Positions 1 to 64,000 are shown, counted from the stretch's first letter. The stretch: DNA of 64,000 nt from Candidatus Chloroploca sp. Khr17 (GCF_004138165.1 NZ_RYFF01000012.1:62001-126000); one strand, 5' to 3'. Notes: generated from the letters alone by a model not told the origin. Translations and numbers: made by a program.

Positions 1-205
1 CATGCCCCAGATGAGTGGGAAAGAGGTCTTTTACCAGTTACGTCAGCGCTGGCCCACGTTACCAGTGGTGTTAATGAGTGGCTACACCACCGAAGAGATG
101 ACCAGCCATTTTCACGATGATAGCCCGATCGCTTTTCTCCAAAAACCCTTCACCGCTGAACGGCTGTTGAACCTGCTGCATCAGGTGCTACAACCGACGG
201 AATAA
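1..205 (+). CDS. Receiver-domain protein, C-terminal end (cut by window edge)
   Basis: Only the last 67 or so residues are inside the window; the gene continues upstream of base 1. The segment carries the second half of a CheY-like receiver: a beta-4 strand ending in the conserved Ser (VVLMSGYT) and the beta-5 Lys-Pro pair (FLQKPF) followed by the alpha-5 helix. The phospho-accepting Asp lies outside the window. The protein ends straight after the receiver, as in hybrid histidine kinases or stand-alone response regulators; which of the two cannot be decided here. Confidence 0.75.
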   Translation, partial: MPQMSGKEVFYQLRQRWPTLPVVLMSGYTTEEMTSHFHDDSPIAFLQKPFTAERLLNLLHQVLQPTE

Positions 206-231
206 TGGGAAGGATCAGATGTGAGCGATCA

Positions 232-240
232 TGGTATACT
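232..240 (+). promoter_or_regulatory. Extended -10 promoter (TGGTATACT)
   Basis: TG-N-TATACT lies 46 bases before the amidohydrolase start codon. No good -35 box is seen at 16-18 bases upstream, which fits an extended -10 promoter. Confidence 0.45.
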
Positions 241-285
241 TGAAAGGTTCAATTGTGTGCATCTATAAGTCTCTGGAGGAGCCGT

Positions 286-1470
286 ATGTCCGTTCCGTTT
301 TTGAACGAGGCCGAAGCGCTGCATGATGAACTGGTTGCTATTCGACGCGACCTGCATATGCATCCCGAGTTGGGCTTTCAAGAATTTCGTACTGCCAAGA
401 TCGTCGCCGCAAAGCTTGATGAACTGGGCTACGAAGTCCAGACAGGCGTTGGTCAGACGGGGGTTGTTGGCATCCTGCAGGGCGATCTGCCAGGCGAACG
501 CACCGTGCTCCTACGTTTTGATATGGACGCCTTGCCCATCGATGAGGCGAATGATGTACCCTATCGTTCGCAAACACCGGGCGTGATGCACGCATGCGGT
601 CACGACGCCCACGTCGCTGTTGGCATTGGGGTCGCCACGCTCTTTGCCCGCCACCGCGACCAGTTGCCGGGCACGATCAAGCTGATGTTCCAGCCCGCCG
701 AAGAAGGCCTGGGCGGCGCCGTAGCGATGATTGACGACGGGTTGCTCGAAAGTCCAGTACCCGATATCGCCCTTGGCCTGCATGTTTCGTCAGGCCATCC
801 GCTTGGCACTGCGGTCGTCCGCGACGGTGCGTTGATGGCTGCCTCTGATCCCTTACGGATCATTGTCCACGGCAAAGGCGGTCACGGAGCCCAACCGCAT
901 CAGACGGTTGACGCGGTGCTCGTCGGGGCCCAGATCGTGGTCGCCCTCCAGACGATTGTCGCCCGCAATCTCAACCCCGAAGAGACGGGGGTCGTGACCA
1001 TCGGGGCCTTTCAAGCCGGCGAGGCCGGCAATGTCATCGCCGAAAGCGCCGAATTGCGCGGAACGATCCGGAGCTTCAACCCCGCGATCCGCGAATTGCT
1101 GCACCGCCGTGTCCGCGAGGTCGCCGAAGGCATTGCGCAGACGCTGGGGGCGACCGCTGACGTGCAAATCCGCTTTGGGGTCGATGCCACCGTCAATGCG
1201 CCTGCGCCAACCGCAGTCACCTATCAATCAGCCGCCGCTGTGCTCGGCGAAGAGAAGATCAATACGACCTTCCGCACCACCGGGGGCGAAGATTTCTCAG
1301 CCGTCCTGGCAAAAGTTCCGGGCTGCTACTTTTTCCTGGGGTCGAGCAGCAACGAAGCAACTTCTTTCCCCCATCACAATCCTCGCTTTGATGTTGATGA
1401 AGCCTGCCTTCCTCAAGGCGTGGCGATTCTCTGCGACACAGCGTTGCGTTGCCTCAACGGCGAAGGGTAA
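286..1470 (+). CDS. M20D-family metal-dependent amidohydrolase
   Basis: This 394-residue protein belongs to the peptidase M20D/amidohydrolase family (hippurate hydrolase, N-acyl-amino acid and IAA-amino acid hydrolases), which cleave N-acyl amino acids in the cytosol using two metal ions. Visible hallmarks are HPELGFQEF near residue 26, the metal-binding HACGHDAH at 102-109 (Cys104 and His106 expected as ligands), QPAEEG at about 137-142 with the catalytic Glu pair E139/E140, and a C-terminal TTGGEDFS with HHNPRFD, typical of the family. Length is normal. The ATG at 286 was preferred to an upstream start at 253 because GGAGGA at 275-280 sits five bases before it. The natural substrate cannot be told from sequence. 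Confidence 0.9.
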   Translation: MSVPFLNEAEALHDELVAIRRDLHMHPELGFQEFRTAKIVAAKLDELGYEVQTGVGQTGVVGILQGDLPGERTVLLRFDMDALPIDEANDVPYRSQTPGVMHACGHDAHVAVGIGVATLFARHRDQLPGTIKLMFQPAEEGLGGAVAMIDDGLLESPVPDIALGLHVSSGHPLGTAVVRDGALMAASDPLRIIVHGKGGHGAQPHQTVDAVLVGAQIVVALQTIVARNLNPEETGVVTIGAFQAGEAGNVIAESAELRGTIRSFNPAIRELLHRRVREVAEGIAQTLGATADVQIRFGVDATVNAPAPTAVTYQSAAAVLGEEKINTTFRTTGGEDFSAVLAKVPGCYFFLGSSSNEATSFPHHNPRFDVDEACLPQGVAILCDTALRCLNGEG

Positions 1471-1498
1471 AAGGTGGCCTGCGGCCCCCGAGAAGCTT

Positions 1499-1547
1499 GC
1501 TTGCGCTGAAAAAAAGCCAGGATAGCTGGCTTTTTTCCAGCGCAAGC
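1499..1547. terminator. 22-bp hairpin with A/T tracts; likely bidirectional terminator
   Basis: Arms 1499-1520 and 1526-1547 pair with one mismatch. The apex is gccag-gatag-ctggc and the stem includes a run of seven A and six T, as in an intrinsic terminator. It separates the amidohydrolase from the F420 enzyme and belongs to the gccag-core hairpins found across the window. Confidence 0.7.
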
Positions 1548-1589
1548 AACCGTGGTTGGCGGCAACGCCCTGAAGAAAGGAAGACTATT

Positions 1590-2570
1590 TTGGCAAAAAT
1601 TGGCCTCTCTGCTGCCCTTGAGCAGTTTCACCCAACTGAGTTGATCGAGCATTGCAAACTCGCCGAGAATTATGGGTTCGAAGGGGTGATGGCGGCTGAT
1701 CATTTTCAACCCTGGGTGCCGGCCCAGGGCCATAATGCCTATGCCTATAGTTGGATGGGAGCCCTTGGCATGGTCACCAAGGGCGACTTTGGCCCCGGTG
1801 TGACCTGCCCGAGTTTTCGTACCCACCCGGCGGTCATTGCCAATGCCGCCGCGACCCTCGCCGCGATGTTCCCCGGTCGCTTCTGGCTTGGCCTCGGAAG
1901 TGGCGAGTTGCTCAACGAAAATGTTGTTGGCGGTGAGTGGCCCGAGCCGCTGATCCGCTTTGAGATGCTGCAAGAAGCAACCGAGTTGATGCAAAAATTG
2001 CTGAGCGGCAAGTCGATCCGTTATCGCGGGCGCTATTTCCAGATGAATAAGGTGCAGCTCTGGACGCTGCCTGAACAACCGGTGCCAATCTATGTCGCCG
2101 CGACTGGCCCTCAGACACTCAAGTGGGCCGGCAAGACCTGTGATGGCCTGATTACGCCTGGGGCTAGCCACGATAAGCTACGTGGCATTATCGAGAATTT
2201 TGACGCAGGCGCGAAAGAGGCAGGGAAAGACCCCACCAAGATGCCCAAGCTCTTGCAACTGCACGTCTCGTGGGCCGAGACCGACGAAGAGGCGATGCAA
2301 TCAGCGATGGTTGAATGGCCGAATGGTGGTATGAATTTCCCCAAACAGGATGTCCGTAGTCCGGAAGATTTTGCGGCTATGGCTCGTCTCGTGCGCCCTG
2401 AAAACTTCAAAGGACGGGTGCTCATCTCGTCCAACCTTGACGAGCATCGTGCCCACCTGCAAGGTTTGCTCGATCTCGGCTTTGATAAGATCTATGTCCA
2501 CAACGTCGGACGCAACCAGGAGGCCTGGATTCGCGCCTTCGGCGAGGATGTCTTGCCAAAACTGACGTAG
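1590..2570 (+). CDS. F420-dependent glucose-6-phosphate dehydrogenase-like oxidoreductase (LLM family)
   Basis: A 326-residue luciferase-like (LLM) flavin/F420 oxidoreductase. It resembles Mycobacterium FGD: DHFQPW at 37-42 supplies the His38 and Trp42 equivalents of the FGD active site, and GSGELLNE at 103-110 supplies the Glu106 equivalent. FGD oxidises glucose 6-phosphate to 6-phosphogluconolactone while reducing coenzyme F420. F420 use is expected from the family; the exact sugar or alcohol substrate is inferred. The start is TTG at 1590, chosen because GAAAGGAAG at 1575-1583 precedes it and residues upstream do not resemble the family. Length is normal (FGD about 335). Confidence 0.8.
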   Translation: MAKIGLSAALEQFHPTELIEHCKLAENYGFEGVMAADHFQPWVPAQGHNAYAYSWMGALGMVTKGDFGPGVTCPSFRTHPAVIANAAATLAAMFPGRFWLGLGSGELLNENVVGGEWPEPLIRFEMLQEATELMQKLLSGKSIRYRGRYFQMNKVQLWTLPEQPVPIYVAATGPQTLKWAGKTCDGLITPGASHDKLRGIIENFDAGAKEAGKDPTKMPKLLQLHVSWAETDEEAMQSAMVEWPNGGMNFPKQDVRSPEDFAAMARLVRPENFKGRVLISSNLDEHRAHLQGLLDLGFDKIYVHNVGRNQEAWIRAFGEDVLPKLT

Positions 2571-2602
2571 AGGGTCGGCAAACGACAGGAAGGTTTCCTT
2601 GT

Positions 2603-2631
2603 GGGGCAAGCCAGCGACGCTGGTTTGCCCC
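2603..2631. repeat. Hairpin with gccagc-gac-gctgg core
   Basis: Arms 2603-2615 and 2619-2631 pair over 13 bp with one G.U. A second copy of the core, gccagc-gtc-gctggc, lies at 2648-2662, and the two cores are complementary over 15 bases (2609-2623 with 2649-2663), so alternative folds are possible. No T tract follows, so termination is uncertain. Confidence 0.7.
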
Positions 2632-2679
2632 ACAAACGATAAGACCTGCCAGCGTCGCTGGCTGGGCAAGAGAAAAACT

Positions 2680-4689
2680 ATGCAACGGATGTTGATTGCC
2701 AACCGCGGTGAAATTGCTGTGCGCATTCTGCGGGCCTGTCGTGAGTTGGGCATTAGTCCGGTGGCGGTCTATTCAGAGGCTGATGCGAGCGCAATGCATG
2801 TGCGCCTTGCCGATGCCGCCGTCTGCCTTGGACCACCTGCCGCGACCCAGAGCTATCTGCGTGGCGAGGCAATCCTTGCGGCGGCCCACGCAACCGGGGC
2901 CGAGGCGATCCATCCCGGCTATGGCTTTCTTGCCGAGAATGCGGCGTTTGCCCGAATGTGCCGCGAGGCGGGCATGATCTTTGTTGGCCCGCCTCCCGAG
3001 GCGATCGAGGCGATGGGGGGCAAGATTGGGGCCCGTCACCTCGCCACGGCCGCTGGTGTGCCGGTCGTTCCAGGCTACGATGGGCCAGATCAGTCTGATG
3101 AACGCTTGATGATCGAAGCCGCACGCATTGGCACGCCGCTGCTCATCAAGGCGAGTGCCGGTGGCGGCGGCAAGGGCATGCGCGTCGTCACTGATCTCGC
3201 CGGCTTCACCGACGCGCTCGCCGGCGCTCGCCGCGAGGCGCGCGCGGCTTTTGGCGATGATGCCGTGCTGCTCGAACGCCTCATCGTGCGCCCACGCCAC
3301 ATCGAGATCCAGGTGCTCGCCGATGCCTATGGCACGGTGCTGCACCTCGGCGAGCGCGAATGCTCGATCCAGCGCCGCCATCAGAAGATCCTTGAAGAAG
3401 CCCCGTCGCCTGCTCTGAGTCCTGCCCTGCGCGCAACGATGGGCGAGGCAGCAGTGCGCGTCGCACGGGCCGCCGGGTATGTCAATGCCGGCACCGTCGA
3501 GTTCGTGCTTGATCCCGAGGGCCATTTCTATTTTCTCGAGATGAATACGCGCTTGCAGGTTGAACACCCTGTGACTGAACTGGTGACCGGGCTCGATCTG
3601 GTGCGTTGGCAGATTGCTATCGCCAAGGGCGAACCGCTCACCCTGACCCAGAGCGACATCGCGATGCGCGGCCACGCGATCGAGGTGCGCCTTTATGCCG
3701 AAGATCCGGTCTCGTATTTGCCCGCCATTGGACAACTGGCGCTCTTTGCGCCACCAACTGGCCCGGGCATCCGCGTCGACGCCGGCTTGAGCAGCGGCGA
3801 TGAGGTGACGGTGCATTACGACCCGATGATCGCCAAGTTGATCGTCGCGGGCGAAGACCGCACCGCAGCCGTCGAGCGCCTCCGTGCGGCCCTGGAGGCA
3901 ACGGTTGTGCTCGGTCTGACGACCAATCTAGCGTTGCTCCGTGCCCTCGCTGCGCACCCCGCCTATCGGGCAGGCGCAACCCACACCGGCTTTCTGAGCG
4001 ATTATCCTCTGGATCTCGAACAGCCTGCCGAGGCGCCGTTGGAAGTAATCCTGGCCGGGGCAATCCTTGCACAGCATCCTTCGCAGCCCACCTCGGCAAC
4101 GCCGCTCCGCCACGATCCTTTTGCGCTGCACTGGCGCATGGGCAATACCGGTGTGCCGGTGCGCTTTCGCAGCGGCGACCACGACCTGGTTGCGTATACG
4201 CAGCACCGTGGCAATGACTGGACAATCGATGTCCAAGGAACAAGCCACCCGGTACGCCGCGTGATGCAGGGCGCAACGGAATGCGCACTCGAATTCGGAG
4301 GGCGACTCGAGCGCTTTCTGTTTGCGCACGACCGCAGTGGCGACCTCTTGATCGGCTGGCGCGGCAACGGCTACCGGCTCACCCAACCTGCGCCCCTCAG
4401 TGCTGACAGCGCGACGCGACCGGGGGGAGGCCACGATGCGGCCGGACTCACCGCACCAATGCCCGGTACGCTGATCAAACTGCTCGTCAGCGAAGGCGAA
4501 GCGATCGAAGAGGGGCAACCCCTGATGATCCTCGAAGCGATGAAAATGGAACACACGGTGGTCGCCCCCTATAGCGGGGTCGTGCGCCGCCTGCCCTTTG
4601 CGCAAGGGGCGAGCGTCACTGGCGGGGTCAACTTGATCGAGCTTGAGGCTGAAGAGGGAGCATTGGCGATCTTTCCCAATAGCCGATAG
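2680..4689 (+). CDS. Acyl-CoA carboxylase alpha subunit: biotin carboxylase fused to BCCP
   Basis: This 669-residue protein carries a biotin carboxylase half (N-terminal LIANRGEIAVRILRACRELG, ATP-grasp with glycine-rich KASAGGGGKGMR, and EMNTRLQVEHPVTE) and a C-terminal biotinyl domain with EAMKMEH, where Lys622 is the biotin site. The architecture is that of the alpha subunits of propionyl-, acetyl- or methylcrotonyl-CoA carboxylases, rather than the separate AccC/AccB of E. coli. It carboxylates biotin with ATP and bicarbonate and hands it to a carboxyltransferase that is not in this window. ATG 2680 starts exactly at the family N terminus; the reading frame is open further upstream. Acyl chain specificity cannot be read from this subunit. 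Confidence 0.9.
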   Translation: MQRMLIANRGEIAVRILRACRELGISPVAVYSEADASAMHVRLADAAVCLGPPAATQSYLRGEAILAAAHATGAEAIHPGYGFLAENAAFARMCREAGMIFVGPPPEAIEAMGGKIGARHLATAAGVPVVPGYDGPDQSDERLMIEAARIGTPLLIKASAGGGGKGMRVVTDLAGFTDALAGARREARAAFGDDAVLLERLIVRPRHIEIQVLADAYGTVLHLGERECSIQRRHQKILEEAPSPALSPALRATMGEAAVRVARAAGYVNAGTVEFVLDPEGHFYFLEMNTRLQVEHPVTELVTGLDLVRWQIAIAKGEPLTLTQSDIAMRGHAIEVRLYAEDPVSYLPAIGQLALFAPPTGPGIRVDAGLSSGDEVTVHYDPMIAKLIVAGEDRTAAVERLRAALEATVVLGLTTNLALLRALAAHPAYRAGATHTGFLSDYPLDLEQPAEAPLEVILAGAILAQHPSQPTSATPLRHDPFALHWRMGNTGVPVRFRSGDHDLVAYTQHRGNDWTIDVQGTSHPVRRVMQGATECALEFGGRLERFLFAHDRSGDLLIGWRGNGYRLTQPAPLSADSATRPGGGHDAAGLTAPMPGTLIKLLVSEGEAIEEGQPLMILEAMKMEHTVVAPYSGVVRRLPFAQGASVTGGVNLIELEAEEGALAIFPNSR

Positions 4690-4699
4690 GAAATAGATC

Positions 4700-4727
4700 T
4701 TGACAAGCAAAGTTACCCGCTTATTAC
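4700..4727 (+). promoter_or_regulatory. Candidate promoter TTGACA-N16-TATTAC
   Basis: A consensus -35 TTGACA is followed after 16 bases by TATTAC, directly after the carboxylase gene. A second possible -10, TATACT, is at 4761-4766. The 4690-4913 gap also holds small palindromes (ctaac/gttag near 4787-4802 and gaggcag/ctgcctc near 4811-4836). Confidence 0.4.
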
Positions 4728-4913
4728 CCTGCTGTGACCCCATTACGAACGCGAGCAACGTATACTCATCGTCAAGTAGATAGAGCACTAACAGCGCCGT
4801 TAGCTCCCCGAGGCAGGGGCGTGGGCCTCTGCCTCATCCAGGCACAACCTCCCCACTCCCCTTCAGCGCCTCACCACGAACCCAACCCCGCACACCAGAG
4901 TGGAGAGACGACC

Positions 4914-5480
4914 ATGAACACAGCAGCACTCCCCGAGGATCTTGTCCGTCGTGCGCGATCCGCCGACCCCGAAGCTCTGTCAACCATTTACGAACGCTTT
5001 GCCCCCGGGATCTATCGCTATGTTTACTATCGCATTGGTGACGCCGAAGTCGCCCGCGACATCCAGTCCGATGTCTTTTTACGCATGCTCGAAAGCATCG
5101 AGCGCTACGAAGACCGGGGGTGGTCAATCGGATCATGGCTCTACAGCATTGCGCACGCCCGCACCGTTGACACCCTGCGGCGCAACAAACGGCGCAGGCA
5201 AACCCCACTCAGCGAATGGTGCGCGATCAGCGAAGGCCCCGAGACAAAGCTTACCGACCGGATCAATGAAGCAGCCCTCCAAGAAGCACTCGTTCACCTC
5301 AGCGAAGCCCAGCGCCAGGTCATCTTACTCCGCCATAGCTACGGCCTCTCGCTCGAAGAGACCGCCAACCAGCTAGGGCGGAGCATTGGCGCGGTCAAAT
5401 CATTGCAACACCGAGCCCACGAACGCCTGGCCCGCCTCGTCCGCACCAGCCTTGGTGACGATGAGGCCGCCGAAGGCTGA
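4914..5480 (+). CDS. ECF-type RNA polymerase sigma factor
   Basis: A 188-residue sigma-70 family protein. Region 2 spans about residues 25-95 (AFAPGIYRYVYYRIGDAEVARDIQ-like helix pair and WSIGSWLYSIAHARTVDTLR) and region 4 about 120-175, with LSEAQRQVILLRHSYGLSLE and the helix-turn-helix QLGRSIGAVKSLQHRA. It should direct RNA polymerase to a dedicated promoter set. ATG 4914 follows GGAGAG at 4902-4907, so the 60-residue upstream extension of the frame was rejected. No anti-sigma gene or zinc-binding HxxxCxxC protein lies next to it; the next gene is convergent. Confidence 0.88.
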   Translation: MNTAALPEDLVRRARSADPEALSTIYERFAPGIYRYVYYRIGDAEVARDIQSDVFLRMLESIERYEDRGWSIGSWLYSIAHARTVDTLRRNKRRRQTPLSEWCAISEGPETKLTDRINEAALQEALVHLSEAQRQVILLRHSYGLSLEETANQLGRSIGAVKSLQHRAHERLARLVRTSLGDDEAAEG

Positions 5481-5486
5481 TCGAAA

Positions 5487-5527
5487 AGCGGGTGGGACGA
5501 AGGCTGGCAGCCTTTGCCCCACCCGCT
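5487..5527. terminator. Hairpin between convergent genes
   Basis: agcgggtggg (5487-5496) pairs with cccacccgct (5518-5527), and an inner aaggct-ggc-agcctt extends the stem across a 3x3 internal loop. It lies between the sigma factor and the opposing gene and reaches the latter's stop codon. Likely a shared terminator, though it has no T tract. Confidence 0.55.
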
Positions 5528-7497
5528 CATCCCTCGACCCATTCACGCAGCGCTGGGCCGGTTTCAAAGAAGATCGACGGTAACACGTTGAAGCGCTGGC
5601 TGAACCAGGGGAGCAGTGCATGCAAGGCCTGGTGACGCAACGGCGCAAGCAAAGCCAGGCCTGTCGCCAGGCTGGCGAGGCCAAGCCGACCATGGCGATG
5701 CCCAAGCAAAACGAGGGCAACCCCGGTCGCCCCAACGAGCCCCGCAGCGCCGGCAAGTACGCGTTTGCGTTCGTGACGGATCAGGCCCACAGCCGCCACG
5801 GCCAGGCGAGCCTGCAGCGCTACGCGCCGGGGATGGGTACAAAGATCGGCAAGCAAACGCTCGACTTCCTCAAGCTCCAACGCTGGAAAATCACGCCGCT
5901 GCCCCCAGGTTGCCTGGTGCATCGCGATCTGCTCCATCAGTTGCGCAACTTCCTTGCGCAGATCGCTACGCGAACGCGGCTCTACCACCTGAGCCTGTTG
6001 CAACAAAGCAAACATGAATGCGCGGATCGCATAGGCCAGCGCCAGCACATCGGCGAGATAACGGGCGCTGTCAACGACAAACTGAACCTCCGTTGCCTCA
6101 GCCGCACATTCTGCCAGGCGTTCCGCATACATCCTTGCTTGCGCCACGGCTTGCGCACTCGCCTCGATCACCGTCTGCGGCGAAGCCACAGCGCCCGCTA
6201 AATAAGCCCAGATCGGCAGTGAGGCCGTCGGACGCATCCACCAGACCCAGAGCAACGGCGAAAGATAGATGCCGCCAAGCCGGTTGACCGCCTGTGGCAA
6301 GTGGCTCATATACCAGCCCTGTTCAAGTAATTGCGCCGAGTCGCGGTAGAGATCCGCAGCGACCTCGGCAAAAGCAGGGCTACTTACCAAGCCAAGACGG
6401 GTCTGGAGCCAGTCACGGACAAAGGTTTCGCTCGCAAGCGTGGGTTGAGCGGCAAGCGCCACCGTGACCGCGCTATTCAATTCCGTCCAGAGGTTCCAAC
6501 CGCTCTGGCCCAACGAAGCCTGTCCTCCACCCCAACCGCCAGTGCTATTCCAGGCCCAGAAGCCAGCACACTGGGGATCATCAGCCGCACGCGCCAGGGC
6601 CTCGCGGTGCAAGGCGACAATTGAACTCGGCACCAGGCCAAAGAGTTCATACTCACGGCGATGTTGAAATTCGATCAATTGGCGTGGACCGGGCAAGCCC
6701 AATGTCGGGTTGGTCGGCAGCAGGCGAAAGAAGTCGGCGGGCCCATGCTTGATCGAAACAAGCAGATTGGGTGAAGTAAGGCCCCCAAACGTCGCCGCAT
6801 AACGGGCAGGCGAACAGATCAGATCACCCAACTCGCCAATGCCGACACTCCAGGTACGGATGATCAACTGCTTGCCGTGGGCTTCACACACGGGCAACAA
6901 CTGCTCGGTCAGCGTACGCAGAGCCGCCGACGTCGTATAGAGCATATGGCCGGTATAGGTATCGCCCTGATTGTGCGCCCCACCCGCTTCGCCCATGCGA
7001 ACCACAAGCCCGCTCACCTGCGGGAGAGCCGCAAAAAGCTCGGCGAGCGCACGCTGATTAAGCGCCACGAGACGTGCATTGCCAGCGTCCAGGACACCAA
7101 CCGCATGCCGCAACTCCGGCGTGCTCCACTGCATATCGGTGGTCACAAAAAAGTGCATGTCAAGGGCTGCTGCGTGTTCGGCAAGTGAGGCAAAGGCGCG
7201 GCGATAGGCAAGCGCACGCCGTCGCACCGGGCTATCAGCAGCATACACTGGTTCACCAGGGCCATCAAACGCAACCAGATGAGCCAGATTATCCACCACA
7301 ACCCCATTGTAGCCCTGTGCGTGCAAGCCATCGAGGTGCGCAAGCGCCCGTGCGACCCCCTGATCGAGTTGATGCAGGTCAACATACGGGGCCGTCGGCA
7401 GATCAAGCTGATCGTAGGGGAACGACGACCAGTTGCGAAACGGTTTCTCAGGATCAAAAAAAGGCCCACTCAGATCGGCCAAACGGTACGAAAGCAT
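5527..7497 (-). CDS. GH67-like glycosidase-fold protein with C-terminal membrane segments
   Basis: A 656-residue protein. Its central part resembles the catalytic barrel of family GH67 alpha-glucuronidases: VSIKHGPADFF (Asp255) followed 27 residues later by EFQHRREYE (Glu282) parallels the KNGPIDFQ...EFQITQEY pair of catalytic acids (28 apart in Cellvibrio GlcA67A). GFWAWNSTGGWGG near residue 310 matches the following glycine/tryptophan-rich segment. The C-terminal third is helical and contains a hydrophobic pair near residues 590-625, suggesting membrane anchoring, which is unusual for GH67. Substrate is unknown. It begins at ATG 7497 with only a weak ribosome site (caggtaacc). The family call rests on motif memory and needs a profile search. 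Confidence 0.5.
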   Translation of the reverse strand: MLSYRLADLSGPFFDPEKPFRNWSSFPYDQLDLPTAPYVDLHQLDQGVARALAHLDGLHAQGYNGVVVDNLAHLVAFDGPGEPVYAADSPVRRRALAYRRAFASLAEHAAALDMHFFVTTDMQWSTPELRHAVGVLDAGNARLVALNQRALAELFAALPQVSGLVVRMGEAGGAHNQGDTYTGHMLYTTSAALRTLTEQLLPVCEAHGKQLIIRTWSVGIGELGDLICSPARYAATFGGLTSPNLLVSIKHGPADFFRLLPTNPTLGLPGPRQLIEFQHRREYELFGLVPSSIVALHREALARAADDPQCAGFWAWNSTGGWGGGQASLGQSGWNLWTELNSAVTVALAAQPTLASETFVRDWLQTRLGLVSSPAFAEVAADLYRDSAQLLEQGWYMSHLPQAVNRLGGIYLSPLLWVWWMRPTASLPIWAYLAGAVASPQTVIEASAQAVAQARMYAERLAECAAEATEVQFVVDSARYLADVLALAYAIRAFMFALLQQAQVVEPRSRSDLRKEVAQLMEQIAMHQATWGQRRDFPALELEEVERLLADLCTHPRRVALQARLAVAAVGLIRHERKRVLAGAAGLVGATGVALVLLGHRHGRLGLASLATGLALLAPLRHQALHALLPWFSQRFNVLPSIFFETGPALREWVEG

Positions 7498-7647
7498 GTT
7501 CAGGTTACCTGCGGTAGATTAACAAACGATGATGCAATGTTAACATTGCATTAAGTCATTATACCGCAGCTAACCCTTGATAATCAGGAGGTCAGCGACG
7601 CAGATAGAGCTGAAGCAAAATCGTTGGGGTTGCGCCCCAGACCCCAG

Positions 7648-7722
7648 TTTTTGGTTCGTTTTGGCGGCTTCGCCGCCAAAACGAACCAAAAAATCGTATG
7701 GAGCGGCGAAGCCGCTCCATAC
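7648..7722. repeat. Two adjacent perfect hairpins
   Basis: First: 7648-7668 pairs perfectly with 7672-7692 (21 bp) around the loop TTC, apex ggcggc-ttc-gccgcc. Second: 7696-7707 pairs with 7711-7722 (12 bp) around GAA. The sequence just before (gcgccccagaccccag) recurs before the hairpin at 21108. They lie just downstream of the caspase-like gene's stop, so they may terminate it. Confidence 0.75.
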
Positions 7723-7744
7723 CCCACCGCCAGAGGCGAACTTT

Positions 7745-9946
7745 CTAGAAATTCCACCAGACCCAGTGGTACGATTGAACCGGGAATGGGCGCGGCGGCA
7801 TCGGCTGCCCAGGACGCGGCAGTTTGTCATTGTTTGGATTAGCACTTGCGCTACGAGCATAAATGTAGGCCGGTTTGCCTGCATTCATCTGGAACGCGGT
7901 ATTGACCCAGGCTTGCGCAATCGTCTGCTGGGCCCACGGGAAGTCAATGCCAAAGAAACTTGGCATGCGCATGTTGTCAACAAACCGCCCGCCAAAAGCA
8001 ATATCGCTCATATTGCTGTTGAAGCCAAGCAGCATATGGGCCCCCCGGAAAGCATTGAACCAGCGACGAATCGGTTCGTTGCCGGCACTGTAGCCCTGCA
8101 CCCGCAAGGTCTGGCACGAGGCAAACCCGACCCAGCGCAGGTTCTGGTACCGCGCATTCGATCCGTCAAACCAGGTGCTATCCTTGCTCGACGCCATACT
8201 CAGGCCGCCAGCCCCACCATGCCCGGCATAGTAGACAAAAGCGGCCCGGTCAACGCCAAAGGTGCAATCGATCCCATTGCCAATGCCACAATCACGCCAG
8301 TCACGTTCCCAGGCGCTGCCATTGCTCCAGAAGAAGCGCGAGGCGTAGCCGTAACTCGTCATGCCATTGCGGAACCCATTGACATCAGGGATCACGCCTG
8401 GCAGATCCGAACCACCCGGTCCATAAGGCGGGTAATCCCAATTACCCTCAACCCCAAAGGTATAGCCAACCTGGGCAAGACTGGCCGCAGGGGCAACCGA
8501 ACTGGTCGCCGCACCACCGCGAACAACCAGCGGCAGATAAACCGCAGGAATCACCTCAGGGGCGACAAAGACCGTTGCTTCACGGACGATGCCGAGACTA
8601 TCCGTCACCCTCAAGATGACCGTTGAACCTGCCGGCAGGCCATCACGCCCCTGCACCGGCAACTGGTCGGTCAAGAGTGTCACCTCACCAGCGGCCTCAC
8701 GTACGGCGGGATCGCTCAGCGGCTCATTATCATCAAGGAACCACTGGTACGTATACGGGGCCGCCCCATCAGCAATCGTGCCGCGGAAGGTCACTGCTGT
8801 ACCAGGGCGAAAACGGCTATCGTTGGCTGGTTCCGTGATCTGCACCGTTGCGCCAAGGCCCTGTGCGCCACCTTCAATCAGGGGCACAGTAATATTCCGC
8901 AGGACAATCGTTTCCCCATCAACCGTCACCTCGATCGCCCCAAAGTCGAGCACCGGCTCCATGATCTCCTGCTCAACCGCTGCGTCGCGCACAAAATAGA
9001 GCAGGGCTGGATCAGGGATAGTCACATTGGTCGCATCGGGATAGGTCGCCCTGACCAGTTGCTCAACCTCATCACGCACCGCACGGGGATCACGGATCGG
9101 GAAGGTGCGTTCAAGCATCTGCGGTTGTCGTCCAAAGAAGGGCATCGCCACTGCGGCGAGGCCAGGGCTATTGGGATCAAGCCAGTTGCCCTGAGCATCA
9201 ACGTCAGTTGTGCTAAAGAGCAGGGAGAGATGCCCACCCGGGCCACCAATCGGCAAAAACTGGGGTGACTGACGATCAATTGCATACGGAATACCCATCG
9301 GGATTTCGATCACAGCTCCTATCGTTTCGGTGATCGGTTCATCCTGTTGCAACGCATTTGCGGGCAACGTCGCCGCCTCGATCGTCTTGATCGTGCCAAA
9401 CGGCGTATTCTCATTAAGATCACAAAACTGGGGATTGGTAATCGTCTGGACATTCTGCGGGATCTGCCGATCAATCAGCAATTGCCCATCGCCAGCCATA
9501 AAGCCGCCATTCAACAGGAATTGACAGGCTCGCCCCTGGAGCTGCCCAGGATCAAGTTTGCCCACCGGCGTTTCGCGCCCTACCTCTTCAAGATTAAAGG
9601 CATAAAAACCACCCGTGGCCCCATACTGCGTCAGCAACGAGAGCGTTTGCGTATTCGGAACCGTATAACGAGGGTTGCTCAGATAGGTCTCAGCAGCAAC
9701 TGGTTGACGAGCATAGATGTTGCCAAAGCGCTGGGCCAGTTGACTCGTCTGATCTTCGTTGACGGCAAGTGCGGTTAGTCGAAAAACGGGCACTTGCTGT
9801 GGGATCTGCAGCGTAAAGCCATTCGACGTCACAAACCCAGGTGGAGCCGAACGTACAATCAGTGCTCCATTCCCTCCGATCACCAGGATCAGGCTAAGCA
9901 TGAGCACCAAGCCGAGGAACAGATGGCGAACCGAACGTGCATGCAT
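7745..9946 (-). CDS. Secreted caspase/gingipain-fold (clan CD) protein
   Basis: A 733-residue exported protein. The N terminus has a basic stretch and a hydrophobic core (LFLGLVLMLSLILVIGG), a signal peptide or anchor. Residues of about 420-510 look like an Ig/PKD-type domain (TVQITEPANDSRF...FRGTIADGAAPYTYQWFLD). The C-terminal 200 residues hold a clan CD-like dyad: FVYYAGHGG with His576 and VGFASCQTL with Cys611, 35 residues apart, near the His-Cys spacing of gingipains and caspases. It is likely an extracytoplasmic Cys peptidase or relative (I recall a family called DUF6345 with this end, unverified). ATG 9946 was chosen because GGGG lies just upstream and the signal peptide starts there; the frame is open to 10075. 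Confidence 0.6.
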   Translation of the reverse strand: MHARSVRHLFLGLVLMLSLILVIGGNGALIVRSAPPGFVTSNGFTLQIPQQVPVFRLTALAVNEDQTSQLAQRFGNIYARQPVAAETYLSNPRYTVPNTQTLSLLTQYGATGGFYAFNLEEVGRETPVGKLDPGQLQGRACQFLLNGGFMAGDGQLLIDRQIPQNVQTITNPQFCDLNENTPFGTIKTIEAATLPANALQQDEPITETIGAVIEIPMGIPYAIDRQSPQFLPIGGPGGHLSLLFSTTDVDAQGNWLDPNSPGLAAVAMPFFGRQPQMLERTFPIRDPRAVRDEVEQLVRATYPDATNVTIPDPALLYFVRDAAVEQEIMEPVLDFGAIEVTVDGETIVLRNITVPLIEGGAQGLGATVQITEPANDSRFRPGTAVTFRGTIADGAAPYTYQWFLDDNEPLSDPAVREAAGEVTLLTDQLPVQGRDGLPAGSTVILRVTDSLGIVREATVFVAPEVIPAVYLPLVVRGGAATSSVAPAASLAQVGYTFGVEGNWDYPPYGPGGSDLPGVIPDVNGFRNGMTSYGYASRFFWSNGSAWERDWRDCGIGNGIDCTFGVDRAAFVYYAGHGGAGGLSMASSKDSTWFDGSNARYQNLRWVGFASCQTLRVQGYSAGNEPIRRWFNAFRGAHMLLGFNSNMSDIAFGGRFVDNMRMPSFFGIDFPWAQQTIAQAWVNTAFQMNAGKPAYIYARSASANPNNDKLPRPGQPMPPRPFPVQSYHWVWWNF

Positions 9947-10089
9947 AAAACTACCCCTTTGGCAAAACGATCGTGAAAGCCCCACTACCTTCCAGCAGAG
10001 CATGACCAGCAAGGGCGAAACAACGCCGGTCTCAATGCAAGACCAACCCTGTTTCGCCCCTGATAGGATGTTCACGATCTGTGCGTATA

Positions 10090-11094
10090 CTACCGCATCA
10101 TGCGCATATAGGCATCAACTTCGTGACCAAGTTCTTCGCCAACAACCACCTGATTGCCTCCGGCATGGCGCGCACAGTAAAGCGCCAGTTCAGCCGCGCT
10201 GAGCGCTTCGTCAAGCCGTGTCCCAGGTGCAATGATGGTGGCAATGCCAACCGAAACCGTGAGCTTGACCGTTGCCGTGGCACTCGGGCACAGGATACGC
10301 GAAGCGATCGCCCGCCGGATAGCCTCGGCCCGTTCAGTGACATCTGTGCGGTCTTCCCCACTTATCACCAGCAGAAAGAGCCCGTCACCATAATGGCAGA
10401 CGAGGTCATCAGGATGGACACGAGCGGTCAACGAGCGACTCACCGCCTGGGTTACCTGCGCACTCGTCGTGGCTTCATCAGCCTCGGCAACAACAGGATA
10501 GCCATCCACACCGATCAGCACCAAGCTAATCGGATACGCCGATGGCTCAAAGAGCTTGATACCCAGCAATCTGGTCAACGCCTGGGGCCTAGCCAGGCCG
10601 GTCACGGGATCATGCATACTCTCGTCGTACGAAGACAGACGGCGCTGCAGATGTGCGAGACCTTCCACAGCATATTCGACCAGGGTCGCACAGAGCCGCC
10701 GCCGGGCTTCAAGCAAGGGATCAAGCAAGAGTGGCGCCGACATGGGAACGTTGATCCGCACATGCAGCATACCGTAAGCCTGTTGCTGCACAATCAAAGG
10801 CATACAGAGTGAGAATGGGGTCGTCGGCAAGACCAGGGTACCATCATCAGGAAACGCGCTCCACCGAGCCACTGGCTCAAGCGGCCCCGGTATGGTCTGA
10901 CGCATATAGAGGGTGCCATCATCACCAGGAAAAAGGCGTTGCACACTCTCCGCGATGACTGCGTAGGCTTGCTGCACCGATGTACACTGCGCGAGACTGG
11001 CGGTCATCTGCGCATAGATGGCCTGCTCACGAATAGGCTGACCTGAACCGGTGCTGGCATAATCCTCAGGTCGCAGCACATTGCTTTTTCCCAT
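10090..11094 (-). CDS. GAF-like plus degenerate GGDEF protein
   Basis: A 334-residue cytosolic protein. Residues 20-150 look like a GAF sensor (QMTASLAQCTSVQQAYAVI, FSLCMPLIVQQQAYGMLHV). The remainder follows the GGDEF fold from DPVTGLARPQALTRLL to SVGIATI and LDEALSAAELALYCARHAGGN. The signature loop reads CHYGDGLFLL, so GGDEF is replaced by GDGLF and the metal/base Glu is missing; diguanylate cyclase activity is not expected. It may bind c-di-GMP or GTP, or act through protein contacts. ATG 11094 follows GGAGAAGG; the upstream extension of the frame was rejected. Confidence 0.8.
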   Translation of the reverse strand: MGKSNVLRPEDYASTGSGQPIREQAIYAQMTASLAQCTSVQQAYAVIAESVQRLFPGDDGTLYMRQTIPGPLEPVARWSAFPDDGTLVLPTTPFSLCMPLIVQQQAYGMLHVRINVPMSAPLLLDPLLEARRRLCATLVEYAVEGLAHLQRRLSSYDESMHDPVTGLARPQALTRLLGIKLFEPSAYPISLVLIGVDGYPVVAEADEATTSAQVTQAVSRSLTARVHPDDLVCHYGDGLFLLVISGEDRTDVTERAEAIRRAIASRILCPSATATVKLTVSVGIATIIAPGTRLDEALSAAELALYCARHAGGNQVVVGEELGHEVDAYMRMMR

Positions 11095-11299
11095 GAGCCT
11101 TCTCCAATCCAGGTACAGCCAAGAAGCGTGCCATTGCATTGTATGAAGTGAACTCTGAGCAGGGAGCAGGGAAAGAAAGGGGGAGCGTACTCCAGACATC
11201 TTCAGTGTACGCAAACCGGCAAGCCGCGTCTATCCGTAGGCATACGGGATGCAACCGTGCGATTTTGGCAAAAGACCTGGCGAGAAGTACGGAGACTAG

Positions 11300-11349
11300 T
11301 TTTTGCGCTAAAAAAAGCCAGCGACGCTGGCTTTTTTCAAGCGCAAAAA
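11300..11349. terminator. Long hairpin with A/T tracts, gccagc-gac-gctggc apex
   Basis: tttttgcgct-A7-gccagc pairs with gctggc-T6-caagcgcaaaaa (about 23 bp, one bulge) around the loop GAC. It sits downstream of the nucleotidyltransferase gene and has the A/T runs of a bidirectional intrinsic terminator. It closely resembles the hairpin at 1499. Confidence 0.75.
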
Positions 11350-11360
11350 ACAGCGCTTCT

Positions 11361-12323
11361 TTAAAATAAACGCTGCTGACGGGGGGCGTCACCAGCCAGG
11401 GGCGGCTGCTGACCACGCAACGCCCAGGTCAGCAACTCGGCGAACCCAAGCGCGTCGGCCCACTGGTGAAGATACGCGTAATCGAGCACGTCATCCTGTA
11501 CCCGCAGGATGGCCTGCACATCGCGCCACTGGCGATCAGATGGGGCAAGGCTGTACCATTCTAGCTTCGCCAGCACGGTATCTTCGGCACTCGCCACCCG
11601 TAACGCTCCGCCCGGCTCACCGGGCATGATGATCACCTTTGCCCGCTGAAACTGGGCCACCTCGAACGGACGCCCCGAAAAGAGGTACACGTCAAGCTGG
11701 AAGCCCGTCGTCTTGTCGTAGGCACAAAAGCTCGCCCGCTGCTGTCCATCAGCCCGTGCTTCAGGAAGACGGAGGAGCGCATCGGTAATATCACTGAAGA
11801 GAAAAGTAAAATCCTCGCGCAGCCCTTCGACGAACGCACGCACGTTCTGTGGCGACAGGTTCACGACCACGTCGATGTCACGCGTCGTGCGGTACTCGCC
11901 GTGGACAACGGCGGCCACCGAGCCAACGACGACATAGGGGATGGCCTGGGCATCAAGCAGCGCTCCGAGACGCAACGCCAACGCAAGCGGATCAACAGGT
12001 GTCGGCATAAGCGGAGTTCCTTCAAGGACGGCAGCACCATGAGGCTGTCGTTCCGGCGGAAGCCGTTGGAGCGCCAGCGCATAGGCCCACGCTTGCATCG
12101 TTGCCTCAGGCATCCGCAACTGGATACCGGCCAGCGCCAGGCGATCAGCCATCTGATTCATCGCTCGGGCGAGTTCCAGTTTGCGCACAGGCGTCAGCGT
12201 GCGGAGCGTGGCGATAACCCCCGCTTCAAGATGGGCGGGGGTGTCGGCTGCAAGCGGCTGGGGCAGCAGAGCGCCACGCGATGCCTCCAAGAGCAGGGGT
12301 TTAACAGGAAATGGTATATCCAA
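11361..12323 (-). CDS. Nucleotidyltransferase-fold protein
   Basis: A 320-residue protein with a polymerase-beta-type nucleotidyltransferase signature at about 130-155: VVVGSVAAVVHGEYRTTRDID, with the two Asp of DID as expected metal ligands. A matching hydrophobic/acidic strand (FQLDVYLF) follows. About 120 N-terminal residues are Ala/Leu-rich helices, and the C terminus (DTVLAKLEWY...RQWRDVQAIL) resembles DUF1814/AbiEii-like and DUF6036-like proteins. No antitoxin gene is adjacent; instead it follows gyrB by 14 bases in the same direction. A function in nucleotide transfer to RNA or protein is possible, but the substrate is unknown. Confidence 0.65.
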   Translation of the reverse strand: MDIPFPVKPLLLEASRGALLPQPLAADTPAHLEAGVIATLRTLTPVRKLELARAMNQMADRLALAGIQLRMPEATMQAWAYALALQRLPPERQPHGAAVLEGTPLMPTPVDPLALALRLGALLDAQAIPYVVVGSVAAVVHGEYRTTRDIDVVVNLSPQNVRAFVEGLREDFTFLFSDITDALLRLPEARADGQQRASFCAYDKTTGFQLDVYLFSGRPFEVAQFQRAKVIIMPGEPGGALRVASAEDTVLAKLEWYSLAPSDRQWRDVQAILRVQDDVLDYAYLHQWADALGFAELLTWALRGQQPPLAGDAPRQQRLF

Positions 12324-12337
12324 CGACCCTCCCCCGC

Positions 12338-14272
12338 CTACACATCCAGATCCACCACCTCCGACGCATGTGTCTGGATAAACTTGCGCCGTGGGGGCAC
12401 CAGGTCACCCATCAGCATCGTGAAGGTCTCGTCGGCGCGCTGGGCATCTTCGATGGTTACCTGGAGAATCACGCGGTTCTCGGGGTTCATCGTTGTCTCC
12501 CAGAGTTGCTCGGCATTCATTTCGCCGAGACCTTTGTAGCGCTGAATGCCAACGCGCTGCCGCGTTTCTTCGGGAAGCTTGGCTAAATACGCATCGCGCT
12601 CGCTATCTGAGTAGGTATAGACCTGCTCTTTGCCATGTTTGATCCGATAGAGTGGCGGCTGCGCAATATAGAGATGCCCACTGCTGATCAACTGGCGCAT
12701 ATGCCGAAAGAAGAACGTGAGCAACAGCGTGCGGATATGGCTCCCGTCCACATCGGCATCGGTCATCAGCAGAATGCGATGATAGCGCAATTTGTCGGCG
12801 TTGAACTGTTCACCGATAGGGGTACCAATCGCCGTAATCAAGGCCCGTACTTCGGTATTCGAGAGCATCTTGTCGAGGCGGCTCCGCTCAACATTGAGGA
12901 TCTTGCCACGAAGCGGCAGAATCGCCTGGAAGCGCCGGTCGCGCCCCTGTTTGGCCGTGCCACCTGCGCTGTCACCCTCAACAATATAGAGCTCGCTGCG
13001 CGCTGGATTGGTATCGGAACAATCGGCCAATTTGCCTGGCAGAGCAAACCCCTCCATCGCACTCTTGCGTGAAGTCTCTTTCACTTTCTGCACCGCCAGC
13101 CGCGTCCGCGCTGCGCTCAACACTTTTTCAATAATCCGCCGGGACTCGCCAGGATTCTCATCAAGCCAGGCCGCCAATTGGTCACCAAGCACCGTGGCAA
13201 CCGCACCGGCTGCTTCGGGGCTGACCAGTTTTTCTTTGGTCTGCGAGCTAAAGAGGGGATCTTTCAGCTTGACACTAATCACTGCGGTCAGGCCCTCACG
13301 CACATCCTCACCCGTCAGATTCGACTCATTCTCTTTCAGAATGCTCTTGGCGCGGGCATAGGTATTGATCACACGGGTCAGGGCCGTCCGAAAACCCGAG
13401 AGATGGGCCCCACCGTCGGTATTATTGATATTATTCGCAAAGGCATACACCGAGTCAGTATCATACGAGTCGGTATACTGCATGGCCACTTCGACGGCCA
13501 CATCATTGACCGTATTCTCGGCATAGAAGGGCTGCTTATGCAACAGCGTTCGATCTTTGTTCAAGTGGCGCACATAACTAACAATGCCACCCTCAAAATA
13601 GAAATGCACCTCTTGATCGCTACGTTCATCAGTAAAGGCAAAATGCAGACCCTTGGTCAGATAGGCCATTTCACGAAAACGCTGCGACAGCGCCTTAAAG
13701 TTATACTCAATACCGTCTTTGAAAATAGTCACATCAGGCATAAAATGGATCGATGTTCCCGTACCCTCAGCCAGGCCCACGGCCTTCACGTCCCCCTGGG
13801 GTTTGCCAGTGCGATACTCTTGCACCCAGAGCTTGCCATGGCGACGCACTTCGGCACGCATCCATTCAGAAAGTGCATTGACCACCGAAAGACCGACGCC
13901 GTGCAGTCCCGACGAGACTTTATAGCCCCCATCGCCAAACTTGCCCCCGGCATGCAACTCAGTTGCGGCGAGTTGCAACGCCGAAACCTTGTGCTTGGGG
14001 TGAATATCAACGGGAATGCCGCGGCCATTATCAGTCACTTGAACAGATAAATCTTTATGGATCGTGATGGTAATGCGATCAGCGTGACCAGCAAGTGCTT
14101 CGTCAACCGAATTGTCTACCACTTCTTTGATCATATGGTGCAGGCCATTAATGTCGGTTGGCCCAATATACATCCCCGGGCGTTTCCGCACCGCATCAAG
14201 CCCCTCGAGCACCGTGATCTGGCTCGCATCATACCCCTGAGGTTCAGTGGAAGAAGTCTGCTCGTCATTCAT
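12338..14272 (-). CDS. gyrB: DNA gyrase subunit B
   Basis: The 644-residue ATPase subunit of a type IIA topoisomerase, which powers negative supercoiling together with GyrA (not in window). It shows the GHKL ATPase (EGLDAVRKRPGMYIG, KEVVDNSVDEALAGHAD, TDNGRGIPVDIH, GLHGVGLSVVNALS), the transducer domain, a TOPRIM domain with EGDSAGGTAKQGRDRRFQAI, PLRGKILNVE and DADVDGSHI, and the C-terminal RYKGLGEMNAEQLWETTMNP. Length fits GyrB without the large insertion of enterobacteria. GyrB versus ParE cannot be fully separated by eye, but QGRDRRFQAILPLRGKILNVE favours GyrB. It lies between a membrane protein (21 bases upstream) and a nucleotidyltransferase (14 bases downstream), apparently one transcript. 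Confidence 0.93.
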   Translation of the reverse strand: MNDEQTSSTEPQGYDASQITVLEGLDAVRKRPGMYIGPTDINGLHHMIKEVVDNSVDEALAGHADRITITIHKDLSVQVTDNGRGIPVDIHPKHKVSALQLAATELHAGGKFGDGGYKVSSGLHGVGLSVVNALSEWMRAEVRRHGKLWVQEYRTGKPQGDVKAVGLAEGTGTSIHFMPDVTIFKDGIEYNFKALSQRFREMAYLTKGLHFAFTDERSDQEVHFYFEGGIVSYVRHLNKDRTLLHKQPFYAENTVNDVAVEVAMQYTDSYDTDSVYAFANNINNTDGGAHLSGFRTALTRVINTYARAKSILKENESNLTGEDVREGLTAVISVKLKDPLFSSQTKEKLVSPEAAGAVATVLGDQLAAWLDENPGESRRIIEKVLSAARTRLAVQKVKETSRKSAMEGFALPGKLADCSDTNPARSELYIVEGDSAGGTAKQGRDRRFQAILPLRGKILNVERSRLDKMLSNTEVRALITAIGTPIGEQFNADKLRYHRILLMTDADVDGSHIRTLLLTFFFRHMRQLISSGHLYIAQPPLYRIKHGKEQVYTYSDSERDAYLAKLPEETRQRVGIQRYKGLGEMNAEQLWETTMNPENRVILQVTIEDAQRADETFTMLMGDLVPPRRKFIQTHASEVVDLDV

Positions 14273-14293
14273 ACAACGCTCTATCCCTCTATG

Positions 14294-15208
14294 CTAGCGC
14301 GCAAGATGCGCACGATAAAACTCCATCCGAGCAGCCGTCAGGCCACTCCCAATATACGCACTGCCAAGCAGCGCCACCGGCAAACCGACCGGCATCGCGG
14401 CAAGTTGCCGCCAGATAAGCCCCAGACCATTGACAATCAATATGTTGAGCAAGAGCAGCATTAGGGTTTCAGCCAGATTGTGACGGACAACATTGATGCT
14501 TGCGACAATCGCCTGCAACGGGCCGACACGACTCAACAGGATCGCTTCGGGCGCAAAGCAGGTATAGATATACGCCCAAAAGAGCACAATGTACCAGGCT
14601 AACAGAATCGCCAGCGCCGTCCCCGGCAAGGCCACAATCACAATGATCGAGAGCGCCAGAAAGGGCAGGGCCAGCAATAACCCAATCCCGGCCAGAACCA
14701 ACCAGTAACCCACCAGCGCAAGCGCCACGGCAAAGGCCCGCTGTAGCGAACCCACGAGCGGCAGATATGCCCCACTGACGGCTTCACTCAACAGGGTTAA
14801 AAAATAACTACTGAACACCAGCGCCAGCAGATTGACTGCCCCAATCGTCAGCAGCATGCGCGGCCAGTTCACCTGGTGATCGAGGCCCATAAGCGGCACA
14901 ACCGGCCCCTCCGTTGGCGCAAGCATCGGGACAAAATTGAGCCAGGCAAGCGCTAAACGCAGATCGGTCATCAGTACCGCCTGCGCAAGACGCACCCCTT
15001 CTACCTCTTGCCCGATCAGTTCTCCGACCATCGCCAGATCGGCTTGCACGCCTGTCGCCAGCGGCATCAGGGCAATCGGTGCCCCAAGCCAGAGGTATCC
15101 ACCCATCAGGGCCGGGATCAGCATTACCCAGAGCCTGCGATGGAGCGCACGGTAGCCTGCACTGATGATGTCAGTCAGAGACAGGTTTTTAGGCGTTGCA
15201 ATGCTCAA
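14294..15208 (-). CDS. Polytopic membrane protein, unknown function
   Basis: A 304-residue protein with about six hydrophobic segments (for example VMLIPALMGGYLWLG, MLLTIGAVNLLALVFSSYFL, LALVGYWLVLAGIGLLLALP, IIVIVALPGTALAILLAWYI) and a short cytoplasmic N terminus. I do not recognise a catalytic motif. It begins at TTG 15208, supported by GAGGAGG five to six bases upstream and a strong promoter at 15232-15260. It leads the presumed transcript with gyrB and the nucleotidyltransferase. Confidence 0.75.
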   Translation of the reverse strand: MSIATPKNLSLTDIISAGYRALHRRLWVMLIPALMGGYLWLGAPIALMPLATGVQADLAMVGELIGQEVEGVRLAQAVLMTDLRLALAWLNFVPMLAPTEGPVVPLMGLDHQVNWPRMLLTIGAVNLLALVFSSYFLTLLSEAVSGAYLPLVGSLQRAFAVALALVGYWLVLAGIGLLLALPFLALSIIVIVALPGTALAILLAWYIVLFWAYIYTCFAPEAILLSRVGPLQAIVASINVVRHNLAETLMLLLLNILIVNGLGLIWRQLAAMPVGLPVALLGSAYIGSGLTAARMEFYRAHLAR

Positions 15209-15231
15209 TCCGGCCTCCTCGTTGATATTCT

Positions 15232-15260
15232 ATTATACCATACTCAGGCCGATCTGAAAA
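15232..15260 (-). promoter_or_regulatory. Promoter TTTTCA-N17-TATAAT with extended -10
   Basis: On the minus strand a perfect TATAAT (15232-15237), preceded by TGG (15238-15240), lies 17 bases from TTTTCA (15255-15260). It precedes the membrane protein-gyrB operon by about 25 bases. Confidence 0.6.
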
Positions 15261-15287
15261 GAAGAAAGCGCATGTTTGTGCGCTTTG

Positions 15288-16850
15288 TTACCGTTGCACA
15301 CGGCTCCTGAGGGTCTGGAAGAAAAAACCGGCCGCTTCGATGCGGAAGGTCAGGCAAAACACGAAATAGCTCAGGATCCCACCCGTTCCTGCCACCAGAA
15401 TCTGGACAACAAGCGGGAGGCTCGCGGTAAGCAGCGCGAGGGCCACGACCACAGCGGCCATGAGGCCGCTGGCTCCAAGGCCTTTCAGTGTGGCCTCACC
15501 AAGGCGCAAGCCTCGCAGCGGTACGCTTCGGGTCAGCAAGACCCATGTAATCACGGCATGCCCGATCCATTGCGCCGAGTTGGCCAGTACCAACCCGAGA
15601 AAACCAAGATCCGTGAACCAGATCAGGGGCAAGGCGACTAGCAAATAGACCCCGATGGCTGCACCCTGGATCAGGTTGGGGGTCAGCGTATTTTTGCGGG
15701 CATAGAAGGCAAAAATCAAAACTTGATCAAGCGCCGCAGCCGGCAAACCCGGCAGATAGAAACGCAAGGCTATTGCCGTTGCCGCCGTGTCAGCCGCCGA
15801 AAACCGCCCCCGTTCATAGGTCAGAGCCACCAGCGGCTCGGCAAGCACGAGCAGACCCGCCGTCGCTGGCAAGATCAACAACAGCACCACCTTGAGCCCC
15901 ATCGCCAGGGTCGTCTGAAAACTCGCCTCATCCTGGGCCTCACTCTGCCGCGCCAGCGTCGGCAAGACGGCCAGCGCCACCGCCGAAGCAACAAGGCCCA
16001 GCGGAAACTGGATCAACGTCGTCGCATACCGCATCGTGCCCAGCGCTGCTTCATAGCCCGAGGCGAGCCAGCGGTCAATCACGGTGCCCAGCACCGAAAA
16101 CCCGATGCCCAGGGCCACCGGCGCATAGAGGCGCAAGATCCGGCGCAGCGCCGGATGATCCAACCCGCTGCCCAGGCGTAACCGGGCCCCGCGCAAGCCT
16201 GGGATCTGCAACACCACCTGCCCAACGGCACCAAGCAACGCCCCAAACGCCAGGCTGTTGATGCCAAAGCGATCATGCAGCAGCACAATGCCTGCGACCA
16301 TGCCTACATTGAACGTCACCATCACAAAGGCAGGCAAAAGAAACCGCTGCTGAGCATGCAGCACCGCCGTCGCCAGGCCCGACAACCCCATCAGCAAGAC
16401 AGCCGGCATCAACAGGCGCACCAGTGGCGTCGCCAGCACCCGCAACTCGGTCTGCTCGGGGCGTGTCAGCAGAGCCACCACCAGCGGGGCCTGCCAAACA
16501 GCCAGGGCCGTCAGCGCCGTCAAAGCAGCCAGGGCAACCGTAAAGACCCCCGAGACCACCCGCCAGAACTCGTCGTGGTCGCCTTCGGCATACGACGAAA
16601 AGACGGGCACCAGTGCGGCACTCACCGCCCCCGCAATCAAGAGATCGTAGATCGTGCTCGGCACCGTCCAGGCCACCTGGAAGGCGTCAACCTCGACCCC
16701 GCGGGCAAAATAGAAGGCAATCGTGCTATCACGCAGAAAGCCAACCACGCGGCTCGCGATATTGCCAAGCGCAATCAGCACCGCCGCGATTGCCACACCA
16801 CGCAGCGCACCGCCCGGCTCAGTACCCCGCACAGAGGGCGCATCAGCCAC
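15288..16850 (-). CDS. murJ: Lipid II flippase MurJ/MviN family
   Basis: A 520-residue MATE-like (MOP superfamily) integral membrane protein with about 14 hydrophobic segments. Family signs are the N-terminal ALGNIASRVVGFLRDSTIA, the DAFQVAWTVPSTIYDLL segment, and FSSYAEG. MurJ moves lipid-linked peptidoglycan precursors across the cytoplasmic membrane. The GTG start at 16850 overlaps the upstream LCP gene's stop codon by one base (TAGTG), so the two are translationally coupled. The pairing with an LCP glycan ligase supports a cell envelope role. It could alternatively export another lipid-linked glycan. Confidence 0.85.
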   Translation of the reverse strand: MADAPSVRGTEPGGALRGVAIAAVLIALGNIASRVVGFLRDSTIAFYFARGVEVDAFQVAWTVPSTIYDLLIAGAVSAALVPVFSSYAEGDHDEFWRVVSGVFTVALAALTALTALAVWQAPLVVALLTRPEQTELRVLATPLVRLLMPAVLLMGLSGLATAVLHAQQRFLLPAFVMVTFNVGMVAGIVLLHDRFGINSLAFGALLGAVGQVVLQIPGLRGARLRLGSGLDHPALRRILRLYAPVALGIGFSVLGTVIDRWLASGYEAALGTMRYATTLIQFPLGLVASAVALAVLPTLARQSEAQDEASFQTTLAMGLKVVLLLILPATAGLLVLAEPLVALTYERGRFSAADTAATAIALRFYLPGLPAAALDQVLIFAFYARKNTLTPNLIQGAAIGVYLLVALPLIWFTDLGFLGLVLANSAQWIGHAVITWVLLTRSVPLRGLRLGEATLKGLGASGLMAAVVVALALLTASLPLVVQILVAGTGGILSYFVFCLTFRIEAAGFFFQTLRSRVQR

Positions 16851-17941
16851 TAATTGCCACCAGCCGTTGAGACAACCTCACCAGTAAACTCACGGACGAC
16901 CCGTCGCAAGGCAACTGGTTCAGCCGCAAACGTTGCCGGATCATTCAGTTCAACGATCATGCGCGAATCAATCGCATAGCGATGCAAATCTTCAATGCTG
17001 ATCTCGCCAGCAAAATTGGCCAGCGCTAGAATCTGCCGCCGACTCAGATCGGTCTGCACATAGCCCCGCATGATCTGGGTGTAGTTATCGACTCCGATGA
17101 TCCGATCGAGCATCCCCCGCTGGCTCAGGCGCTCAAAAATGGCAATGAGCACCTGTTGTTGGCGTTGATTACGGCCAAAATCACTGTCGGCATGGCGCGT
17201 ACGAGCATAAGTCAGGGCACGTTCACCATCTAACCACTGCAGACCGGCCTCGAAACGAACTTCGATCGTGCCATAATCCTCAGTGGGAAACCTCGGATCA
17301 AAGAGCGCCTCGGGGACATCCACTTCGATGCCACCAATGTAATCAATCAAGCTCCGAAAGCTCTCAAAATTGAGCATCACATAGTTATCAACCTCAACAT
17401 TGAGCAAACGGCCTACGGTTGCTTTGGCCATCGCCGCCCCGCCGCCGGAGCCCAATTGCAACTCGCCGACCGTATAAGCCGCATTGATCCGCCCCGATGT
17501 ACCGGTCGGATACGTCACCCAGAGATCACGGGGCAACGAGAGCATACTGACCCGCCCATTATCGCGGTCAATCCGTACCAAAATGATCGCATCAGTACGG
17601 GTTGGATCAACATCACCAGGGCGAGCATCAGTCCCAAGCAATAAAATATTAAGGGTTGATTGGGTTAGCGTAGGCGCTGGTTGCACGACGACTGGCTGTG
17701 GCGATCCACCACGATGCGTCATCCGCGCTGATTGTTTCGAGAGGAGATCCGCTGTTGACCATTCGTTGTATTGAAATGATGATCCTCCCTGGACATCAAC
17801 AGGGGCAGAGGTCGCGATCATCGAGTCGATATCAGCAATTGCCTGACGCCATTGAAAGCCGAGACGTAGCAACAGGGCTACCACAAGCAGGCCACTGACG
17901 GCTGCGGCGCTATAAACAAGGCGCCTTCGCGAAAACGGCAT
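16850..17941 (-). CDS. LytR-CpsA-Psr (LCP) family protein
   Basis: A 363-residue type II membrane protein: one N-terminal segment (LVYSAAAVSGLLVVALLLRLG) followed by an extracytoplasmic LCP domain from about residue 95 (ILLLGTDARPGD, RTDAIILVRID, SMLSLPRDLWVTYP, INAAY, GGIEVDVPEAL, DGERALTYARTRH). LCP enzymes transfer lipid-linked glycopolymers to cell wall acceptors. The Asp and Arg residues that bind the pyrophosphate lipid (D of GTDAR, R of LPRD, R of RTRH) are present. ATG 17941 follows AGGAG; a start nine codons upstream is also open. It is coupled to murJ. Confidence 0.88.
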   Translation of the reverse strand: MPFSRRRLVYSAAAVSGLLVVALLLRLGFQWRQAIADIDSMIATSAPVDVQGGSSFQYNEWSTADLLSKQSARMTHRGGSPQPVVVQPAPTLTQSTLNILLLGTDARPGDVDPTRTDAIILVRIDRDNGRVSMLSLPRDLWVTYPTGTSGRINAAYTVGELQLGSGGGAAMAKATVGRLLNVEVDNYVMLNFESFRSLIDYIGGIEVDVPEALFDPRFPTEDYGTIEVRFEAGLQWLDGERALTYARTRHADSDFGRNQRQQQVLIAIFERLSQRGMLDRIIGVDNYTQIMRGYVQTDLSRRQILALANFAGEISIEDLHRYAIDSRMIVELNDPATFAAEPVALRRVVREFTGEVVSTAGGN

Positions 17942-17991
17942 ATCTACGCATCTCCTGGATAAAGGCAATTCGTTGTTTTGTTACCCTGTCC

Positions 17992-18021
17992 ATTATAGGC
18001 CATCCAGTGACAACATTGCAA
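17992..18021 (-). promoter_or_regulatory. Promoter TTGCAA-N18-TATAAT
   Basis: Perfect TATAAT (17992-17997, minus strand) with TTGCAA 18 bases upstream (18016-18021), about 50 bases before the LCP gene start. Confidence 0.45.
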
Positions 18022-18034
18022 CGTAAGGTATTGG

Positions 18035-18847
18035 CTATAAACCCACATCACCCGTCGTTACTGGATAAAGTTCCCCGCTCGCCTGACGCACCAGCAACGT
18101 TCCATCAGGCTCAACTTGCTCGGCCAGGCCGCTCACCAACCCAGCAGCGGTCTCGATACGAACCTGCTGACCCAGGGTCACCAGGCGCGACCGCCAGGCC
18201 CCAAAGAGGGCGTCACGCTCACCTGCCGCAAGCCGCTGATACCACGCATCGATCCGTTGCATCAGTGCAATCAGCAGCGCCATCCGATCAACCTCCGCCC
18301 CAGCAACCGCCAGACTCGTCGCGGGATACCGGGTCTGCTCGGCGGGCGGGGCCGACGTCAAGTTGACCCCACAGCCAATGATCGCCCACGCCAGGTGATC
18401 CACGGTGCTGTTGACTTCCAACAACAATCCTGCCACCTTGGCGAGGGTGAGCGCAGGCGGTGCCCCCACGGGCAGCAAAAGATCGTTCGGCCACTTGAGC
18501 ACCGGTTGCAGCGGGGTGACGGTCTCGATGGCTTCACAGAGCGCGACCGCCGCCATCCAGACCAGATAAACCGCTTCGGCAGGTTTCAACCAGGTCGGCT
18601 GCAGCACCAGCGATAAAAGCAAGGCTGAACCCGGCGGAGCCATCCATGGGCGCCCCATCCGTCCACGCCCACTACGTTGCTCGTCGGCGACCAGTAGAAC
18701 GGGGAACTGCTCAGGCGGCAATGTTTTCAGCAGCGGTCGCGCCAGATCCATGGTCGAGCCAACACTGCCATAGGTATAGACCGTACACGGCAACGATAAC
18801 GAGCGTAGTGCATCGGCGAGGATCGCGACATCAAGACCTGGTGTCAT
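18035..18847 (-). CDS. birA: Biotin-[acetyl-CoA-carboxylase] ligase
   Basis: A 270-residue biotin protein ligase. It attaches biotin to the Lys of biotin carboxyl carrier domains via biotinyl-AMP; likely clients in this window are the carriers encoded at 2680-4689 and 44549-45073. Family motifs: GSVGSTMDLA (substrate loop), ADEQRSGRGRMGRPW (adenylate loop), LKWPNDLLL (catalytic Lys) and VAGLLLE. There is no N-terminal helix-turn-helix, so it should not act as a repressor. It starts at ATG 18847, nine bases after the CDF transporter gene; a TTG two codons earlier is possible. Confidence 0.9.
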   Translation of the reverse strand: MTPGLDVAILADALRSLSLPCTVYTYGSVGSTMDLARPLLKTLPPEQFPVLLVADEQRSGRGRMGRPWMAPPGSALLLSLVLQPTWLKPAEAVYLVWMAAVALCEAIETVTPLQPVLKWPNDLLLPVGAPPALTLAKVAGLLLEVNSTVDHLAWAIIGCGVNLTSAPPAEQTRYPATSLAVAGAEVDRMALLIALMQRIDAWYQRLAAGERDALFGAWRSRLVTLGQQVRIETAAGLVSGLAEQVEPDGTLLVRQASGELYPVTTGDVGL

Positions 18848-18856
18848 ATGCAATGC

Positions 18857-19786
18857 TTATTTCTGGATAAAGTTTTCCCGATCAAGCTGCTGATCGGCAA
18901 ACGAGAGGGGATCATCAATTGGTTCAAGATGGGTAAAAAAGGTCGTACCGGGCAAGGCTTCACACACATCACGCTCGATCTCTTCAATTAGCCGATGCCC
19001 ATGCATGACGGTCCACCAGCCAGGCACCAGCACATGCACCGAAACAAAACGGCGCGAAGCGGCCTGCCGCGTCCGCAAGGCATGGAACTGAACCCCATCG
19101 CGCGCCGCGTAGGCATCGAGGATCGCCATCACCTGCGAGCGTTCCGTCAGAGGCACCGCCGTATCAAGCAAGCCCAGCGCCGAGCGTTGCAGCAAGTTGA
19201 ACCCGGACCAGATGATATTGGCGGCCACAATGATCGCGATCATCGGATCGAGACGATGCCAACCGGTCAGCGCCACGGCACCAACCCCCACAACGACACC
19301 CACTGACGTCCAGACATCTGTCATCAAGTGGTGCCCATCGGCCTCGAGGGTAATCGAGTTATGCTGCTTACCGGCCTGCATCAGAATACGAGCGACCCCC
19401 AGATTGATCAGCGACGCAACGATCGCAATCACCAGACCAAGCCCGACGCCTTCAATTGGCTGCGGGTCGAACAAGCGGCGGACGGCGGTATACATAATCG
19501 TTACCGCCGCCAACAGAATCAACCCGCCTTCAACGCCACTCGAAAAGTATTCGGCCTTGTCGTGACCATACGCATGATCCTCGTCAGGCGGACGCGCCGC
19601 AATCGTCAGAACAACCAGCGCCACCACAGCAGCAACAAGGTTCGTCACCGACTCAAGTGCATCCGAGAGCAAGCCGACCGAGCCCGTGATTAGATAGGCC
19701 CCCGCTTTCAAGCCAATCACAATCACCGAGGCGCTGATCGACAGCCATGCATACCGAACCAGTGATGCCCGTGCGTGTGCTCTCAT
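18857..19786 (-). CDS. Cation diffusion facilitator (CDF) metal efflux transporter
   Basis: A 309-residue CDF protein with six membrane segments and a C-terminal ferredoxin-like domain. Metal-site residues are visible in segment 2 ([12 protein letters not shown]) and segment 5 ([13 protein letters not shown], HxxxD), with the family loop [17 protein letters not shown] proteins exchange Zn, Fe, Mn or Cd for protons across the cytoplasmic membrane; specificity is not clear here. I chose ATG 19786; a GTG at 19825 in frame would add 13 residues. It follows a thiolase gene closely and precedes birA, though no functional link to either is evident. Confidence 0.85.
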
Positions 19787-19831
19787 GATTAGGTCACCAT
19801 CACTTCTTGCTCGCAGCCCAAACACACGCCC

Positions 19832-21016
19832 TCAAGCCAGGCGCTCGATCCCGAGGGCCACGGCCTCGCCGCCACCCAAACAGAGCGCAGCCATCCCCCG
19901 TTGGCCACCGCGCTCGCGCAACGCATAGATCAACGTCACGAGCACACGGGCGCCGCTGGCCCCGATCGGGTGCCCAAGCGCAATCGCACCCCCGTTGACA
20001 TTCACCCGGTCAGGGTCAAGCCCGGCAACGCGAATATTCGCAATCACCTGGGCCGCAAATGCCTCGTTGATTTCGAAGAGATCATAGTCATCAACGATCC
20101 GCCCGGCCCGCGCCATCACCTTCTCAAGCGCAAAAGGCGGTGCCGTAAAGACCTCGAGGGGAGGCACTGCCGCCTGCGCCATCTGGTCGAGACGCGCCAG
20201 TGGCGTCAGGCCAAGTTGAGCCGCCCGTGTCGCCCCCATCACCACGACGGCCGCCGCTCCATCGGTAATGCCAGGCGCATTGCCGGCGGTCACACTGCCC
20301 TGTTCAGCAAAGGCCGGGCGCAACTTGCCCAATGACGCGAGATTCGTATCACGCCGTGGATTCTCGTCATGCTCGATGGTCAGCATCGTCCCCTTGGGGC
20401 CGGGCACCGTCACGGGCGCAATCTCGGCGGCAAAACGACCGGCATCGATCGCCGCAACCGCCCGCTCGTGCGACTGCAACGCAAACGTATCCTGCTGCGT
20501 GCGCGTCACCCGTTGCGTCCGCGCAATCCATTCAGCCGCCCCCCCCATATGCTGATGCTCAAACGCACACCAGAGACCATCATGCACCATCACATCAAGC
20601 AACTCGCCGTTGCCCAGACGATAGCCATGACGCGCATTAGGCAACGCATACGGTGCCCCGCTCATATGCTCCATCCCACCGGCCACAATCACCTCGGCTT
20701 CACCCGCACGGATCATCGCGGCGGCAAGCATCACCGCTTTCAGACTACTGCCACACACTTTATTGATCGTCAAGCCCCCAACTGTATGGGGCAACCCGCC
20801 CTTGATCGCCGCCTGGCGTGCCGGAGCCTGACCAAGCGCCGTGCTCACCACATTGCCCATAATGCATTCATCCACCAGCGCAGGGTCAAGGCCCGCCCGG
20901 CTCACCGCAGCACGAATCGCCGCAGCACCAAGATCGACCGCCGACACCCCTGCATACGCACCATTGAATTTCCCAATCGGGGTCCGCGCAGCCCCCACAA
21001 TGACAACATCGTCCAT
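19832..21016 (-). CDS. Acetyl-CoA C-acetyltransferase (thiolase)
   Basis: A 394-residue thiolase of the acetyl-CoA acetyltransferase type, which condenses two acetyl-CoA to acetoacetyl-CoA or cleaves it. The nucleophilic Cys lies in [14 protein letters not shown] (about residue 88), the His in [17 protein letters not shown], and the second catalytic Cys in [12 protein letters not shown]. The N-terminal [16 protein letters not shown] and [14 protein letters not shown] are typical of the family. Length is normal. No other fatty acid or polyhydroxyalkanoate genes are adjacent. A perfect TATAAT is found about 40 bases before the start. Confidence 0.92.
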
Positions 21017-21056
21017 ATGCGCTCCTCAACCTTCACCACAGCTACGTTAAGAGTTC

Positions 21057-21062
21057 ATTATA
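21057..21062 (-). promoter_or_regulatory. -10 box TATAAT before thiolase gene
   Basis: Perfect TATAAT on the minus strand, 41 bases upstream of the thiolase start. No clear -35 or TG extension. Confidence 0.35.
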
Positions 21063-21107
21063 CTGGATACGCCCAACCCTCGCTGCCAGTGCGCCCCAAA
21101 CCCTAGT

Positions 21108-21150
21108 GTTTGGTTCATTTTCGCGGCTTCGCCGCGAAAATGAACCAAAC
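21108..21150. repeat. Perfect 20-bp hairpin, gcggc-ttc-gccgc apex
   Basis: 21108-21127 pairs perfectly with 21131-21150 around TTC. Its arms (gtttggttca-ttttcgcggc) and the preceding gcgccccaaaccctag closely match the first hairpin at 7648, so these are two copies of one repeat. It lies between divergent genes, so it is not a terminator for either. Confidence 0.75.
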
Positions 21151-21165
21151 AAAATCAAGCATCTA

Positions 21166-21174
21166 TGCTATAGT
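21166..21174 (+). promoter_or_regulatory. Extended -10 promoter TGCTATAGT
   Basis: TG-C-TATAGT lies 78 bases before the CBS-ACT start codon, directly after the 21108 hairpin. Confidence 0.45.
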
Positions 21175-21251
21175 AGAATGTTGTTATCAATCCATTGCTG
21201 GCAACGGCACATGAGACCAATGGTGCCAGCATGGCTTACAAGGAGGTAGCC

Positions 21252-21899
21252 ATGTTCGTCGGGGAACGCATGAGTCATCCGGTCATTAGTGTGACACCTG
21301 AAACTACGATCCACGATGCGCTGCACTTGATGCGCACCGAACACATCCGCCGCGCACCGGTGATTCGCCATGGAAGCTTGGTTGGCATCGTTTCGATGAA
21401 GGATCTGCTCAATGCATCGCCCTCACAGGCAACAACCCTGAGCGTGTGGGAACTCAATTATCTGTTGAGCAAATTGACGGTCGAGTCCTATATGAACCGC
21501 CATGTCATGACCGTTACCGAAGATACGCCGATCGAAGAAGCATCGCGCATCATGGCTGATCAGCGCATCGGTGGCCTGCCGGTGGTGCGCAATAATGATG
21601 TCGTCGGGATGATCACCGAGACCGATCTCTTCAAGATTTTGCTTGAACTGATGGGGGCCCGCGACGCAGGCGTACGCTGTGCCGTCCATATGGTTGATGA
21701 GCCCGGTCAACTGGCCAAGCTTACCCAGGCACTTGCCAGCGCTGGCGGCAATATTCTTGCCCTCGGCACCTTCGCCGGTGATACCTCAGCCAATAGTACC
21801 GTTACGTTCAAGGTTGACGGCCTTACCCCAGATCAGGTGCGTGCGCTCATTACGCCGCTCGTCGAGCAGGTCGTTGATATTCGCATCACCCACCCCTGA
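21252..21899 (+). CDS. CBS-pair protein with C-terminal ACT-like domain
   Basis: A 215-residue cytosolic protein. Two CBS motifs (about 6-60 MSHPVISVTPETTIHDALHL...; about 78-135 MNRHVMTVTEDTPIEEASRIM...) form a Bateman adenine-nucleotide sensor, followed by an ACT-like domain (VHMVDEPGQLAKLTQALASAGGNIL) that usually binds amino acids. It resembles the AcuB family, which regulates metabolic enzymes; the target here is unknown. ATG 21252 follows AGGAGG at 21241-21246, so the 19-residue upstream extension was rejected. Confidence 0.85.
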   Translation: MFVGERMSHPVISVTPETTIHDALHLMRTEHIRRAPVIRHGSLVGIVSMKDLLNASPSQATTLSVWELNYLLSKLTVESYMNRHVMTVTEDTPIEEASRIMADQRIGGLPVVRNNDVVGMITETDLFKILLELMGARDAGVRCAVHMVDEPGQLAKLTQALASAGGNILALGTFAGDTSANSTVTFKVDGLTPDQVRALITPLVEQVVDIRITHP

Positions 21900-21936
21900 G
21901 ACCTTGCGCTAGGCTTGCCCAGGGCTTTTGCAACAG

Positions 21937-21977
21937 CGCTGCCTAGGATGCCAGCGAAGCTGGCATCCTAGGCAGCG
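21937..21977. terminator. Perfect 19-bp hairpin, gccagc-gaa-gctggc apex
   Basis: 21937-21955 pairs perfectly with 21959-21977 around GAA. It lies between convergent genes (CBS-ACT and CoxL-like), where a shared terminator is expected, but there is no T tract. Confidence 0.65.
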
Positions 21978-21980
21978 ATC

Positions 21981-24296
21981 CTACTCCTTCGTTTGCACCG
22001 CACGCCAGATCTTTTCCGAACGCAACGGCATATCAAGATGACGAATGCCCAGATGGGCCAGGGCGTCAATGACGGCGTTGGTGATCGCCGGGGTCGAGCC
22101 GATGGTGGCCGCTTCGCCAATGCCTTTGACGCCCAGCGGGTTGAGCGGCGTCGGCGTTTCGGTTTTGTCCAGCGTAAAGGCCGGGAAGATGTCGGCCCGT
22201 GGAAGGGCATAGTCCATCAGGGAACCAGTCAGGAGTTGTCCATTGGCGTCATAGACAACCTCTTCCAGCAGCGCCTGGGCAATGCCCTGCGCTAAGCCGC
22301 CATGCACTTGGCCGGCCACAATGATCGGGCTGATGCGCGGGCCACAGTCATCCACCGAGTAGTAGTTGCGCAGGTGAACATTGCCCGTCGCCAGGTCAAC
22401 TTCGACGACCGCTACATGGGCTCCAAAGGGATAGATTAATTCGGGGGGCCGAAAATAGTCGGTCGCCTCTAGGCCAGGATCAACATCCGGCGGAAGTTTA
22501 TTGCTGTACGCACGTTGGGCAAGGTCGACCAGAGTCACGCTATTGCTCGGGACACCTCGCTCTTGATAACGCCCCTCGACCAGTTCAAGCTCTTCGGGGG
22601 TCACTTCGAGGATGTAGGCGGCCAACCGCATCGCTTTCGTCCGAATGACCTCGGCTGCGCGCATCAAAGCCCCGCCCCCAACGGCCAGCGAGCGCGAACC
22701 CATCGTGCCAATGCCCATCGGGGTTGTCGCCGTATCGCCGTGACGCACGACGATCTGAGCAAAATCGGCCCCGATCTGGTCAGCCACAATCTGCGCAAAG
22801 GTCGTCCCGGTGCCCTGGCCGTGCGGCGAAATGCCGGTCGTCACCGTCACCGCGCCGCTCGGCTCCACTTTAATCTGCGCACTCTCGTAGGGGCCAAAGC
22901 CACACATTTCGACATAGCAGGCAAGACCAATGCCAAGCGCAACGGGATCATCCGCCTGGCGACGAGCTGCCTGTTCACGCCGCAACTGCTCGTAACCCGC
23001 CAGTTCCAGCGCTTTGCTGAGCGCCCGGTCATACTCGCCAGTATCGTAGGTCAAACCAGTCGGGGTTTTGTAGGGAAAGGCATCGGGTGGGATGAAGTTC
23101 CGGCGACGCACCTCCACTGGATCAAGCCCAAGTTCAGCGGCAATGCAGTCCATCAAGCGCTCGATATAATAGGCCGCCTCGGGCCGCCCTGCACCACGGT
23201 AGGCCGCAACCGGGGTGGTGTTGGTATAGACCGAGATCGCTTCGAGATCCACTGCCGGGATCTTATACACCCCAACGCCCATCGCCGTGGTAAGATCGGG
23301 CAGGCCCGGAGCCAGCGGGTAGGCACCCAGGTCAGCGATGATCTGCATACGCAGCGCCGTCACCGTCCCATCCGCTTCAACCGCCGCCTCAAGCTCGGCC
23401 ACTTGGCCGCGCCCGTGGGTCGTCGCCTGCATGTGCTCCATCCGCTCTTCCACCCAGCGCACCGGGGCCTTGAGCCGCTGCGCCAAGGCGGCACACAAGG
23501 CCTCTTCCGGGTAGAGGCCGATCTTGACCCCAAACCCTCCGCCAACATCAGGCGCAATCACCCGAATGTGGCTGGTACTCATGCGCAAGACTTTGGCCAG
23601 TTCACTGCGGATCTGATGCGGCGTCTGGGTGCTTGTATAGACGGTCAAGCCACCAGTCATGTGATCCGGCACCGCAACGACGGCCCGCCCCTCGAGTGGA
23701 AAGCCGCACAGGCGTTGATTGACCATGCGCTGACGAACAAGGCGCTGAGCATTGGCAAAGGCGCTGACCACATCACCGCGTTGACGGCGACGGCGATGAT
23801 CAAGGTTATCGGGCAACCCGGTAAAAATGACTGGCGCATCTGGCTCCAGCGCCCGTAATGGATCAGCTACGACCGGCAAGGGGTCATAGTCAACCACGAC
23901 CGCATAGGCGGCATCAACCGCCTCGGCATACGACGCAGCGATAACCGCCGCGACCGCCTCGCCAACATAACGCACGCGCTCGACGGCCAGGGTATAGCGC
24001 GTCCTACCCGTATAACTCACCTCACCATGCTCACCTTCGCCCGAAGTCGCCAGAGGCAACGGCTGACATTGAGCGAGCAGATCGTTCCCCGTTACAATCG
24101 TCACCACACCCGGCATTGCCAGCGCCTCGCCGAGATCAAAGCCGCAAACCGACGCGTGCGCATAGGGGCTCCGTACCACCGCTACATAGAGCATCCCAGG
24201 CAGGTTGAGATCACCAACATACGTTCCTGCACCCTGAATCAAACGCGGATCCTCGTTGCGTTTGACCTCGGCACCCATCATTTTGGCATAGGCCAT
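21981..24296 (-). CDS. Form II CoxL-like molybdenum hydroxylase large subunit
   Basis: A 771-residue protein of the xanthine oxidase/aerobic CO dehydrogenase large-subunit family. The N-terminal a/b hammerhead (RLIQGAGTYVGDL...VAVVRSPYAHA) and Mo-binding domains are present, with GGGFGVK, the loop VAAYRGAGRPEA (AYRGAGR is the form II signature, unlike AYRCSFR of true CO dehydrogenases), and the C-terminal GVKGIGEAATIGSTPA holding the catalytic Glu motif. It should bind molybdopterin cytosine dinucleotide and hydroxylate an unknown aldehyde or heterocycle. The FAD (CoxM) and 2Fe-2S (CoxS) subunits are not adjacent. ATG 24296 fits the family N terminus and a -10 box at 24337-24342 rules out longer starts. 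Confidence 0.85.
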   Translation of the reverse strand: MAYAKMMGAEVKRNEDPRLIQGAGTYVGDLNLPGMLYVAVVRSPYAHASVCGFDLGEALAMPGVVTIVTGNDLLAQCQPLPLATSGEGEHGEVSYTGRTRYTLAVERVRYVGEAVAAVIAASYAEAVDAAYAVVVDYDPLPVVADPLRALEPDAPVIFTGLPDNLDHRRRRQRGDVVSAFANAQRLVRQRMVNQRLCGFPLEGRAVVAVPDHMTGGLTVYTSTQTPHQIRSELAKVLRMSTSHIRVIAPDVGGGFGVKIGLYPEEALCAALAQRLKAPVRWVEERMEHMQATTHGRGQVAELEAAVEADGTVTALRMQIIADLGAYPLAPGLPDLTTAMGVGVYKIPAVDLEAISVYTNTTPVAAYRGAGRPEAAYYIERLMDCIAAELGLDPVEVRRRNFIPPDAFPYKTPTGLTYDTGEYDRALSKALELAGYEQLRREQAARRQADDPVALGIGLACYVEMCGFGPYESAQIKVEPSGAVTVTTGISPHGQGTGTTFAQIVADQIGADFAQIVVRHGDTATTPMGIGTMGSRSLAVGGGALMRAAEVIRTKAMRLAAYILEVTPEELELVEGRYQERGVPSNSVTLVDLAQRAYSNKLPPDVDPGLEATDYFRPPELIYPFGAHVAVVEVDLATGNVHLRNYYSVDDCGPRISPIIVAGQVHGGLAQGIAQALLEEVVYDANGQLLTGSLMDYALPRADIFPAFTLDKTETPTPLNPLGVKGIGEAATIGSTPAITNAVIDALAHLGIRHLDMPLRSEKIWRAVQTKE

Positions 24297-24336
24297 TGAT
24301 CTAAACTTTCTGGGTTGAGCAAAGGTTGCTCTATCC

Positions 24337-24345
24337 ATAGTACCA
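24337..24345 (-). promoter_or_regulatory. Extended -10 promoter TGGTACTAT
   Basis: On the minus strand, TGG-TACTAT lies about 40 bases before the CoxL-like ATG and is divergent from the kinase promoter at 24417. Confidence 0.4.
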
Positions 24346-24416
24346 CACGCTTCGCGCCGATGATAATTACAAACTCCTACATGAGTGGCCTGGCAACACG
24401 TATGGTATGCGCCTGA

Positions 24417-24425
24417 TGCTATACT
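24417..24425 (+). promoter_or_regulatory. Extended -10 promoter TGCTATACT
   Basis: TG-C-TATACT lies 77 bases before the chosen hybrid kinase start. It excludes the open frame upstream of it from being translated from this promoter. Confidence 0.45.
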
Positions 24426-24501
24426 GCTGCCAGGCACTGAACCAAGGTCTATGTTCCACGCAACAAAGCGTGCCCGCAGAGAACAGCCAGACAGCACCAC
24501 T

Positions 24502-27402
24502 ATGGAATGGTTTCTCAACTTCTATAGCTTCACGATCCTGCTTGCCATTGGCATCCTGGCAAGCATTCTCTTCTACATTGTCCGTCATTGTGACATGATG
24601 CTCGCCCGGAGTCACCTCTGGATGATCGTCCCGGCCCTGGGCTGGATGATCTTCTGGTTCTTTGAGTTGTGGGTGCGTGATCTCGCGCTCAAAGCGCTGA
24701 TGAATCAGATCCGCTTCTCATTTGTGGCCTTTGTTGCCTTCGGAGCCGTTGTCTTTGTCCTTGCGTATACCGGACACCATAATCTGGTCCGTCCAGCCGT
24801 CCTGGTTCCCCTCGCAACTATTCCGCTGATCACCGTGATCCTCACCTGGACCAATCCCCTGCACCAGTTACTCTGGCAAGAATATCCCGTGATGAGCGTT
24901 GGCATGTGGCTTATCCCGCTCCGGGTCTATGGTGACTGGTTCGGTGTCCACATGCTCTATAGCTATCTCCTGCTTGCTGTGGTCTATCTCATGTTAACCC
25001 ACGCCATGCTGAGCTATCAAAATGCCTACCGTGGGCAGGGATGGCTCTTGATGCTCGTCTTCCTCGGCCTCCATATCACTGATCTCTTCACCTTTATCCA
25101 TCCCTTTAGCCAGTTTCACGTGACGATGGCACCCTTTGGGTATGTCTTTGCCGGTGCGATCCTGGCCTGGATCTTGTCACAGTACCATCGTTTTACGCTG
25201 ACTCCTGTGGCCCAAGAGACCTTGATCCAGCGGCTCCCCGACGGCGTACTGGTGCTTGATCGCACATCTCAACTGGTACAGGCGAACCCTTCCGCCCTCC
25301 GCATGCTAGGCAAACCGCTGAAACAGATGATCGGGTCATCACTCGACGTCATCCTGCCTTCCCTCAAGCTCAATGTGACCATGGATGGTGAGCATGACGT
25401 CGATAATATCGAGTTGATCCACGAGGTTGAAGGCCAGAAACGCCATTACGAAGTTCAGATTACGAACGTCGCGCACCAGAATGATCCGTTTAACGGGCTG
25501 ATCCTGGTCTTGCGGGATATTACCGAGCGACGCCAGGCTGAACGTACCCTGCGCAAGTTTCAACGAGCCGTCGAACAGAGTCCTGCTTCGGTCGTGATTA
25601 CCGATACCAGCGGGGCTATCGAGTATGTCAATCCCAAGTTTACCCGTGTAACCGGCTATACCTTTGAAGAAGCGCGGGGTCAGAGTCCCCGGATTTTGAA
25701 AACTCCGTACACCCCTACCGAGACCCATGTCGATCTCTGGCAAACACTGCTGGCTGGGCGCGCATGGGAGGGCGAATTTTGCAATCACCGCAAGGATGGC
25801 TCACTCTACTGGGAATCGGCCTCCATTTCACCGATCTTTGACAGCCACGGCAACATTACCAATTTTGTCGCCGTCAAGCTCGAGAGCACTGAACGCAAAC
25901 AAGCGGAGGAGGCGCTCAGAGAGGCGCGAGACGCCGCCGAAACGGCGAATCGCGCCAAGAGTCTGCTGCTTGCCAATATGAGTCACGAGCTACGCACGCC
26001 ACTGAATGCAATTCTCGGCTTTACCAAGCTGTTGCAGCAAGCCCCCAATCTCAGCCCCGACCAGCAACACGATCTGGCGATTGTCCATCGGAGTGGCGAG
26101 CACTTGCTGGCTTTGATCAACGATGTGCTCGATCTGTCGAAGATCGAAGCAGGGCGGATGCAGATCCATCAGAGTGAGGTGCATCTTTCACATATGCTCG
26201 AGGAACTGCACGATATGTTTGCCCTCCGCGCACGCCAGAAAGGGCTTGACTTCGCCTTTGAATACAGCGCAGACCTCCCAAAAATGGTGCGGCTTGACGA
26301 AATCAAGCTCCGCCAGATCTTGATCAACCTGCTCTCGAATGCGATCAAGTTTACGCAGCACGGCTCGGTCACGCTCCAGATCCACAGCAGTCCGTTCAAG
26401 CCAGGGGCACCACAAGAAACGATACGCACGCTGCATAAAAGCACCGAAGAGACATGCTGCGTGCTCACCTTCGCCATCGAAGACACCGGGCCAGGGCTGA
26501 GCCCAGAGGAACTCATCAGCATCTTTGCCCCTTTTGTGCAAGCCAAGGCTGGGCACAAGGCCCAAGAGGGTTCAGGGCTGGGGCTTGCCATCAGCCGACA
26601 TTATGCCCAATTGATGGGTGGGGATCTTACCGTGACCAGTACGGTTGGGCAAGGGGCCATCTTTACCTGTTCAATCACGGCTGAGCAGTGCAGTGCGCTT
26701 GCGATACCCCAGCAATCAGCCAACCAGCGCGTCATTGGCCTGCATCCGGGGCAGCCAGACTATCGAATCCTCATCGTTGATAACCAGAACACCAATCGGC
26801 GTCTGCTCGTCCGCATGCTGGCCCCTCTTGGCTTTCAGGTGAGTGAAGCCGAGAGCGGCTACGCTGCCTTACGCATCTGGCAGGCATGGAACCCCCATGT
26901 CATCTTCCTCACGATGAACTTGCCAGACATTGATGGTTTCGCCATCACACGCCAGATCAAGACCTTGCCAGGAACCAACACCACGATTGTTGGGTTCACA
27001 AGCAGCATCAGCGAAGAGGATCAGCACGCTCTACTGGCTGCTGGCTGCGATGAGGTGATCAAGATCCCGTTGCACGAGCATACGATCCTGAGGCTGCTCC
27101 AGAAACATACAGGCGTAAAGTATCAGACCATCAAGAGCGAGCCGGGCACAACCCCACTGGGCAACCGAGCGCTCTGGGTTGATCATAGCCTGCTTACACC
27201 GACGCAAAGCATCCCGCGAACGCTCTTGCATCAACTGCGCGACGCCATCGTGATGGGCGACCTGAGCGCGATCAATGCCCTCGCCACCCAGATCAAACCC
27301 TTCGAAGCTTCGATTGCCCAGCAGATCGAAGCGATGGCTTATGAATTCGCCTATGACGAATTGATCAGCTTGCTTGACGCCCTTACGCCAACAGACTACT
27401 AA
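24502..27402 (+). CDS. 7TM hybrid sensor histidine kinase with altered receiver
   Basis: A 966-residue membrane kinase. Residues 1-225 form a seven-helix N-terminal domain of the histidine kinase 7TM type. Two PAS domains follow (about 235-350 and 355-465, AVEQSPASVVITDTSG), then a dimerisation domain with NMSHELRTPLNAILGF (His495), an ATPase domain (NAIKFT, DTGPGLS, GSGLGLAIS), and a C-terminal receiver (about 752-870). The receiver lacks the phospho-accepting Asp: VIFLTMNLPDIDG has Thr804 in its place, and the acidic pair reads DN. ATG 24502 begins the first membrane helix but has no clear ribosome site; ATG 24451, with AAGG nearby, is an alternative. No partner regulator is adjacent. Confidence 0.9.
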   Translation: MEWFLNFYSFTILLAIGILASILFYIVRHCDMMLARSHLWMIVPALGWMIFWFFELWVRDLALKALMNQIRFSFVAFVAFGAVVFVLAYTGHHNLVRPAVLVPLATIPLITVILTWTNPLHQLLWQEYPVMSVGMWLIPLRVYGDWFGVHMLYSYLLLAVVYLMLTHAMLSYQNAYRGQGWLLMLVFLGLHITDLFTFIHPFSQFHVTMAPFGYVFAGAILAWILSQYHRFTLTPVAQETLIQRLPDGVLVLDRTSQLVQANPSALRMLGKPLKQMIGSSLDVILPSLKLNVTMDGEHDVDNIELIHEVEGQKRHYEVQITNVAHQNDPFNGLILVLRDITERRQAERTLRKFQRAVEQSPASVVITDTSGAIEYVNPKFTRVTGYTFEEARGQSPRILKTPYTPTETHVDLWQTLLAGRAWEGEFCNHRKDGSLYWESASISPIFDSHGNITNFVAVKLESTERKQAEEALREARDAAETANRAKSLLLANMSHELRTPLNAILGFTKLLQQAPNLSPDQQHDLAIVHRSGEHLLALINDVLDLSKIEAGRMQIHQSEVHLSHMLEELHDMFALRARQKGLDFAFEYSADLPKMVRLDEIKLRQILINLLSNAIKFTQHGSVTLQIHSSPFKPGAPQETIRTLHKSTEETCCVLTFAIEDTGPGLSPEELISIFAPFVQAKAGHKAQEGSGLGLAISRHYAQLMGGDLTVTSTVGQGAIFTCSITAEQCSALAIPQQSANQRVIGLHPGQPDYRILIVDNQNTNRRLLVRMLAPLGFQVSEAESGYAALRIWQAWNPHVIFLTMNLPDIDGFAITRQIKTLPGTNTTIVGFTSSISEEDQHALLAAGCDEVIKIPLHEHTILRLLQKHTGVKYQTIKSEPGTTPLGNRALWVDHSLLTPTQSIPRTLLHQLRDAIVMGDLSAINALATQIKPFEASIAQQIEAMAYEFAYDELISLLDALTPTDY

Positions 27403-27408
27403 AGCCGG

Positions 27409-28551
27409 CTACCCTCCCCAACCCTTGCTGATCAGCACCTCTTCGCCGGGTTTACGTTGGGGAATGCGGTAGAGCCAGCGCACAATCTGGTCAGCGGCAA
27501 TAAACATAATGATGAGCGCCTGAATAATGCGAATCACATCAATGGAGATCCCGGCGCGCACCTGCATCAAGCGTGCCCCAGTGAGCAAAGCCCCCCAGAG
27601 CAACCCGGAAAAGAGAATGCCAATCGGATTCGAGCGCGCCAGCAGCGCCACAGCAATCGCATCAAAGCCGACACCCGAAATAAAATCGGTGCTCACGGCA
27701 TAGCGCACACCCATCACCTCGCCAGCCCCCGCCAGACCAGCCAGACTGCCCGACAGTACCATAGCAAGCACAATCGTTTTGGGAACACTGATGCCGGCAT
27801 ACTTCGCCGCATTCGGATTGGTGCCCGAGGTGCGCAACTCAAAGCCAATCGTGGTGCGATTCAAGAACCAGGCCACCACAAAGACGAGAATGACCGCCAT
27901 CAGAATGCCAGCGTGCAACGCCGTCGTCTCACCGAGGCGGATATTGGGGAGACGCATCGACTCGGCAATAAACGGGGTACGCGAACTACTAGTATCAAGC
28001 GGATCGCCAAGTAACAGCGGCTGCCGACTCCGGATCAGCCAGTCGGTAAGCCGCAGAGCGATATAGTTGAGCATGATCGTATTGATCACCTCGTGCGCCC
28101 CTGTCCGCGCCTTGAGAATACCGGCAATGGCCGCCCATGCAGCCCCACCCACAGCACCCGCCACAATGCCCATTGGAATGTGCAAAATCGGTGGCAACTG
28201 GAGCATTGTTCCAATCACCACGGCACACATCGCCCCGGCATAGAGTTGGCCTTCAGCCCCGATATTAAAGAGACCCGCCTTGAAGGCAAGGGCGACCGCC
28301 AGACCACAGATAATATAAGGGGTGCTGCGGATCACCGTATTCGCTAGTGCCCGTGGCGAACCAAACGCACCCTGCCAGAGCCCGATATACGCAGCGAGCC
28401 AGTCGCCTCCGGTCATACCGATAATCACGGCCCCGACGACCAAGGCCGTCATCACAGCCAGAATTGGCACAAATAACGGCGAATAGCGTGCCCAGAAAGC
28501 GCGGAAACCCGCCGGTTGCGCAGGTTCAGGAGTACGTCCCTCGACAGCCAT
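27409..28551 (-). CDS. BMP-type nucleoside/simple sugar ABC transporter permease
   Basis: A 380-residue permease with about ten membrane segments, of the BPD_transp_2 family (rbsC/yufP/nupP-like). Clear family sequence includes ALANTVIRSTPYIICGLAVALAFKAGLFNIGAEGQ, GAHEVINTIMLNYIAL and TNPNAAKYAGI. It should form the membrane channel for uptake of a nucleoside, purine or related compound, driven by the ATPase encoded 16 bases upstream. The usual second permease and the BMP lipoprotein are absent: the next gene downstream is convergent, with its stop seven bases away. Confidence 0.88.
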   Translation of the reverse strand: MAVEGRTPEPAQPAGFRAFWARYSPLFVPILAVMTALVVGAVIIGMTGGDWLAAYIGLWQGAFGSPRALANTVIRSTPYIICGLAVALAFKAGLFNIGAEGQLYAGAMCAVVIGTMLQLPPILHIPMGIVAGAVGGAAWAAIAGILKARTGAHEVINTIMLNYIALRLTDWLIRSRQPLLLGDPLDTSSSRTPFIAESMRLPNIRLGETTALHAGILMAVILVFVVAWFLNRTTIGFELRTSGTNPNAAKYAGISVPKTIVLAMVLSGSLAGLAGAGEVMGVRYAVSTDFISGVGFDAIAVALLARSNPIGILFSGLLWGALLTGARLMQVRAGISIDVIRIIQALIIMFIAADQIVRWLYRIPQRKPGEEVLISKGWGG

Positions 28552-28567
28552 GCGAAACTCCGCTCAT

Positions 28568-30121
28568 CTACTGTTGCAAGACCATAGCCTCTTTGAGGCT
28601 CACCCCGGCCATCAAGAGGCCCAGTTGCTCACGGGAGAGATCACCATTGTTGACAATCGCGACGATCCGCCCGTGATACATCACCGCGATGCGATCCGAG
28701 AGCGCCAGGATCTCATCAAGTTCAGCCGACACCACCAGCACGGCCACGCCCTCATCACGTTTATGCACAATCTGATTGTGAATAAACTCAATCGAGCCAA
28801 CGTCAATGCCACGCGTCGGCTGAGCCGCAATCAAGAGCTTGAGCGTACGCGAGAACTCACGCGCCACAATGAATTTCTGCTGATTGCCGCCACTCAACGA
28901 ACTCGCCGCAACATGCACCCCTGGGGTACGCACATCAAAGCGCGTCACCAGATCTTGTGCATGATCGGTCACCTCCTGCTCATTGCGGACAATGCCACGG
29001 GCAAAAGGCTCACGATAGTAATATTCGAGCACCCCATTATCCGTCAAAGGATAACTGACAATAATGCCATCACGCTGCCGATCCTCGGGAATATGGGCCA
29101 CCCCGAGTTCACTGATCGTCCGCGAACTTGCCAGCGTCACATCCTGACCGGCAATGCGAATCAATCCAGCAACAGCCGAACGCAGCCCATTCAGGGCCTG
29201 CACCAACTCGGTCTGCCCATTGCCCTGCACCCCGGCAATGCCAAGGATCTCGCCAGCCTGAACCTCAAAGCTCACATCATTGACCGCCATCAACTGACGA
29301 TCATCGCGTACCTGCAGGTTCCGTACCTCAAGTACCGCGGCACCAGGACGCGCAGCTTCTTTGTCAACCTGCAACAAGACGGTGCGCCCGACCATCAACG
29401 AAGCAAGACTCGCCTCACTGGCCTCGGCGGGCGTCGTCTCACCAACAACCCGTCCACCGCGCAACACCATAATGCGATCGGCAACCTCAAGCACTTCACG
29501 CAATTTATGCGTAATAAAGATGAGCGACTTGCCTTGCGCCGTCAGCGTACGCATCACGCGTACCAGATCATCGGCCTCTTGCGGCGTCAGCACCGCCGTC
29601 GGCTCATCGAGAATCAAAATATCGGCATTCCGATAGAGCGCCTTGATAATCTCGACGCGCTGCTGGGCCCCAACATCAAGATCGGCAATCAGCGCCTCGG
29701 GCTCAACGGGCAAGCCATACTGTTGCGAAATTTCACGAATGCGCTGCCCGGCCTGGCGTCGATCAAGCAGACCACGGCGCATGACCTCATTCCCAAGAAT
29801 AACATTCTCGGTCACCGTCATCACCGGCACGAGCTGAAAGTGCTGATGCACCATACCAATGCCACGCTCAATCGACTCGTGAGGACTACTCACGCGTAAC
29901 GGGGTACCATTGACAAAAATCTCACCCTCATCTTGACTATAGAGGCCATAGAGGATATTCATCAGGGTGGATTTGCCCGCGCCATTTTCGCCAAGCAGCG
30001 CAAGTACCTCGCCCTGCAAAAGCTTGAGCGAGACATTATCATTCGCAACCACACCAGGAAAACGCTTGGTAATCCCGCGCGCCTCCAGTACCACCGGGCG
30101 ATCCTCGCCATTCTGGGTCAC
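28568..30121 (-). CDS. Duplicated ABC ATPase for a BMP-type importer
   Basis: A 517-residue protein with two ABC ATPase halves, as in RbsA/YufO/NupO. The first half has the Walker A GENGAGKST, Q-loop MVHQHFQLVP, DVGAQQRVEIIKAL and Walker B ILILDEPTAVLTP; the second has the looser Walker A GVQGNGQTE, SLSGGNQQKFIVAREF and LLIAAQPTRGIDVG. It powers the permease encoded at 27409-28551. The GTG start at 30121 follows AAGAGGTG, and an extended -10 lies at 30162-30170; the longer open frame overlaps that promoter and was rejected. Confidence 0.9.
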   Translation of the reverse strand: MTQNGEDRPVVLEARGITKRFPGVVANDNVSLKLLQGEVLALLGENGAGKSTLMNILYGLYSQDEGEIFVNGTPLRVSSPHESIERGIGMVHQHFQLVPVMTVTENVILGNEVMRRGLLDRRQAGQRIREISQQYGLPVEPEALIADLDVGAQQRVEIIKALYRNADILILDEPTAVLTPQEADDLVRVMRTLTAQGKSLIFITHKLREVLEVADRIMVLRGGRVVGETTPAEASEASLASLMVGRTVLLQVDKEAARPGAAVLEVRNLQVRDDRQLMAVNDVSFEVQAGEILGIAGVQGNGQTELVQALNGLRSAVAGLIRIAGQDVTLASSRTISELGVAHIPEDRQRDGIIVSYPLTDNGVLEYYYREPFARGIVRNEQEVTDHAQDLVTRFDVRTPGVHVAASSLSGGNQQKFIVAREFSRTLKLLIAAQPTRGIDVGSIEFIHNQIVHKRDEGVAVLVVSAELDEILALSDRIAVMYHGRIVAIVNNGDLSREQLGLLMAGVSLKEAMVLQQ

Positions 30122-30161
30122 AGCGCACCTCTTGGGGGGGCAAAAGCCATGTAGTTTTCGT

Positions 30162-30170
30162 ATTGTAACA
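30162..30170 (-). promoter_or_regulatory. Extended -10 promoter TGTTACAAT
   Basis: TG-T-TACAAT on the minus strand, about 40 bases before the ABC ATPase GTG start. Confidence 0.45.
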
Positions 30171-30200
30171 TAAATCACTGTATCTCTATCGGTACGCCCC

Positions 30201-30230
30201 TTGCGCAGAGCAGGTGCTTACGGCTACAAT
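30201..30230 (+). promoter_or_regulatory. Candidate promoter TTGCGC-N18-TACAAT
   Basis: TTGCGC (30201-30206) and TACAAT (30225-30230), 18 bases apart, lie about 100 bases before galT. Divergent from the ABC transporter promoter. Confidence 0.35.
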
Positions 30231-30328
30231 AAGGGCGGTGCATATGCCCATCCCTCCGTGCAACGCTGTGCGCGGGAAGGGAAGAGACCGTACGGCCATC
30301 GGAGGCCGCGCCTAGGATCATAACGCCC

Positions 30329-31330
30329 ATGGCCGAGCTACGGCAAAACATTGCAACCCGCGAATGGGTCATTATTGCCAGCGAGCGGGCACGCCGTCCC
30401 AATGCCTACGCCGAAGCAAGCAATCGCGTCCGCACCCACGAGCGCCACGAACACGACCCGGCATGTCCTTTCTGTGTCGGCAATGAAGAACTGGATCTTG
30501 AGGTCTGTCGCGACCCCGAGGATGGCCCGTGGACAACGCGTGTTGTACGCAATAAGTACCCCGCCCTGGCCCACGACGGCTCGCTCGCCAGGGTGTTCAA
30601 TGGCGTGGAACGCCGCATCACGGGCATTGGCTATCACGAGGTTCTGGTTGAGCATCGCCTGCATAATGCGACGCTCGCCTTGATGACCGACGAAGAAGTG
30701 CGCGATGTGTTGCTGATGTATCGCCGCCGGGGGCAGCAAATTGGCAGCGATACGCGCATCGAGCAGATCGTCTTTTTCAAAAACCACGGCGAACGAGCCG
30801 GGGCGTCGTTACCCCATACCCACAGCCAGATTATCGGCCTCCCCATTGTGCCTGGCAATATCCGACACCGCATCGAAGAAGCCCGTCGCTTCTTTGATGA
30901 TACCGGCCAGTGCGTCTTTTGTACGATGCTCAATGATGAATTGACCAGTGGCGAACGCATTGTTGCGATCAATGATCATTATGTCGCTTTTGTGCTCTAT
31001 GCTTCCTCTTCGCCCTTCCATATCTGGATCCTGCCCCGCTATCATCGTGCGAGCTTTCTCAACGCCTCCGACGAAGAGATGATGCATCTGGCCCCACTCC
31101 TCCGTGATGTGCTCTTCCGCCTCTATAGCCATCTGAATGACCCCGATTACAACATGATCATTCGCACAACGCCAACCAAAGAGCCAGAAAATGGTTACTT
31201 TCACTGGTATATTGCCATCATCCCTCGCCTCAGTCGCAGTGCCGGCTTTGAACTAGGCAGCGGGGTCTGGATCAATCCCGCCCTCCCTGAACAGTGCGCC
31301 GCCTTCCTCCGCGAAGAACCACAACCATAA
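30329..31330 (+). CDS. galT: Galactose-1-phosphate uridylyltransferase
   Basis: A 333-residue HIT-superfamily transferase. It has the N-terminal zinc CPFC (of DPACPFCVGNEE), the VVRNKYPAL segment, and the active-site triad region SLPHTHSQIIGLP (HxHxQ, equivalent to HPHGQ of E. coli GalT, whose second His is uridylylated). A second CVFC pair follows, then HWYIAIIPRL near the C terminus. GalT exchanges UMP between UDP-glucose and galactose 1-phosphate. Pro-to-Thr and Gly-to-Ser changes in the HPHGQ motif are also seen in related ADP-sugar phosphorylases, so the exact nucleotide sugar is not certain. No galK or galE is adjacent. Confidence 0.85.
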   Translation: MAELRQNIATREWVIIASERARRPNAYAEASNRVRTHERHEHDPACPFCVGNEELDLEVCRDPEDGPWTTRVVRNKYPALAHDGSLARVFNGVERRITGIGYHEVLVEHRLHNATLALMTDEEVRDVLLMYRRRGQQIGSDTRIEQIVFFKNHGERAGASLPHTHSQIIGLPIVPGNIRHRIEEARRFFDDTGQCVFCTMLNDELTSGERIVAINDHYVAFVLYASSSPFHIWILPRYHRASFLNASDEEMMHLAPLLRDVLFRLYSHLNDPDYNMIIRTTPTKEPENGYFHWYIAIIPRLSRSAGFELGSGVWINPALPEQCAAFLREEPQP

Positions 31331-31338
31331 GCTAGTTT

Positions 31339-31383
31339 GTTGCTCGTCAAACAGCCAGCCTTGCTGGCTGTTTGACGAGCAAC
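31339..31383. repeat. Perfect 21-bp hairpin, gccagc-ctt-gctggc apex
   Basis: 31339-31359 pairs perfectly with 31363-31383 around CTT, starting eight bases after the galT stop. Probably ends the galT transcript ahead of the ilv promoter. The 31331-31715 gap otherwise holds the ilv promoter, leader peptide and attenuator. Confidence 0.7.
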
Positions 31384-31421
31384 GAGTTGGGTGACAAGGC
31401 GATAGCCGTGGCCTTGCACGT

Positions 31422-31451
31422 TTGACAGTAACTCCATACCTGTGGTATCCT
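31422..31451 (+). promoter_or_regulatory. ilv promoter TTGACA-N18-TATCCT
   Basis: Consensus TTGACA (31422-31427) and TATCCT (31446-31451), 18 bases apart. Transcription would begin near 31458, about 40 bases before the leader peptide start, the usual geometry for an attenuated amino acid operon. Confidence 0.6.
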
Positions 31452-31496
31452 TAGCACCGTTCGATAGAACAATATCTGAGGATTGAAAATACCCTT

Positions 31497-31574
31497 ATGG
31501 TTGCCAGATCAGTGCTCGTACTCCTTATTAGCGGTCTTGTACTCCTCCTTAGCGGGTGGAGCAAACGTGTTTAG
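31497..31574 (+). CDS. ilv leader peptide (attenuation), 25 codons
   Basis: ATG 31497 to TAG 31572-31574. Thirteen of the 25 residues are branched-chain amino acids (7 Leu, 5 Val, 1 Ile). They come in two runs: codons 6-11 (GTG CTC GTA CTC CTT ATT, 31512-31529) and codons 14-18 (CTT GTA CTC CTC CTT, 31536-31550). Translation would act as a sensor of charged Leu-, Val- and Ile-tRNA, like IvbL and IlvL of E. coli. GAGGA at 31478-31482 is the nearest ribosome site but is rather far (14 bases). The peptide is too short for routine gene callers. Confidence 0.75.
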   Translation: MVARSVLVLLISGLVLLLSGWSKRV

Positions 31575-31620
31575 GGGGTTGAGCCTGCGGGCGTGGTAGA
31601 GTGAGCGAGACTGAACCTCC
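31574..31620 (+). promoter_or_regulatory. Antiterminator pairing of the ilv attenuator
   Basis: GGGGGTT at 31574-31580, starting on the last base of the leader stop codon, can pair with AACCTCC at 31614-31620 (7 bp, one G.U). AACCTCC is also the left arm of the terminator. A ribosome stalled on the Leu/Val/Ile codons leaves GGGGGTT free, so the antiterminator forms; a ribosome at the stop codon covers it, so the terminator forms. The right arm of the terminator carries the same GGGGGTT. Confidence 0.65.
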
Positions 31621-31643
31621 TGGATGCGACCAGGGGGTTTTTT
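31614..31643 (+). terminator. ilv attenuator terminator
   Basis: aacctcctgg (31614-31623) pairs with ccagggggtt (31630-31639) over 10 bp with one G.U around a six-base loop, followed by an unbroken T run to 31643. A classical intrinsic terminator 73 bases before ilvB. Confidence 0.8.
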
Positions 31644-31715
31644 AATGTCACCAGTCTATTGTCGCACTGCCTTGCAGCAGGTCGTACGTAGACGTAACGT
31701 CAGGAGGAACGGCTC

Positions 31716-33452
31716 ATGTCCGAACAAATGACCGGTGCCCAGATCATGTGTGAGGCACTCATCCGCGAGGGGGTCGAGGTGATGTTTGGCATCCCTGGTG
31801 GGGCCATCATGCCATTCTATTTTGCGATGTGGGAGTATCGTGATCGGTTGCGCCACGTGCTCTGTCGGCACGAGCAGGGCGCAGGCCACGCCGCCGAAGG
31901 GTATGCACGTTCGACCGGGCGCATCGGTGTCTGTATCGGTACCAGTGGCCCCGGCGTGACTAATCTGGTCACACCCATCGCCGATGCGATGATGGATAGC
32001 ACACCCCTGCTGGCGATCTGTGGGCAGGTTGGCAGCCACGTGCTGGGCAAGGATGCCTTCCAGGAGACCGATATTACTGGCATTACGATGCCTATTACCA
32101 AGCACAATTATCTGGTCAAGGATGCGAATGAGTTGCCCTATGTCTTCAAAGAGGCCATCCATATCGCTACCACTGGTCGCCCCGGCCCGGTCTTGATTGA
32201 TATTACCAAGGATGCGATGCAAAAGAGCATCGTGCCCAACTGGGATATCAAGCTCAATTTGCCCGGCTACAAGCCTACCTATCAACCCAATCGCAAACAG
32301 ATCCGCGAAGCCCTCAAGCTGCTCCTCCAGGCCAAAAAACCTTTGATTATCGCCGGTAATGGCGTGATTATGTCGGGGGCCGCCGATGAACTGCGCCACT
32401 TCGCCGAGAAGTTGCGCATTCCGGTGATTACGACGCTCCACGGCATTGGCTCGTTCCCCGAAGAGCATCCCCTCAGCATTGGTATGCCCGGGATGCACGG
32501 GTGGGTGCATGTCAATCGGGCTATCCAGACCTGCGATGTGCTCTTTAATATTGGTGGACGTTTTGATGACCGCGTGACCGGCAAGGCAAGTACCTTTGCG
32601 CCCAATGCCAAAGTGATCCACGTTGATATCGATCCCTCCGAAATTGGCAAGAATGTCAAGGTGACGGTGCCCATCGTCGGTGATGCCCGCGCAACGTTGC
32701 TCGCCCTGCTTGAAGAGATGCCCGCCCGCGAAGAACTGGCTGACCTGCATAGCGCGGCCTCGGATTGGATGGAACATATCCGCGAGATGCAAGACAAGCA
32801 TCAGGGCAAGCAGCAGTATGTCAATCGGGCCGATACCCTCCATATGACCCTGCCCCCCCATGATGTCTACGAAAAAATCAATCAGACGCTCGCCCTGCGG
32901 GGTAACTATCGTGTGGTGAGCGATGTCGGTCAGCATCAGATGTGGGCGGCGCAGTTGCTCGATTGGAACGCCGGGCCGCGTACCCATATCACCTCGGGCG
33001 GGGCCGCAACCATGGGCTTCTCGGTGCCCGCTTCGCTGGGCGTCGCAATTGCCCATCCCGACGAGACGATCTGGGTGATCTGTGGCGATGGTGGCTTCCA
33101 GATGACCAATCAAGAGATGGCGACGATCCATCAGGAAGGGATCAAGAATATCAAGGTCGCCATCATTAACAATGGCTACCTTGGGATGGTGCGTCAGTGG
33201 CAAGAGCTCTTCGAGAATAAGCGCTATAGTGGGACGCCCCTCAGTGGCCCCGATTTCGCAAAACTCGCCGAGGCCTATCACTGGAAGGGCCTCACCGTTG
33301 AGCATAGCGATCAGGTGCAGGCCGCTATTGATGAAGCCTATGCCACCGATGGCCCGGTCTTGATCGATTTCCGCGTCGAACGCGAAGTCAATGTCTTCCC
33401 GATGGTGCCGCAAAATTCCTCCATCGGCGATATGATCACCGTCGATCCATAG
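31716..33452 (+). CDS. ilvB: Acetolactate synthase large subunit
   Basis: A 578-residue thiamine diphosphate enzyme catalysing the first shared step of Val, Leu and Ile synthesis (pyruvate plus pyruvate or 2-oxobutyrate). The catalytic Glu is in CRHEQGAGHAAEGYAR, followed by GTSGPGVTNLVT and the FAD/ThDP region GDGGFQMTNQEMATI with NNGYLGMVRQWQELF, which is typical of anabolic AHAS rather than catabolic ALS. AGGAGG at 31702-31707 sets ATG 31716. Expression is probably controlled by the attenuator just upstream. The regulatory subunit gene follows after 143 bases. Confidence 0.95.
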   Translation: MSEQMTGAQIMCEALIREGVEVMFGIPGGAIMPFYFAMWEYRDRLRHVLCRHEQGAGHAAEGYARSTGRIGVCIGTSGPGVTNLVTPIADAMMDSTPLLAICGQVGSHVLGKDAFQETDITGITMPITKHNYLVKDANELPYVFKEAIHIATTGRPGPVLIDITKDAMQKSIVPNWDIKLNLPGYKPTYQPNRKQIREALKLLLQAKKPLIIAGNGVIMSGAADELRHFAEKLRIPVITTLHGIGSFPEEHPLSIGMPGMHGWVHVNRAIQTCDVLFNIGGRFDDRVTGKASTFAPNAKVIHVDIDPSEIGKNVKVTVPIVGDARATLLALLEEMPAREELADLHSAASDWMEHIREMQDKHQGKQQYVNRADTLHMTLPPHDVYEKINQTLALRGNYRVVSDVGQHQMWAAQLLDWNAGPRTHITSGGAATMGFSVPASLGVAIAHPDETIWVICGDGGFQMTNQEMATIHQEGIKNIKVAIINNGYLGMVRQWQELFENKRYSGTPLSGPDFAKLAEAYHWKGLTVEHSDQVQAAIDEAYATDGPVLIDFRVEREVNVFPMVPQNSSIGDMITVDP

Positions 33453-33467
33453 GCATCATAATGATCC

Positions 33468-33510
33468 CCCAGGATGCGCACAAGACCTGAGGCCTCGTGC
33501 GCATCCTGGG
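33468..33510. repeat. 14-bp perfect hairpin between ilvB and ilvN
   Basis: 33468-33481 pairs perfectly with 33497-33510; the inner part pairs only partly. It lies inside the presumed ilvBN transcript. Confidence 0.65.
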
Positions 33511-33595
33511 CAAGTGGGGCCGTTGGTTCCACACGCCCTGTTCGCCAGCACAACAGCGTAGGGCCACAGGCCCACAAATAAAGGTAGAGGGCACG

Positions 33596-34135
33596 ATGAA
33601 AAAACATACCATTGTCGCGCTTGTCCAGGATCGTCCCGGTGTGCTCACTCGTGTGGCCGGGTTGATCCGCCGTCGCGGCTATAATATCGAGAGTCTCGCC
33701 GTCGGTCATAGCGAACAACCCGAGATCAGCCGCCTCACGCTGGTGATTGAGTCGGATCACGTCGAGCAGGTGGTCAAACAACTCTATCGCTTGATCGAGG
33801 TGATCAAGGTGAGTGACGTCACCGATGATCCCATCGTTGAACGTGAGATGGTGGTGCTCAAATTGCACGCCCCGTCGTCGGTGCGCCACGAGATCGTTTC
33901 GATGTCGGGCGTCTTCGAGGCCAAAATCGTCGATGTTGGGGCCAGTACGATGATTGTTGAGATGACCGGTACGCCGAGCAAGGTCGAGAATTTTATCGAA
34001 GTGGTGCGCGGCTATGGTATCAAAGAGATGATGCGCACCGGGCGCATCGCAATGGTACGCGGCGCACGCGGGCATAACGCCAGCGAGTATGTCGAGAATG
34101 CCAATGGCAGCGGGGTAGTGCCAACCCTCAATTGA
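33596..34135 (+). CDS. ilvN: Acetolactate synthase small (regulatory) subunit
   Basis: A 179-residue two-domain protein: an N-terminal ACT domain (HTIVALVQDRPGVLTRVAGLIRRRGYNIESLAVG) binding Val for feedback control, and the C-terminal ALS_ss domain (REMVVLKLHAPSSVRHEIVSMSGVFEAKIVDVG...VVRGYGIKEMMRTGRIAM). It stimulates and confers feedback on IlvB. Length is as in the IlvH/IlvN long class. ATG 33596 follows AGGTAGAGG; the 33-residue upstream extension overlaps a hairpin and was rejected. Confidence 0.94.
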   Translation: MKKHTIVALVQDRPGVLTRVAGLIRRRGYNIESLAVGHSEQPEISRLTLVIESDHVEQVVKQLYRLIEVIKVSDVTDDPIVEREMVVLKLHAPSSVRHEIVSMSGVFEAKIVDVGASTMIVEMTGTPSKVENFIEVVRGYGIKEMMRTGRIAMVRGARGHNASEYVENANGSGVVPTLN

Positions 34136-34143
34136 GTCGTCAA

Positions 34144-34181
34144 ACATCGGCGGTTGAAGCCAAAACTTCAACCGCCGATGT
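34144..34181. repeat. Perfect 16-bp hairpin between ilvN and ilvC
   Basis: 34144-34159 pairs perfectly with 34166-34181 around a six-base loop. Further small palindromes (gggcattcgccc near 34274, ggcagacctcgtctgcc near 34331) fill the rest of the 236-base gap. Confidence 0.65.
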
Positions 34182-34371
34182 CTCGTTGCGGCACAACGCG
34201 CTGTGCCCGTACCAAAAGACGGCGATCCATCAGAAAAGATCGACGGAGTGCGCGTACCAACACGGGTCTTCAGGGCATTCGCCCTGCAATATGTGAGATG
34301 GGCAGGGCAAGCGCCCTGTACCAGAAGCCTGGCAGACCTCGTCTGCCTCTTATTTGGAGAAGATCAGCATC

Positions 34372-35394
34372 ATGGCGGAGCTCTTTTACGACAAGCAGGC
34401 CGATCTCGAACGTCTGAAAAACAAGCCGATTGCCATTATTGGTTTCGGGAGCCAGGGTCACGCGCATGCCCGTAATTTGACCGATAGCGGGCTTGATGTA
34501 CGGGTTGGCCTCTATCCTGGGTCAAAGAGTTGGAGCAAGGTGGAAGAGGTCGGCCTCAAGCCGATGAGTGTGGCTGATGCCGCCCGCGAAGCCCAGATGA
34601 TTATGATACTCACCCCTGATATCGGGCAGGCCGATATCTATCGTGAGCATATTGCCCCTTCGATGGAGCCTGGCAAAACGCTGATGTTTGCCCACGGTTT
34701 CAATATCCGGTTTGGGCAGATTATCCCCCCGGCTGGCATTGATGTGAGCATGGTCGCCCCCAAAGCCCCCGGCCACCGCGTCCGCGAGGTCTATACCCAG
34801 GGCGGCGGCGTTCCGGCGCTTGTCGCGGTGCAGCAAGATGCAACCGGCGGAGCCATGGCCGATGCCCTCGCGTATGCCAAAGGCCTCGGCTGTACCCGCG
34901 CCGGTGTGCTGACGACAACCTTCGCCGAAGAGACCGAGACTGATCTCTTTGGTGAACAGGTCGTGCTCTGTGGTGGTGTGTCGTCACTCGTCAAGATGGC
35001 CTTCGAGACTCTGGTCGAGTCAGGCTATCAGCCCGAGGTGGCCTATTTCGAGTGTATGCACGAACTCAAGCTAATCGTCGATCTCTTCTATCAGGGTGGC
35101 CTCAACTATATGCGCTACTCGGTCTCAGATACCGCCGAGTGGGGCGACTATACCGCCGGGCCCAGGCTGATTACCGACGAGACCCGCCAGTCGATGCGCC
35201 AGATCCTGGCCGATATCCAGTCGGGGGCCTTTGCCGAAGATTGGATTGATGAGAATGTTCAGGGCCGCCCGCGCTTCAATGCACGCCGCCAGGCCGATAT
35301 TGAACATCCCATCGAGCGCATTGGGCTGGAATTGCGCCGCATGATGCCGTTTGTCAATCCACGTGAAGTCAAACCCGGTACCGGCGGCGCGTAG
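34372..35394 (+). CDS. ilvC: Ketol-acid reductoisomerase
   Basis: A 340-residue class I enzyme converting acetolactate or acetohydroxybutyrate to dihydroxy acids using NAD(P)H and Mg. The Rossmann motif is [17 protein letters not shown], followed by [38 protein letters not shown] with the metal-binding Asp and Glu, and [15 protein letters not shown] 34372 has GGAGAAG at 34356-34362; a TTG six codons upstream is less likely. Located third in the branched-chain cluster. Confidence 0.95.
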
Positions 35395-35408
35395 GCGCGG
35401 CAAGCTAG

Positions 35409-35443
35409 CCTGGGAGTGAGGGCGTCCCGCCCGCGCTCCCAGG
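35409..35443. repeat. Composite hairpin after ilvC
   Basis: Outer cctgggag/ctcccagg (35409-35416 with 35436-35443) and inner gggcg-tcc-cgccc (35420-35432). It lies 14 bases after the ilvC stop. The outer arms are gene-specific and the apex is GC-rich, as in the other hairpins. Confidence 0.6.
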
Positions 35444-35456
35444 AATGTCGGAAAAC

Positions 35457-35594
35457 TTACGTGACAGACTACTCAGTAGTGTGTAACGTAAATTTTCTGG
35501 TGTCGTCAGCCGACCACGAATGGGGCCACGAAGAAACGAATACCGCACCGCAACGCCCATATTCGCTTATTCGCGATCAGTATTCGTGGTCGGC
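35457..35594 (+). repeat. Imperfect and perfect inverted repeats in the leuA leader region
   Basis: An imperfect hairpin at 35457-35491 (ttacgt ... acgtaa around actactcagtagt) is followed by a 13-bp perfect inverted repeat, gccgaccacgaat (35509-35521) with attcgtggtcggc (35582-35594), enclosing a nested cgaata/tattcg pair (35537-35542 with 35560-35565). Could be an RNA control element for leuA or a decayed mobile palindrome. Confidence 0.55.
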
Positions 35595-35656
35595 GGCGCT
35601 GGCAAAAACCTTTTGTTACAGACTAATAAGTACAGATCAAGCTAAAGAGAGGTGAT

Positions 35657-37339
35657 ATGGGAGACAGCCACGTACGAATCTTCGATACGACGCTGCGTGA
35701 TGGCGAGCAGGCCCCCGGTTGTACGATGACGTTGGAGGAGAAGCTCGAAGTTGCCCGCCAGCTTGCGCGGATGAAGGTGGATATTATCGAGGCTGGCTTT
35801 CCCGCCGCTTCGCCAGGCGACTGGGCGGCAGTTCACGAGATCGCCCGTGAGGTTGGTACGGCCGATGGCCCCGTGATTGCGGCCCTCGCCCGTGCGGATC
35901 GCAACGATATCGAGAAAGCCTGGACGGCCATCCAGCCCGCAGTCAAGAAGCGTATCCACACGTTTATGTCTACCTCAGACATTCACCTCGAGCATCAATT
36001 CCGCAAGACTCGCGCCGAGTGTCTTGAGGTGATCCGCGACATGGTTACCTATGCCCGCTCGCTCTGTGAGGATGTCGAGTTCTCGCCAATGGACGCCGGG
36101 CGAAGCGATCCGACCTTTTTGCGTGAGGCCGTGACGGTCGCTGTCCAGTCCGGTGCCACTACCCTCAATATTCCCGATACCGTGGGCTATCTGACGCCCG
36201 ATGAGTATGGCGCGATGATCCGCGATCTCCACGAGAATGTGCCAGGCATCGAGCAGTGTATCCTCTCGACCCATTGCCACGATGATCTCGGGGTTGCCGT
36301 CGCCAATTCGCTCGCCGGGGTACGCAATGGCGCACGCCAGGTGGAGTGTACGATCAATGGCATCGGCGAGCGGGCCGGCAATGCGTCGCTCGAAGAGGTG
36401 GTGATGGCGATCCATACCCGTGGCCAATTTTATGCGGTGCATACCCAGATCAATACCCACGAGATCGCCCGCGCCTCGCGCCTCGTCTCAAGCTTTATCG
36501 GGGTGCCTGTGCCCCCCAATAAGGCGATCGTTGGCGCAAATGCGTTTGCCCACGAGTCGGGTATCCATCAGGATGGCGTGCTCAAGAATCGGCTCACCTA
36601 CGAGATTATGAGCGCCGAAACGGTCGGGCTCGATGGCAATGAACTGGTGCTTGGCAAGCACTCGGGACGCCATGCGTTCCGGAAGCATGTTGAGGCGATG
36701 GGCTACAAGCTGAGCACCGAAGAGTTTCAACAGGTCTTCACGCGCTTTAAGGATCTCTGTGACCGTAAAAAGCGCGTTGATGACCGTGATATCGAGGCGC
36801 TGATTGCCGGTGAGATGCAGCATACGCCCGATATTTATACGCTCGACCATGTCCAGTATGGCTCGGGCAGCGGGATGATCCCGACCGCCACGGTGCGTCT
36901 GATCGGCCCCAATGGTCAGGTGCGCGTTGATAGCGACCAGGGCACTGGCCCCGTTGATGCGATCTACAAAGCGATCAACCGCATTATTCAACGCCCCAAT
37001 GAATTGATGGAATTCTCGATCAACGCGATCACCGAGGGGCTCGATGCCGTCGCCGAAGTGACGGTGCGCATCCGCGAACAGGGCCATGCCGGGCTGAATA
37101 TGGCCGCCAGCACCAGTACCGCCGCGAGCCTCACTGGCCGTCGTGCGGCCCAGCAGATCTTTAGTGGCTATGGGGTGCATACCGATACGATCATGGCCGC
37201 AGCCTATGCGTATATGGCCGCCCTCAATAAGATGCTTGCCGCACGCCAGGAACGCATCAAGGCCGAAGCCGTCGCGTACGCCGCTGGCTATAGCACCGAC
37301 TCTGATGCTGGTCTGCCGGTCGATCTCTTTGGGGGATGA
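35657..37339 (+). CDS. leuA: 2-isopropylmalate synthase
   Basis: A 560-residue enzyme of the DRE-TIM metallolyase family that joins acetyl-CoA and 2-ketoisovalerate, the committed step of leucine synthesis. Motifs: [31 protein letters not shown] (HxH metal ligands), [14 protein letters not shown] and [15 protein letters not shown]. The C-terminal LeuA allosteric domain for leucine feedback is present ([18 protein letters not shown]). The start follows AGAGAGG. It is somewhat longer than the usual 510-520 residues of this form because of its C-terminal extension. Confidence 0.93.
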
Positions 37340-37345
37340 TGCTGT

Positions 37346-37388
37346 TTCAGACCAATACGGCCAGCGAGGCTGGCCGTATTGGTCTGAA
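37346..37388. repeat. Perfect 20-bp hairpin, gccagc-gag-gctggc apex
   Basis: 37346-37365 pairs perfectly with 37369-37388 around GAG. It fills most of the 64-base leuA-pheA gap. There is no T tract, so read-through is plausible. Confidence 0.7.
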
Positions 37389-37403
37389 GAAGCGAAATAA
37401 CCT

Positions 37404-38237
37404 ATGAATTTGATTGCTTACCTTGGCCCACCGGGCACCTTCTCGGAAGAGGCCGCGCTCGCGTATGCAGCCACCCGGCCTGAATTGGGCTTGCTGTCGC
37501 TGACCAGTATCCCCGCCGTCGTTACGGCGATTGAGACCGGGGCCGCCCTGGTTGGTGTGCTGCCTATCGAGAATCTGCTCGAAGGGAGTGTCACCTATAC
37601 CCTCGATCTCTTGATCCACGAGACGAGTTTACAGATCGTGGGTGAGATCGTTATTCCGATCCGTCAATATCTCGTTGCCCGCCCTGGGATGAGTCTCGAC
37701 GAGATCGAGGTGCTCTATGCCCATCCCCAGAGTCTTGGGCAGTGTCGGCGTTTTGTCGAGCGCTGTTTGCCAGGGGTTGCGACAGTGGCGTCACTGTCGA
37801 ATAGTGCCGCTCCCGCCGAGGCCGTTGCCGATAAACGCAAGGCCGCAGCCATTAGTACCCTGAGGGCCGCAGAGTTGACTGGTACGCACATCCTTGCCCG
37901 CGATATTGCCGATAACCTCGGCAATGTCACGCGCTTTATTGTCCTGGCAACCGCCGATGCGCCTCCAACCGGTGACGATAAGACGAGTTTCTGCTTTGGC
38001 TTTACGGAAGATCGTGCCGGAACACTGGCCGGTGCGCTGCTCGAGCTCGCCGAAGCGAACATCAATATGACCAAGCTCGAGTCACGTCCGTCCAAGGCCG
38101 TCCTTGGGCAGTATATCTTTCTGGTTGATGTCAATGGGCATCGCGAAGACGCCCACGTGAAACGGACCCTTGAACGCATTAGTGCCAAAACCGGTATGAT
38201 CAAGGTGTTTGGTAGTTACCCGCGCTGGAAGGCGTAA
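37404..38237 (+). CDS. pheA: Prephenate dehydratase
   Basis: A 277-residue protein of the stand-alone PDT class, converting prephenate to phenylpyruvate for phenylalanine synthesis. It shows the N-terminal YLGPPGTFSEEAALAY, VLPIENLLEGSVTYTLDLL (usually PIENS), GNVTRFIVLA with the conserved Thr-Arg-Phe, and a C-terminal ACT domain with ESRPSKAVLGQYIFLVD for Phe feedback. There is no fused chorismate mutase. Its place inside a branched-chain amino acid gene set, 64 bases after leuA and 37 bases before cimA, is unusual. Confidence 0.93.
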   Translation: MNLIAYLGPPGTFSEEAALAYAATRPELGLLSLTSIPAVVTAIETGAALVGVLPIENLLEGSVTYTLDLLIHETSLQIVGEIVIPIRQYLVARPGMSLDEIEVLYAHPQSLGQCRRFVERCLPGVATVASLSNSAAPAEAVADKRKAAAISTLRAAELTGTHILARDIADNLGNVTRFIVLATADAPPTGDDKTSFCFGFTEDRAGTLAGALLELAEANINMTKLESRPSKAVLGQYIFLVDVNGHREDAHVKRTLERISAKTGMIKVFGSYPRWKA

Positions 38238-38274
38238 GCGCTCCCCTGGCCCAACCGAGATTGGAGGCAAAGCC

Positions 38275-39867
38275 ATGCAGATCATGCTCTATGATACGAC
38301 GCTTCGTGATGGGACACAACGCGAAGGTATGTCGCTTTCATGCGAAGATAAGCTCAAAATCGCCCGCATTCTTGATGATCTTGGCATTCATTATATTGAA
38401 GGTGGCTGGCCTGGCTCGAATCCAAAAGATGCCGAGTTTTTTCAGCGGGTGAAAAGCCTCGGTCTGACCCATGCACGCGTGGCCGCTTTCGGTGCAACTC
38501 GGCACGCTGGCAATCGCTGCGAAGATGATGCGAATGTGCGTGCCCTCGTTGCAGCCGAGACACCGGTCGTGACGCTGGTTGGCAAGAGTTCGATCCTCCA
38601 CGTGGAACAGGTGCTCGAGACGACCCGTGAAGAGAATCTGGCGATGATTGCTGATACGGTCGCCTATTTCAAGCAGCGCGACAAAGAAGTTGTGTATGAT
38701 GCCGAACACTTTTTTGATGGCTACAAGCTTGATCCCAACTATACGTTGGCAACCCTTGCCGCTGCTGCCCGCGCCGGAGCCAATTGCCTGGTGCTCTGCG
38801 ATACCAATGGCGGGGCGCTGCCGCACGAGGTCGCCGCGATCACGCGAGCGGTGCGCGCCTCTTTCCATGCTCAGGGCTTGCCCGAACCTGACCTCGGGAT
38901 CCATACGCACAATGATGGGGCCCTGGCCGTCGCGAATGCGCTCGCCGCTGTGCAAGAGGGGGTTCGTCAAGTGCAAGGGACGATCAACGGCTATGGCGAG
39001 CGCTGCGGCAATATGGATCTGATCCCTGTGATCGCGAATTTGCAACTGAAACTTGGGTATGCGTGCGTCAACCCGGCGCAACTGCAAAAACTCAGCGACG
39101 TTGCGCATAGCGTTGCCGCGATCGCCAATCTCAACCCCGATCCCCACGCAGCCTACGTGGGCCGCAGTGCCTTTGCCCACAAGGGCGGCATTCACGTCGC
39201 CGCCATCGAAAAGGTTGCGTCAAGCTATCAGCACATTGATCCCACCCTGGTCGGCAATACCAAACGGGTGGTGGTGAGCGAACTCGCGGGTCGCGGCAAC
39301 ATCCGCGTACGCGCCGAGGAACTGGGCCTGACCCTGCAAGGCGTCGAAGGCAATGTGGTTCAGCGCATCAAAGAGCTCGAACACCGCGGGTTTCAGTTTG
39401 AAGCCGCTGAAGGCAGTTTCGAGATGCTGATCCGGCGTAGCGCGGTTGATTATGCGCCTCCCTTTGACCTGCTCGACTTTACGGTTATTGTGGAAAAACG
39501 GGGCAACCACCAGATTACCTCGCAGGCGACGGTCAAGGTGCGCGTTGGCGATCAGGTGATGCACACCGCTGCCGAAGGCGACGGGCCAGTCAATGCACTC
39601 GACGGAGCCATCCGCAAAGCGCTGTTGCCCCACTATCCCGAACTTGCCGAGGTGCGCCTAGTTGACTACAAAGTACGCATTATTGACGAGCATCGCGGCA
39701 CCGCTGCAACGCCCCGCGTGCTGATCGAGAGTGCCAGCGGCGACGAACGCTGGTCTACCATCGGGGCCTCGCACAATATCATTGAAGCAAGCTATCAGGC
39801 CCTGTGGGACAGTCTCGAATTACCGTTGCTGAGGTCACGCGAGCGCCAGAACAGAGAGTCTTCATAA
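38275..39867 (+). CDS. cimA: (R)-citramalate synthase
   Basis: A 530-residue DRE-TIM metallolyase of the CimA class, which condenses acetyl-CoA and pyruvate to citramalate, giving 2-oxobutyrate for isoleucine without threonine. Family motifs: LYDTTLRDGTQREGMSLS, YIEGGWPGSNPKDAEFF (typical of CimA), CEDDANVRALV, HTHNDGALAVANALAA-like metal site, NGYGERCGNMDL, FAHKGGIHVAA and a C-terminal LeuA_dimer domain. ATG 38275 follows TTGGAGG; a longer frame overlaps pheA and was rejected. Citramalate is processed by LeuCD, encoded downstream. Confidence 0.93.
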   Translation: MQIMLYDTTLRDGTQREGMSLSCEDKLKIARILDDLGIHYIEGGWPGSNPKDAEFFQRVKSLGLTHARVAAFGATRHAGNRCEDDANVRALVAAETPVVTLVGKSSILHVEQVLETTREENLAMIADTVAYFKQRDKEVVYDAEHFFDGYKLDPNYTLATLAAAARAGANCLVLCDTNGGALPHEVAAITRAVRASFHAQGLPEPDLGIHTHNDGALAVANALAAVQEGVRQVQGTINGYGERCGNMDLIPVIANLQLKLGYACVNPAQLQKLSDVAHSVAAIANLNPDPHAAYVGRSAFAHKGGIHVAAIEKVASSYQHIDPTLVGNTKRVVVSELAGRGNIRVRAEELGLTLQGVEGNVVQRIKELEHRGFQFEAAEGSFEMLIRRSAVDYAPPFDLLDFTVIVEKRGNHQITSQATVKVRVGDQVMHTAAEGDGPVNALDGAIRKALLPHYPELAEVRLVDYKVRIIDEHRGTAATPRVLIESASGDERWSTIGASHNIIEASYQALWDSLELPLLRSRERQNRESS

Positions 39868-39999
39868 GGTATGTTTCAAACGAGCTTGACAGTTCGCAGT
39901 GAAGGTAGCACCGGCTTCCAGCCGGTGGGTCTTCCTGACCGGCTGGAAGCCGGTGCTACCAAACGGTCAAGCTGGAAGGCCCGATTCTGAAACATGCCT
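39867..39999. repeat. 133-bp nested palindrome
   Basis: Three nested arm pairs: 39867-39878 with 39988-39999 (12 bp, one mismatch); 39883-39890 with 39966-39973 (8 bp); and a perfect 23-bp pair, 39904-39926 with 39938-39960, around an 11-base loop. It fills the cimA-leuC gap and begins at the last base of the cimA stop codon. It is symmetric like a miniature mobile element, but no target duplication was seen. Confidence 0.75.
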
Positions 40000-40055
40000 A
40001 AGTCACAGAACGTGCCCGTTTTCGACGCAGCGGTAACTACCTAGAAAGCAAATCA

Positions 40056-41480
40056 ATGCCAAAGACCCTCTTTGACCATGTATGGGATGCCCATATTGTT
40101 CGCCCTGAGACACCGGACACACCAGCGGTGCTCTATATTGATCTCCACCTAATCCACGAGGTCACCTCGCCCCAGGCCTTTACCGAGTTGCGCCAACGCG
40201 GGTTACGTGTGCGTCGGCCTGATCGCACCCTGGCAACCATGGATCACAGCACGCCAACCACGCCCCGCAATGCCCTGGGCATCATCCCGGTGATCGATCC
40301 CCAGGCGATTGCCCAACTTGATCAGTTGCGTAAAAATTGTGCCGACTTTGGCATTCCGCTCTTCGAGCTAGGCAGCGCCAACCAGGGCATTGTCCACGTG
40401 ATTGGTCCCGAGCAGGGTCTGACCCAACCTGGCATGACGATTGTCTGTGGCGATAGCCACACCAGCACCCACGGCGCTTTTGGGGCGCTCGCGTTTGGCA
40501 TCGGTACGTCAGAGGTAGGCCATGTGCTCGCAAGCCAGTGTCTGCTCCAGTCGCGGCCCAAAACCTGTGCCGTCCGGATTGAGGGGCAGTTGCATCCCGG
40601 GGTGACGGCCAAGGATATTATTCTCGCCCTGATTGCCAAATATGGGGTAGGCGGCGGCACCGGCCACGTCTTTGAATATATGGGCGAAGCGATGCGCGCG
40701 CTTTCGATGGAAGAGCGGATGACGATCTGCAACATGAGCATCGAAGGTGGCGCACGCGCCGGCATGGTGGCCCCCGACGAGACAACGTTTGCGTATATCG
40801 CCGGGCGCCCGTATGCGCCCAAAGGCGCTGACTTCGACGCCGCCGTGGCCCGCTGGCGCACGTTGCCAAGCGACCCCGAGGCCGTCTTTGACAAAGAGAT
40901 GTTCCTCGATGCCACGAGTCTTGCCCCGATGATCACCTATGGCACCAACCCCGGGATGGGCATCCCGATTGATGCACCGGTGCCCACCCCCGAGCAGATG
41001 CCCGATGCCGGTAGCCGCCAGGAACTCGACGCGGCCTTGAGTTATATGAAGCTTGAGCCTGGCAAGCCCCTGCTCGGCCACCCGATTGATGTGGTCTTCA
41101 TTGGCTCGTGTACCAACTCGCGGATCAACGATTTGCGCCAGGTCGCCCACCATCTGCGCGGGCGCAAAGTTGCCGACGGGATCCGCGTGATGGTCGTTCC
41201 AGGCAGCCAGCAGGTCAAACGCCAAGCTGAAGAAGAGGGTCTCGATACGATCTTCAAAGCGGCAGGGGCCGAATGGCGCGAAGCCGGCTGCTCAGCATGC
41301 CTCGGCATGAATGCCGACCAGGTGCCCCCAGGCAAATACGCCGTCTCGACGAGCAATCGCAACTTTGTCGGGCGGCAAGGGCCAGGCGCGCGCACCCTCC
41401 TTGCCAGCCCGCTCACCGCCGTCGCTTCAGCCCTGACCGGGGTTGTCACCGACCCACGCACGCTGCTTGACCAGGAATAA
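40056..41480 (+). CDS. leuC: 3-isopropylmalate dehydratase large subunit
   Basis: A 474-residue aconitase-family protein that with LeuD isomerises 2- to 3-isopropylmalate and also citramalate to methylmalate. The [4Fe-4S] cysteines lie in [14 protein letters not shown] and [10 protein letters not shown]; other motifs are [25 protein letters not shown] and [15 protein letters not shown]. This is the bacterial LeuC class of normal length. The start has only AGAAAG upstream. LeuD is encoded 275 bases downstream. Confidence 0.95.
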
Positions 41481-41503
41481 GGCCTACGGCCCACACAAAT
41501 CGC

Positions 41504-41667
41504 TGGGATGCTGTTCATCTGTTGCCAGCTTCGCTGGCAACAGATGAACAGCATCCCAACAGATGGAAGGGCGACAGCCCTAATGTTCGTGTACATAGGG
41601 CCTGCGGCCCCCAAACACCTCGCATGCTGGCGCAAACGGCCAGTTTCGCTGGCCGTTTGCGCCAGCA
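41504..41667. repeat. Two long hairpins plus flanking repeat modules
   Basis: First hairpin: 41504-41529 pairs perfectly with 41533-41558 (26 bp) around TTC, apex gccagc-ttc-gctggc. Second: 41625-41643 pairs with 41649-41667 (19 bp) around TTTCG. Short palindromic modules (gggcgacagccc, gggcctgcggccc) flank the second, and variants of them recur at 41686-41740 and at 61752-61880. Confidence 0.75.
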
Positions 41668-41755
41668 GACAAACGGGTTTGTAGGGCGGCAGCCCTAACA
41701 TTCATGCGCATGGGACCTGTGGTCCCATGCGCCAAGAAAGCGAGACTACACCTCA

Positions 41756-42364
41756 ATGGAACCGATCACAACCTTTGCCGGCAAGGCGGTTGCCTTGCCG
41801 ATTGATAATGTCGATACCGATCAGGTCATCCCAGCCAAATATTTGAAGGTAACTGACAAGAGTGGGCTGGCCGAAGGGCTCTTTACGGTCTGGCGCTATC
41901 TGCCAGATGGCACGCCCAACCCCGATTTTGCCCTGAATCGCCCCGAGGCAGCAGGCGCAACTGTGCTTGTCGCCGGGCGCAATTTTGGCTGTGGGAGCTC
42001 GCGCGAGCATGCACCGTGGGCACTGGCGGGCTACGGCTTCAAGGCGATTATCTCACCCTATTTTGCCGACATCTTTCGTGGCAATGCCTTGAAAATTGGC
42101 CTGTTGCCAGTGACCGTTGATGAAGAGACCTACCACGAACTCTTGAGTCATATCGAAGAAGACCCCGAAACCTCGGTGACCATTGACCTCGCGGCCCAGC
42201 AGGTCATCTTGCCAGGGGGGCGCGCCGTCTCCTTCCCCATCGACAACTTTGCCCGTCATTGTCTGCTCAACGGGATCGATCAACTCGGCTTCCTGATGCA
42301 ACAGGACGAGGACATCTGCAGTTACGAAGCTGCGAGCCCGATCACCCTGAATACCCACCTATGA
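41756..42364 (+). CDS. leuD: 3-isopropylmalate dehydratase small subunit
   Basis: A 202-residue aconitase swivel domain protein, partner of LeuC. Visible motifs are NVDTDQVIPAKYLK near the N terminus, GRNFGCGSSREHAPWAL (substrate-binding Ser/Arg loop) and FADIFRGNALKIGLLPV. Length is typical of the proteobacterial-type LeuD (about 200) rather than the short archaeal type. No strong ribosome site is seen before ATG 41756. No leuB or ilvD occurs in the window, so the pathway needs genes elsewhere. Confidence 0.95.
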   Translation: MEPITTFAGKAVALPIDNVDTDQVIPAKYLKVTDKSGLAEGLFTVWRYLPDGTPNPDFALNRPEAAGATVLVAGRNFGCGSSREHAPWALAGYGFKAIISPYFADIFRGNALKIGLLPVTVDEETYHELLSHIEEDPETSVTIDLAAQQVILPGGRAVSFPIDNFARHCLLNGIDQLGFLMQQDEDICSYEAASPITLNTHL

Positions 42365-42426
42365 CTTGATGGCGATTGCATCTTCTTGCCGTGGCCGTCA
42401 ACGGCTCGGCTCCTGGGGAGTGAAGG

Positions 42427-42474
42427 CCACCTGCGTGGCCTGATCGAGCCGGCGAAGGCCGGCTTCACCCATCA
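42427..42474. repeat. Cluster of short GC-rich palindromes
   Basis: In the 276-base gap after leuD: aggccac-ctgc-gtggcct and gccggc-gaag-gccggc lie side by side. Possibly a terminator region for the branched-chain cluster, without a T tract. Confidence 0.4.
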
Positions 42475-42582
42475 TAGCCGAGGCGTTTACGCCGACGGGA
42501 GGGGCGGATGTGGGCCATCCGCAGGCCTGGTAGCACGCACCAACGCAAGATGCAATCGCCCTGGCTGCGCAGCAAAAACCCA

Positions 42583-42611
42583 TTGCCAACATGGACGCAA
42601 TGTGTTATAAG
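42583..42611 (+). promoter_or_regulatory. Promoter TTGCCA-N17-TATAAG, extended -10
   Basis: TTGCCA (42583-42588), a 17-base spacer ending in TGT, and TATAAG (42606-42611), about 30 bases before the CPBP protease start. Confidence 0.55.
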
Positions 42612-42640
42612 GGAATCAAACCTTCTACGGAGCAGCATCC

Positions 42641-43390
42641 ATGTACATGGAAGAAACGATCACGACCCCGGAGTCACCGCAACCCACGCCTCCACCGCCT
42701 GCCTGGGGTTGGCGGAGTGTGGGCCTGGCTGCCCTGGTGAGCATCGGGGCTTTGATCATCTTGAGTTTGATGGTTCAGGTCCTTACGAGCGGACTGGGCC
42801 TCGAGGTCGGAAGTGGCATTGTTTCCCCCGTCCTCTATCTGGTCATGGTGGGCTTTTATCTCAGCCTGATCGGAGGGGTCTACCTCTTTGCAGCACGCCA
42901 CGCTGGCTGGGAAGCCCTCGGTGTCCGTTCGGCAAGCCGACGTGATTATCTGCTGGTTATTCCCTTCTATCTTGCGGCACTTTTTTTGCTTATTTTGATC
43001 AATTTTGTTATCGTTTTTTTGATTGGAGATTTTGAAAACCCCCAGATCGAAGCGATCAGTGGCGGACGAGCGCTGACGAGCGGAGAACTGGTCATGCTCT
43101 TGTTGCTTGTCGCAGGGCTCGTGCCTTTCGCCGAGGAACTCTTCTTTCGCGGGATGATCTACCCGTTGATGCGCTATCGTGTACCTATCATCGGTGCGAT
43201 TGCGCTGAACGCCGCTGCCTTCGCCGTTGTCCACGTCATACCAGTCATCTTTCCAGCGCTGTTTGTCTTAGGTCTGTTGCTCGCCTATCTACGCGAACGC
43301 AGTGGCTCGATCTGGCCCAGTGTGCTCTTGCATATGATGCAAAACGGGCTGGCGATCCTGGCGATCAATGCAGCCCTGGCGGGCACCTAA
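42641..43390 (+). CDS. CPBP-family intramembrane metalloprotease
   Basis: A 249-residue protein with about seven membrane segments and the CPBP (Rce1/Abi) motifs EELFFRGMIYP (EExxxR) and AAFAVVHV (FxxxH), followed by SGSIWPSVLLHMMQNGLA with the third conserved His/Asn region. Members cleave C-terminal CAAX peptides in eukaryotes and have varied or unknown roles in bacteria. A Pro-rich N-terminal tail is cytosolic. ATG 42641 or 42647 could start it. It has its own promoter and no obvious peptide partner nearby. Confidence 0.85.
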   Translation: MYMEETITTPESPQPTPPPPAWGWRSVGLAALVSIGALIILSLMVQVLTSGLGLEVGSGIVSPVLYLVMVGFYLSLIGGVYLFAARHAGWEALGVRSASRRDYLLVIPFYLAALFLLILINFVIVFLIGDFENPQIEAISGGRALTSGELVMLLLLVAGLVPFAEELFFRGMIYPLMRYRVPIIGAIALNAAAFAVVHVIPVIFPALFVLGLLLAYLRERSGSIWPSVLLHMMQNGLAILAINAALAGT

Positions 43391-43447
43391 AGACAAGCCA
43401 CGTCAACCTTGATCAAGCCCTCGGAGGTGAACGGTAATGAGGAGTGT

Positions 43448-44482
43448 ATGAAGATCTACAAAGCCCGCGCTCCGATGCGGATAGGCTTTTTTGGCGGAGG
43501 AACTGACGTAAGCCCGTATGCTGAAGAGCATGGCGGCAAGGTCTTGAATTGTACAATCAACTTATATGTGCGTTGTATGCTCAACCCCAGTACACAACCG
43601 GGCCTTACCATCCGATCCCTTGATCTGCAAGAAGTGAGTCGCATGGTAAGCGGGCGCGTCTGGGATGGCAAACTGGCGCTGCCGCAGGCCGTGCTCGACG
43701 CAATGCCCCATTTGCAACCCTCGCTCGAAGCAACCCAACCAGGCTACAAAATTACGATGTTCAGCGATGCACCACCGGGCAGTGGGCTGGGCTCCTCGTC
43801 GGCCCTCGTCGTGAGCATGCTCAAACTGCTCTACAATGTTGCCAACGAGAGCTTTGATGCCCATGAACTCGCTGAACTCGCCTATCGCATCGAACGGGTG
43901 GATCTGGGCATCCCTGGGGGACGCCAGGATCAGTATGCGGCGGTCTTTGGTGGCATGTGCGTGTACCACTTTGGCAAAGGCCGCGTGATTGTCGAGCCAG
44001 TGGTCACCGACCCGACCGCCCTGCTCGAACTCGAAAGTTGCCTCATTATCGGCTATATCGGTGATCGTCAACTCCTCCGTCATCATTTGATGGAAGACCA
44101 GGTGCAACGCCTCGTCAGTGGCGATACGCTACGTTACCACGACGAGACCAAAGCGTTTGTTGACGAAGCCACCAGGCTGCTCCGCGAGTTGCGCATTGCC
44201 GATTTTGGCCGCTTGCTGCACGATGCCTGGGAAGTCAAAAAAGCCTTCTCACCCCACATTGCCCCGCCCATCGTTGACGAGGTCTATGCGCTAGCTCGAC
44301 GCCATGGTGCCTGGGGCGGCAAAATTACCGGGGCTGGCGGGGGCGGCTTTATGGTCTTTGCGTGTCCCTTTGACCGTCGGCTCGAACTCGAACGCGTGCT
44401 GAGAGAAGCGGGGGTTCAGATGCGCCCCTTCTCCTTTGTAACCCACGGGGTACAGGCATGGACCGTGCAAGAGCATGTGTAG
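43448..44482 (+). CDS. GHMP-family sugar kinase (heptose 7-phosphate kinase-like)
   Basis: A 344-residue GHMP kinase. N-terminal KARAPMRIGFFGGGTDVSPY, the ATP-binding SDAPPGSGLGSSSALVVSMLK, GRQDQYAAVFGG and the C-terminal GGKITGAGGGGFMVFAC are those of the D-glycero-D-manno-heptose 7-phosphate kinase (HddA) and fucose kinase group. It phosphorylates the anomeric OH of a sugar, probably for making a nucleotide-activated glycan precursor. No companion GmhA, GmhB or HddC gene is next to it, so the sugar is uncertain. ATG 43448 has GAGGAG only three bases ahead; the longer TTG start at 43409 is possible. Confidence 0.82.
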   Translation: MKIYKARAPMRIGFFGGGTDVSPYAEEHGGKVLNCTINLYVRCMLNPSTQPGLTIRSLDLQEVSRMVSGRVWDGKLALPQAVLDAMPHLQPSLEATQPGYKITMFSDAPPGSGLGSSSALVVSMLKLLYNVANESFDAHELAELAYRIERVDLGIPGGRQDQYAAVFGGMCVYHFGKGRVIVEPVVTDPTALLELESCLIIGYIGDRQLLRHHLMEDQVQRLVSGDTLRYHDETKAFVDEATRLLRELRIADFGRLLHDAWEVKKAFSPHIAPPIVDEVYALARRHGAWGGKITGAGGGGFMVFACPFDRRLELERVLREAGVQMRPFSFVTHGVQAWTVQEHV

Positions 44483-44502
44483 CAAGCGCCGGTCTGAATC
44501 TA

Positions 44503-44511
44503 TGCTACAAT
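44503..44511 (+). promoter_or_regulatory. Extended -10 promoter TGCTACAAT
   Basis: TG-C-TACAAT lies 37 bases before the accB start; no -35 is evident. Confidence 0.5.
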
Positions 44512-44548
44512 GGGCTAGATCCTATCACATGGAGGCTCTGGGCAAGTT

Positions 44549-45073
44549 ATGAGTGACGTACCAATCGAGACCGCCACAGCGGAAACCGATCTCTACGGGT
44601 TGAGTGCCGTACGCGAATTATTGAGCATGATTGACAAGAGCGACGTCACCGAGATTCTTATCGAACGTGGCGAAATCAAGCTGCATATCAAACGTGGCAC
44701 GGTCATTACGACAGCACAGCCAATGACGATGGCACCAATGATTCAGCCGTCCTATATGCCTGGACCGATCCCGGCCATGCCAATGCCGTCGGCATTTACA
44801 CCAGAAGAGCCGCAGCCCACCGAAATGCCCGCCGGGCACACCATCACGGCTCCGATGGTCGGCACGTTCTATGCATCCCCTTCACCCAAAGATGCGGCCT
44901 TCGTCCAGGAAGGCGATGAATTGCGGGCCGGCGATCCCATCGGGATCATTGAAGCGATGAAGATGATGAATGAGATCGAAAGCGATATTGCCGGACGAGT
45001 TGCCCGCATTCTGGTCAAGAATGGGCAACCTGTCGAGTATGGGCAGGCGCTGATGATCATCGAGCCACTGTAA
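44549..45073 (+). CDS. accB: Acetyl-CoA carboxylase biotin carboxyl carrier protein
   Basis: A 174-residue AccB. The N-terminal helix region (LSAVRELLSMIDKSDVTEILIERGEIKLHIKRG) is followed by a Pro/Met/Ala-rich linker and a biotinyl domain with APMVGTFYASPSP (thumb) and IIEAMKMMNEIES; Lys138 is the biotin site. It carries CO2 between biotin carboxylase and carboxyltransferase for malonyl-CoA synthesis. accC does not follow it; xseA does, 17 bases later. The carrier is separate from the fused carrier encoded at 2680-4689. Confidence 0.95.
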   Translation: MSDVPIETATAETDLYGLSAVRELLSMIDKSDVTEILIERGEIKLHIKRGTVITTAQPMTMAPMIQPSYMPGPIPAMPMPSAFTPEEPQPTEMPAGHTITAPMVGTFYASPSPKDAAFVQEGDELRAGDPIGIIEAMKMMNEIESDIAGRVARILVKNGQPVEYGQALMIIEPL

Positions 45074-45090
45074 CGTCGTTGCAGGAAACC

Positions 45091-46305
45091 ATGCATCAGG
45101 CGCTTTCAGTCTCGGCGGTGACGACATACCTCCGCGAGTTGTTAGAGTCACATCCGCTCCTGGGCGATCTCTGGGTGCAGGGTGAGATCGCCGAGTTCAA
45201 GCGCCATGCAGCCTCAGGCCATTGTTATTTTAGCCTCAAAGACGAGGGTGGCCTGGTGCGCGCTGTGATGTGGCGCAGCAATGCCGTGCGCCTGAGTCAG
45301 TTGCCCCGCATGGGCGATCTTGTCTTGGCTCACGGCTATCTTTCGCTCTATGCACCTCGTGGCGATCTGCAACTCTATGTCGACACCTTGGTGCCCGCCG
45401 GGGTCGGCTTGCTCTATGCCCGCTTCGAAGCCTTGCGCGCCCGCCTCGAGACCGAAGGACTCTTTGCCGTTGAACGTAAACGGCCTCTGCCAATGTTGCC
45501 ACGACGGATCGGGTTGGTAACCGCACCCGGTGGCGCTGCACTGCAAGATATGCTCACCATCCTCGCTCGCCGTTGCCCCCTCAGCGAGGTGCTAGTGGTG
45601 CCATGCCTCGTCCAGGGTGAACGTGCCCCCGCAAGCATTGTGGCCGCCCTCACCACTGTCTATGCAGCCGGGGTCGATCTCGTTATCCTTGCTCGCGGCG
45701 GTGGCTCGCTCGAAGATCTCTGGGCTTTTAATGATGAGGCGGTTGCGCGCGCAGTCTTTGCCAGTCCGGTGCCGCTGATCACCGGAGTTGGGCACGAGAC
45801 CGATACGACGATGGTTGATTATGTGGCCGACCTGCGGGCACCCACCCCCTCGGCGGCCGCAGAACTGGCGGTTCCCGAACGCGACGATCTTTCGGCGCTG
45901 GTATGGCAAAGCCGGATGCGCCTCGATCAGAGTGTTGACGCCCTGCTCAACCGCATGCAGGCTGACCTGGCAAACGCACATTCGACAATTGAACGCCATA
46001 CGCCCCTCCGACGCCTGGCCCGTGATCGCCAACAGGTTGATGACCTGGGACGACGCCTTGATCGAGCCGTTGACCGGACAACCGCGATGCGCCAACTTGC
46101 CCTGCAAGGCCTGGTGGCCCGCCTTGCCACGCTGAGTCCACAGGCGACCCTGCAACGGGGCTATGCCGTGGTACGCCACGCAACGACAGGGCACGTGCTC
46201 GGTTCGACCACAGGCATTCAGGCTGGGACACCACTGCAGATTGATCTCCGCGATGGCACGCTCGCAGCGGTCACGCTCCCCTTAGCAGAAGAGGAATCCG
46301 AATGA
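45091..46305 (+). CDS. xseA: Exodeoxyribonuclease VII large subunit
   Basis: A 404-residue protein with an N-terminal OB fold (LSVSAVTTYLRELLESHPLLGDLWVQGEI, SGHCYFSLKDEGG), the catalytic exonuclease domain (RIGLVTAPGGAALQDMLTIL, LVILARGGGSLEDLWAFNDEAVARA, PLITGVGHETDTTMVDYVADLRAPTPSAAAE) and a C-terminal coiled coil. Exo VII degrades single-stranded DNA with XseB. It starts at ATG 45091 (AGGA just upstream) or TTG 45079. The XseB gene overlaps its end by four bases. Confidence 0.94.
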   Translation: MHQALSVSAVTTYLRELLESHPLLGDLWVQGEIAEFKRHAASGHCYFSLKDEGGLVRAVMWRSNAVRLSQLPRMGDLVLAHGYLSLYAPRGDLQLYVDTLVPAGVGLLYARFEALRARLETEGLFAVERKRPLPMLPRRIGLVTAPGGAALQDMLTILARRCPLSEVLVVPCLVQGERAPASIVAALTTVYAAGVDLVILARGGGSLEDLWAFNDEAVARAVFASPVPLITGVGHETDTTMVDYVADLRAPTPSAAAELAVPERDDLSALVWQSRMRLDQSVDALLNRMQADLANAHSTIERHTPLRRLARDRQQVDDLGRRLDRAVDRTTAMRQLALQGLVARLATLSPQATLQRGYAVVRHATTGHVLGSTTGIQAGTPLQIDLRDGTLAAVTLPLAEEESE

Positions 46306-46529
46306 GCAACACATCTGATGTCGAGACGTACGAAGCGCTCTATGGGCAACTACAAGCGGTCGTGAACCGTCTTGAACAGGGCGATCTGCCGCTCGCCGAA
46401 GCCTTGATGCTCTATGAACAGGGGACACGCCTCGCTGACGCTTGCCAGAAACTCCTCGATCACGCCGAATTGCGTGTACAGGAACTCCGTAGCAACGAAG
46501 TCTATCCTGATCTTGACCTGGAGGCATAA
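46302..46529 (+). CDS. xseB: Exodeoxyribonuclease VII small subunit
   Basis: A 75-residue helical protein of the XseB family: YGQLQAVVNRLEQGDLPLAEALMLYEQGTRLADACQ is the classic two-helix pattern. It binds the coiled coil of XseA. The ATG overlaps the xseA stop (ATGA), giving translational coupling. Confidence 0.93.
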   Translation: MSNTSDVETYEALYGQLQAVVNRLEQGDLPLAEALMLYEQGTRLADACQKLLDHAELRVQELRSNEVYPDLDLEA

Positions 46530-46552
46530 GGCCAGATCCGGAGCAGAAGCGC

Positions 46553-48487
46553 ATGCAGGTGGTCGAAAGTTATCATCGTTATAGCCGTCTGACGACATCA
46601 GCCCTTAGCTGGTTCTCAGCCGGTCTCATTGTGATGAGTCTCGGCTGGCTTGGGCTGACAATTCTGCACGGTGTGTGGATCTTGAACGGGATCACGCCCG
46701 AGATGCTGCGATCATGGCCGCTGCTGGGGTTCACTGGGTCATGGTCTGGTCAAGCGGCCAGCGTGACCGCCCTTTTTCCTACGCTGCTGCCCCCACTGGG
46801 CGCCAGTGCCAGCACCATGTTTGTCACGTTGCTCGTGCGCAATGCGTTTCCGGCTATCCGCACCAGCAGTGTTGGCATGCTGGTGGAATTTGCCGGAACA
46901 TGGTTGCCCCTGAAATGGGAAGATCTGCGGGTGCTCAGAGTGACACCCTATGCCCAGGGGACGAAGTTTCTCGTCCTCGTTGAGGTCTTTCCCCGCCGCT
47001 TAACACCATGGCACCGCATCTATAGCGCTCTCTACGGCTATGGATCTGAGCGTGGTTTCTATATCGCTTCGGGCATTGATCGTTTTGACCCCTTGCTCAA
47101 GACCATCCTGAGCCAGAGTGAACGTACAGCTCGCGCTATCGAGGGAGCAAAGGTAATCCAGACCCGCGAGTACGATCATTCGACTTTTTTTCGGTTGTTC
47201 CTGCATCCTCGTTCCTTCTGGCAAAATGAGCATGGTCTGCATACCAGGCCGCCTCATGCCACCAACGGGCCTGTCACCGCAAGCTATGCGGAACGCGTGC
47301 GCATCATCGTCGGGGGCGTCATTCTCCTGTTCAGTGCGGCCTTGCTCTTCACTTATCTCGATGCCTGGGTTCGCTTCGTCGCCCTCACCATCCCCGAGGT
47401 GCGTCAGGTTATCCCCTTCAAGTGGCTCCAGGATAACACACCCTATGCGGCACTCTTTGCCGCCTATCCCGACCAAGGGGTTCCGTTCACCGGCCTGGTC
47501 GAATTTCCCGATCTGCCGACACCAGGATGGCTGTTGATTGCTGCTCATCTGCGCCTGGCTGTGGGGTTACCCTTGCTGATCTGGCTGCGTAGCCTTGTGC
47601 CAACCGTTGAGTCACGCAGTGAGGGTCTCGGCGTCCGCCTTGCGCTAGGCCGACGCTGGCGTGTCATTCCCTGGACAGACATGATCGCGGTGAAGGCGAC
47701 CGAGTTGTCTGAAGCGAGCCAGATTGTCCTGTTGCAAGCACGAGGACTGCCCCAGGCGAATCGGCTGACTAGTCTGCTCTACGACGGCACACGAGCTCCG
47801 GGGATCGTGATTCAATCCACGATGATCTCTTTTCAGCCCTTCATGGAACACGCTTTGCGTCGCATCACGCGCCTTGAAGAGCTAGATCGCCCCCCTATCT
47901 TGCAACAAGAGGCCCATTCGCTGCTCTTCTGGCTCGCGCTGCAACGCGAGAACATCCTGGAAAAACTGGTGCTTGAGGTACGCGATGATCCGGCTACCCT
48001 GCAACTTGATCGACGCTCGTTGCTGAGTGGCCTTCAGCCAATGCTGATGCTTGCCCTGCTGCCGGTCGTGCTGATGCTAAGCTATAGTCTCTTGCAGGAT
48101 GCCCCTCCTCACTGGTTTTTGCTCGGCGCAATGGCAGGGTTCTGGCTTGTCGGGGTGCTCGAGTGGCCGCTGATCAGCGTTGTGTCGATGCTGATCGATC
48201 AACGGACAGGAGGTGGTCAGGAGGGAAGCCGAGCGTTTGTGCTCTACCCTGTTAGCCAACTCCCCCGCCTCTTACCTCTGCTGATAGGCGTTATCGCCCT
48301 GACCAGTGGCTTGCCGCTTGTCGCTGTGCTCGCATGGCTTGCCGCGATCGTCTGGTCCTATTTTTTGACGTCAGTGCTCTTTGAGCAACTCTATGCATGG
48401 CGAGGAGCCGAGGTTATCCTCGGTGGGTTGATGCCCGTGGTATGGCAATTACTGATGATGGTCGGCTATCTGGTGATCATGCGGTAA
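46553..48487 (+). CDS. Large polytopic membrane protein with two PH-like segments
   Basis: A 644-residue protein with about eight to ten membrane segments. Between them are two cytoplasmic segments with the look of bacterial PH (bPH) domains: SVGMLVEFAGTWLPLKWEDLRVLRV near residue 105-125 and LGVRLALGRRWRVIPWTDMIAVKAT near 360-380, each a strand followed by I/LPWxDI/M. This suggests an internal duplication (TM pair-bPH-TM). I do not know a function. It starts 23 bases after xseB and may be cotranscribed with it. Confidence 0.7.
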   Translation: MQVVESYHRYSRLTTSALSWFSAGLIVMSLGWLGLTILHGVWILNGITPEMLRSWPLLGFTGSWSGQAASVTALFPTLLPPLGASASTMFVTLLVRNAFPAIRTSSVGMLVEFAGTWLPLKWEDLRVLRVTPYAQGTKFLVLVEVFPRRLTPWHRIYSALYGYGSERGFYIASGIDRFDPLLKTILSQSERTARAIEGAKVIQTREYDHSTFFRLFLHPRSFWQNEHGLHTRPPHATNGPVTASYAERVRIIVGGVILLFSAALLFTYLDAWVRFVALTIPEVRQVIPFKWLQDNTPYAALFAAYPDQGVPFTGLVEFPDLPTPGWLLIAAHLRLAVGLPLLIWLRSLVPTVESRSEGLGVRLALGRRWRVIPWTDMIAVKATELSEASQIVLLQARGLPQANRLTSLLYDGTRAPGIVIQSTMISFQPFMEHALRRITRLEELDRPPILQQEAHSLLFWLALQRENILEKLVLEVRDDPATLQLDRRSLLSGLQPMLMLALLPVVLMLSYSLLQDAPPHWFLLGAMAGFWLVGVLEWPLISVVSMLIDQRTGGGQEGSRAFVLYPVSQLPRLLPLLIGVIALTSGLPLVAVLAWLAAIVWSYFLTSVLFEQLYAWRGAEVILGGLMPVVWQLLMMVGYLVIMR

Positions 48488-48509
48488 TGGCAATAGCGTT
48501 TGATGCGCA

Positions 48510-48520
48510 TGCTATATAAT
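48510..48520 (+). promoter_or_regulatory. -10 promoter element (TATAAT, TGC upstream)
   Basis: Perfect TATAAT at 48515-48520 in TGCTATATAAT, 31 bases before the RidA start; weak -35. Confidence 0.45.
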
Positions 48521-48551
48521 GAGAAGGCTCGTTTGTACAAGGAGGTAGAAA

Positions 48552-48938
48552 ATGCATCTGCAACGAATTGAGGTCAGTACGGTTGATGCGCCAAAAGCGA
48601 TAGGTCCGTATTCACAGGGAATAATCGCAGGGAACATGGTTTTTGTATCAGGGCAATTGCCCATTAATCCGATCACCGGGGAAATGGTTGAGGGTGATAT
48701 TGGGGCAATGACGCGGCAGATCTTTGACAATTTGTCGGCCATCCTGCATGCCGCAGAGACAAGCCTTGAGCGTGCGGTCAAAGTTACGGTTTTTTTGGCT
48801 GATATGAACGACTTCCAGGCGATGAATGAAGCGTATGCCGAGTTCTTTCCTCTCCATCCACCGGCTCGTTCGACTATTCAGGTCGCCCGGCTCCCACGTG
48901 ATGCACGGGTCGAAATCGAACTTATTGCCGCAATTTAG
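48552..48938 (+). CDS. ridA: RidA family 2-iminobutanoate/2-iminopropanoate deaminase
   Basis: A 128-residue RidA (YjgF/YER057c) protein that hydrolyses reactive enamines/imines released by PLP enzymes such as threonine dehydratase, protecting branched-chain amino acid synthesis among others. It has [25 protein letters not shown] and the active-site Arg/Glu region [20 protein letters not shown], as in the RidA subfamily with true deaminase activity. AAGGAGG precedes ATG 48552. Confidence 0.93.
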
Positions 48939-48958
48939 GCCTTGGTCACGTATCTTTC

Positions 48959-49009
48959 TAGCTCACTGTGCGGTACAACAAGGAACGCTTGCAACGACCC
49001 ACAGTGAGC
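48959..49009. repeat. 11-bp inverted repeat before the MBL-like gene
   Basis: agctcactgtg (48959-48969) and cacagtgagct (48999-49009) are perfect complements separated by 29 bases, ending seven bases before ATG 49016. It could be an operator, a terminator of ridA or an mRNA stem shading the ribosome site. Confidence 0.45.
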
Positions 49010-49015
49010 TTTGTC

Positions 49016-49834
49016 ATGCAACTTTCACAACGCATTCTTCACGCTACCTTGATGATCGTCGGGTTGCTCGGTGTGCTTGCCGCCATTGCCTGGCAGCAGC
49101 GCCCTGACGGGTATCTGCACCTTTCCTTGCTGACCGTGAACGGCGATGCCGCCTTGCTTCGCACCCCAGCGGGGCGTTTTGTCCTTATTGATGGGGGAAC
49201 CGAAGGCGATCAACTCTTGCTCTTGCTGGGACGCTTGATGCCCTTCTGGCAACGCGATCTGCAGGCTGTCATTCTGACCGGAACCGATTCCAGGCGCGTG
49301 CCTGGTCAGGTTGCCGCCTTGAGCCACTATGCCATTGGCTATGCCCTCGCCCCACCAGGGCTTGAGGGTACGGGGTATGCTGGTGAGTGGCAAAGGCAGC
49401 TTGGTGCCCAGGCAACGCCGGTGGCAAAGTTGCGGCCAGGCCAGCGCTTTGCGCTTGACGACGTTGTCTTTGTGGTTATTGACGCACAGGAAGGCAAAGA
49501 AGGTGGGGTTGTTCTGCTCGTGACCTATGGGACGACTCGCGTGCTCTTTCATACTGGCGGACGTGATGGCGATCAAGCGGCATTACGTGCCGCAAAAGAT
49601 CCCGTTGATCTTTTGATCTATCCGTGGGCACGCGAATTGCAGACCAGTGCGGTGCAGCAGCTACGACCACGGGCGATCGCCTTTAGCAGTGCCTATAGCA
49701 CCGAAGACCCGGTCTTGTTGAGCTATGCCGAGCGCCGCCGCTTCAGCCCCCAGGTACAGCACCCACGGGCCGACGGACGCATCGAGTGGATGAGTGATGG
49801 CCGCACGGCACGCATTGTGCTCCACCCTGATTGA
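49016..49834 (+). CDS. ComEC-C-terminal-like metallo-beta-lactamase-fold protein lacking the metal motif
   Basis: A 272-residue membrane-anchored protein with one N-terminal segment (TLMIVGLLGVLAAIAW), then a fold resembling the MBL domain of ComEC: LSLLTVNGDAALLRTPAGRFVLIDGGTEGD, the loop AVILTGTDSRRVPG where HxHxDH should be, FALDDVVFVVID, GVVLLVTYGTTRVLFHTGG and VDLLIYPWAR. The metal ligands are missing, so nuclease activity is not expected. It is encoded six bases before a flippase. ATG 49016 starts the anchor; a GTG at 48968 is possible. Confidence 0.65.
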   Translation: MQLSQRILHATLMIVGLLGVLAAIAWQQRPDGYLHLSLLTVNGDAALLRTPAGRFVLIDGGTEGDQLLLLLGRLMPFWQRDLQAVILTGTDSRRVPGQVAALSHYAIGYALAPPGLEGTGYAGEWQRQLGAQATPVAKLRPGQRFALDDVVFVVIDAQEGKEGGVVLLVTYGTTRVLFHTGGRDGDQAALRAAKDPVDLLIYPWARELQTSAVQQLRPRAIAFSSAYSTEDPVLLSYAERRRFSPQVQHPRADGRIEWMSDGRTARIVLHPD

Positions 49835-49840
49835 TCTACT

Positions 49841-51445
49841 ATGAGTTTGCTCTGGCTCACTATTGCCCTGCTTGGCATTCTTGCGCTGGCTGGACTAGCC
49901 GTCATGCTCTGGCGTCGCTGGTATCGTGACGATCCCGAAAATGCGGTGCGCCGGGTCTTCAAGAATAGTGCCGTTACCTTCGGCTTGCGCCTTGGGGTAC
50001 GCGCACTTGATATGATCGTGCTCTTTCTCCTGGCGGGCAGCTTGAATGTGGCCCGTTTTGGCGACTACACCTTTGCCGCGCTGCTGGTGAGTCAATACCT
50101 CGCCATTCTGACCGAATTTGGCCTGGGTGTGCTCTTGACCCGTGAAGTCGCCCGCGATCCGGGGGCAGCCAGACGACTCTTTGGCGTCACACTGGCCCTG
50201 CGGCTCTTGTTGATCGGGTTCATCGCCTTGCCCATCGGGATCATGGTCGTGGGCAGCTTTGCCTTGCTGGGGCAGCCGCTCTCGAGCGAAGGCACGGCGG
50301 TGATCTTCGTGTTGATGCTGACCCTTGTCCCGGGGGCCTATTCCGGGGCCGTGACCGCGCTCTACCATGCCAACGAACGCATGGAAGTCCCCGCCTTAAT
50401 GGAATTAATCACGGCGGCGTTGAGCTTTCTGGGGCGCATTGCCGTCATTGTGCTTGGTCTGGGCATTCTGGGACTCGCGTGGAGTGCCGTGATCGTGTCG
50501 AGCATCACGGCAGGTTGCTTTTTCGTCCTCCAGCGGCGTGACTTCTTCCGCCCCGAACTCACCTGGAATCGCCAGGCCATGGGGGTGACGCTCGGGCCAG
50601 CCTTGCCCTTGATGCTCAACAACCTGCTGGGGGCCGTCTTCTTTCGTTTTGACGTTTTCATCGTACGTGCCTTCAGTGGCGGGCAAGCCGAAGCGCTGGT
50701 TGGGCAATACAACCTGACCTACACCATCATGGGCATTGCCATGATCCTGCCGCCCGCGATCACCTTCGCCGTCTTTCCGCTACTATCGCGGCGTTCAGGC
50801 GATGATCGCGCCGGGTTTGCCTCGGCGCTGCGACGCACCTTGCAACTGCTGTTGATCCTGGCCTTTCCCTTGGCAATGGGGATCACCCTGCTCGCCTATG
50901 ATCTCGTCCGCTTCTTTACCCGCTCACAATTTGGTGACTATCAATATGCAGTCATCGCCCTCGCAATTCTCGCCTGGTTTCTCCCGCTCTCCTTTGCGAA
51001 TGGACTATTGCAATACGCTCTGATTGCCCTCGACCGCCAGAGGGCCATTACTCGTGCCTTTATCATTGGGGCCATCTTCAATCTGGGGGCCAACATGGTC
51101 GCGATCCCTGTTGCCACCATCTGGTTCGGCCAGCCTGCCTGGGCCCTCTATGCCGCCGCCGGTATCACCATTCTTTCTGAAGTGGTGCTCTATCTTATCT
51201 TCAAACCCCTGCTCATCAGCGAAGGATGCCCGCCCGAAGTCCTACGGTTGAGTTGGCGGCCCGGGCTGGCCTGCCTTATCATGGGGCTTGGCATGGCAAG
51301 CCTGCAACGACTGATTGGTGACTGGCCGGGCAGCATCGTAGCCGCCCTGAGCGCCCCCATCGTCTATGGCATAGCCCTCTGGGCGGCAGGGGGCATTGGG
51401 GCCGATGAGCGCGCCCTCGTGCTACGCATCCTTGGTAAAGTATGA
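49841..51445 (+). CDS. Oligosaccharide flippase family membrane protein
   Basis: A 534-residue polysaccharide synthase/Wzx-type transporter (MOP superfamily) with about 14 membrane segments. Family features: FGLRLGVRALDMIVLFLLAGSLNVARFGDYTFAALLVSQYLAI at the N terminus, LGVLLTREVARDPGAARRLFG, and QYNLTYTIMGIAMILPPAITFAVFPLLSR. Such proteins move lipid-linked sugars across the cytoplasmic membrane. No glycosyltransferases are adjacent, so the cargo is unknown. It is separated by six bases from the upstream MBL-like gene. Confidence 0.85.
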   Translation: MSLLWLTIALLGILALAGLAVMLWRRWYRDDPENAVRRVFKNSAVTFGLRLGVRALDMIVLFLLAGSLNVARFGDYTFAALLVSQYLAILTEFGLGVLLTREVARDPGAARRLFGVTLALRLLLIGFIALPIGIMVVGSFALLGQPLSSEGTAVIFVLMLTLVPGAYSGAVTALYHANERMEVPALMELITAALSFLGRIAVIVLGLGILGLAWSAVIVSSITAGCFFVLQRRDFFRPELTWNRQAMGVTLGPALPLMLNNLLGAVFFRFDVFIVRAFSGGQAEALVGQYNLTYTIMGIAMILPPAITFAVFPLLSRRSGDDRAGFASALRRTLQLLLILAFPLAMGITLLAYDLVRFFTRSQFGDYQYAVIALAILAWFLPLSFANGLLQYALIALDRQRAITRAFIIGAIFNLGANMVAIPVATIWFGQPAWALYAAAGITILSEVVLYLIFKPLLISEGCPPEVLRLSWRPGLACLIMGLGMASLQRLIGDWPGSIVAALSAPIVYGIALWAAGGIGADERALVLRILGKV

Positions 51446-51473
51446 TACTATGAAGGACAAGCTACGATTGCTC

Positions 51474-51479
51474 TATAAT
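51474..51479 (+). promoter_or_regulatory. -10 box TATAAT before the 78-residue ORF
   Basis: Perfect TATAAT 14 bases before a GTG start, which implies a very short or absent 5' leader. No good -35. Confidence 0.3.
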
Positions 51480-51493
51480 AGGCATACAACAAG

Positions 51494-51730
51494 GTGGAAA
51501 CCCTCTGGCTTGGGTACAATGGACTCGTGTTGCCCTTCCACGAGATCGTTGCAGTGCTGCACTATCAGCCTGCGCTTGATGGGCGTATTCGACAGGCATA
51601 TGGACAGGTACCGCAGGGCGTGATGGCCGTCGTCGTGACCCATCACGGGGGCTACCTGCCAACCCGCTGGCCCGCTGAACAACTGCGTCGGCGGTGGGCC
51701 ACATGGCGTAGTTCAACGGTCAAGAGATAA
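51494..51730 (+). CDS. Small protein, possibly RemB/DUF370-like
   Basis: A 78-residue protein starting at GTG. The opening LWLGYNGLVLPFHEIVAVLHY and later GVMAVVVTHHGGYLPTRWPAEQLRRR resemble the hLGxxxVVPxxEIIAIxD ... VVT..xxYxSxISxxTLxxR pattern of RemB/DUF370 proteins, which in Bacillus support matrix gene expression by DNA binding. The match is by eye only. It lies 13 bases before a SRPBCC gene. Confidence 0.5.
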   Translation: METLWLGYNGLVLPFHEIVAVLHYQPALDGRIRQAYGQVPQGVMAVVVTHHGGYLPTRWPAEQLRRRWATWRSSTVKR

Positions 51731-51743
51731 GATTAGTCTGCTT

Positions 51744-52202
51744 ATGATCAGTTATGAGATCGCAGCCTCGGCAATTACCACAGCTTCACCCGAACAGATC
51801 TTTGCGGTGCTTGATGATTTTGGTCACTGGCCTGCGTGGATGCCCTCGTTTGAGAATGTACGCGTCGATCTACCAGAAGGGGACACGCCAGGGCCAGGCT
51901 ATCGCTTTCGGTTAAGTGGACGGGTGGTGCATGCAGATATGCAGGTGGTTGAATTTACCCCGCTGATCCGGGCAACACGTTTTCGGATCAGCTTTCCGCC
52001 TTTGACCGGGTTCAACCGCTGTCGCATTGTGCCGCTTGAGGATGGACAGTATCGGATCGAACGCGTCGACTCGATTGATTTGCACGGGTTGATTGCAAGC
52101 CTGCTCGATACGACGCAGCGTCGACGCTTCGAGCGGCTCGCTGATGAGTTCCTAGAGGCGCTCAAACAGCGGGTGGAAGGAACGCTCCATGTCAAGCCCT
52201 GA
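51744..52202 (+). CDS. SRPBCC (START/Bet v 1-like) family protein
   Basis: A 152-residue protein of the polyketide cyclase/dehydrase SRPBCC group: AASAITTASPEQIFAVLDDFGHWPAWMPSFENVRVDLPEG is the typical opening, and the C-terminal long helix (QRRRFERLADEFLEALKQRV) closes a hydrophobic ligand cavity. The ligand is unknown. Its end overlaps the next ORF by 14 bases. Confidence 0.85.
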   Translation: MISYEIAASAITTASPEQIFAVLDDFGHWPAWMPSFENVRVDLPEGDTPGPGYRFRLSGRVVHADMQVVEFTPLIRATRFRISFPPLTGFNRCRIVPLEDGQYRIERVDSIDLHGLIASLLDTTQRRRFERLADEFLEALKQRVEGTLHVKP

Positions 52203-52425
52203 GGAGCCACTGGTCAGCCTGGCGGCACTGCTCGAGCGGGCCGGCTTACGAACACCCACCCTGCTGATGCTTGAGGTTTTTGGCCCGATTGATGTGCTGA
52301 GCAGTAACCTGGTACGCTTTGGGATGCCGTTTGTGCGCGGGACAAGGATCGAAGCGGTCGCGACAGCGCTCGGTGAACCTGATGGGTGGGGAGAACTGCG
52401 CCAACTGCTTGCCCGCGATGATTGA
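52189..52425 (+). CDS. Small hypothetical protein
   Basis: A 78-residue protein, leucine-rich with no membrane segment, no recognisable family. ATG 52189 overlaps the SRPBCC gene by 14 bases with AGGAA upstream, so it is likely translated from the same message. The C-terminal TRIEAVATALGEPDGWGELRQLLARDD looks helical. Its stop codon overlaps the -35 box of the next promoter. Confidence 0.55.
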   Translation: MSSPEEPLVSLAALLERAGLRTPTLLMLEVFGPIDVLSSNLVRFGMPFVRGTRIEAVATALGEPDGWGELRQLLARDD

Positions 52426-52450
52426 CAAAGGCTTTGCGCTGGGTTACACT
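52422..52450 (+). promoter_or_regulatory. Promoter TTGACA-N17-TACACT for the membrane/MutL cluster
   Basis: Consensus TTGACA (52422-52427) and TACACT (52445-52450) with the ideal 17-base spacer. Predicted RNA start near 52457, giving a leader of about 58 bases with a small gccag/ctggc hairpin just before the ribosome site. Confidence 0.65.
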
Positions 52451-52514
52451 CATAGCGACGAAACCCTTTTGCATTGTAAAGAATTGCCAGGGAACGTCTG
52501 GCTGGAGTAAACCC

Positions 52515-53315
52515 ATGGCCCTTGCCCCTGAAGCAATCTTGTTGCTCGTCGCCCTGCTGGTGGTCGTGGCAATGACCTGGCTCCATCACGCACGGGCAGT
52601 GAATGGCCGACTTCCACCGCGACGCCCGCTGCCAGCCCTTGATCCGGTGCACACTGCGCTCGGGCGTGGTGCCGAGACGGGACGGGCCGTGCATCTTTCC
52701 CCAGGGGCAAGTGTGCTCGGGGCAGCCGATGGGAGCCGCGCACGTACCGCCGAGTTGCTCGCCGGGTTGCTGGTGGTTCAGCGCATTAGCAGTGAGGCCG
52801 CCCTCAAAGGTGCCCCCATCCTGGTGACATCGGGTGATGTGATTGCCCATAGTGCCATGCGTGGTAGTGTGCGCCAGGCTTATCAGATGGCCGGACAAGC
52901 CCGTGCCTATGACGCATCGTCGGTGCAACTGCTCGCGCATAATGACAAGTTTGCTTATGCAACCGGTGTCGCAACTGTCTATGCCCGTGAACCGCTTGAA
53001 CTCAGCGTGCTCGTCGGTGGCTTTCAACAAGAGTTTTTGCTAGCTGGTGAAGAGGGGGCACAACGCCATCTGCCCCAGGTGGTCGGAACAACCGGTGCGT
53101 CGGCTCTGCCCCTCATGCTGTTGACAACGCCTTCTACGTTGATTGGAGAAGAGGTTTTTGCCGCTGAAGCCTATCTGGATACCGAAGGTTCCGCCCAGGC
53201 ACGTCTGCTAACCCAGGATGGTCTGCGTACCGTGACCATCGTGGTGTTGATCGGTGGGTTGCTCTATAGCTTGCTCCAACCTGTGCTGAATTTGCCTCCG
53301 CTACCATCACCCTGA
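52515..53315 (+). CDS. Bitopic membrane protein, DUF6754-like
   Basis: A 266-residue protein with a membrane segment at each end (ILLLVALLVVVAMTWLHHA at the N terminus; TVTIVVLIGGLLYSLLQPVLNL at the C terminus) and a soluble middle of about 200 residues (LSPGASVLGAADGSRARTAELLAGLLVVQRIS, GDVIAHSAMRGSVRQAYQMAG, FAYATGVATVYAREPLELSVLVGGFQQEFLLAGEEG). I recall the family label DUF6754 for such proteins but cannot verify it. First gene of a five-gene unit; ATG 52515 has CTGGAG upstream. Confidence 0.6.
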   Translation: MALAPEAILLLVALLVVVAMTWLHHARAVNGRLPPRRPLPALDPVHTALGRGAETGRAVHLSPGASVLGAADGSRARTAELLAGLLVVQRISSEAALKGAPILVTSGDVIAHSAMRGSVRQAYQMAGQARAYDASSVQLLAHNDKFAYATGVATVYAREPLELSVLVGGFQQEFLLAGEEGAQRHLPQVVGTTGASALPLMLLTTPSTLIGEEVFAAEAYLDTEGSAQARLLTQDGLRTVTIVVLIGGLLYSLLQPVLNLPPLPSP

Positions 53316-53325
53316 AGCAGATACT

Positions 53326-53991
53326 ATGTCATTGCTGCGCGATGTGAAACGCCTGTTTGCTGTCATGCTCGCCGGAGTCTGTGGGGTGATTGTCCTCATG
53401 GATTTTGCCGGGGGTGAGGGCGCACTTGCAGCCCTGGCAACGCTGCTCGTTGGCTGGGCAGCCGTGCTTACCGCAGTTGCCCTGCTGTTCGGGATCGTGA
53501 GTGTGGCCGGACACCACGTCGGGCGGGTGCGCGAGCAGCACAACGATTGGCACTATAGCTTGGTGTTGATCGTAGGGATGCTGGTGATGCTGGTCGCCGG
53601 CATCTTCTTTCCCCTCCCAGGGCGCGGGGGCCTGGTGCTTCCCGCAAATCTGGCTGAAGTGCCTATTCGGACGGTCTTTCGTGTGATCTATGAGCCAGTT
53701 GCGAGTAGTCTCCTGGCTTTGCTCACCTTTTTTAGCCTGAGTGCCGCCCTACGTTCTGTGCAACAGCGACGCGGCGAGGCTATCGTGATGATTGTGGTGG
53801 CCGCCCTCGTGCTGCTGGCGCAACTGCCCTTGCTCGCAGCAATCCCAATGATTGGCGGTACTCTTCAATGGCTGAATGATGTTGTGGCCGTGGCTGGTGC
53901 CCGAGGCCTGGTCATCGGTGCCGCTCTTGGTGCATTGGTAGCCGGGGTGCGCGTGCTGCTCGGCTTCGATACACCGTATCTCGATCGCTGA
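53326..53991 (+). CDS. Polytopic membrane protein
   Basis: A 221-residue protein with about six membrane segments (LFAVMLAGVCGVIVLMDFAGG, LAALATLLVGWAAVLTAVALLFGIV, LVLIVGMLVMLVAGIFFPLPG and others). The Asp in the first segment and the PLPGRGG loop are the only distinctive features. Function unknown. It starts 10 bases after the preceding gene and ends one base before the next, so the three are clearly cotranscribed. Confidence 0.65.
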   Translation: MSLLRDVKRLFAVMLAGVCGVIVLMDFAGGEGALAALATLLVGWAAVLTAVALLFGIVSVAGHHVGRVREQHNDWHYSLVLIVGMLVMLVAGIFFPLPGRGGLVLPANLAEVPIRTVFRVIYEPVASSLLALLTFFSLSAALRSVQQRRGEAIVMIVVAALVLLAQLPLLAAIPMIGGTLQWLNDVVAVAGARGLVIGAALGALVAGVRVLLGFDTPYLDR

Positions 53992-53992
53992 C

Positions 53993-56900
53993 ATGGAACA
54001 TTTGCCCCCATGGCTTCGTAATGTGTCGCTTCCCGCGAACCCCGCCGCTGAGGTGGAGCTACCTCCACCCCCGCTTCCCCCTGCCAAAGAGCCTGCAGTA
54101 GACCAGATGCCAACATGGTTACGTGAGCTTAAGGCAGAAGTGGCCGAAGATGAGACGACCCGTACAGCAATACCAGAAGCTGATGCCTGGCTGTCTGACT
54201 TCGCTGATCCTCAAGCCGCTCAAGCAACCCTGAGCGCTGATGTCGCTGCTGATCAAAATCCCTTTGATGACCAGGTTCAGGCCCAGAAATCGGGCGTGAA
54301 GTTGCCCTCAGGCGCAACTGAGTGGCTCGTAAGTATGGGTCAGGATCTGGCTGAACCTGATGAGACGAGCGCTGCGCCGCCAACCGATGAAGATGCGCTC
54401 GCCAATGAGGGCATTCCTGATTGGTTGCGCGATCTGACAGAAGAAGAGGTCGCCCGAGCTATCGAGGCCGAAGTCAGTGACCCGTCATTTGAAGCGACTC
54501 ACTTCAGATCTGAAGAGCCATCGCTTGATGTGCTTCCCCCTCCATCCGGGCAACCTGTAGCCCGCGCTGCGCCGCGCAAGCCACTGCCTGACTGGTTGCT
54601 CCCACCAGAACCTGAACTGCCTGAGTCGGATCCTCGCCCAGAACGCAAGGCAAGTGCTGAGGCAGCTAATCTTGCGGCAAGTGCTGAAATTCCAGCATGG
54701 CTCCGCGATATTGCCGAGGAGAGTCCCTCTACGCCAGCAACACCTGTTGATGAGGTACCCGGGTGGCTCCAAGAGGCCGATGCAGGAAACCTGCCCGATT
54801 CCTCGGCTGAACTCTTTGAACAGACTGGGACTGATGATGTCCCTGACTGGCTCCGGGACGATGCTCCCTCCGCACCTCCTGCCACGCCTAAGGCCGAAGT
54901 CGGCGATCTCCCCGACTGGCTGATCTCCGAGCCAGCACAAGAGAGCGCAACTAACCTTGATGTGCCAACGTGGTTGCGTGGTGATGAGGCCGGCCAGGGG
55001 TCGGTTGAGTCTTCGACAGAAGTGGATGTGCCAACCTGGCTGCGTGGTGATGAGGCGAATGCACCTGCAGTGGATGATCATGCAACCGATCTTGCTGTCC
55101 CCGACTGGCTCAGGAACGATCAGCAGACACCCGACGATGAGCCTGACGCTGAAGCCGAGGTTATGCCCGACTGGCTGCAAGATCTGGAGCGTACGCCTCT
55201 CGCCTCTTCCCTTGATCCTGGTGATGTGCCAACCTGGCTCCGCGAGGCCGAGGCCCGAGCTGAATCCGATGAGGTCAATGTAGAGAACCTGTCAGACGCT
55301 GATGCCCAGGCGACGGTCTCTGATGTGCCAACCTGGCTCCGCGAGACGCATAAACCAGTGGACGAAACCACTGACACTGATTGGGAAGCCGGTTCGGTCG
55401 CACAGGTTGAACAGCCAGGCGAAGCTTCGGCATGGCTCGGTGATGCATCGGCTGGTGCAGGCCAACCTGAGGCCATCCAGCCTCCCGAAGATGTTGAAGC
55501 CTGGCTGAGTGATGAAGATGTTCCCCCGGTCGAGGCCCCTGCATGGCTGAGTAAGGCTGAAACATCATCGGCTGACGATCAGGTTCCTGAGTGGCTGCGT
55601 GAAGATCTGGCTGAAACCACCCGTGCCGACTCAGCACACACTGATGATGTGCTCGCATGGCTGCAAGATGAGCCAGCCACCCCCGCAGCGGCAACCCCTG
55701 ACTGGCTCAGTGAACCAGATGATGCCTCCGAGGAGATTCCAGCGTGGCTCAGGCAAGAGGCACCAGCCGCCGAGGTAAAGCCACCCACAGATGCGGATAT
55801 TCCGACCTGGCTCCGTGAGGTGATCGCGCCAGTTGAAGCAAGCCTTAGGGAAGAGGCGCTTCAGGCGAGCGGGGAGGTGCCTGAGCCTGATGCCGAGGTG
55901 CCTTCCTGGCTCCGTGAAGCCGTTTCAGCCGATGATGAATCTGATGAGAAAGCTACATCAGGTTGGCAGCAAGAGGCTGACGCGCCCCCGCCCGGTGGCA
56001 TGCCCTCCTGGCTCGAAGACGTCGACGCGGCCCCCGAGGATAGCGCGGCCCCCGCCCGGCAACAACCGCCCGAACCCGCGCCGCCCCCACCCGGCGGCAT
56101 GCCCTCCTGGCTCGAAGACGTCGACGCGACACCGGATGATAGCGCGGCCCCCGCGTGGCTCCAGACAAAAGACGAAGCGCCTGGAAAAGCGTCAGTTGAT
56201 GATGCACCGGCATGGTTGCGCGACGAGACAAGCACACCGACGTCGACTGGCGAACGTGCGCTGCCGTCGAGTGAAGTGCCACCGTGGCTTCGGGATGAAG
56301 AGGACGAAGCTGGTCTTATCTCAGATAAAGATGCGAATCTGGCCCCATGGTTACGTGGGCTTGGCAATGAACCCGAAAGCCCGCCGAGCGCAGAACCACT
56401 CGCGAACCTCGGCACAGCAGAGAGCGAAAGTGGCGATGAAGACACCTTCTTGGAAGGTGCCGAATTGCCCCGCTGGCTCCGCCCATCAGAGTCAGAACGT
56501 CCGGAGCCAGCGAGTGATCCGGTACCTGCGACGCAACTCGACTGGCTGAAGCAACTCGGGATTGTTGATAGTGATGGTGATTCAGTCAATCTTGTTGAAC
56601 CGATCATAGAGCAAGGGTCGCGCAGGCCCGCCATGGTGCGCAAGCGCAGCGAGCAGCAACTCACCGATATGGCGCTCCTTGCAAGCATTGTTGCGTCACC
56701 CTACCCTGAGCCTGTGGCCCCTGCGGAATCATTGCCCCCGACGCGCTGGCAACGCATTGGCGTTGAGCGGATCTTGTATAGCCTTCTGGTCGTTGCCTTG
56801 CTTGTGGCCCTGATCTTCCCCAGTATAACAACACCGCTACAGAGTGAGGTGCCAATCAGTCCAGAGGTGGCCGAACTTGGCGTCCTGCTTGACGGCCTCG

Positions 56901-57628
56901 ATGACGAGGATGTGGTGCTGGTAGCCTATGAATGGGCCGCTCAACGAAGTGCCGAACTGCGACCACTCGAAGCAGCCGTGATGCAACGGTTGATCGCCAA
57001 GCGCACAAAACTCATTCTGGTCAGCACTGACCTGCAGGGAACGCTACTCTCGTTTGATCTGATCGAGCCATTGCGCGAGGCTGGCTATAATAACGAGAAT
57101 GGCATCCCGCTCGGGGGCCGTGATTATGTATTGCTTGGTTATCGCCCTGGAGGTGATCTGGCCTTACGACAACTGGCGCAAGATCTTCGAGGGCAACTGC
57201 AGTCAGATTTTGACGGCAACGATGCCTCGCAGAGTCTGGTGGCAAATAATCCTGACGGAACCCCGCGCATCAGCACCCTGGATGATCTTGCGATGATCCT
57301 GGTGCTGGCCGATGAAGCGCAGGATGTACAAGCGTGGATGGAGCAGGTACACCGCGCTGCGCCCGAGGTTCCGATCACCTTCTTGCTTCCCAACGAGGCC
57401 CAACCGTTGGCGCAACCCTATCTCCGCCTCCCCACAGTCTATCATCTGGCAGGGCAACAGGGTGCGGTGGCCTTGCAGGCGACCGATGCTGATGGCGATA
57501 GTGCGACGATCGCAGCAACAACTGGGCAACTCTCTTTTGCGGTCGTTGTGTTCCTCGTTTTGCTGGCCGGTGGGGCCCTCATCTCGTTGCGAACACGCCC
57601 CGGGCGACCGAAGGGAGACAACTCATGA
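53993..57628 (+). CDS. Giant PxWLR-repeat transmembrane protein
   Basis: A 1,211-residue protein of unknown family. Residues 1-860 are acidic (Glu/Asp/Ala/Pro), apparently disordered, and carry more than 30 copies of a short motif, mostly [VIMLA]P[DTASE]WL[RQSE][DEG], spaced about 25 residues apart from PPWLRN near residue 5 to LDWLKQLG near 852. A membrane segment (ILYSLLVVALLVALIFPSI) follows near 925-945, then about 235 residues of a folded domain (VVLVAYEWAAQRSAELRPL, LILVSTDLQGTLLSFDLIEPL, YVLLGYRPGGDLALRQLAQDL), then a last segment near 1181-1200 and a basic tail. Positive charges place both ends inside. Two repeat units are a recent 99-base duplication. It overlaps the next gene by four bases. 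Confidence 0.8.
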   Translation: MEHLPPWLRNVSLPANPAAEVELPPPPLPPAKEPAVDQMPTWLRELKAEVAEDETTRTAIPEADAWLSDFADPQAAQATLSADVAADQNPFDDQVQAQKSGVKLPSGATEWLVSMGQDLAEPDETSAAPPTDEDALANEGIPDWLRDLTEEEVARAIEAEVSDPSFEATHFRSEEPSLDVLPPPSGQPVARAAPRKPLPDWLLPPEPELPESDPRPERKASAEAANLAASAEIPAWLRDIAEESPSTPATPVDEVPGWLQEADAGNLPDSSAELFEQTGTDDVPDWLRDDAPSAPPATPKAEVGDLPDWLISEPAQESATNLDVPTWLRGDEAGQGSVESSTEVDVPTWLRGDEANAPAVDDHATDLAVPDWLRNDQQTPDDEPDAEAEVMPDWLQDLERTPLASSLDPGDVPTWLREAEARAESDEVNVENLSDADAQATVSDVPTWLRETHKPVDETTDTDWEAGSVAQVEQPGEASAWLGDASAGAGQPEAIQPPEDVEAWLSDEDVPPVEAPAWLSKAETSSADDQVPEWLREDLAETTRADSAHTDDVLAWLQDEPATPAAATPDWLSEPDDASEEIPAWLRQEAPAAEVKPPTDADIPTWLREVIAPVEASLREEALQASGEVPEPDAEVPSWLREAVSADDESDEKATSGWQQEADAPPPGGMPSWLEDVDAAPEDSAAPARQQPPEPAPPPPGGMPSWLEDVDATPDDSAAPAWLQTKDEAPGKASVDDAPAWLRDETSTPTSTGERALPSSEVPPWLRDEEDEAGLISDKDANLAPWLRGLGNEPESPPSAEPLANLGTAESESGDEDTFLEGAELPRWLRPSESERPEPASDPVPATQLDWLKQLGIVDSDGDSVNLVEPIIEQGSRRPAMVRKRSEQQLTDMALLASIVASPYPEPVAPAESLPPTRWQRIGVERILYSLLVVALLVALIFPSITTPLQSEVPISPEVAELGVLLDGLDDEDVVLVAYEWAAQRSAELRPLEAAVMQRLIAKRTKLILVSTDLQGTLLSFDLIEPLREAGYNNENGIPLGGRDYVLLGYRPGGDLALRQLAQDLRGQLQSDFDGNDASQSLVANNPDGTPRISTLDDLAMILVLADEAQDVQAWMEQVHRAAPEVPITFLLPNEAQPLAQPYLRLPTVYHLAGQQGAVALQATDADGDSATIAATTGQLSFAVVVFLVLLAGGALISLRTRPGRPKGDNS

Positions 57629-58287
57629 GTGGTGACGCCATAGTAACGCTGATCAGCGGGTTGATTGCGGTGAGCCTGACGTTGCTCGTCTTTAGTCGCC
57701 TGCTTGGCGATAACCCGGCCTTTCGGATGGTGCAATATCTTTTTGTAGGGCTTTCGCTGGGCTACGCGTTTGTGGTGGTCTACCATCAGATCCTGCGTCC
57801 CAATACGCTCGCGATCCTCAGTGATCTGAACAATCCATCAGGCCTGACGCTCCGCCTCGTACCCTGGTTCCTTGCCTTGCTCTTGCTGCCTCGCCTCTTT
57901 GGACGGCAGAAACTTTCGTGGCTAGCGAATATTCCGCTCGCGATCCTCTTCGGCGTGGGAACCGCGCTCGCAGTTGGCGGGGCCATCGTCGGGACGCTGG
58001 TACCACAGGTACTCGACAGCATCCGACCAACCGGGAGCGATCCAGGGCAAGTGTTCGGCGCTGTCTTGCTTGTCCTCGGGGTTGTGGTAACCCTGAGCTA
58101 TTTTTACTTCACCCTTGCCCCCACGACACGATCGGGCCAATTCGTCAAAAGAAGCGCACAACTGGGGCGCTGGTTCTTGATCGTGGCGTTTGGTTTCTTT
58201 CTGGCAGGCGGGTTGCTCACGTACCTCACGGCCCTGAATGAACGGCTAGAATTTATTGTCACTTGGCTCCGCGCCCCCCTTGGCTAG
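57625..58287 (+). CDS. Polytopic membrane protein
   Basis: A 220-residue protein with about six or seven membrane segments (VTLISGLIAVSLTLLVFSRLLG, YLFVGLSLGYAFVVVYHQIL, LVPWFLALLLLPRLFG, IPLAILFGVGTALAVGGAIVGTLV, AVLLVLGVVVTLSYFYFTL, FLIVAFGFFLAGGLLTYLTAL). The ATG overlaps the stop of the WLR-repeat gene (ATGA), so it is translationally coupled and probably acts with it. No recognised family. Confidence 0.7.
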   Translation: MSGDAIVTLISGLIAVSLTLLVFSRLLGDNPAFRMVQYLFVGLSLGYAFVVVYHQILRPNTLAILSDLNNPSGLTLRLVPWFLALLLLPRLFGRQKLSWLANIPLAILFGVGTALAVGGAIVGTLVPQVLDSIRPTGSDPGQVFGAVLLVLGVVVTLSYFYFTLAPTTRSGQFVKRSAQLGRWFLIVAFGFFLAGGLLTYLTALNERLEFIVTWLRAPLG

Positions 58288-58378
58288 AACGGTCAGGGGG
58301 AGAGGCGTAGACGAGTTGCGGTTTTCTGTGTGATCCCGAGCGCGAAGACATCTGCGCGGGGGCGACAAGCGAGAGAGT

Positions 58379-60286
58379 ATGGCAGAGATAACGGGCGCAA
58401 TGCTTATTGCTGAGATCGGCAGCGTGATCACGCGTGTGACGCTGATTGATGAGGTCGAAGGCGATTATCGCATGATCGGCCATGCCGAGACCAACACAAC
58501 GGCCGAGCCACCGTTTGGCAATGTCTTCTATGGCTTGCTCGAAGCAACCAGACAGATCGGTAAAATGACCGGGCGTCAACTGGTACAAGACAATCAGTTG
58601 CTGATGCCACAAAAGAGTACCTACGACGGCGTGTCCCATCTGCTTGTGGTGACAAGTGCCGCTGGTGCGATGCGAATGGTGATTACCGCAATTGCCAGCG
58701 ATGTCTCGGCGCACCATGCGTTGCATGCGAGTCACGCCACCTATACCAACGTGATTCAGGTACTTACCCTGGATGCGAGCAGCGGGCAAAGTGGATTGGC
58801 CCCAACCCAACGCTCGTGGATCGATGATCAGATCGATCAATTGCTTCAGATCGAACCGGAGGTCATTGTGCTTGCCGGTGGTCTAGAGGGTGGGGCGGTA
58901 GAAGCGGTGACGCGCCTGGCTCATATTGTGCGCCTGATCGCAACAAAAAGCGGCGTTGATGTGAATGGGCAATATCAACCCGAGGTGACCGCACGGCCAG
59001 TCATTTATGCTGGCAATAGCGCGGCCCGCGAAGCCGTGAGCGAGATTTTGCACGAACGCGCCGAGGTCGTGCATGTAGCAAATCTCTGCCCCGCCCTTGA
59101 TCGGGCTGACCTGGCCCCGACTCAGCAGGAACTCGCCAAGCTCTATGAACGCAAGATCTTGCCTTCGCTCGCCGGGCTGACGAATCTGCAGCGGCTGAGC
59201 GATGTGCCTGTGCGTACGGTCTGCGCGGTGCAAGGTGTCATGACACGCTTTCTCGCCGAACGCACCGGGCGCAGCGTGCTCACGCTGGACACCGGGGCTG
59301 CCGCAACAGCGGCTTTTTATGCCTCACCCGGACACTTTATTCCGACGGTGCTCGGAACCATCGGAACCGTCTATGGCTTGCCTGAGTTGATGGCAACGCA
59401 AGGCGTCGCGACGCTTGCCCGCTGGCTCCCCTTTGCCATTGCGACAAGCGACGTCAGTGAGCAACTGCTCAACCGAACCTTGCGACCCTATCTCTTGCCC
59501 GCGAGTCGCGACGATGTCTACCTGGCCCATGCGATTGCCTGCGAGGCTCTGCGTACGACACTTGCCAAGCTGCGCGAGCAGACCAGTCTTGATGCCGTCG
59601 ACTGGATTATTGCCGGGGGCGGGATTCTTGCCCATGCCCCCCAGCCAGGCCTCGCTCTCTTGACCATCCTAGATGCGCTGGAGCCAATGGGCACCTCGGA
59701 TCAGCCGATCATTGATGTTCATCTCGATACGCTGGGCTTGTTAGTTACCGCGGGGGCGATCGCCGAATTCAACCCTGAGGCAGCGTTGACTCTGGTTGAT
59801 CATGATCTGCTGTCCAATGTCCCCCTGGCACGCGTGGTCACCCTGCTTGGTGAAGGGCCGAGCGACACGGTAGCTGCCGAGGTGGAACTGAAGGTTGTTG
59901 GAGGCGGAACGGAACGCATCGAGGTCAAACATGGCACGCTTGCACGCCTCCCACTGCCGCAGGGTCGCTACGGCCAATTGACGATCCGCCCTGCGGCTGG
60001 TGTGCGGATCGGGCTCCTTGAACCAGGCGAAACGATTGCCTCGGACGGGGGCGAAATTGCAGGGAGTGCGTTAGGTGTCGTCATTGACGCGCGCGGGCGT
60101 CCATTGCGCCTTGCCGATGATCCGCATGCGCGACACGAACAGATCAGCGCGTGGCTGATCGCACTGAATGTCGAGCGCGACCCGGTAGCCGCAACCAGCG
60201 GCCTCCCAAGCAAGCCAGAAGCAGTCACGACGGTAGCGGAAACGACCATAGAAGAAGCGCCACCCGTCAGCGCTGAAGAAGCATAA
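58379..60286 (+). CDS. MutL/GlmL-like ASKHA ATPase
   Basis: A 635-residue protein related to MutL/GlmL, the ASKHA-fold ATPase associated with glutamate mutase (a reactivating factor in that setting). It has an N-terminal phosphate-binding strand pair (LIAEIGSVITRVTLIDEVEG), VIVLAGGLEGGAVEAV, RPVIYAGNSAAREAV and a second glycine motif VLTLDTGAAATAAFYA, with WIIAGGGILAHAPQPG later. The last 150 residues form a beta-rich extension. No glutamate mutase S or E subunit, and no B12 gene, is in the window, so a different partner is likely, perhaps the membrane proteins encoded just before it. It begins 91 bases after them. Confidence 0.75.
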   Translation: MAEITGAMLIAEIGSVITRVTLIDEVEGDYRMIGHAETNTTAEPPFGNVFYGLLEATRQIGKMTGRQLVQDNQLLMPQKSTYDGVSHLLVVTSAAGAMRMVITAIASDVSAHHALHASHATYTNVIQVLTLDASSGQSGLAPTQRSWIDDQIDQLLQIEPEVIVLAGGLEGGAVEAVTRLAHIVRLIATKSGVDVNGQYQPEVTARPVIYAGNSAAREAVSEILHERAEVVHVANLCPALDRADLAPTQQELAKLYERKILPSLAGLTNLQRLSDVPVRTVCAVQGVMTRFLAERTGRSVLTLDTGAAATAAFYASPGHFIPTVLGTIGTVYGLPELMATQGVATLARWLPFAIATSDVSEQLLNRTLRPYLLPASRDDVYLAHAIACEALRTTLAKLREQTSLDAVDWIIAGGGILAHAPQPGLALLTILDALEPMGTSDQPIIDVHLDTLGLLVTAGAIAEFNPEAALTLVDHDLLSNVPLARVVTLLGEGPSDTVAAEVELKVVGGGTERIEVKHGTLARLPLPQGRYGQLTIRPAAGVRIGLLEPGETIASDGGEIAGSALGVVIDARGRPLRLADDPHARHEQISAWLIALNVERDPVAATSGLPSKPEAVTTVAETTIEEAPPVSAEEA

Positions 60287-60306
60287 ACGCGCCTGAGACC
60301 GATACA

Positions 60307-60353
60307 ATGCGTTGAGCCCTCAACCTGCTACGCAGGTTGGGGGCTCAACGCAT
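60307..60353. terminator. 22-bp hairpin between convergent genes
   Basis: 60307-60328 pairs with 60332-60353 with one mismatch around TAC. Placed 20 bases after the MutL-like gene and four bases before the end of the opposing GH1 gene, where a shared terminator is expected. Confidence 0.65.
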
Positions 60354-60356
60354 CAT

Positions 60357-61703
60357 CTATTCAAGTCCATTGCACGCAATCACATCGCGATACCAACCAA
60401 AACTATCCTTGCGGATCCGCTCTTGCGTCTCGTAGTCAACATGGACAACCCCAAAACGCTGATGGTAGCCATGGCCCCACTCAAAATTATCGAGGAGGGA
60501 CCACTGGAAATAGCCCTCAACGGGGGCACCAGCTTGCATAGCCCGATGGCAGGCTTCAAGGTGAAGGCGTAGATACTCGATCCGCCGCTCATCGTGAATA
60601 GTACCATCAGGCGTGACGGGATCGAGATAGCTCACCCCATTTTCACTAATGAGTAGGCGAGGCACGGCATAGTGAGTATGCAAGCGGATCAGCAACTGAT
60701 ACAAACCCTCGGGATAGATCTCCCAGCCCATCTCGGTACGTGGCACATCGAGGCGCACGATATCAGGCTGGAGTGGGTTGGGGCCGGCGGCAACCACTTC
60801 ACGGGTGTAATAATTGACCGCAAGAAAATCGGTAGGGGTTGCGATCAGGTCAAGATCACCGGGCTGGACAAAAGCCATGTTATCAGGCAAAAGACCGGCA
60901 GCGTTATAGAGGGCAACCATGTCTGAGGGATAGCCAAAACCGCAGACGGGATCAACAAACCAGCGATTGAAGTAGCCATCAAAAGCCCGGGCCGCTGCCC
61001 GGTCAGCGGGGCTCGTTGAGGCCGGCACCGAGGCAGTGAAATTGAGCGCAATGCCAACCTGCGCGTCTGAGGAAACTGCCCGGATCGCCTGGACACCGAG
61101 GCCATGGGCGAGCAGCGTATGGTGACTGGCGGCGAGTGCAGCCGGCCAATCCTTGCGCCCGGGGGCGTGCTCGCCAAGCTGATGGCTGAGCATGCTGACG
61201 CACCAGGGCTCGTTAATCGTAATCCAATGTTTGATCTGATCACCGAGCGCAGCAGCGACAACCCCGGCATACTCAGCAAACGCCTCGGCGGTTGCGCGGG
61301 CGGGCCAGCCTCCAGCATCATCAAGCGTAACAGGAAGATCCCAATGATAAAGCGTCGCGTAGGGCGTAATCCCGTGGCGCAACAACGTATCAACCAGACG
61401 GCGGTAGAAATCGAGGCCAGGCTGATTGATCCTGCCACGGCCCTCGGGCAGAATGCGCGGCCAGGCAAGACTAAAACGATAGGCGTTCAGGCCAAGTTCG
61501 GCCATCAAGGCCACGTCAGTTTCATACCGATGATAGTGGTCACAAGCCACATCGCCGGTATGACCATCACGAGTTTTGCCCGGTGTATGGCTGAACCGAT
61601 CCCAGATACTCTCACCACGCCCATCGGCCTTGACCGCCCCTTCGATCTGGTAGGCAGACGTAGCGGTGCCCCAGATAAACCCTTGTGGAAAATGAAGTGT
61701 CAT
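60357..61703 (-). CDS. GH1 beta-glucosidase
   Basis: A 448-residue family 1 glycoside hydrolase. N-terminal FPQGFIWGTATSAYQIEGA, the acid/base Glu in HWITINEPWCVSML and the nucleophile Glu in RLLISENGVSYLD are all present, with the C-terminal GYFQWSLLDNFEWGHGYHQRFG. It cleaves beta-linked glucose, galactose or fucose from oligosaccharides; it lacks a signal peptide, so it acts in the cytosol. ATG 61703 follows AGAGG; the frame is open further but the family start is here. Confidence 0.95.
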   Translation of the reverse strand: MTLHFPQGFIWGTATSAYQIEGAVKADGRGESIWDRFSHTPGKTRDGHTGDVACDHYHRYETDVALMAELGLNAYRFSLAWPRILPEGRGRINQPGLDFYRRLVDTLLRHGITPYATLYHWDLPVTLDDAGGWPARATAEAFAEYAGVVAAALGDQIKHWITINEPWCVSMLSHQLGEHAPGRKDWPAALAASHHTLLAHGLGVQAIRAVSSDAQVGIALNFTASVPASTSPADRAAARAFDGYFNRWFVDPVCGFGYPSDMVALYNAAGLLPDNMAFVQPGDLDLIATPTDFLAVNYYTREVVAAGPNPLQPDIVRLDVPRTEMGWEIYPEGLYQLLIRLHTHYAVPRLLISENGVSYLDPVTPDGTIHDERRIEYLRLHLEACHRAMQAGAPVEGYFQWSLLDNFEWGHGYHQRFGVVHVDYETQERIRKDSFGWYRDVIACNGLE

Positions 61704-61751
61704 GATTTTGCCTCTTTGCCCTGGCGCGAACGCCCCAGGGCGCATTAACGT

Positions 61752-61945
61752 TAGGGCTGTCGCCCTAAAAACCCATACTTATGCTGGCACAAACGGCCAG
61801 CGAAGTTGGCCGTTTGTGCCAGCATAAGCGAGATTCTTGGAGGCCGCAGGCCCCCAAACCCCGACCAGTAGGGCTGACAGCCTCACAACCCATGCTTATG
61901 CTGAGCCTTTTCACCAGCACACGCGAGATTCTTGCCACCCGACCC
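61752..61945. repeat. Tandem repeat unit with 23-bp hairpin
   Basis: The hairpin 61779-61801 with 61805-61827 (23 bp, one G.U, loop GAA, apex gccagc-gaa-gttggc) has nearly the same arms as 41625-41667. It is flanked by agggctgtcgccct, gaggccgcaggccccc and gcgagattcttg, and a second degenerate unit (acccatgcttatgctg ... gcgagattcttg) follows at about 61888-61936. Confidence 0.7.
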
Positions 61946-61976
61946 ACCTATCTTGCAACGTTGGCCCTACGCTCGC

Positions 61977-63848
61977 TTAGAGTCGACGCTGCAAGATGGC
62001 ACCGCCGTAGGGCGGCAAGACCAGGAGCTCACCCTGCCAATCGGCGGTTTCGGTGACCAGACGAAGCTCCCACGAGCCTGGTGGCAAGGCAAGCACCGCA
62101 CGCTCAGCACTATTATTCAACCCAACGAGCCACTGCTCATCATCAGACGCCTGACAGCAATAGGCGTAATGCCCATGCTGATCATCGAGCACCACACTAT
62201 GCCTTCTGCCACGCCAGACGGCGACGGTTGCCCGTCGCAACGCCCCAAGACGTTGATAGAAGTGTAACAGATCCTGGTTCTGCATGTTACCCCAGAGCAT
62301 CGGCAAACGTGACTCTTCGGGATGGCCGGTGCCATCATAGTAACGCACATCGCGATGCTGACTCAGACCAACCTCAGTGCCATAGTAGAGCACCGGAGGA
62401 GGGGGCAGAGTATACTGGCACAGCGCAGCGAGTTTCAGACGGCGCACATCACCACGCACCGACCAGAGAAACCGGTTCATATCGTGGTTATCGAGAAAAC
62501 TGGGCAAGACAAAATCAGCAGGGAAGGCGGCGAAGTGGTGCTGCAAAAAGGCCGCAAACTGACTCACCGACAACTCGCCAAAGATAAAAAAGCGTCGCAA
62601 GGCCTGGAGCAACAGAAAATCGAGGCAGCCATCAAAACGACCCCGATAGGTCTGCAGCGTATCAGCAGGTTCGATAGCCTCACCAATGCCCACCACATCA
62701 GCACGTACCGCCCTGGTTGCAAGCCGAAACGCAGCCCAGAACGCATGGGAAGGACCGGGCGCATAATCAAGACGGAAGCCATCAACTCCTTGTTCAAGCC
62801 AAAAACATGCTGCTTCGAGCATGCTCTGGCGGGCAGCAGGATGGTCGCAATCAACTTGAGGCAATTCATCGACCCCAAAGAAGGAGGCATAACGATCAGG
62901 GTAGTGGGTAAAACGAAACCAGGCGCGGTACGGGCTGGTTGGATCACGGAGAACGTCTTGAAACACCGGATGCTGCCTGGAGATATGATTGACCGTATAA
63001 TCGAGTAAGACCCGCATGCCACGTTGATGGACGGCCTCAACGAGCGACTGAAACGTCGTCAGATCACCAAGGCGAGGCTCGATATCATCATAGCGCGTGG
63101 CATCATAGCCGTGGTGCGAAGGCGAAGGAAAAATAGGCGACAGCCAGAGCACATTCACCCCGAGCCCCGCAATATAGTCGAGCTGCTCGATAATGCCGGC
63201 AAGGGTACCCCCATAGAAACCCATCAGCGAATCGGCATGGGCAAAGGCACGCCCGGTTCCAGGGTGAAAGCGATCAACAAAGATATGATAGATCAGGGCA
63301 TCACGTAACCAGAGCGGCGTGCGATGATGATCGACGGCGTACGCAAAGGTGCGCGGACGGCGCAAAAAGGTCAGGGCAAAATCATAGCCAAGCGAGCGCA
63401 CATAGGGGTAACCGGGCTGACCATCGTCGGCATCATCGCCACTGGGAGGCGCCGTCCCAACAATCTCACTAGCCCAGTAACTGGTTCCATGGCGCTGTGA
63501 CCAGGCCTCAATCCGATAGCGCACGAGCGTTCCGGCAGCCTGGGGCGGCAGCAGGGCCGACCATTCTTCGACATACCCCCAGAAGAGACTATCCCAGACA
63601 CTGCCAAGTGGCACGGCCTCCACCACCAACGAACCAGGAGCAGGCACCCCTCGGCAGCCCTGGGGTTCCCCATCACCAGTCATATAGTAACAGCTAACCC
63701 GGTCGGCAAAGACCGCCGGGCCAACCGAGACGCGGATCGCGACCGGGCATTCAGGTTCAGGGTCAGGCGGATCAAGACGATGGCGATGGCTCACCCCTGA
63801 GCGTTCCGCGCGGAGATAATTCAACCAGCGCGCATCAGACGTCATCAT
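61977..63848 (-). CDS. GH13 alpha-amylase family glycosidase
   Basis: A 623-residue family 13 enzyme. An N-terminal beta domain (about 1-150) precedes the barrel. The conserved regions are visible: LLDYTVNHIS (region I), DGFRLDYA with the nucleophile Asp (II), VGIGEAIEP with the acid Glu (III) and FLDNHDMNRF with the transition-state Asp (IV). A C-terminal beta domain ends the protein. Architecture is like neopullulanase or cyclomaltodextrinase, so it should act on alpha-1,4/1,6 glucans or maltooligosaccharides; the exact specificity is not known. No signal peptide. I chose ATG 63848; ATG 63845 and an in-frame GTG at 63881 are alternatives. Confidence 0.92.
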   Translation of the reverse strand: MMTSDARWLNYLRAERSGVSHRHRLDPPDPEPECPVAIRVSVGPAVFADRVSCYYMTGDGEPQGCRGVPAPGSLVVEAVPLGSVWDSLFWGYVEEWSALLPPQAAGTLVRYRIEAWSQRHGTSYWASEIVGTAPPSGDDADDGQPGYPYVRSLGYDFALTFLRRPRTFAYAVDHHRTPLWLRDALIYHIFVDRFHPGTGRAFAHADSLMGFYGGTLAGIIEQLDYIAGLGVNVLWLSPIFPSPSHHGYDATRYDDIEPRLGDLTTFQSLVEAVHQRGMRVLLDYTVNHISRQHPVFQDVLRDPTSPYRAWFRFTHYPDRYASFFGVDELPQVDCDHPAARQSMLEAACFWLEQGVDGFRLDYAPGPSHAFWAAFRLATRAVRADVVGIGEAIEPADTLQTYRGRFDGCLDFLLLQALRRFFIFGELSVSQFAAFLQHHFAAFPADFVLPSFLDNHDMNRFLWSVRGDVRRLKLAALCQYTLPPPPVLYYGTEVGLSQHRDVRYYDGTGHPEESRLPMLWGNMQNQDLLHFYQRLGALRRATVAVWRGRRHSVVLDDQHGHYAYCCQASDDEQWLVGLNNSAERAVLALPPGSWELRLVTETADWQGELLVLPPYGGAILQRRL

Positions 63849-63954
63849 CCCAAAGATTACGTCAGCCGAGACGCCATCCACTCAAACCCCATTGCTTTTC
63901 AAAAATATGCCCATCCAAACCCATTTTTGCACGCGCACCGCCAAGCCGTCGCCC

Positions 63955-64000
63955 TTGGTCTTCACACAGCGGGCGAGACGCCCGCTGTGTGAAGACCAAA
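63955..64000. repeat. Perfect 21-bp hairpin at the window edge
   Basis: 63955-63975 pairs perfectly with 63979-63999 around AGA (apex gggcg-aga-cgccc). It may continue beyond the window. Confidence 0.65.

Follow-up and report, generated by a model that had tools for sequence, protein, structure and literature searches.

Five co-directional genes (A-B-C-D-E) lie in a single block within the 64,000 nucleotides of the Candidatus Chloroploca sp. Khr17 genome that we analyzed (the window). The gene set is real and deeply conserved, and its core is much older than the repetitive WLR tail of the protein encoded by gene C. Our preferred reading, to which we assign a probability of about 0.42, is that A to D are subunits of an ancient membrane complex with E and a sixth protein, F, as cytosolic partners, and that the tail docks many copies of E, which would serve as a clamp or switch, not as a motor.

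A five-gene locus

All features of the locus given here are on the plus strand. A and B are 10 bases apart and B and C 1 base, C overlaps D by 4 bases, and 91 bases separate D from E. The open reading frame coordinates agree with the first three spacings in the original prediction, which had placed a cluster of five genes from position 52422 onward, behind one strong promoter. The five genes and the promoter were both recovered, the latter as a sigma-70 type sequence (TTGACA-N17-TACACT, 52422..52450) that is kept ahead of gene A in 26 of the 29 order relatives compared, which represent four families. Position 52422, however, is the -35 box of this promoter, and gene A begins at the ATG at 52515.

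Gene A (52515..53315, 266 aa) is a clear member of the DUF6754 family (PF20539, E=2.4e-33; 115.8 bits against a curated cut-off of 27). Three of the five products had been described as unknown membrane proteins; this needs qualification for A, and gene B has no Pfam family match. DUF6754 is uncharacterised, no paper in the literature searched names it, and it is the present analysis that links it to B, C, D, E and F. The product of A had also been called bitopic, but its Rossmann-like alpha/beta domain, predicted to be cytosolic, is flanked by transmembrane helices on both sides. Its AlphaFold model is confident (pLDDT 92.8), and the best PDB fold match is SIRT5 (Z 10.4, rmsd 3.7 over 148 residues), tied with many NAD-binding folds. 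Genes B (53326..53991, 221 aa) and D (57625..58287, 220 aa) each encode a protein with approximately six transmembrane helices; B has the conserved C-terminus LLGFDTPYLDR. The C-terminus of D in the window reads WLR, which we considered as an extra copy of the motif discussed below and rejected, as it is not conserved.

Distribution of the gene set

Within the host order, the arrangement and orientation of A-B-C-D-E recur on all contigs of sufficient length. Of 20 contigs fetched around DUF6754 matches in the rest of the phylum, 17 show the five genes in order; two of the exceptions end at a contig edge (L073, with A to C, and L086, with A to D) and the third (L082) has A and B only. DUF6754 was identified in 66 genomes of a 301-genome sample of the phylum, and 64 of these also carry MutL, the family of gene E (counted by hand from the listings). 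A few split or weak matches aside, MutL occurs once per genome, in the cassette, in 40 of the 41 genomes of the host order. The sole genome of the order without it (G027, 98% complete) is missing A, C and F as well as E, and in the phylum sample G254 (99% complete) lacks both A and E. The envelope-associated gene set originally described is supported as real, conserved and co-inherited. Of the two outcomes that would have spoken against the original reading, neither was found: the genes are not scattered in relatives, and at loci lacking DUF6754 E mostly still adjoins a protein with WL motifs.

One DUF6754 pattern scanned over 84,980 species genomes retrieved 422 relatives, 80 of which were kept. 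Among these 80, A-B-C-D occur in order in Bacillota, Planctomycetota, Elusimicrobia, WOR-3 and archaea; Methanomethylicota and Culexarchaea are also represented. In many loci outside the Chloroflexota E and F are adjacent to or near A-B-C-D, with the layout A-B-C-D-E-F in Bacillota and E-F-A-B-C-D followed by a second A-B-C-D in Planctomycetota. Tandem or divergent copies of A-B-C-D are found in WOR-3, Elusimicrobia and Bathyarchaeota. Outside the Chloroflexota, no conserved functional neighbours of A to D were found beyond E, F and the duplicate copies. A-B-C-D forms a module in its own right that is far older.

Gene F encodes a protein of approximately 360 aa with weak RnfC-like barrel-sandwich and KOW signals, and at most distant loci it comes after E. 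Within the host order a single copy, away from the cassette, is present in 39 of 41 genomes; G027 and G040 (80% complete) have none. F of the window's genome is located beyond dcw genes (murG, ftsW, murD, mraY and others, with names assigned from the sequence) on a contig that also carries ftsZ and ftsA. In the other two genomes of the order that were read (G030 and G013) it adjoins ATP synthase genes.

The WLR protein

Gene C (53993..57628) encodes 1,211 residues, the length originally given, and matches no Pfam or NCBIfam family. Residues 915-1211 (56735..57625) constitute the ancestral core, a Rossmann-like extracytoplasmic domain between two transmembrane helices. The AlphaFold model of the core is confident (pLDDT 91.5) and its best PDB fold match is 1kjn, the structural genomics protein MT0777 (Z=10.0, rmsd 2.9 over 136 residues, 9% identity), with CODH/ACS epsilon-like Rossmann folds also retrieved (Z 8.6, rmsd 3.2 over 146). 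Foldseek searches with the core and with A returned nothing at E<=0.001 and only common Rossmann folds, and we therefore draw no functional inference from these matches. That A and C are paralogues was not supported (hhalign probability 1.2%).

Residues 1-855 (53993..56557) form an acidic, disordered-looking tail. Because it precedes a transmembrane helix with positive residues on the N-terminal side, the tail is predicted to be cytosolic and the core domain to be outside, in line with the side of the membrane originally proposed for the motifs. The tail contains 35 tryptophans and 33 WL, 26 PxWL, 18 WLR and 17 PxWLR motifs, whereas composition-shuffled sequences contain on average 3.0, 0.4, 0.11 and 0.016, respectively, so the enrichment is far beyond chance. 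More than 30 identical motifs had been claimed; the copies are alike (consensus [DE]-[VIALM]-P-x-W-L-R-[DE]), not identical, and only 18 read WLR. Set against its counterpart in a congeneric species, C differs at 6% of motif residues, compared with 19% in the linkers and 7% in the folded core, indicating that the motif is under purifying selection. Among the sites listed for a PxWLR DNA pattern in the 6.4-Mb genome there is one dense cluster, which lies in C, and gene C was the sole match in a protein search of the genome for the motif.

The number of motifs in the Chloroflexota C proteins inspected ranges from 0 to 61, and some members of the phylum (f16, L085-L088) keep the genes of the complex with no tail at all. 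In the other phyla examined, C is usually only about 250-345 residues long and has no WL tail. We conclude that an ancestral protein, consisting of a domain between two transmembrane helices, was extended by the tail in the Chloroflexota, and that the WLR tail is not the element around which the cluster is built, contrary to the earlier description. As A to D occur without a WL tail in many phyla, the tail is not needed for their basic function.

A MutL-type protein with degenerate phosphate motifs

Gene E (58379..60286, 635 aa) had been assigned to the MutL-type ASKHA proteins, and the assignment holds (PF13941, E=9.6e-64; 216 bits against a cut-off of 27). It encodes a long form with a C-terminal extension; a PDB sequence search with E returned no match. 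The motifs were judged in an alignment of 93 E proteins. In the window, the phosphate-1 motif (LIAEIGSVITR, 58403..58450) has Glu in place of the canonical Asp, and the phosphate-2 motif (LTLDTGAAATAAF, 59273..59323; canonical VDIGGATTD) has lost its second Asp, so that in AEIGSVITR and LDTGAAATA the phosphate-1 and phosphate-2 aspartates expected of ASKHA ATPases are not intact. The adenosine motif (WIIAGGGILAHAP, 59603..59641) is largely kept.

The Bacillota E proteins keep DCGSTTTK and VDIGGATTD, and those of Planctomycetota keep VDIGGATTD. In E proteins of Chloroflexota cassettes the first phosphate-2 Asp is mostly kept and the second is lost, and nearly all members of the host family have Glu in place of the phosphate-1 Asp (AEIGS). 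The motifs are degenerate in tailed and tailless Chloroflexota alike, and the degeneration is thus not tied to the repeats. It argues against work driven by turnover and runs counter to the original prediction of an ATPase-driven assembly. Judged from these motifs, Chloroflexota E proteins may still bind nucleotide, but efficient hydrolysis is doubtful.

Other proteins of this family include GlmL and the ornithine-degradation protein Or-4, with which E shares the whole 450-position domain. E could accordingly be read as a GlmL-type chaperone of a B12-dependent mutase whose position in the cluster is incidental, as its membership in PF13941 and weak matches to the NCBIfam GlmL and Or-4 models would allow. 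These matches, at 76 and 86 bits, are far below the equivalog cut-offs of 475 and 600, and E differs further in its degenerate phosphate motifs and at least 150 extra residues. The partner of GlmL is glutamate mutase, and glutamate mutase E (PF06368) is over cut-off in 0 of the 41 genomes of the order. Moreover, a true short GlmL coexists with the long-form E in two genomes (G203 and G313), and E is found with A to D or with a WL protein at most loci. We regard a GlmL-type role as highly improbable.

Candidate partners of the tail

A cytosolic tail of this kind is plausibly well suited to the multivalent docking of a partner, and its probable role is to dock an intracellular protein. To this extent the docking scaffold originally proposed is a plausible one. 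Gene neighbourhood points to E. At 8 of 13 inspected Chloroflexota loci without a DUF6754 match, the gene directly 5' of E encodes a zinc-ribbon WL-repeat protein that lacks a C-type core and has several P-x-W-[LM]-R motifs, and at two more of these loci a zinc-ribbon protein has a single motif. E is thus the constant genomic neighbour of WL motifs, which makes it the leading candidate receptor and, judged by neighbourhood, the likeliest partner of the motif.

We infer from the conserved order, the co-inheritance and the topology signals that the proteins assemble physically. A to D would be the subunits of an ancient four-protein membrane complex, with B and D as its polytopic core and two exposed Rossmann-like domains, that of A in the cytosol and that of C on the outside. 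E, the ASKHA protein, and F, barrel-sandwich-like and encoded elsewhere, would be the cytosolic partners of the complex. In the Chloroflexota the cytosolic N-terminus of C would have grown into a disordered acidic tail with up to 61 copies of [DE]-h-P-x-W-L, a multivalent docking array keeping many copies of E at the membrane. There E would be a clamp or switch that binds nucleotide, and not a motor that hydrolyses it.

The layout of the tail, with one W-L per 14-57 residues and a net charge of -148, is that of stickers and spacers, and the copy number of the motif varies widely between lineages. Both features would suit a self-associating or space-filling acidic brush in which Trp-Leu stickers cluster the complex and no dedicated receptor exists. 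This would leave the preferences for proline, acidic residues and arginine around W-L unaccounted for, since these, together with the constraint on the motif, exceed the needs of a sticker; single-copy versions of the motif also persist adjoining E. On balance we think a brush unlikely.

A different partner is suggested by FtsZ, which in most genomes of the order ends in DLDIPPFLRNR. The tail motif, D-[VI]-P-x-W-L-R, closely resembles this peptide, with tryptophan as the aromatic residue, and has the D-I/V-P-x-F/W-L-R pattern of the FtsZ C-terminal-peptide class, less clearly so in other lineages. The tail could therefore be an array of mimics that docks the complex on FtsA and ties it to the divisome. 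FtsA is itself an ASKHA protein, so that both systems would pair such a protein with a D-I/V-P-x-aromatic-L-R peptide on a disordered linker. The FtsZ C-terminal peptide serves FtsA, ZipA and others (PMC8669495). With an aromatic-masked matrix built from the window's motifs, the genome's own FtsZ tail scores 14.2 bits, compared with a median of 13.2 for the tail motifs, and 0 of 13,972 background aromatic sites reach the FtsZ score. A genome-wide DNA pattern, D-[IVM]-P-x-[FWCL]-[LF]-[RS], has 10 sites (six in C, the FtsZ tail itself, the N-terminus of an amino-acid-type ABC permease, and two short frames without coding sign), and its reversed control has 2. FtsA is present in 41 of 41 genomes of the order, F is near dcw genes in the window's genome, and G027, without the cassette, has altered FtsZ tails.

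The likeness was, however, noticed after the fact, and it weakens in other lineages, where per-site p is 5e-5 to 1e-3 (2e-6 here) and position +2 is often not Arg. Unlike the FtsZ peptide, the tail peptide is repeated, sits on a membrane protein and has Trp in place of Phe, and the residue that follows it is acidic, whereas in FtsZ it is basic or polar. E is of the MutL type, and FtsA is separately present. None of the cassette genes A to E is in a division cluster. Given the weaker likeness elsewhere and its post hoc origin, the putative docking on FtsA stays a rival, and a rather unlikely one. An extended version, in which A to F make up an undescribed six-protein envelope machine common to bacteria and archaea, and the Chloroflexales C proteins mimic the FtsZ peptide in dozens of copies so that the machine is recruited to, or competes at, the division site through FtsA, appears improbable to us. 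FtsZ mimicry across the phylum was not supported, the likeness being limited to particular lineages, and SepF as the receptor in the host order was rejected (over cut-off in 0 of 41 genomes).

Significance

Chloroflexota, Bacillota, Planctomycetota and archaea share the order of the module, and where its genes are lost they are lost jointly, which indicates that it likely does something basic. A role in anti-phage defence was rejected, as PADLOC models gave no match to A to F at E<=0.1. We found no known kind of system that matches the gene set, which says nothing of its function. The WL-repeat tail offers a concrete handle, because a synthetic peptide could fish out the partner. Were this partner FtsA, it would open up the division machinery of the Chloroflexota; were it E, it would open up a new class of ASKHA-membrane complex. 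F is linked to E in other classes as well, and could be the receptor there.

Arrangements of the A–D genes

Double copies of A-B-C-D, arranged in tandem or divergently, occur in several phyla (loci L164, L165, L166, L174, L180, L181 and L144), which suggests that the products form heteromeric paralogous complexes. At L189 the gene order is E-F-A-B, followed by three genes of the C type, then D, then one more of the C type, making four. In a deltaproteobacterium, a 1,053-residue member of the DUF6754 family (L153:6577-9735) carries HEAT repeats at its N-terminus. Within the tail of gene C in the window, a 99-bp tandem repeat in two copies (55983-56181) is a duplication that raised the number of motif copies.

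FtsZ tails and the FtsZ-like pattern

The Chloroploca genome encodes two FtsZ paralogues (L221 and L222) with the tails DIPPFLRNR and DIPPFLKRF. Apart from the sites in gene C and the FtsZ tail, the sole likely coding copy in this genome of the FtsZ-like pattern, D-[IVM]-P-x-[FWCL]-[LF]-[RS], lies in an ABC permease of the amino-acid type (L238), which starts with IDVPGWLRKNL. G027, the Chloroflexales genome from which the cassette is missing entirely, also has two FtsZ genes, the C-termini of which are altered (VDIPVFVRRN and ISLPPAIRHRR in place of LDIPPFLRNR; L225).

Flanking genes

A Polyketide_cyc2 (START-like) protein is encoded 5' of the cassette (51744-52202, + strand) in the window and in about a dozen relatives, and we therefore consider its gene a lineage-specific neighbour. 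A 78-residue ORF (MSSPEEPLVSLAALLERAG...; 52189-52425, + strand) has a frame that is present in 6 loci; its stop codon and the -35 box of the promoter that precedes the cassette overlap. Gene F, located elsewhere, is flanked by a receiver-domain-like gene of the response-regulator type in all three Chloroflexales genomes inspected (L245, L247 and L248).
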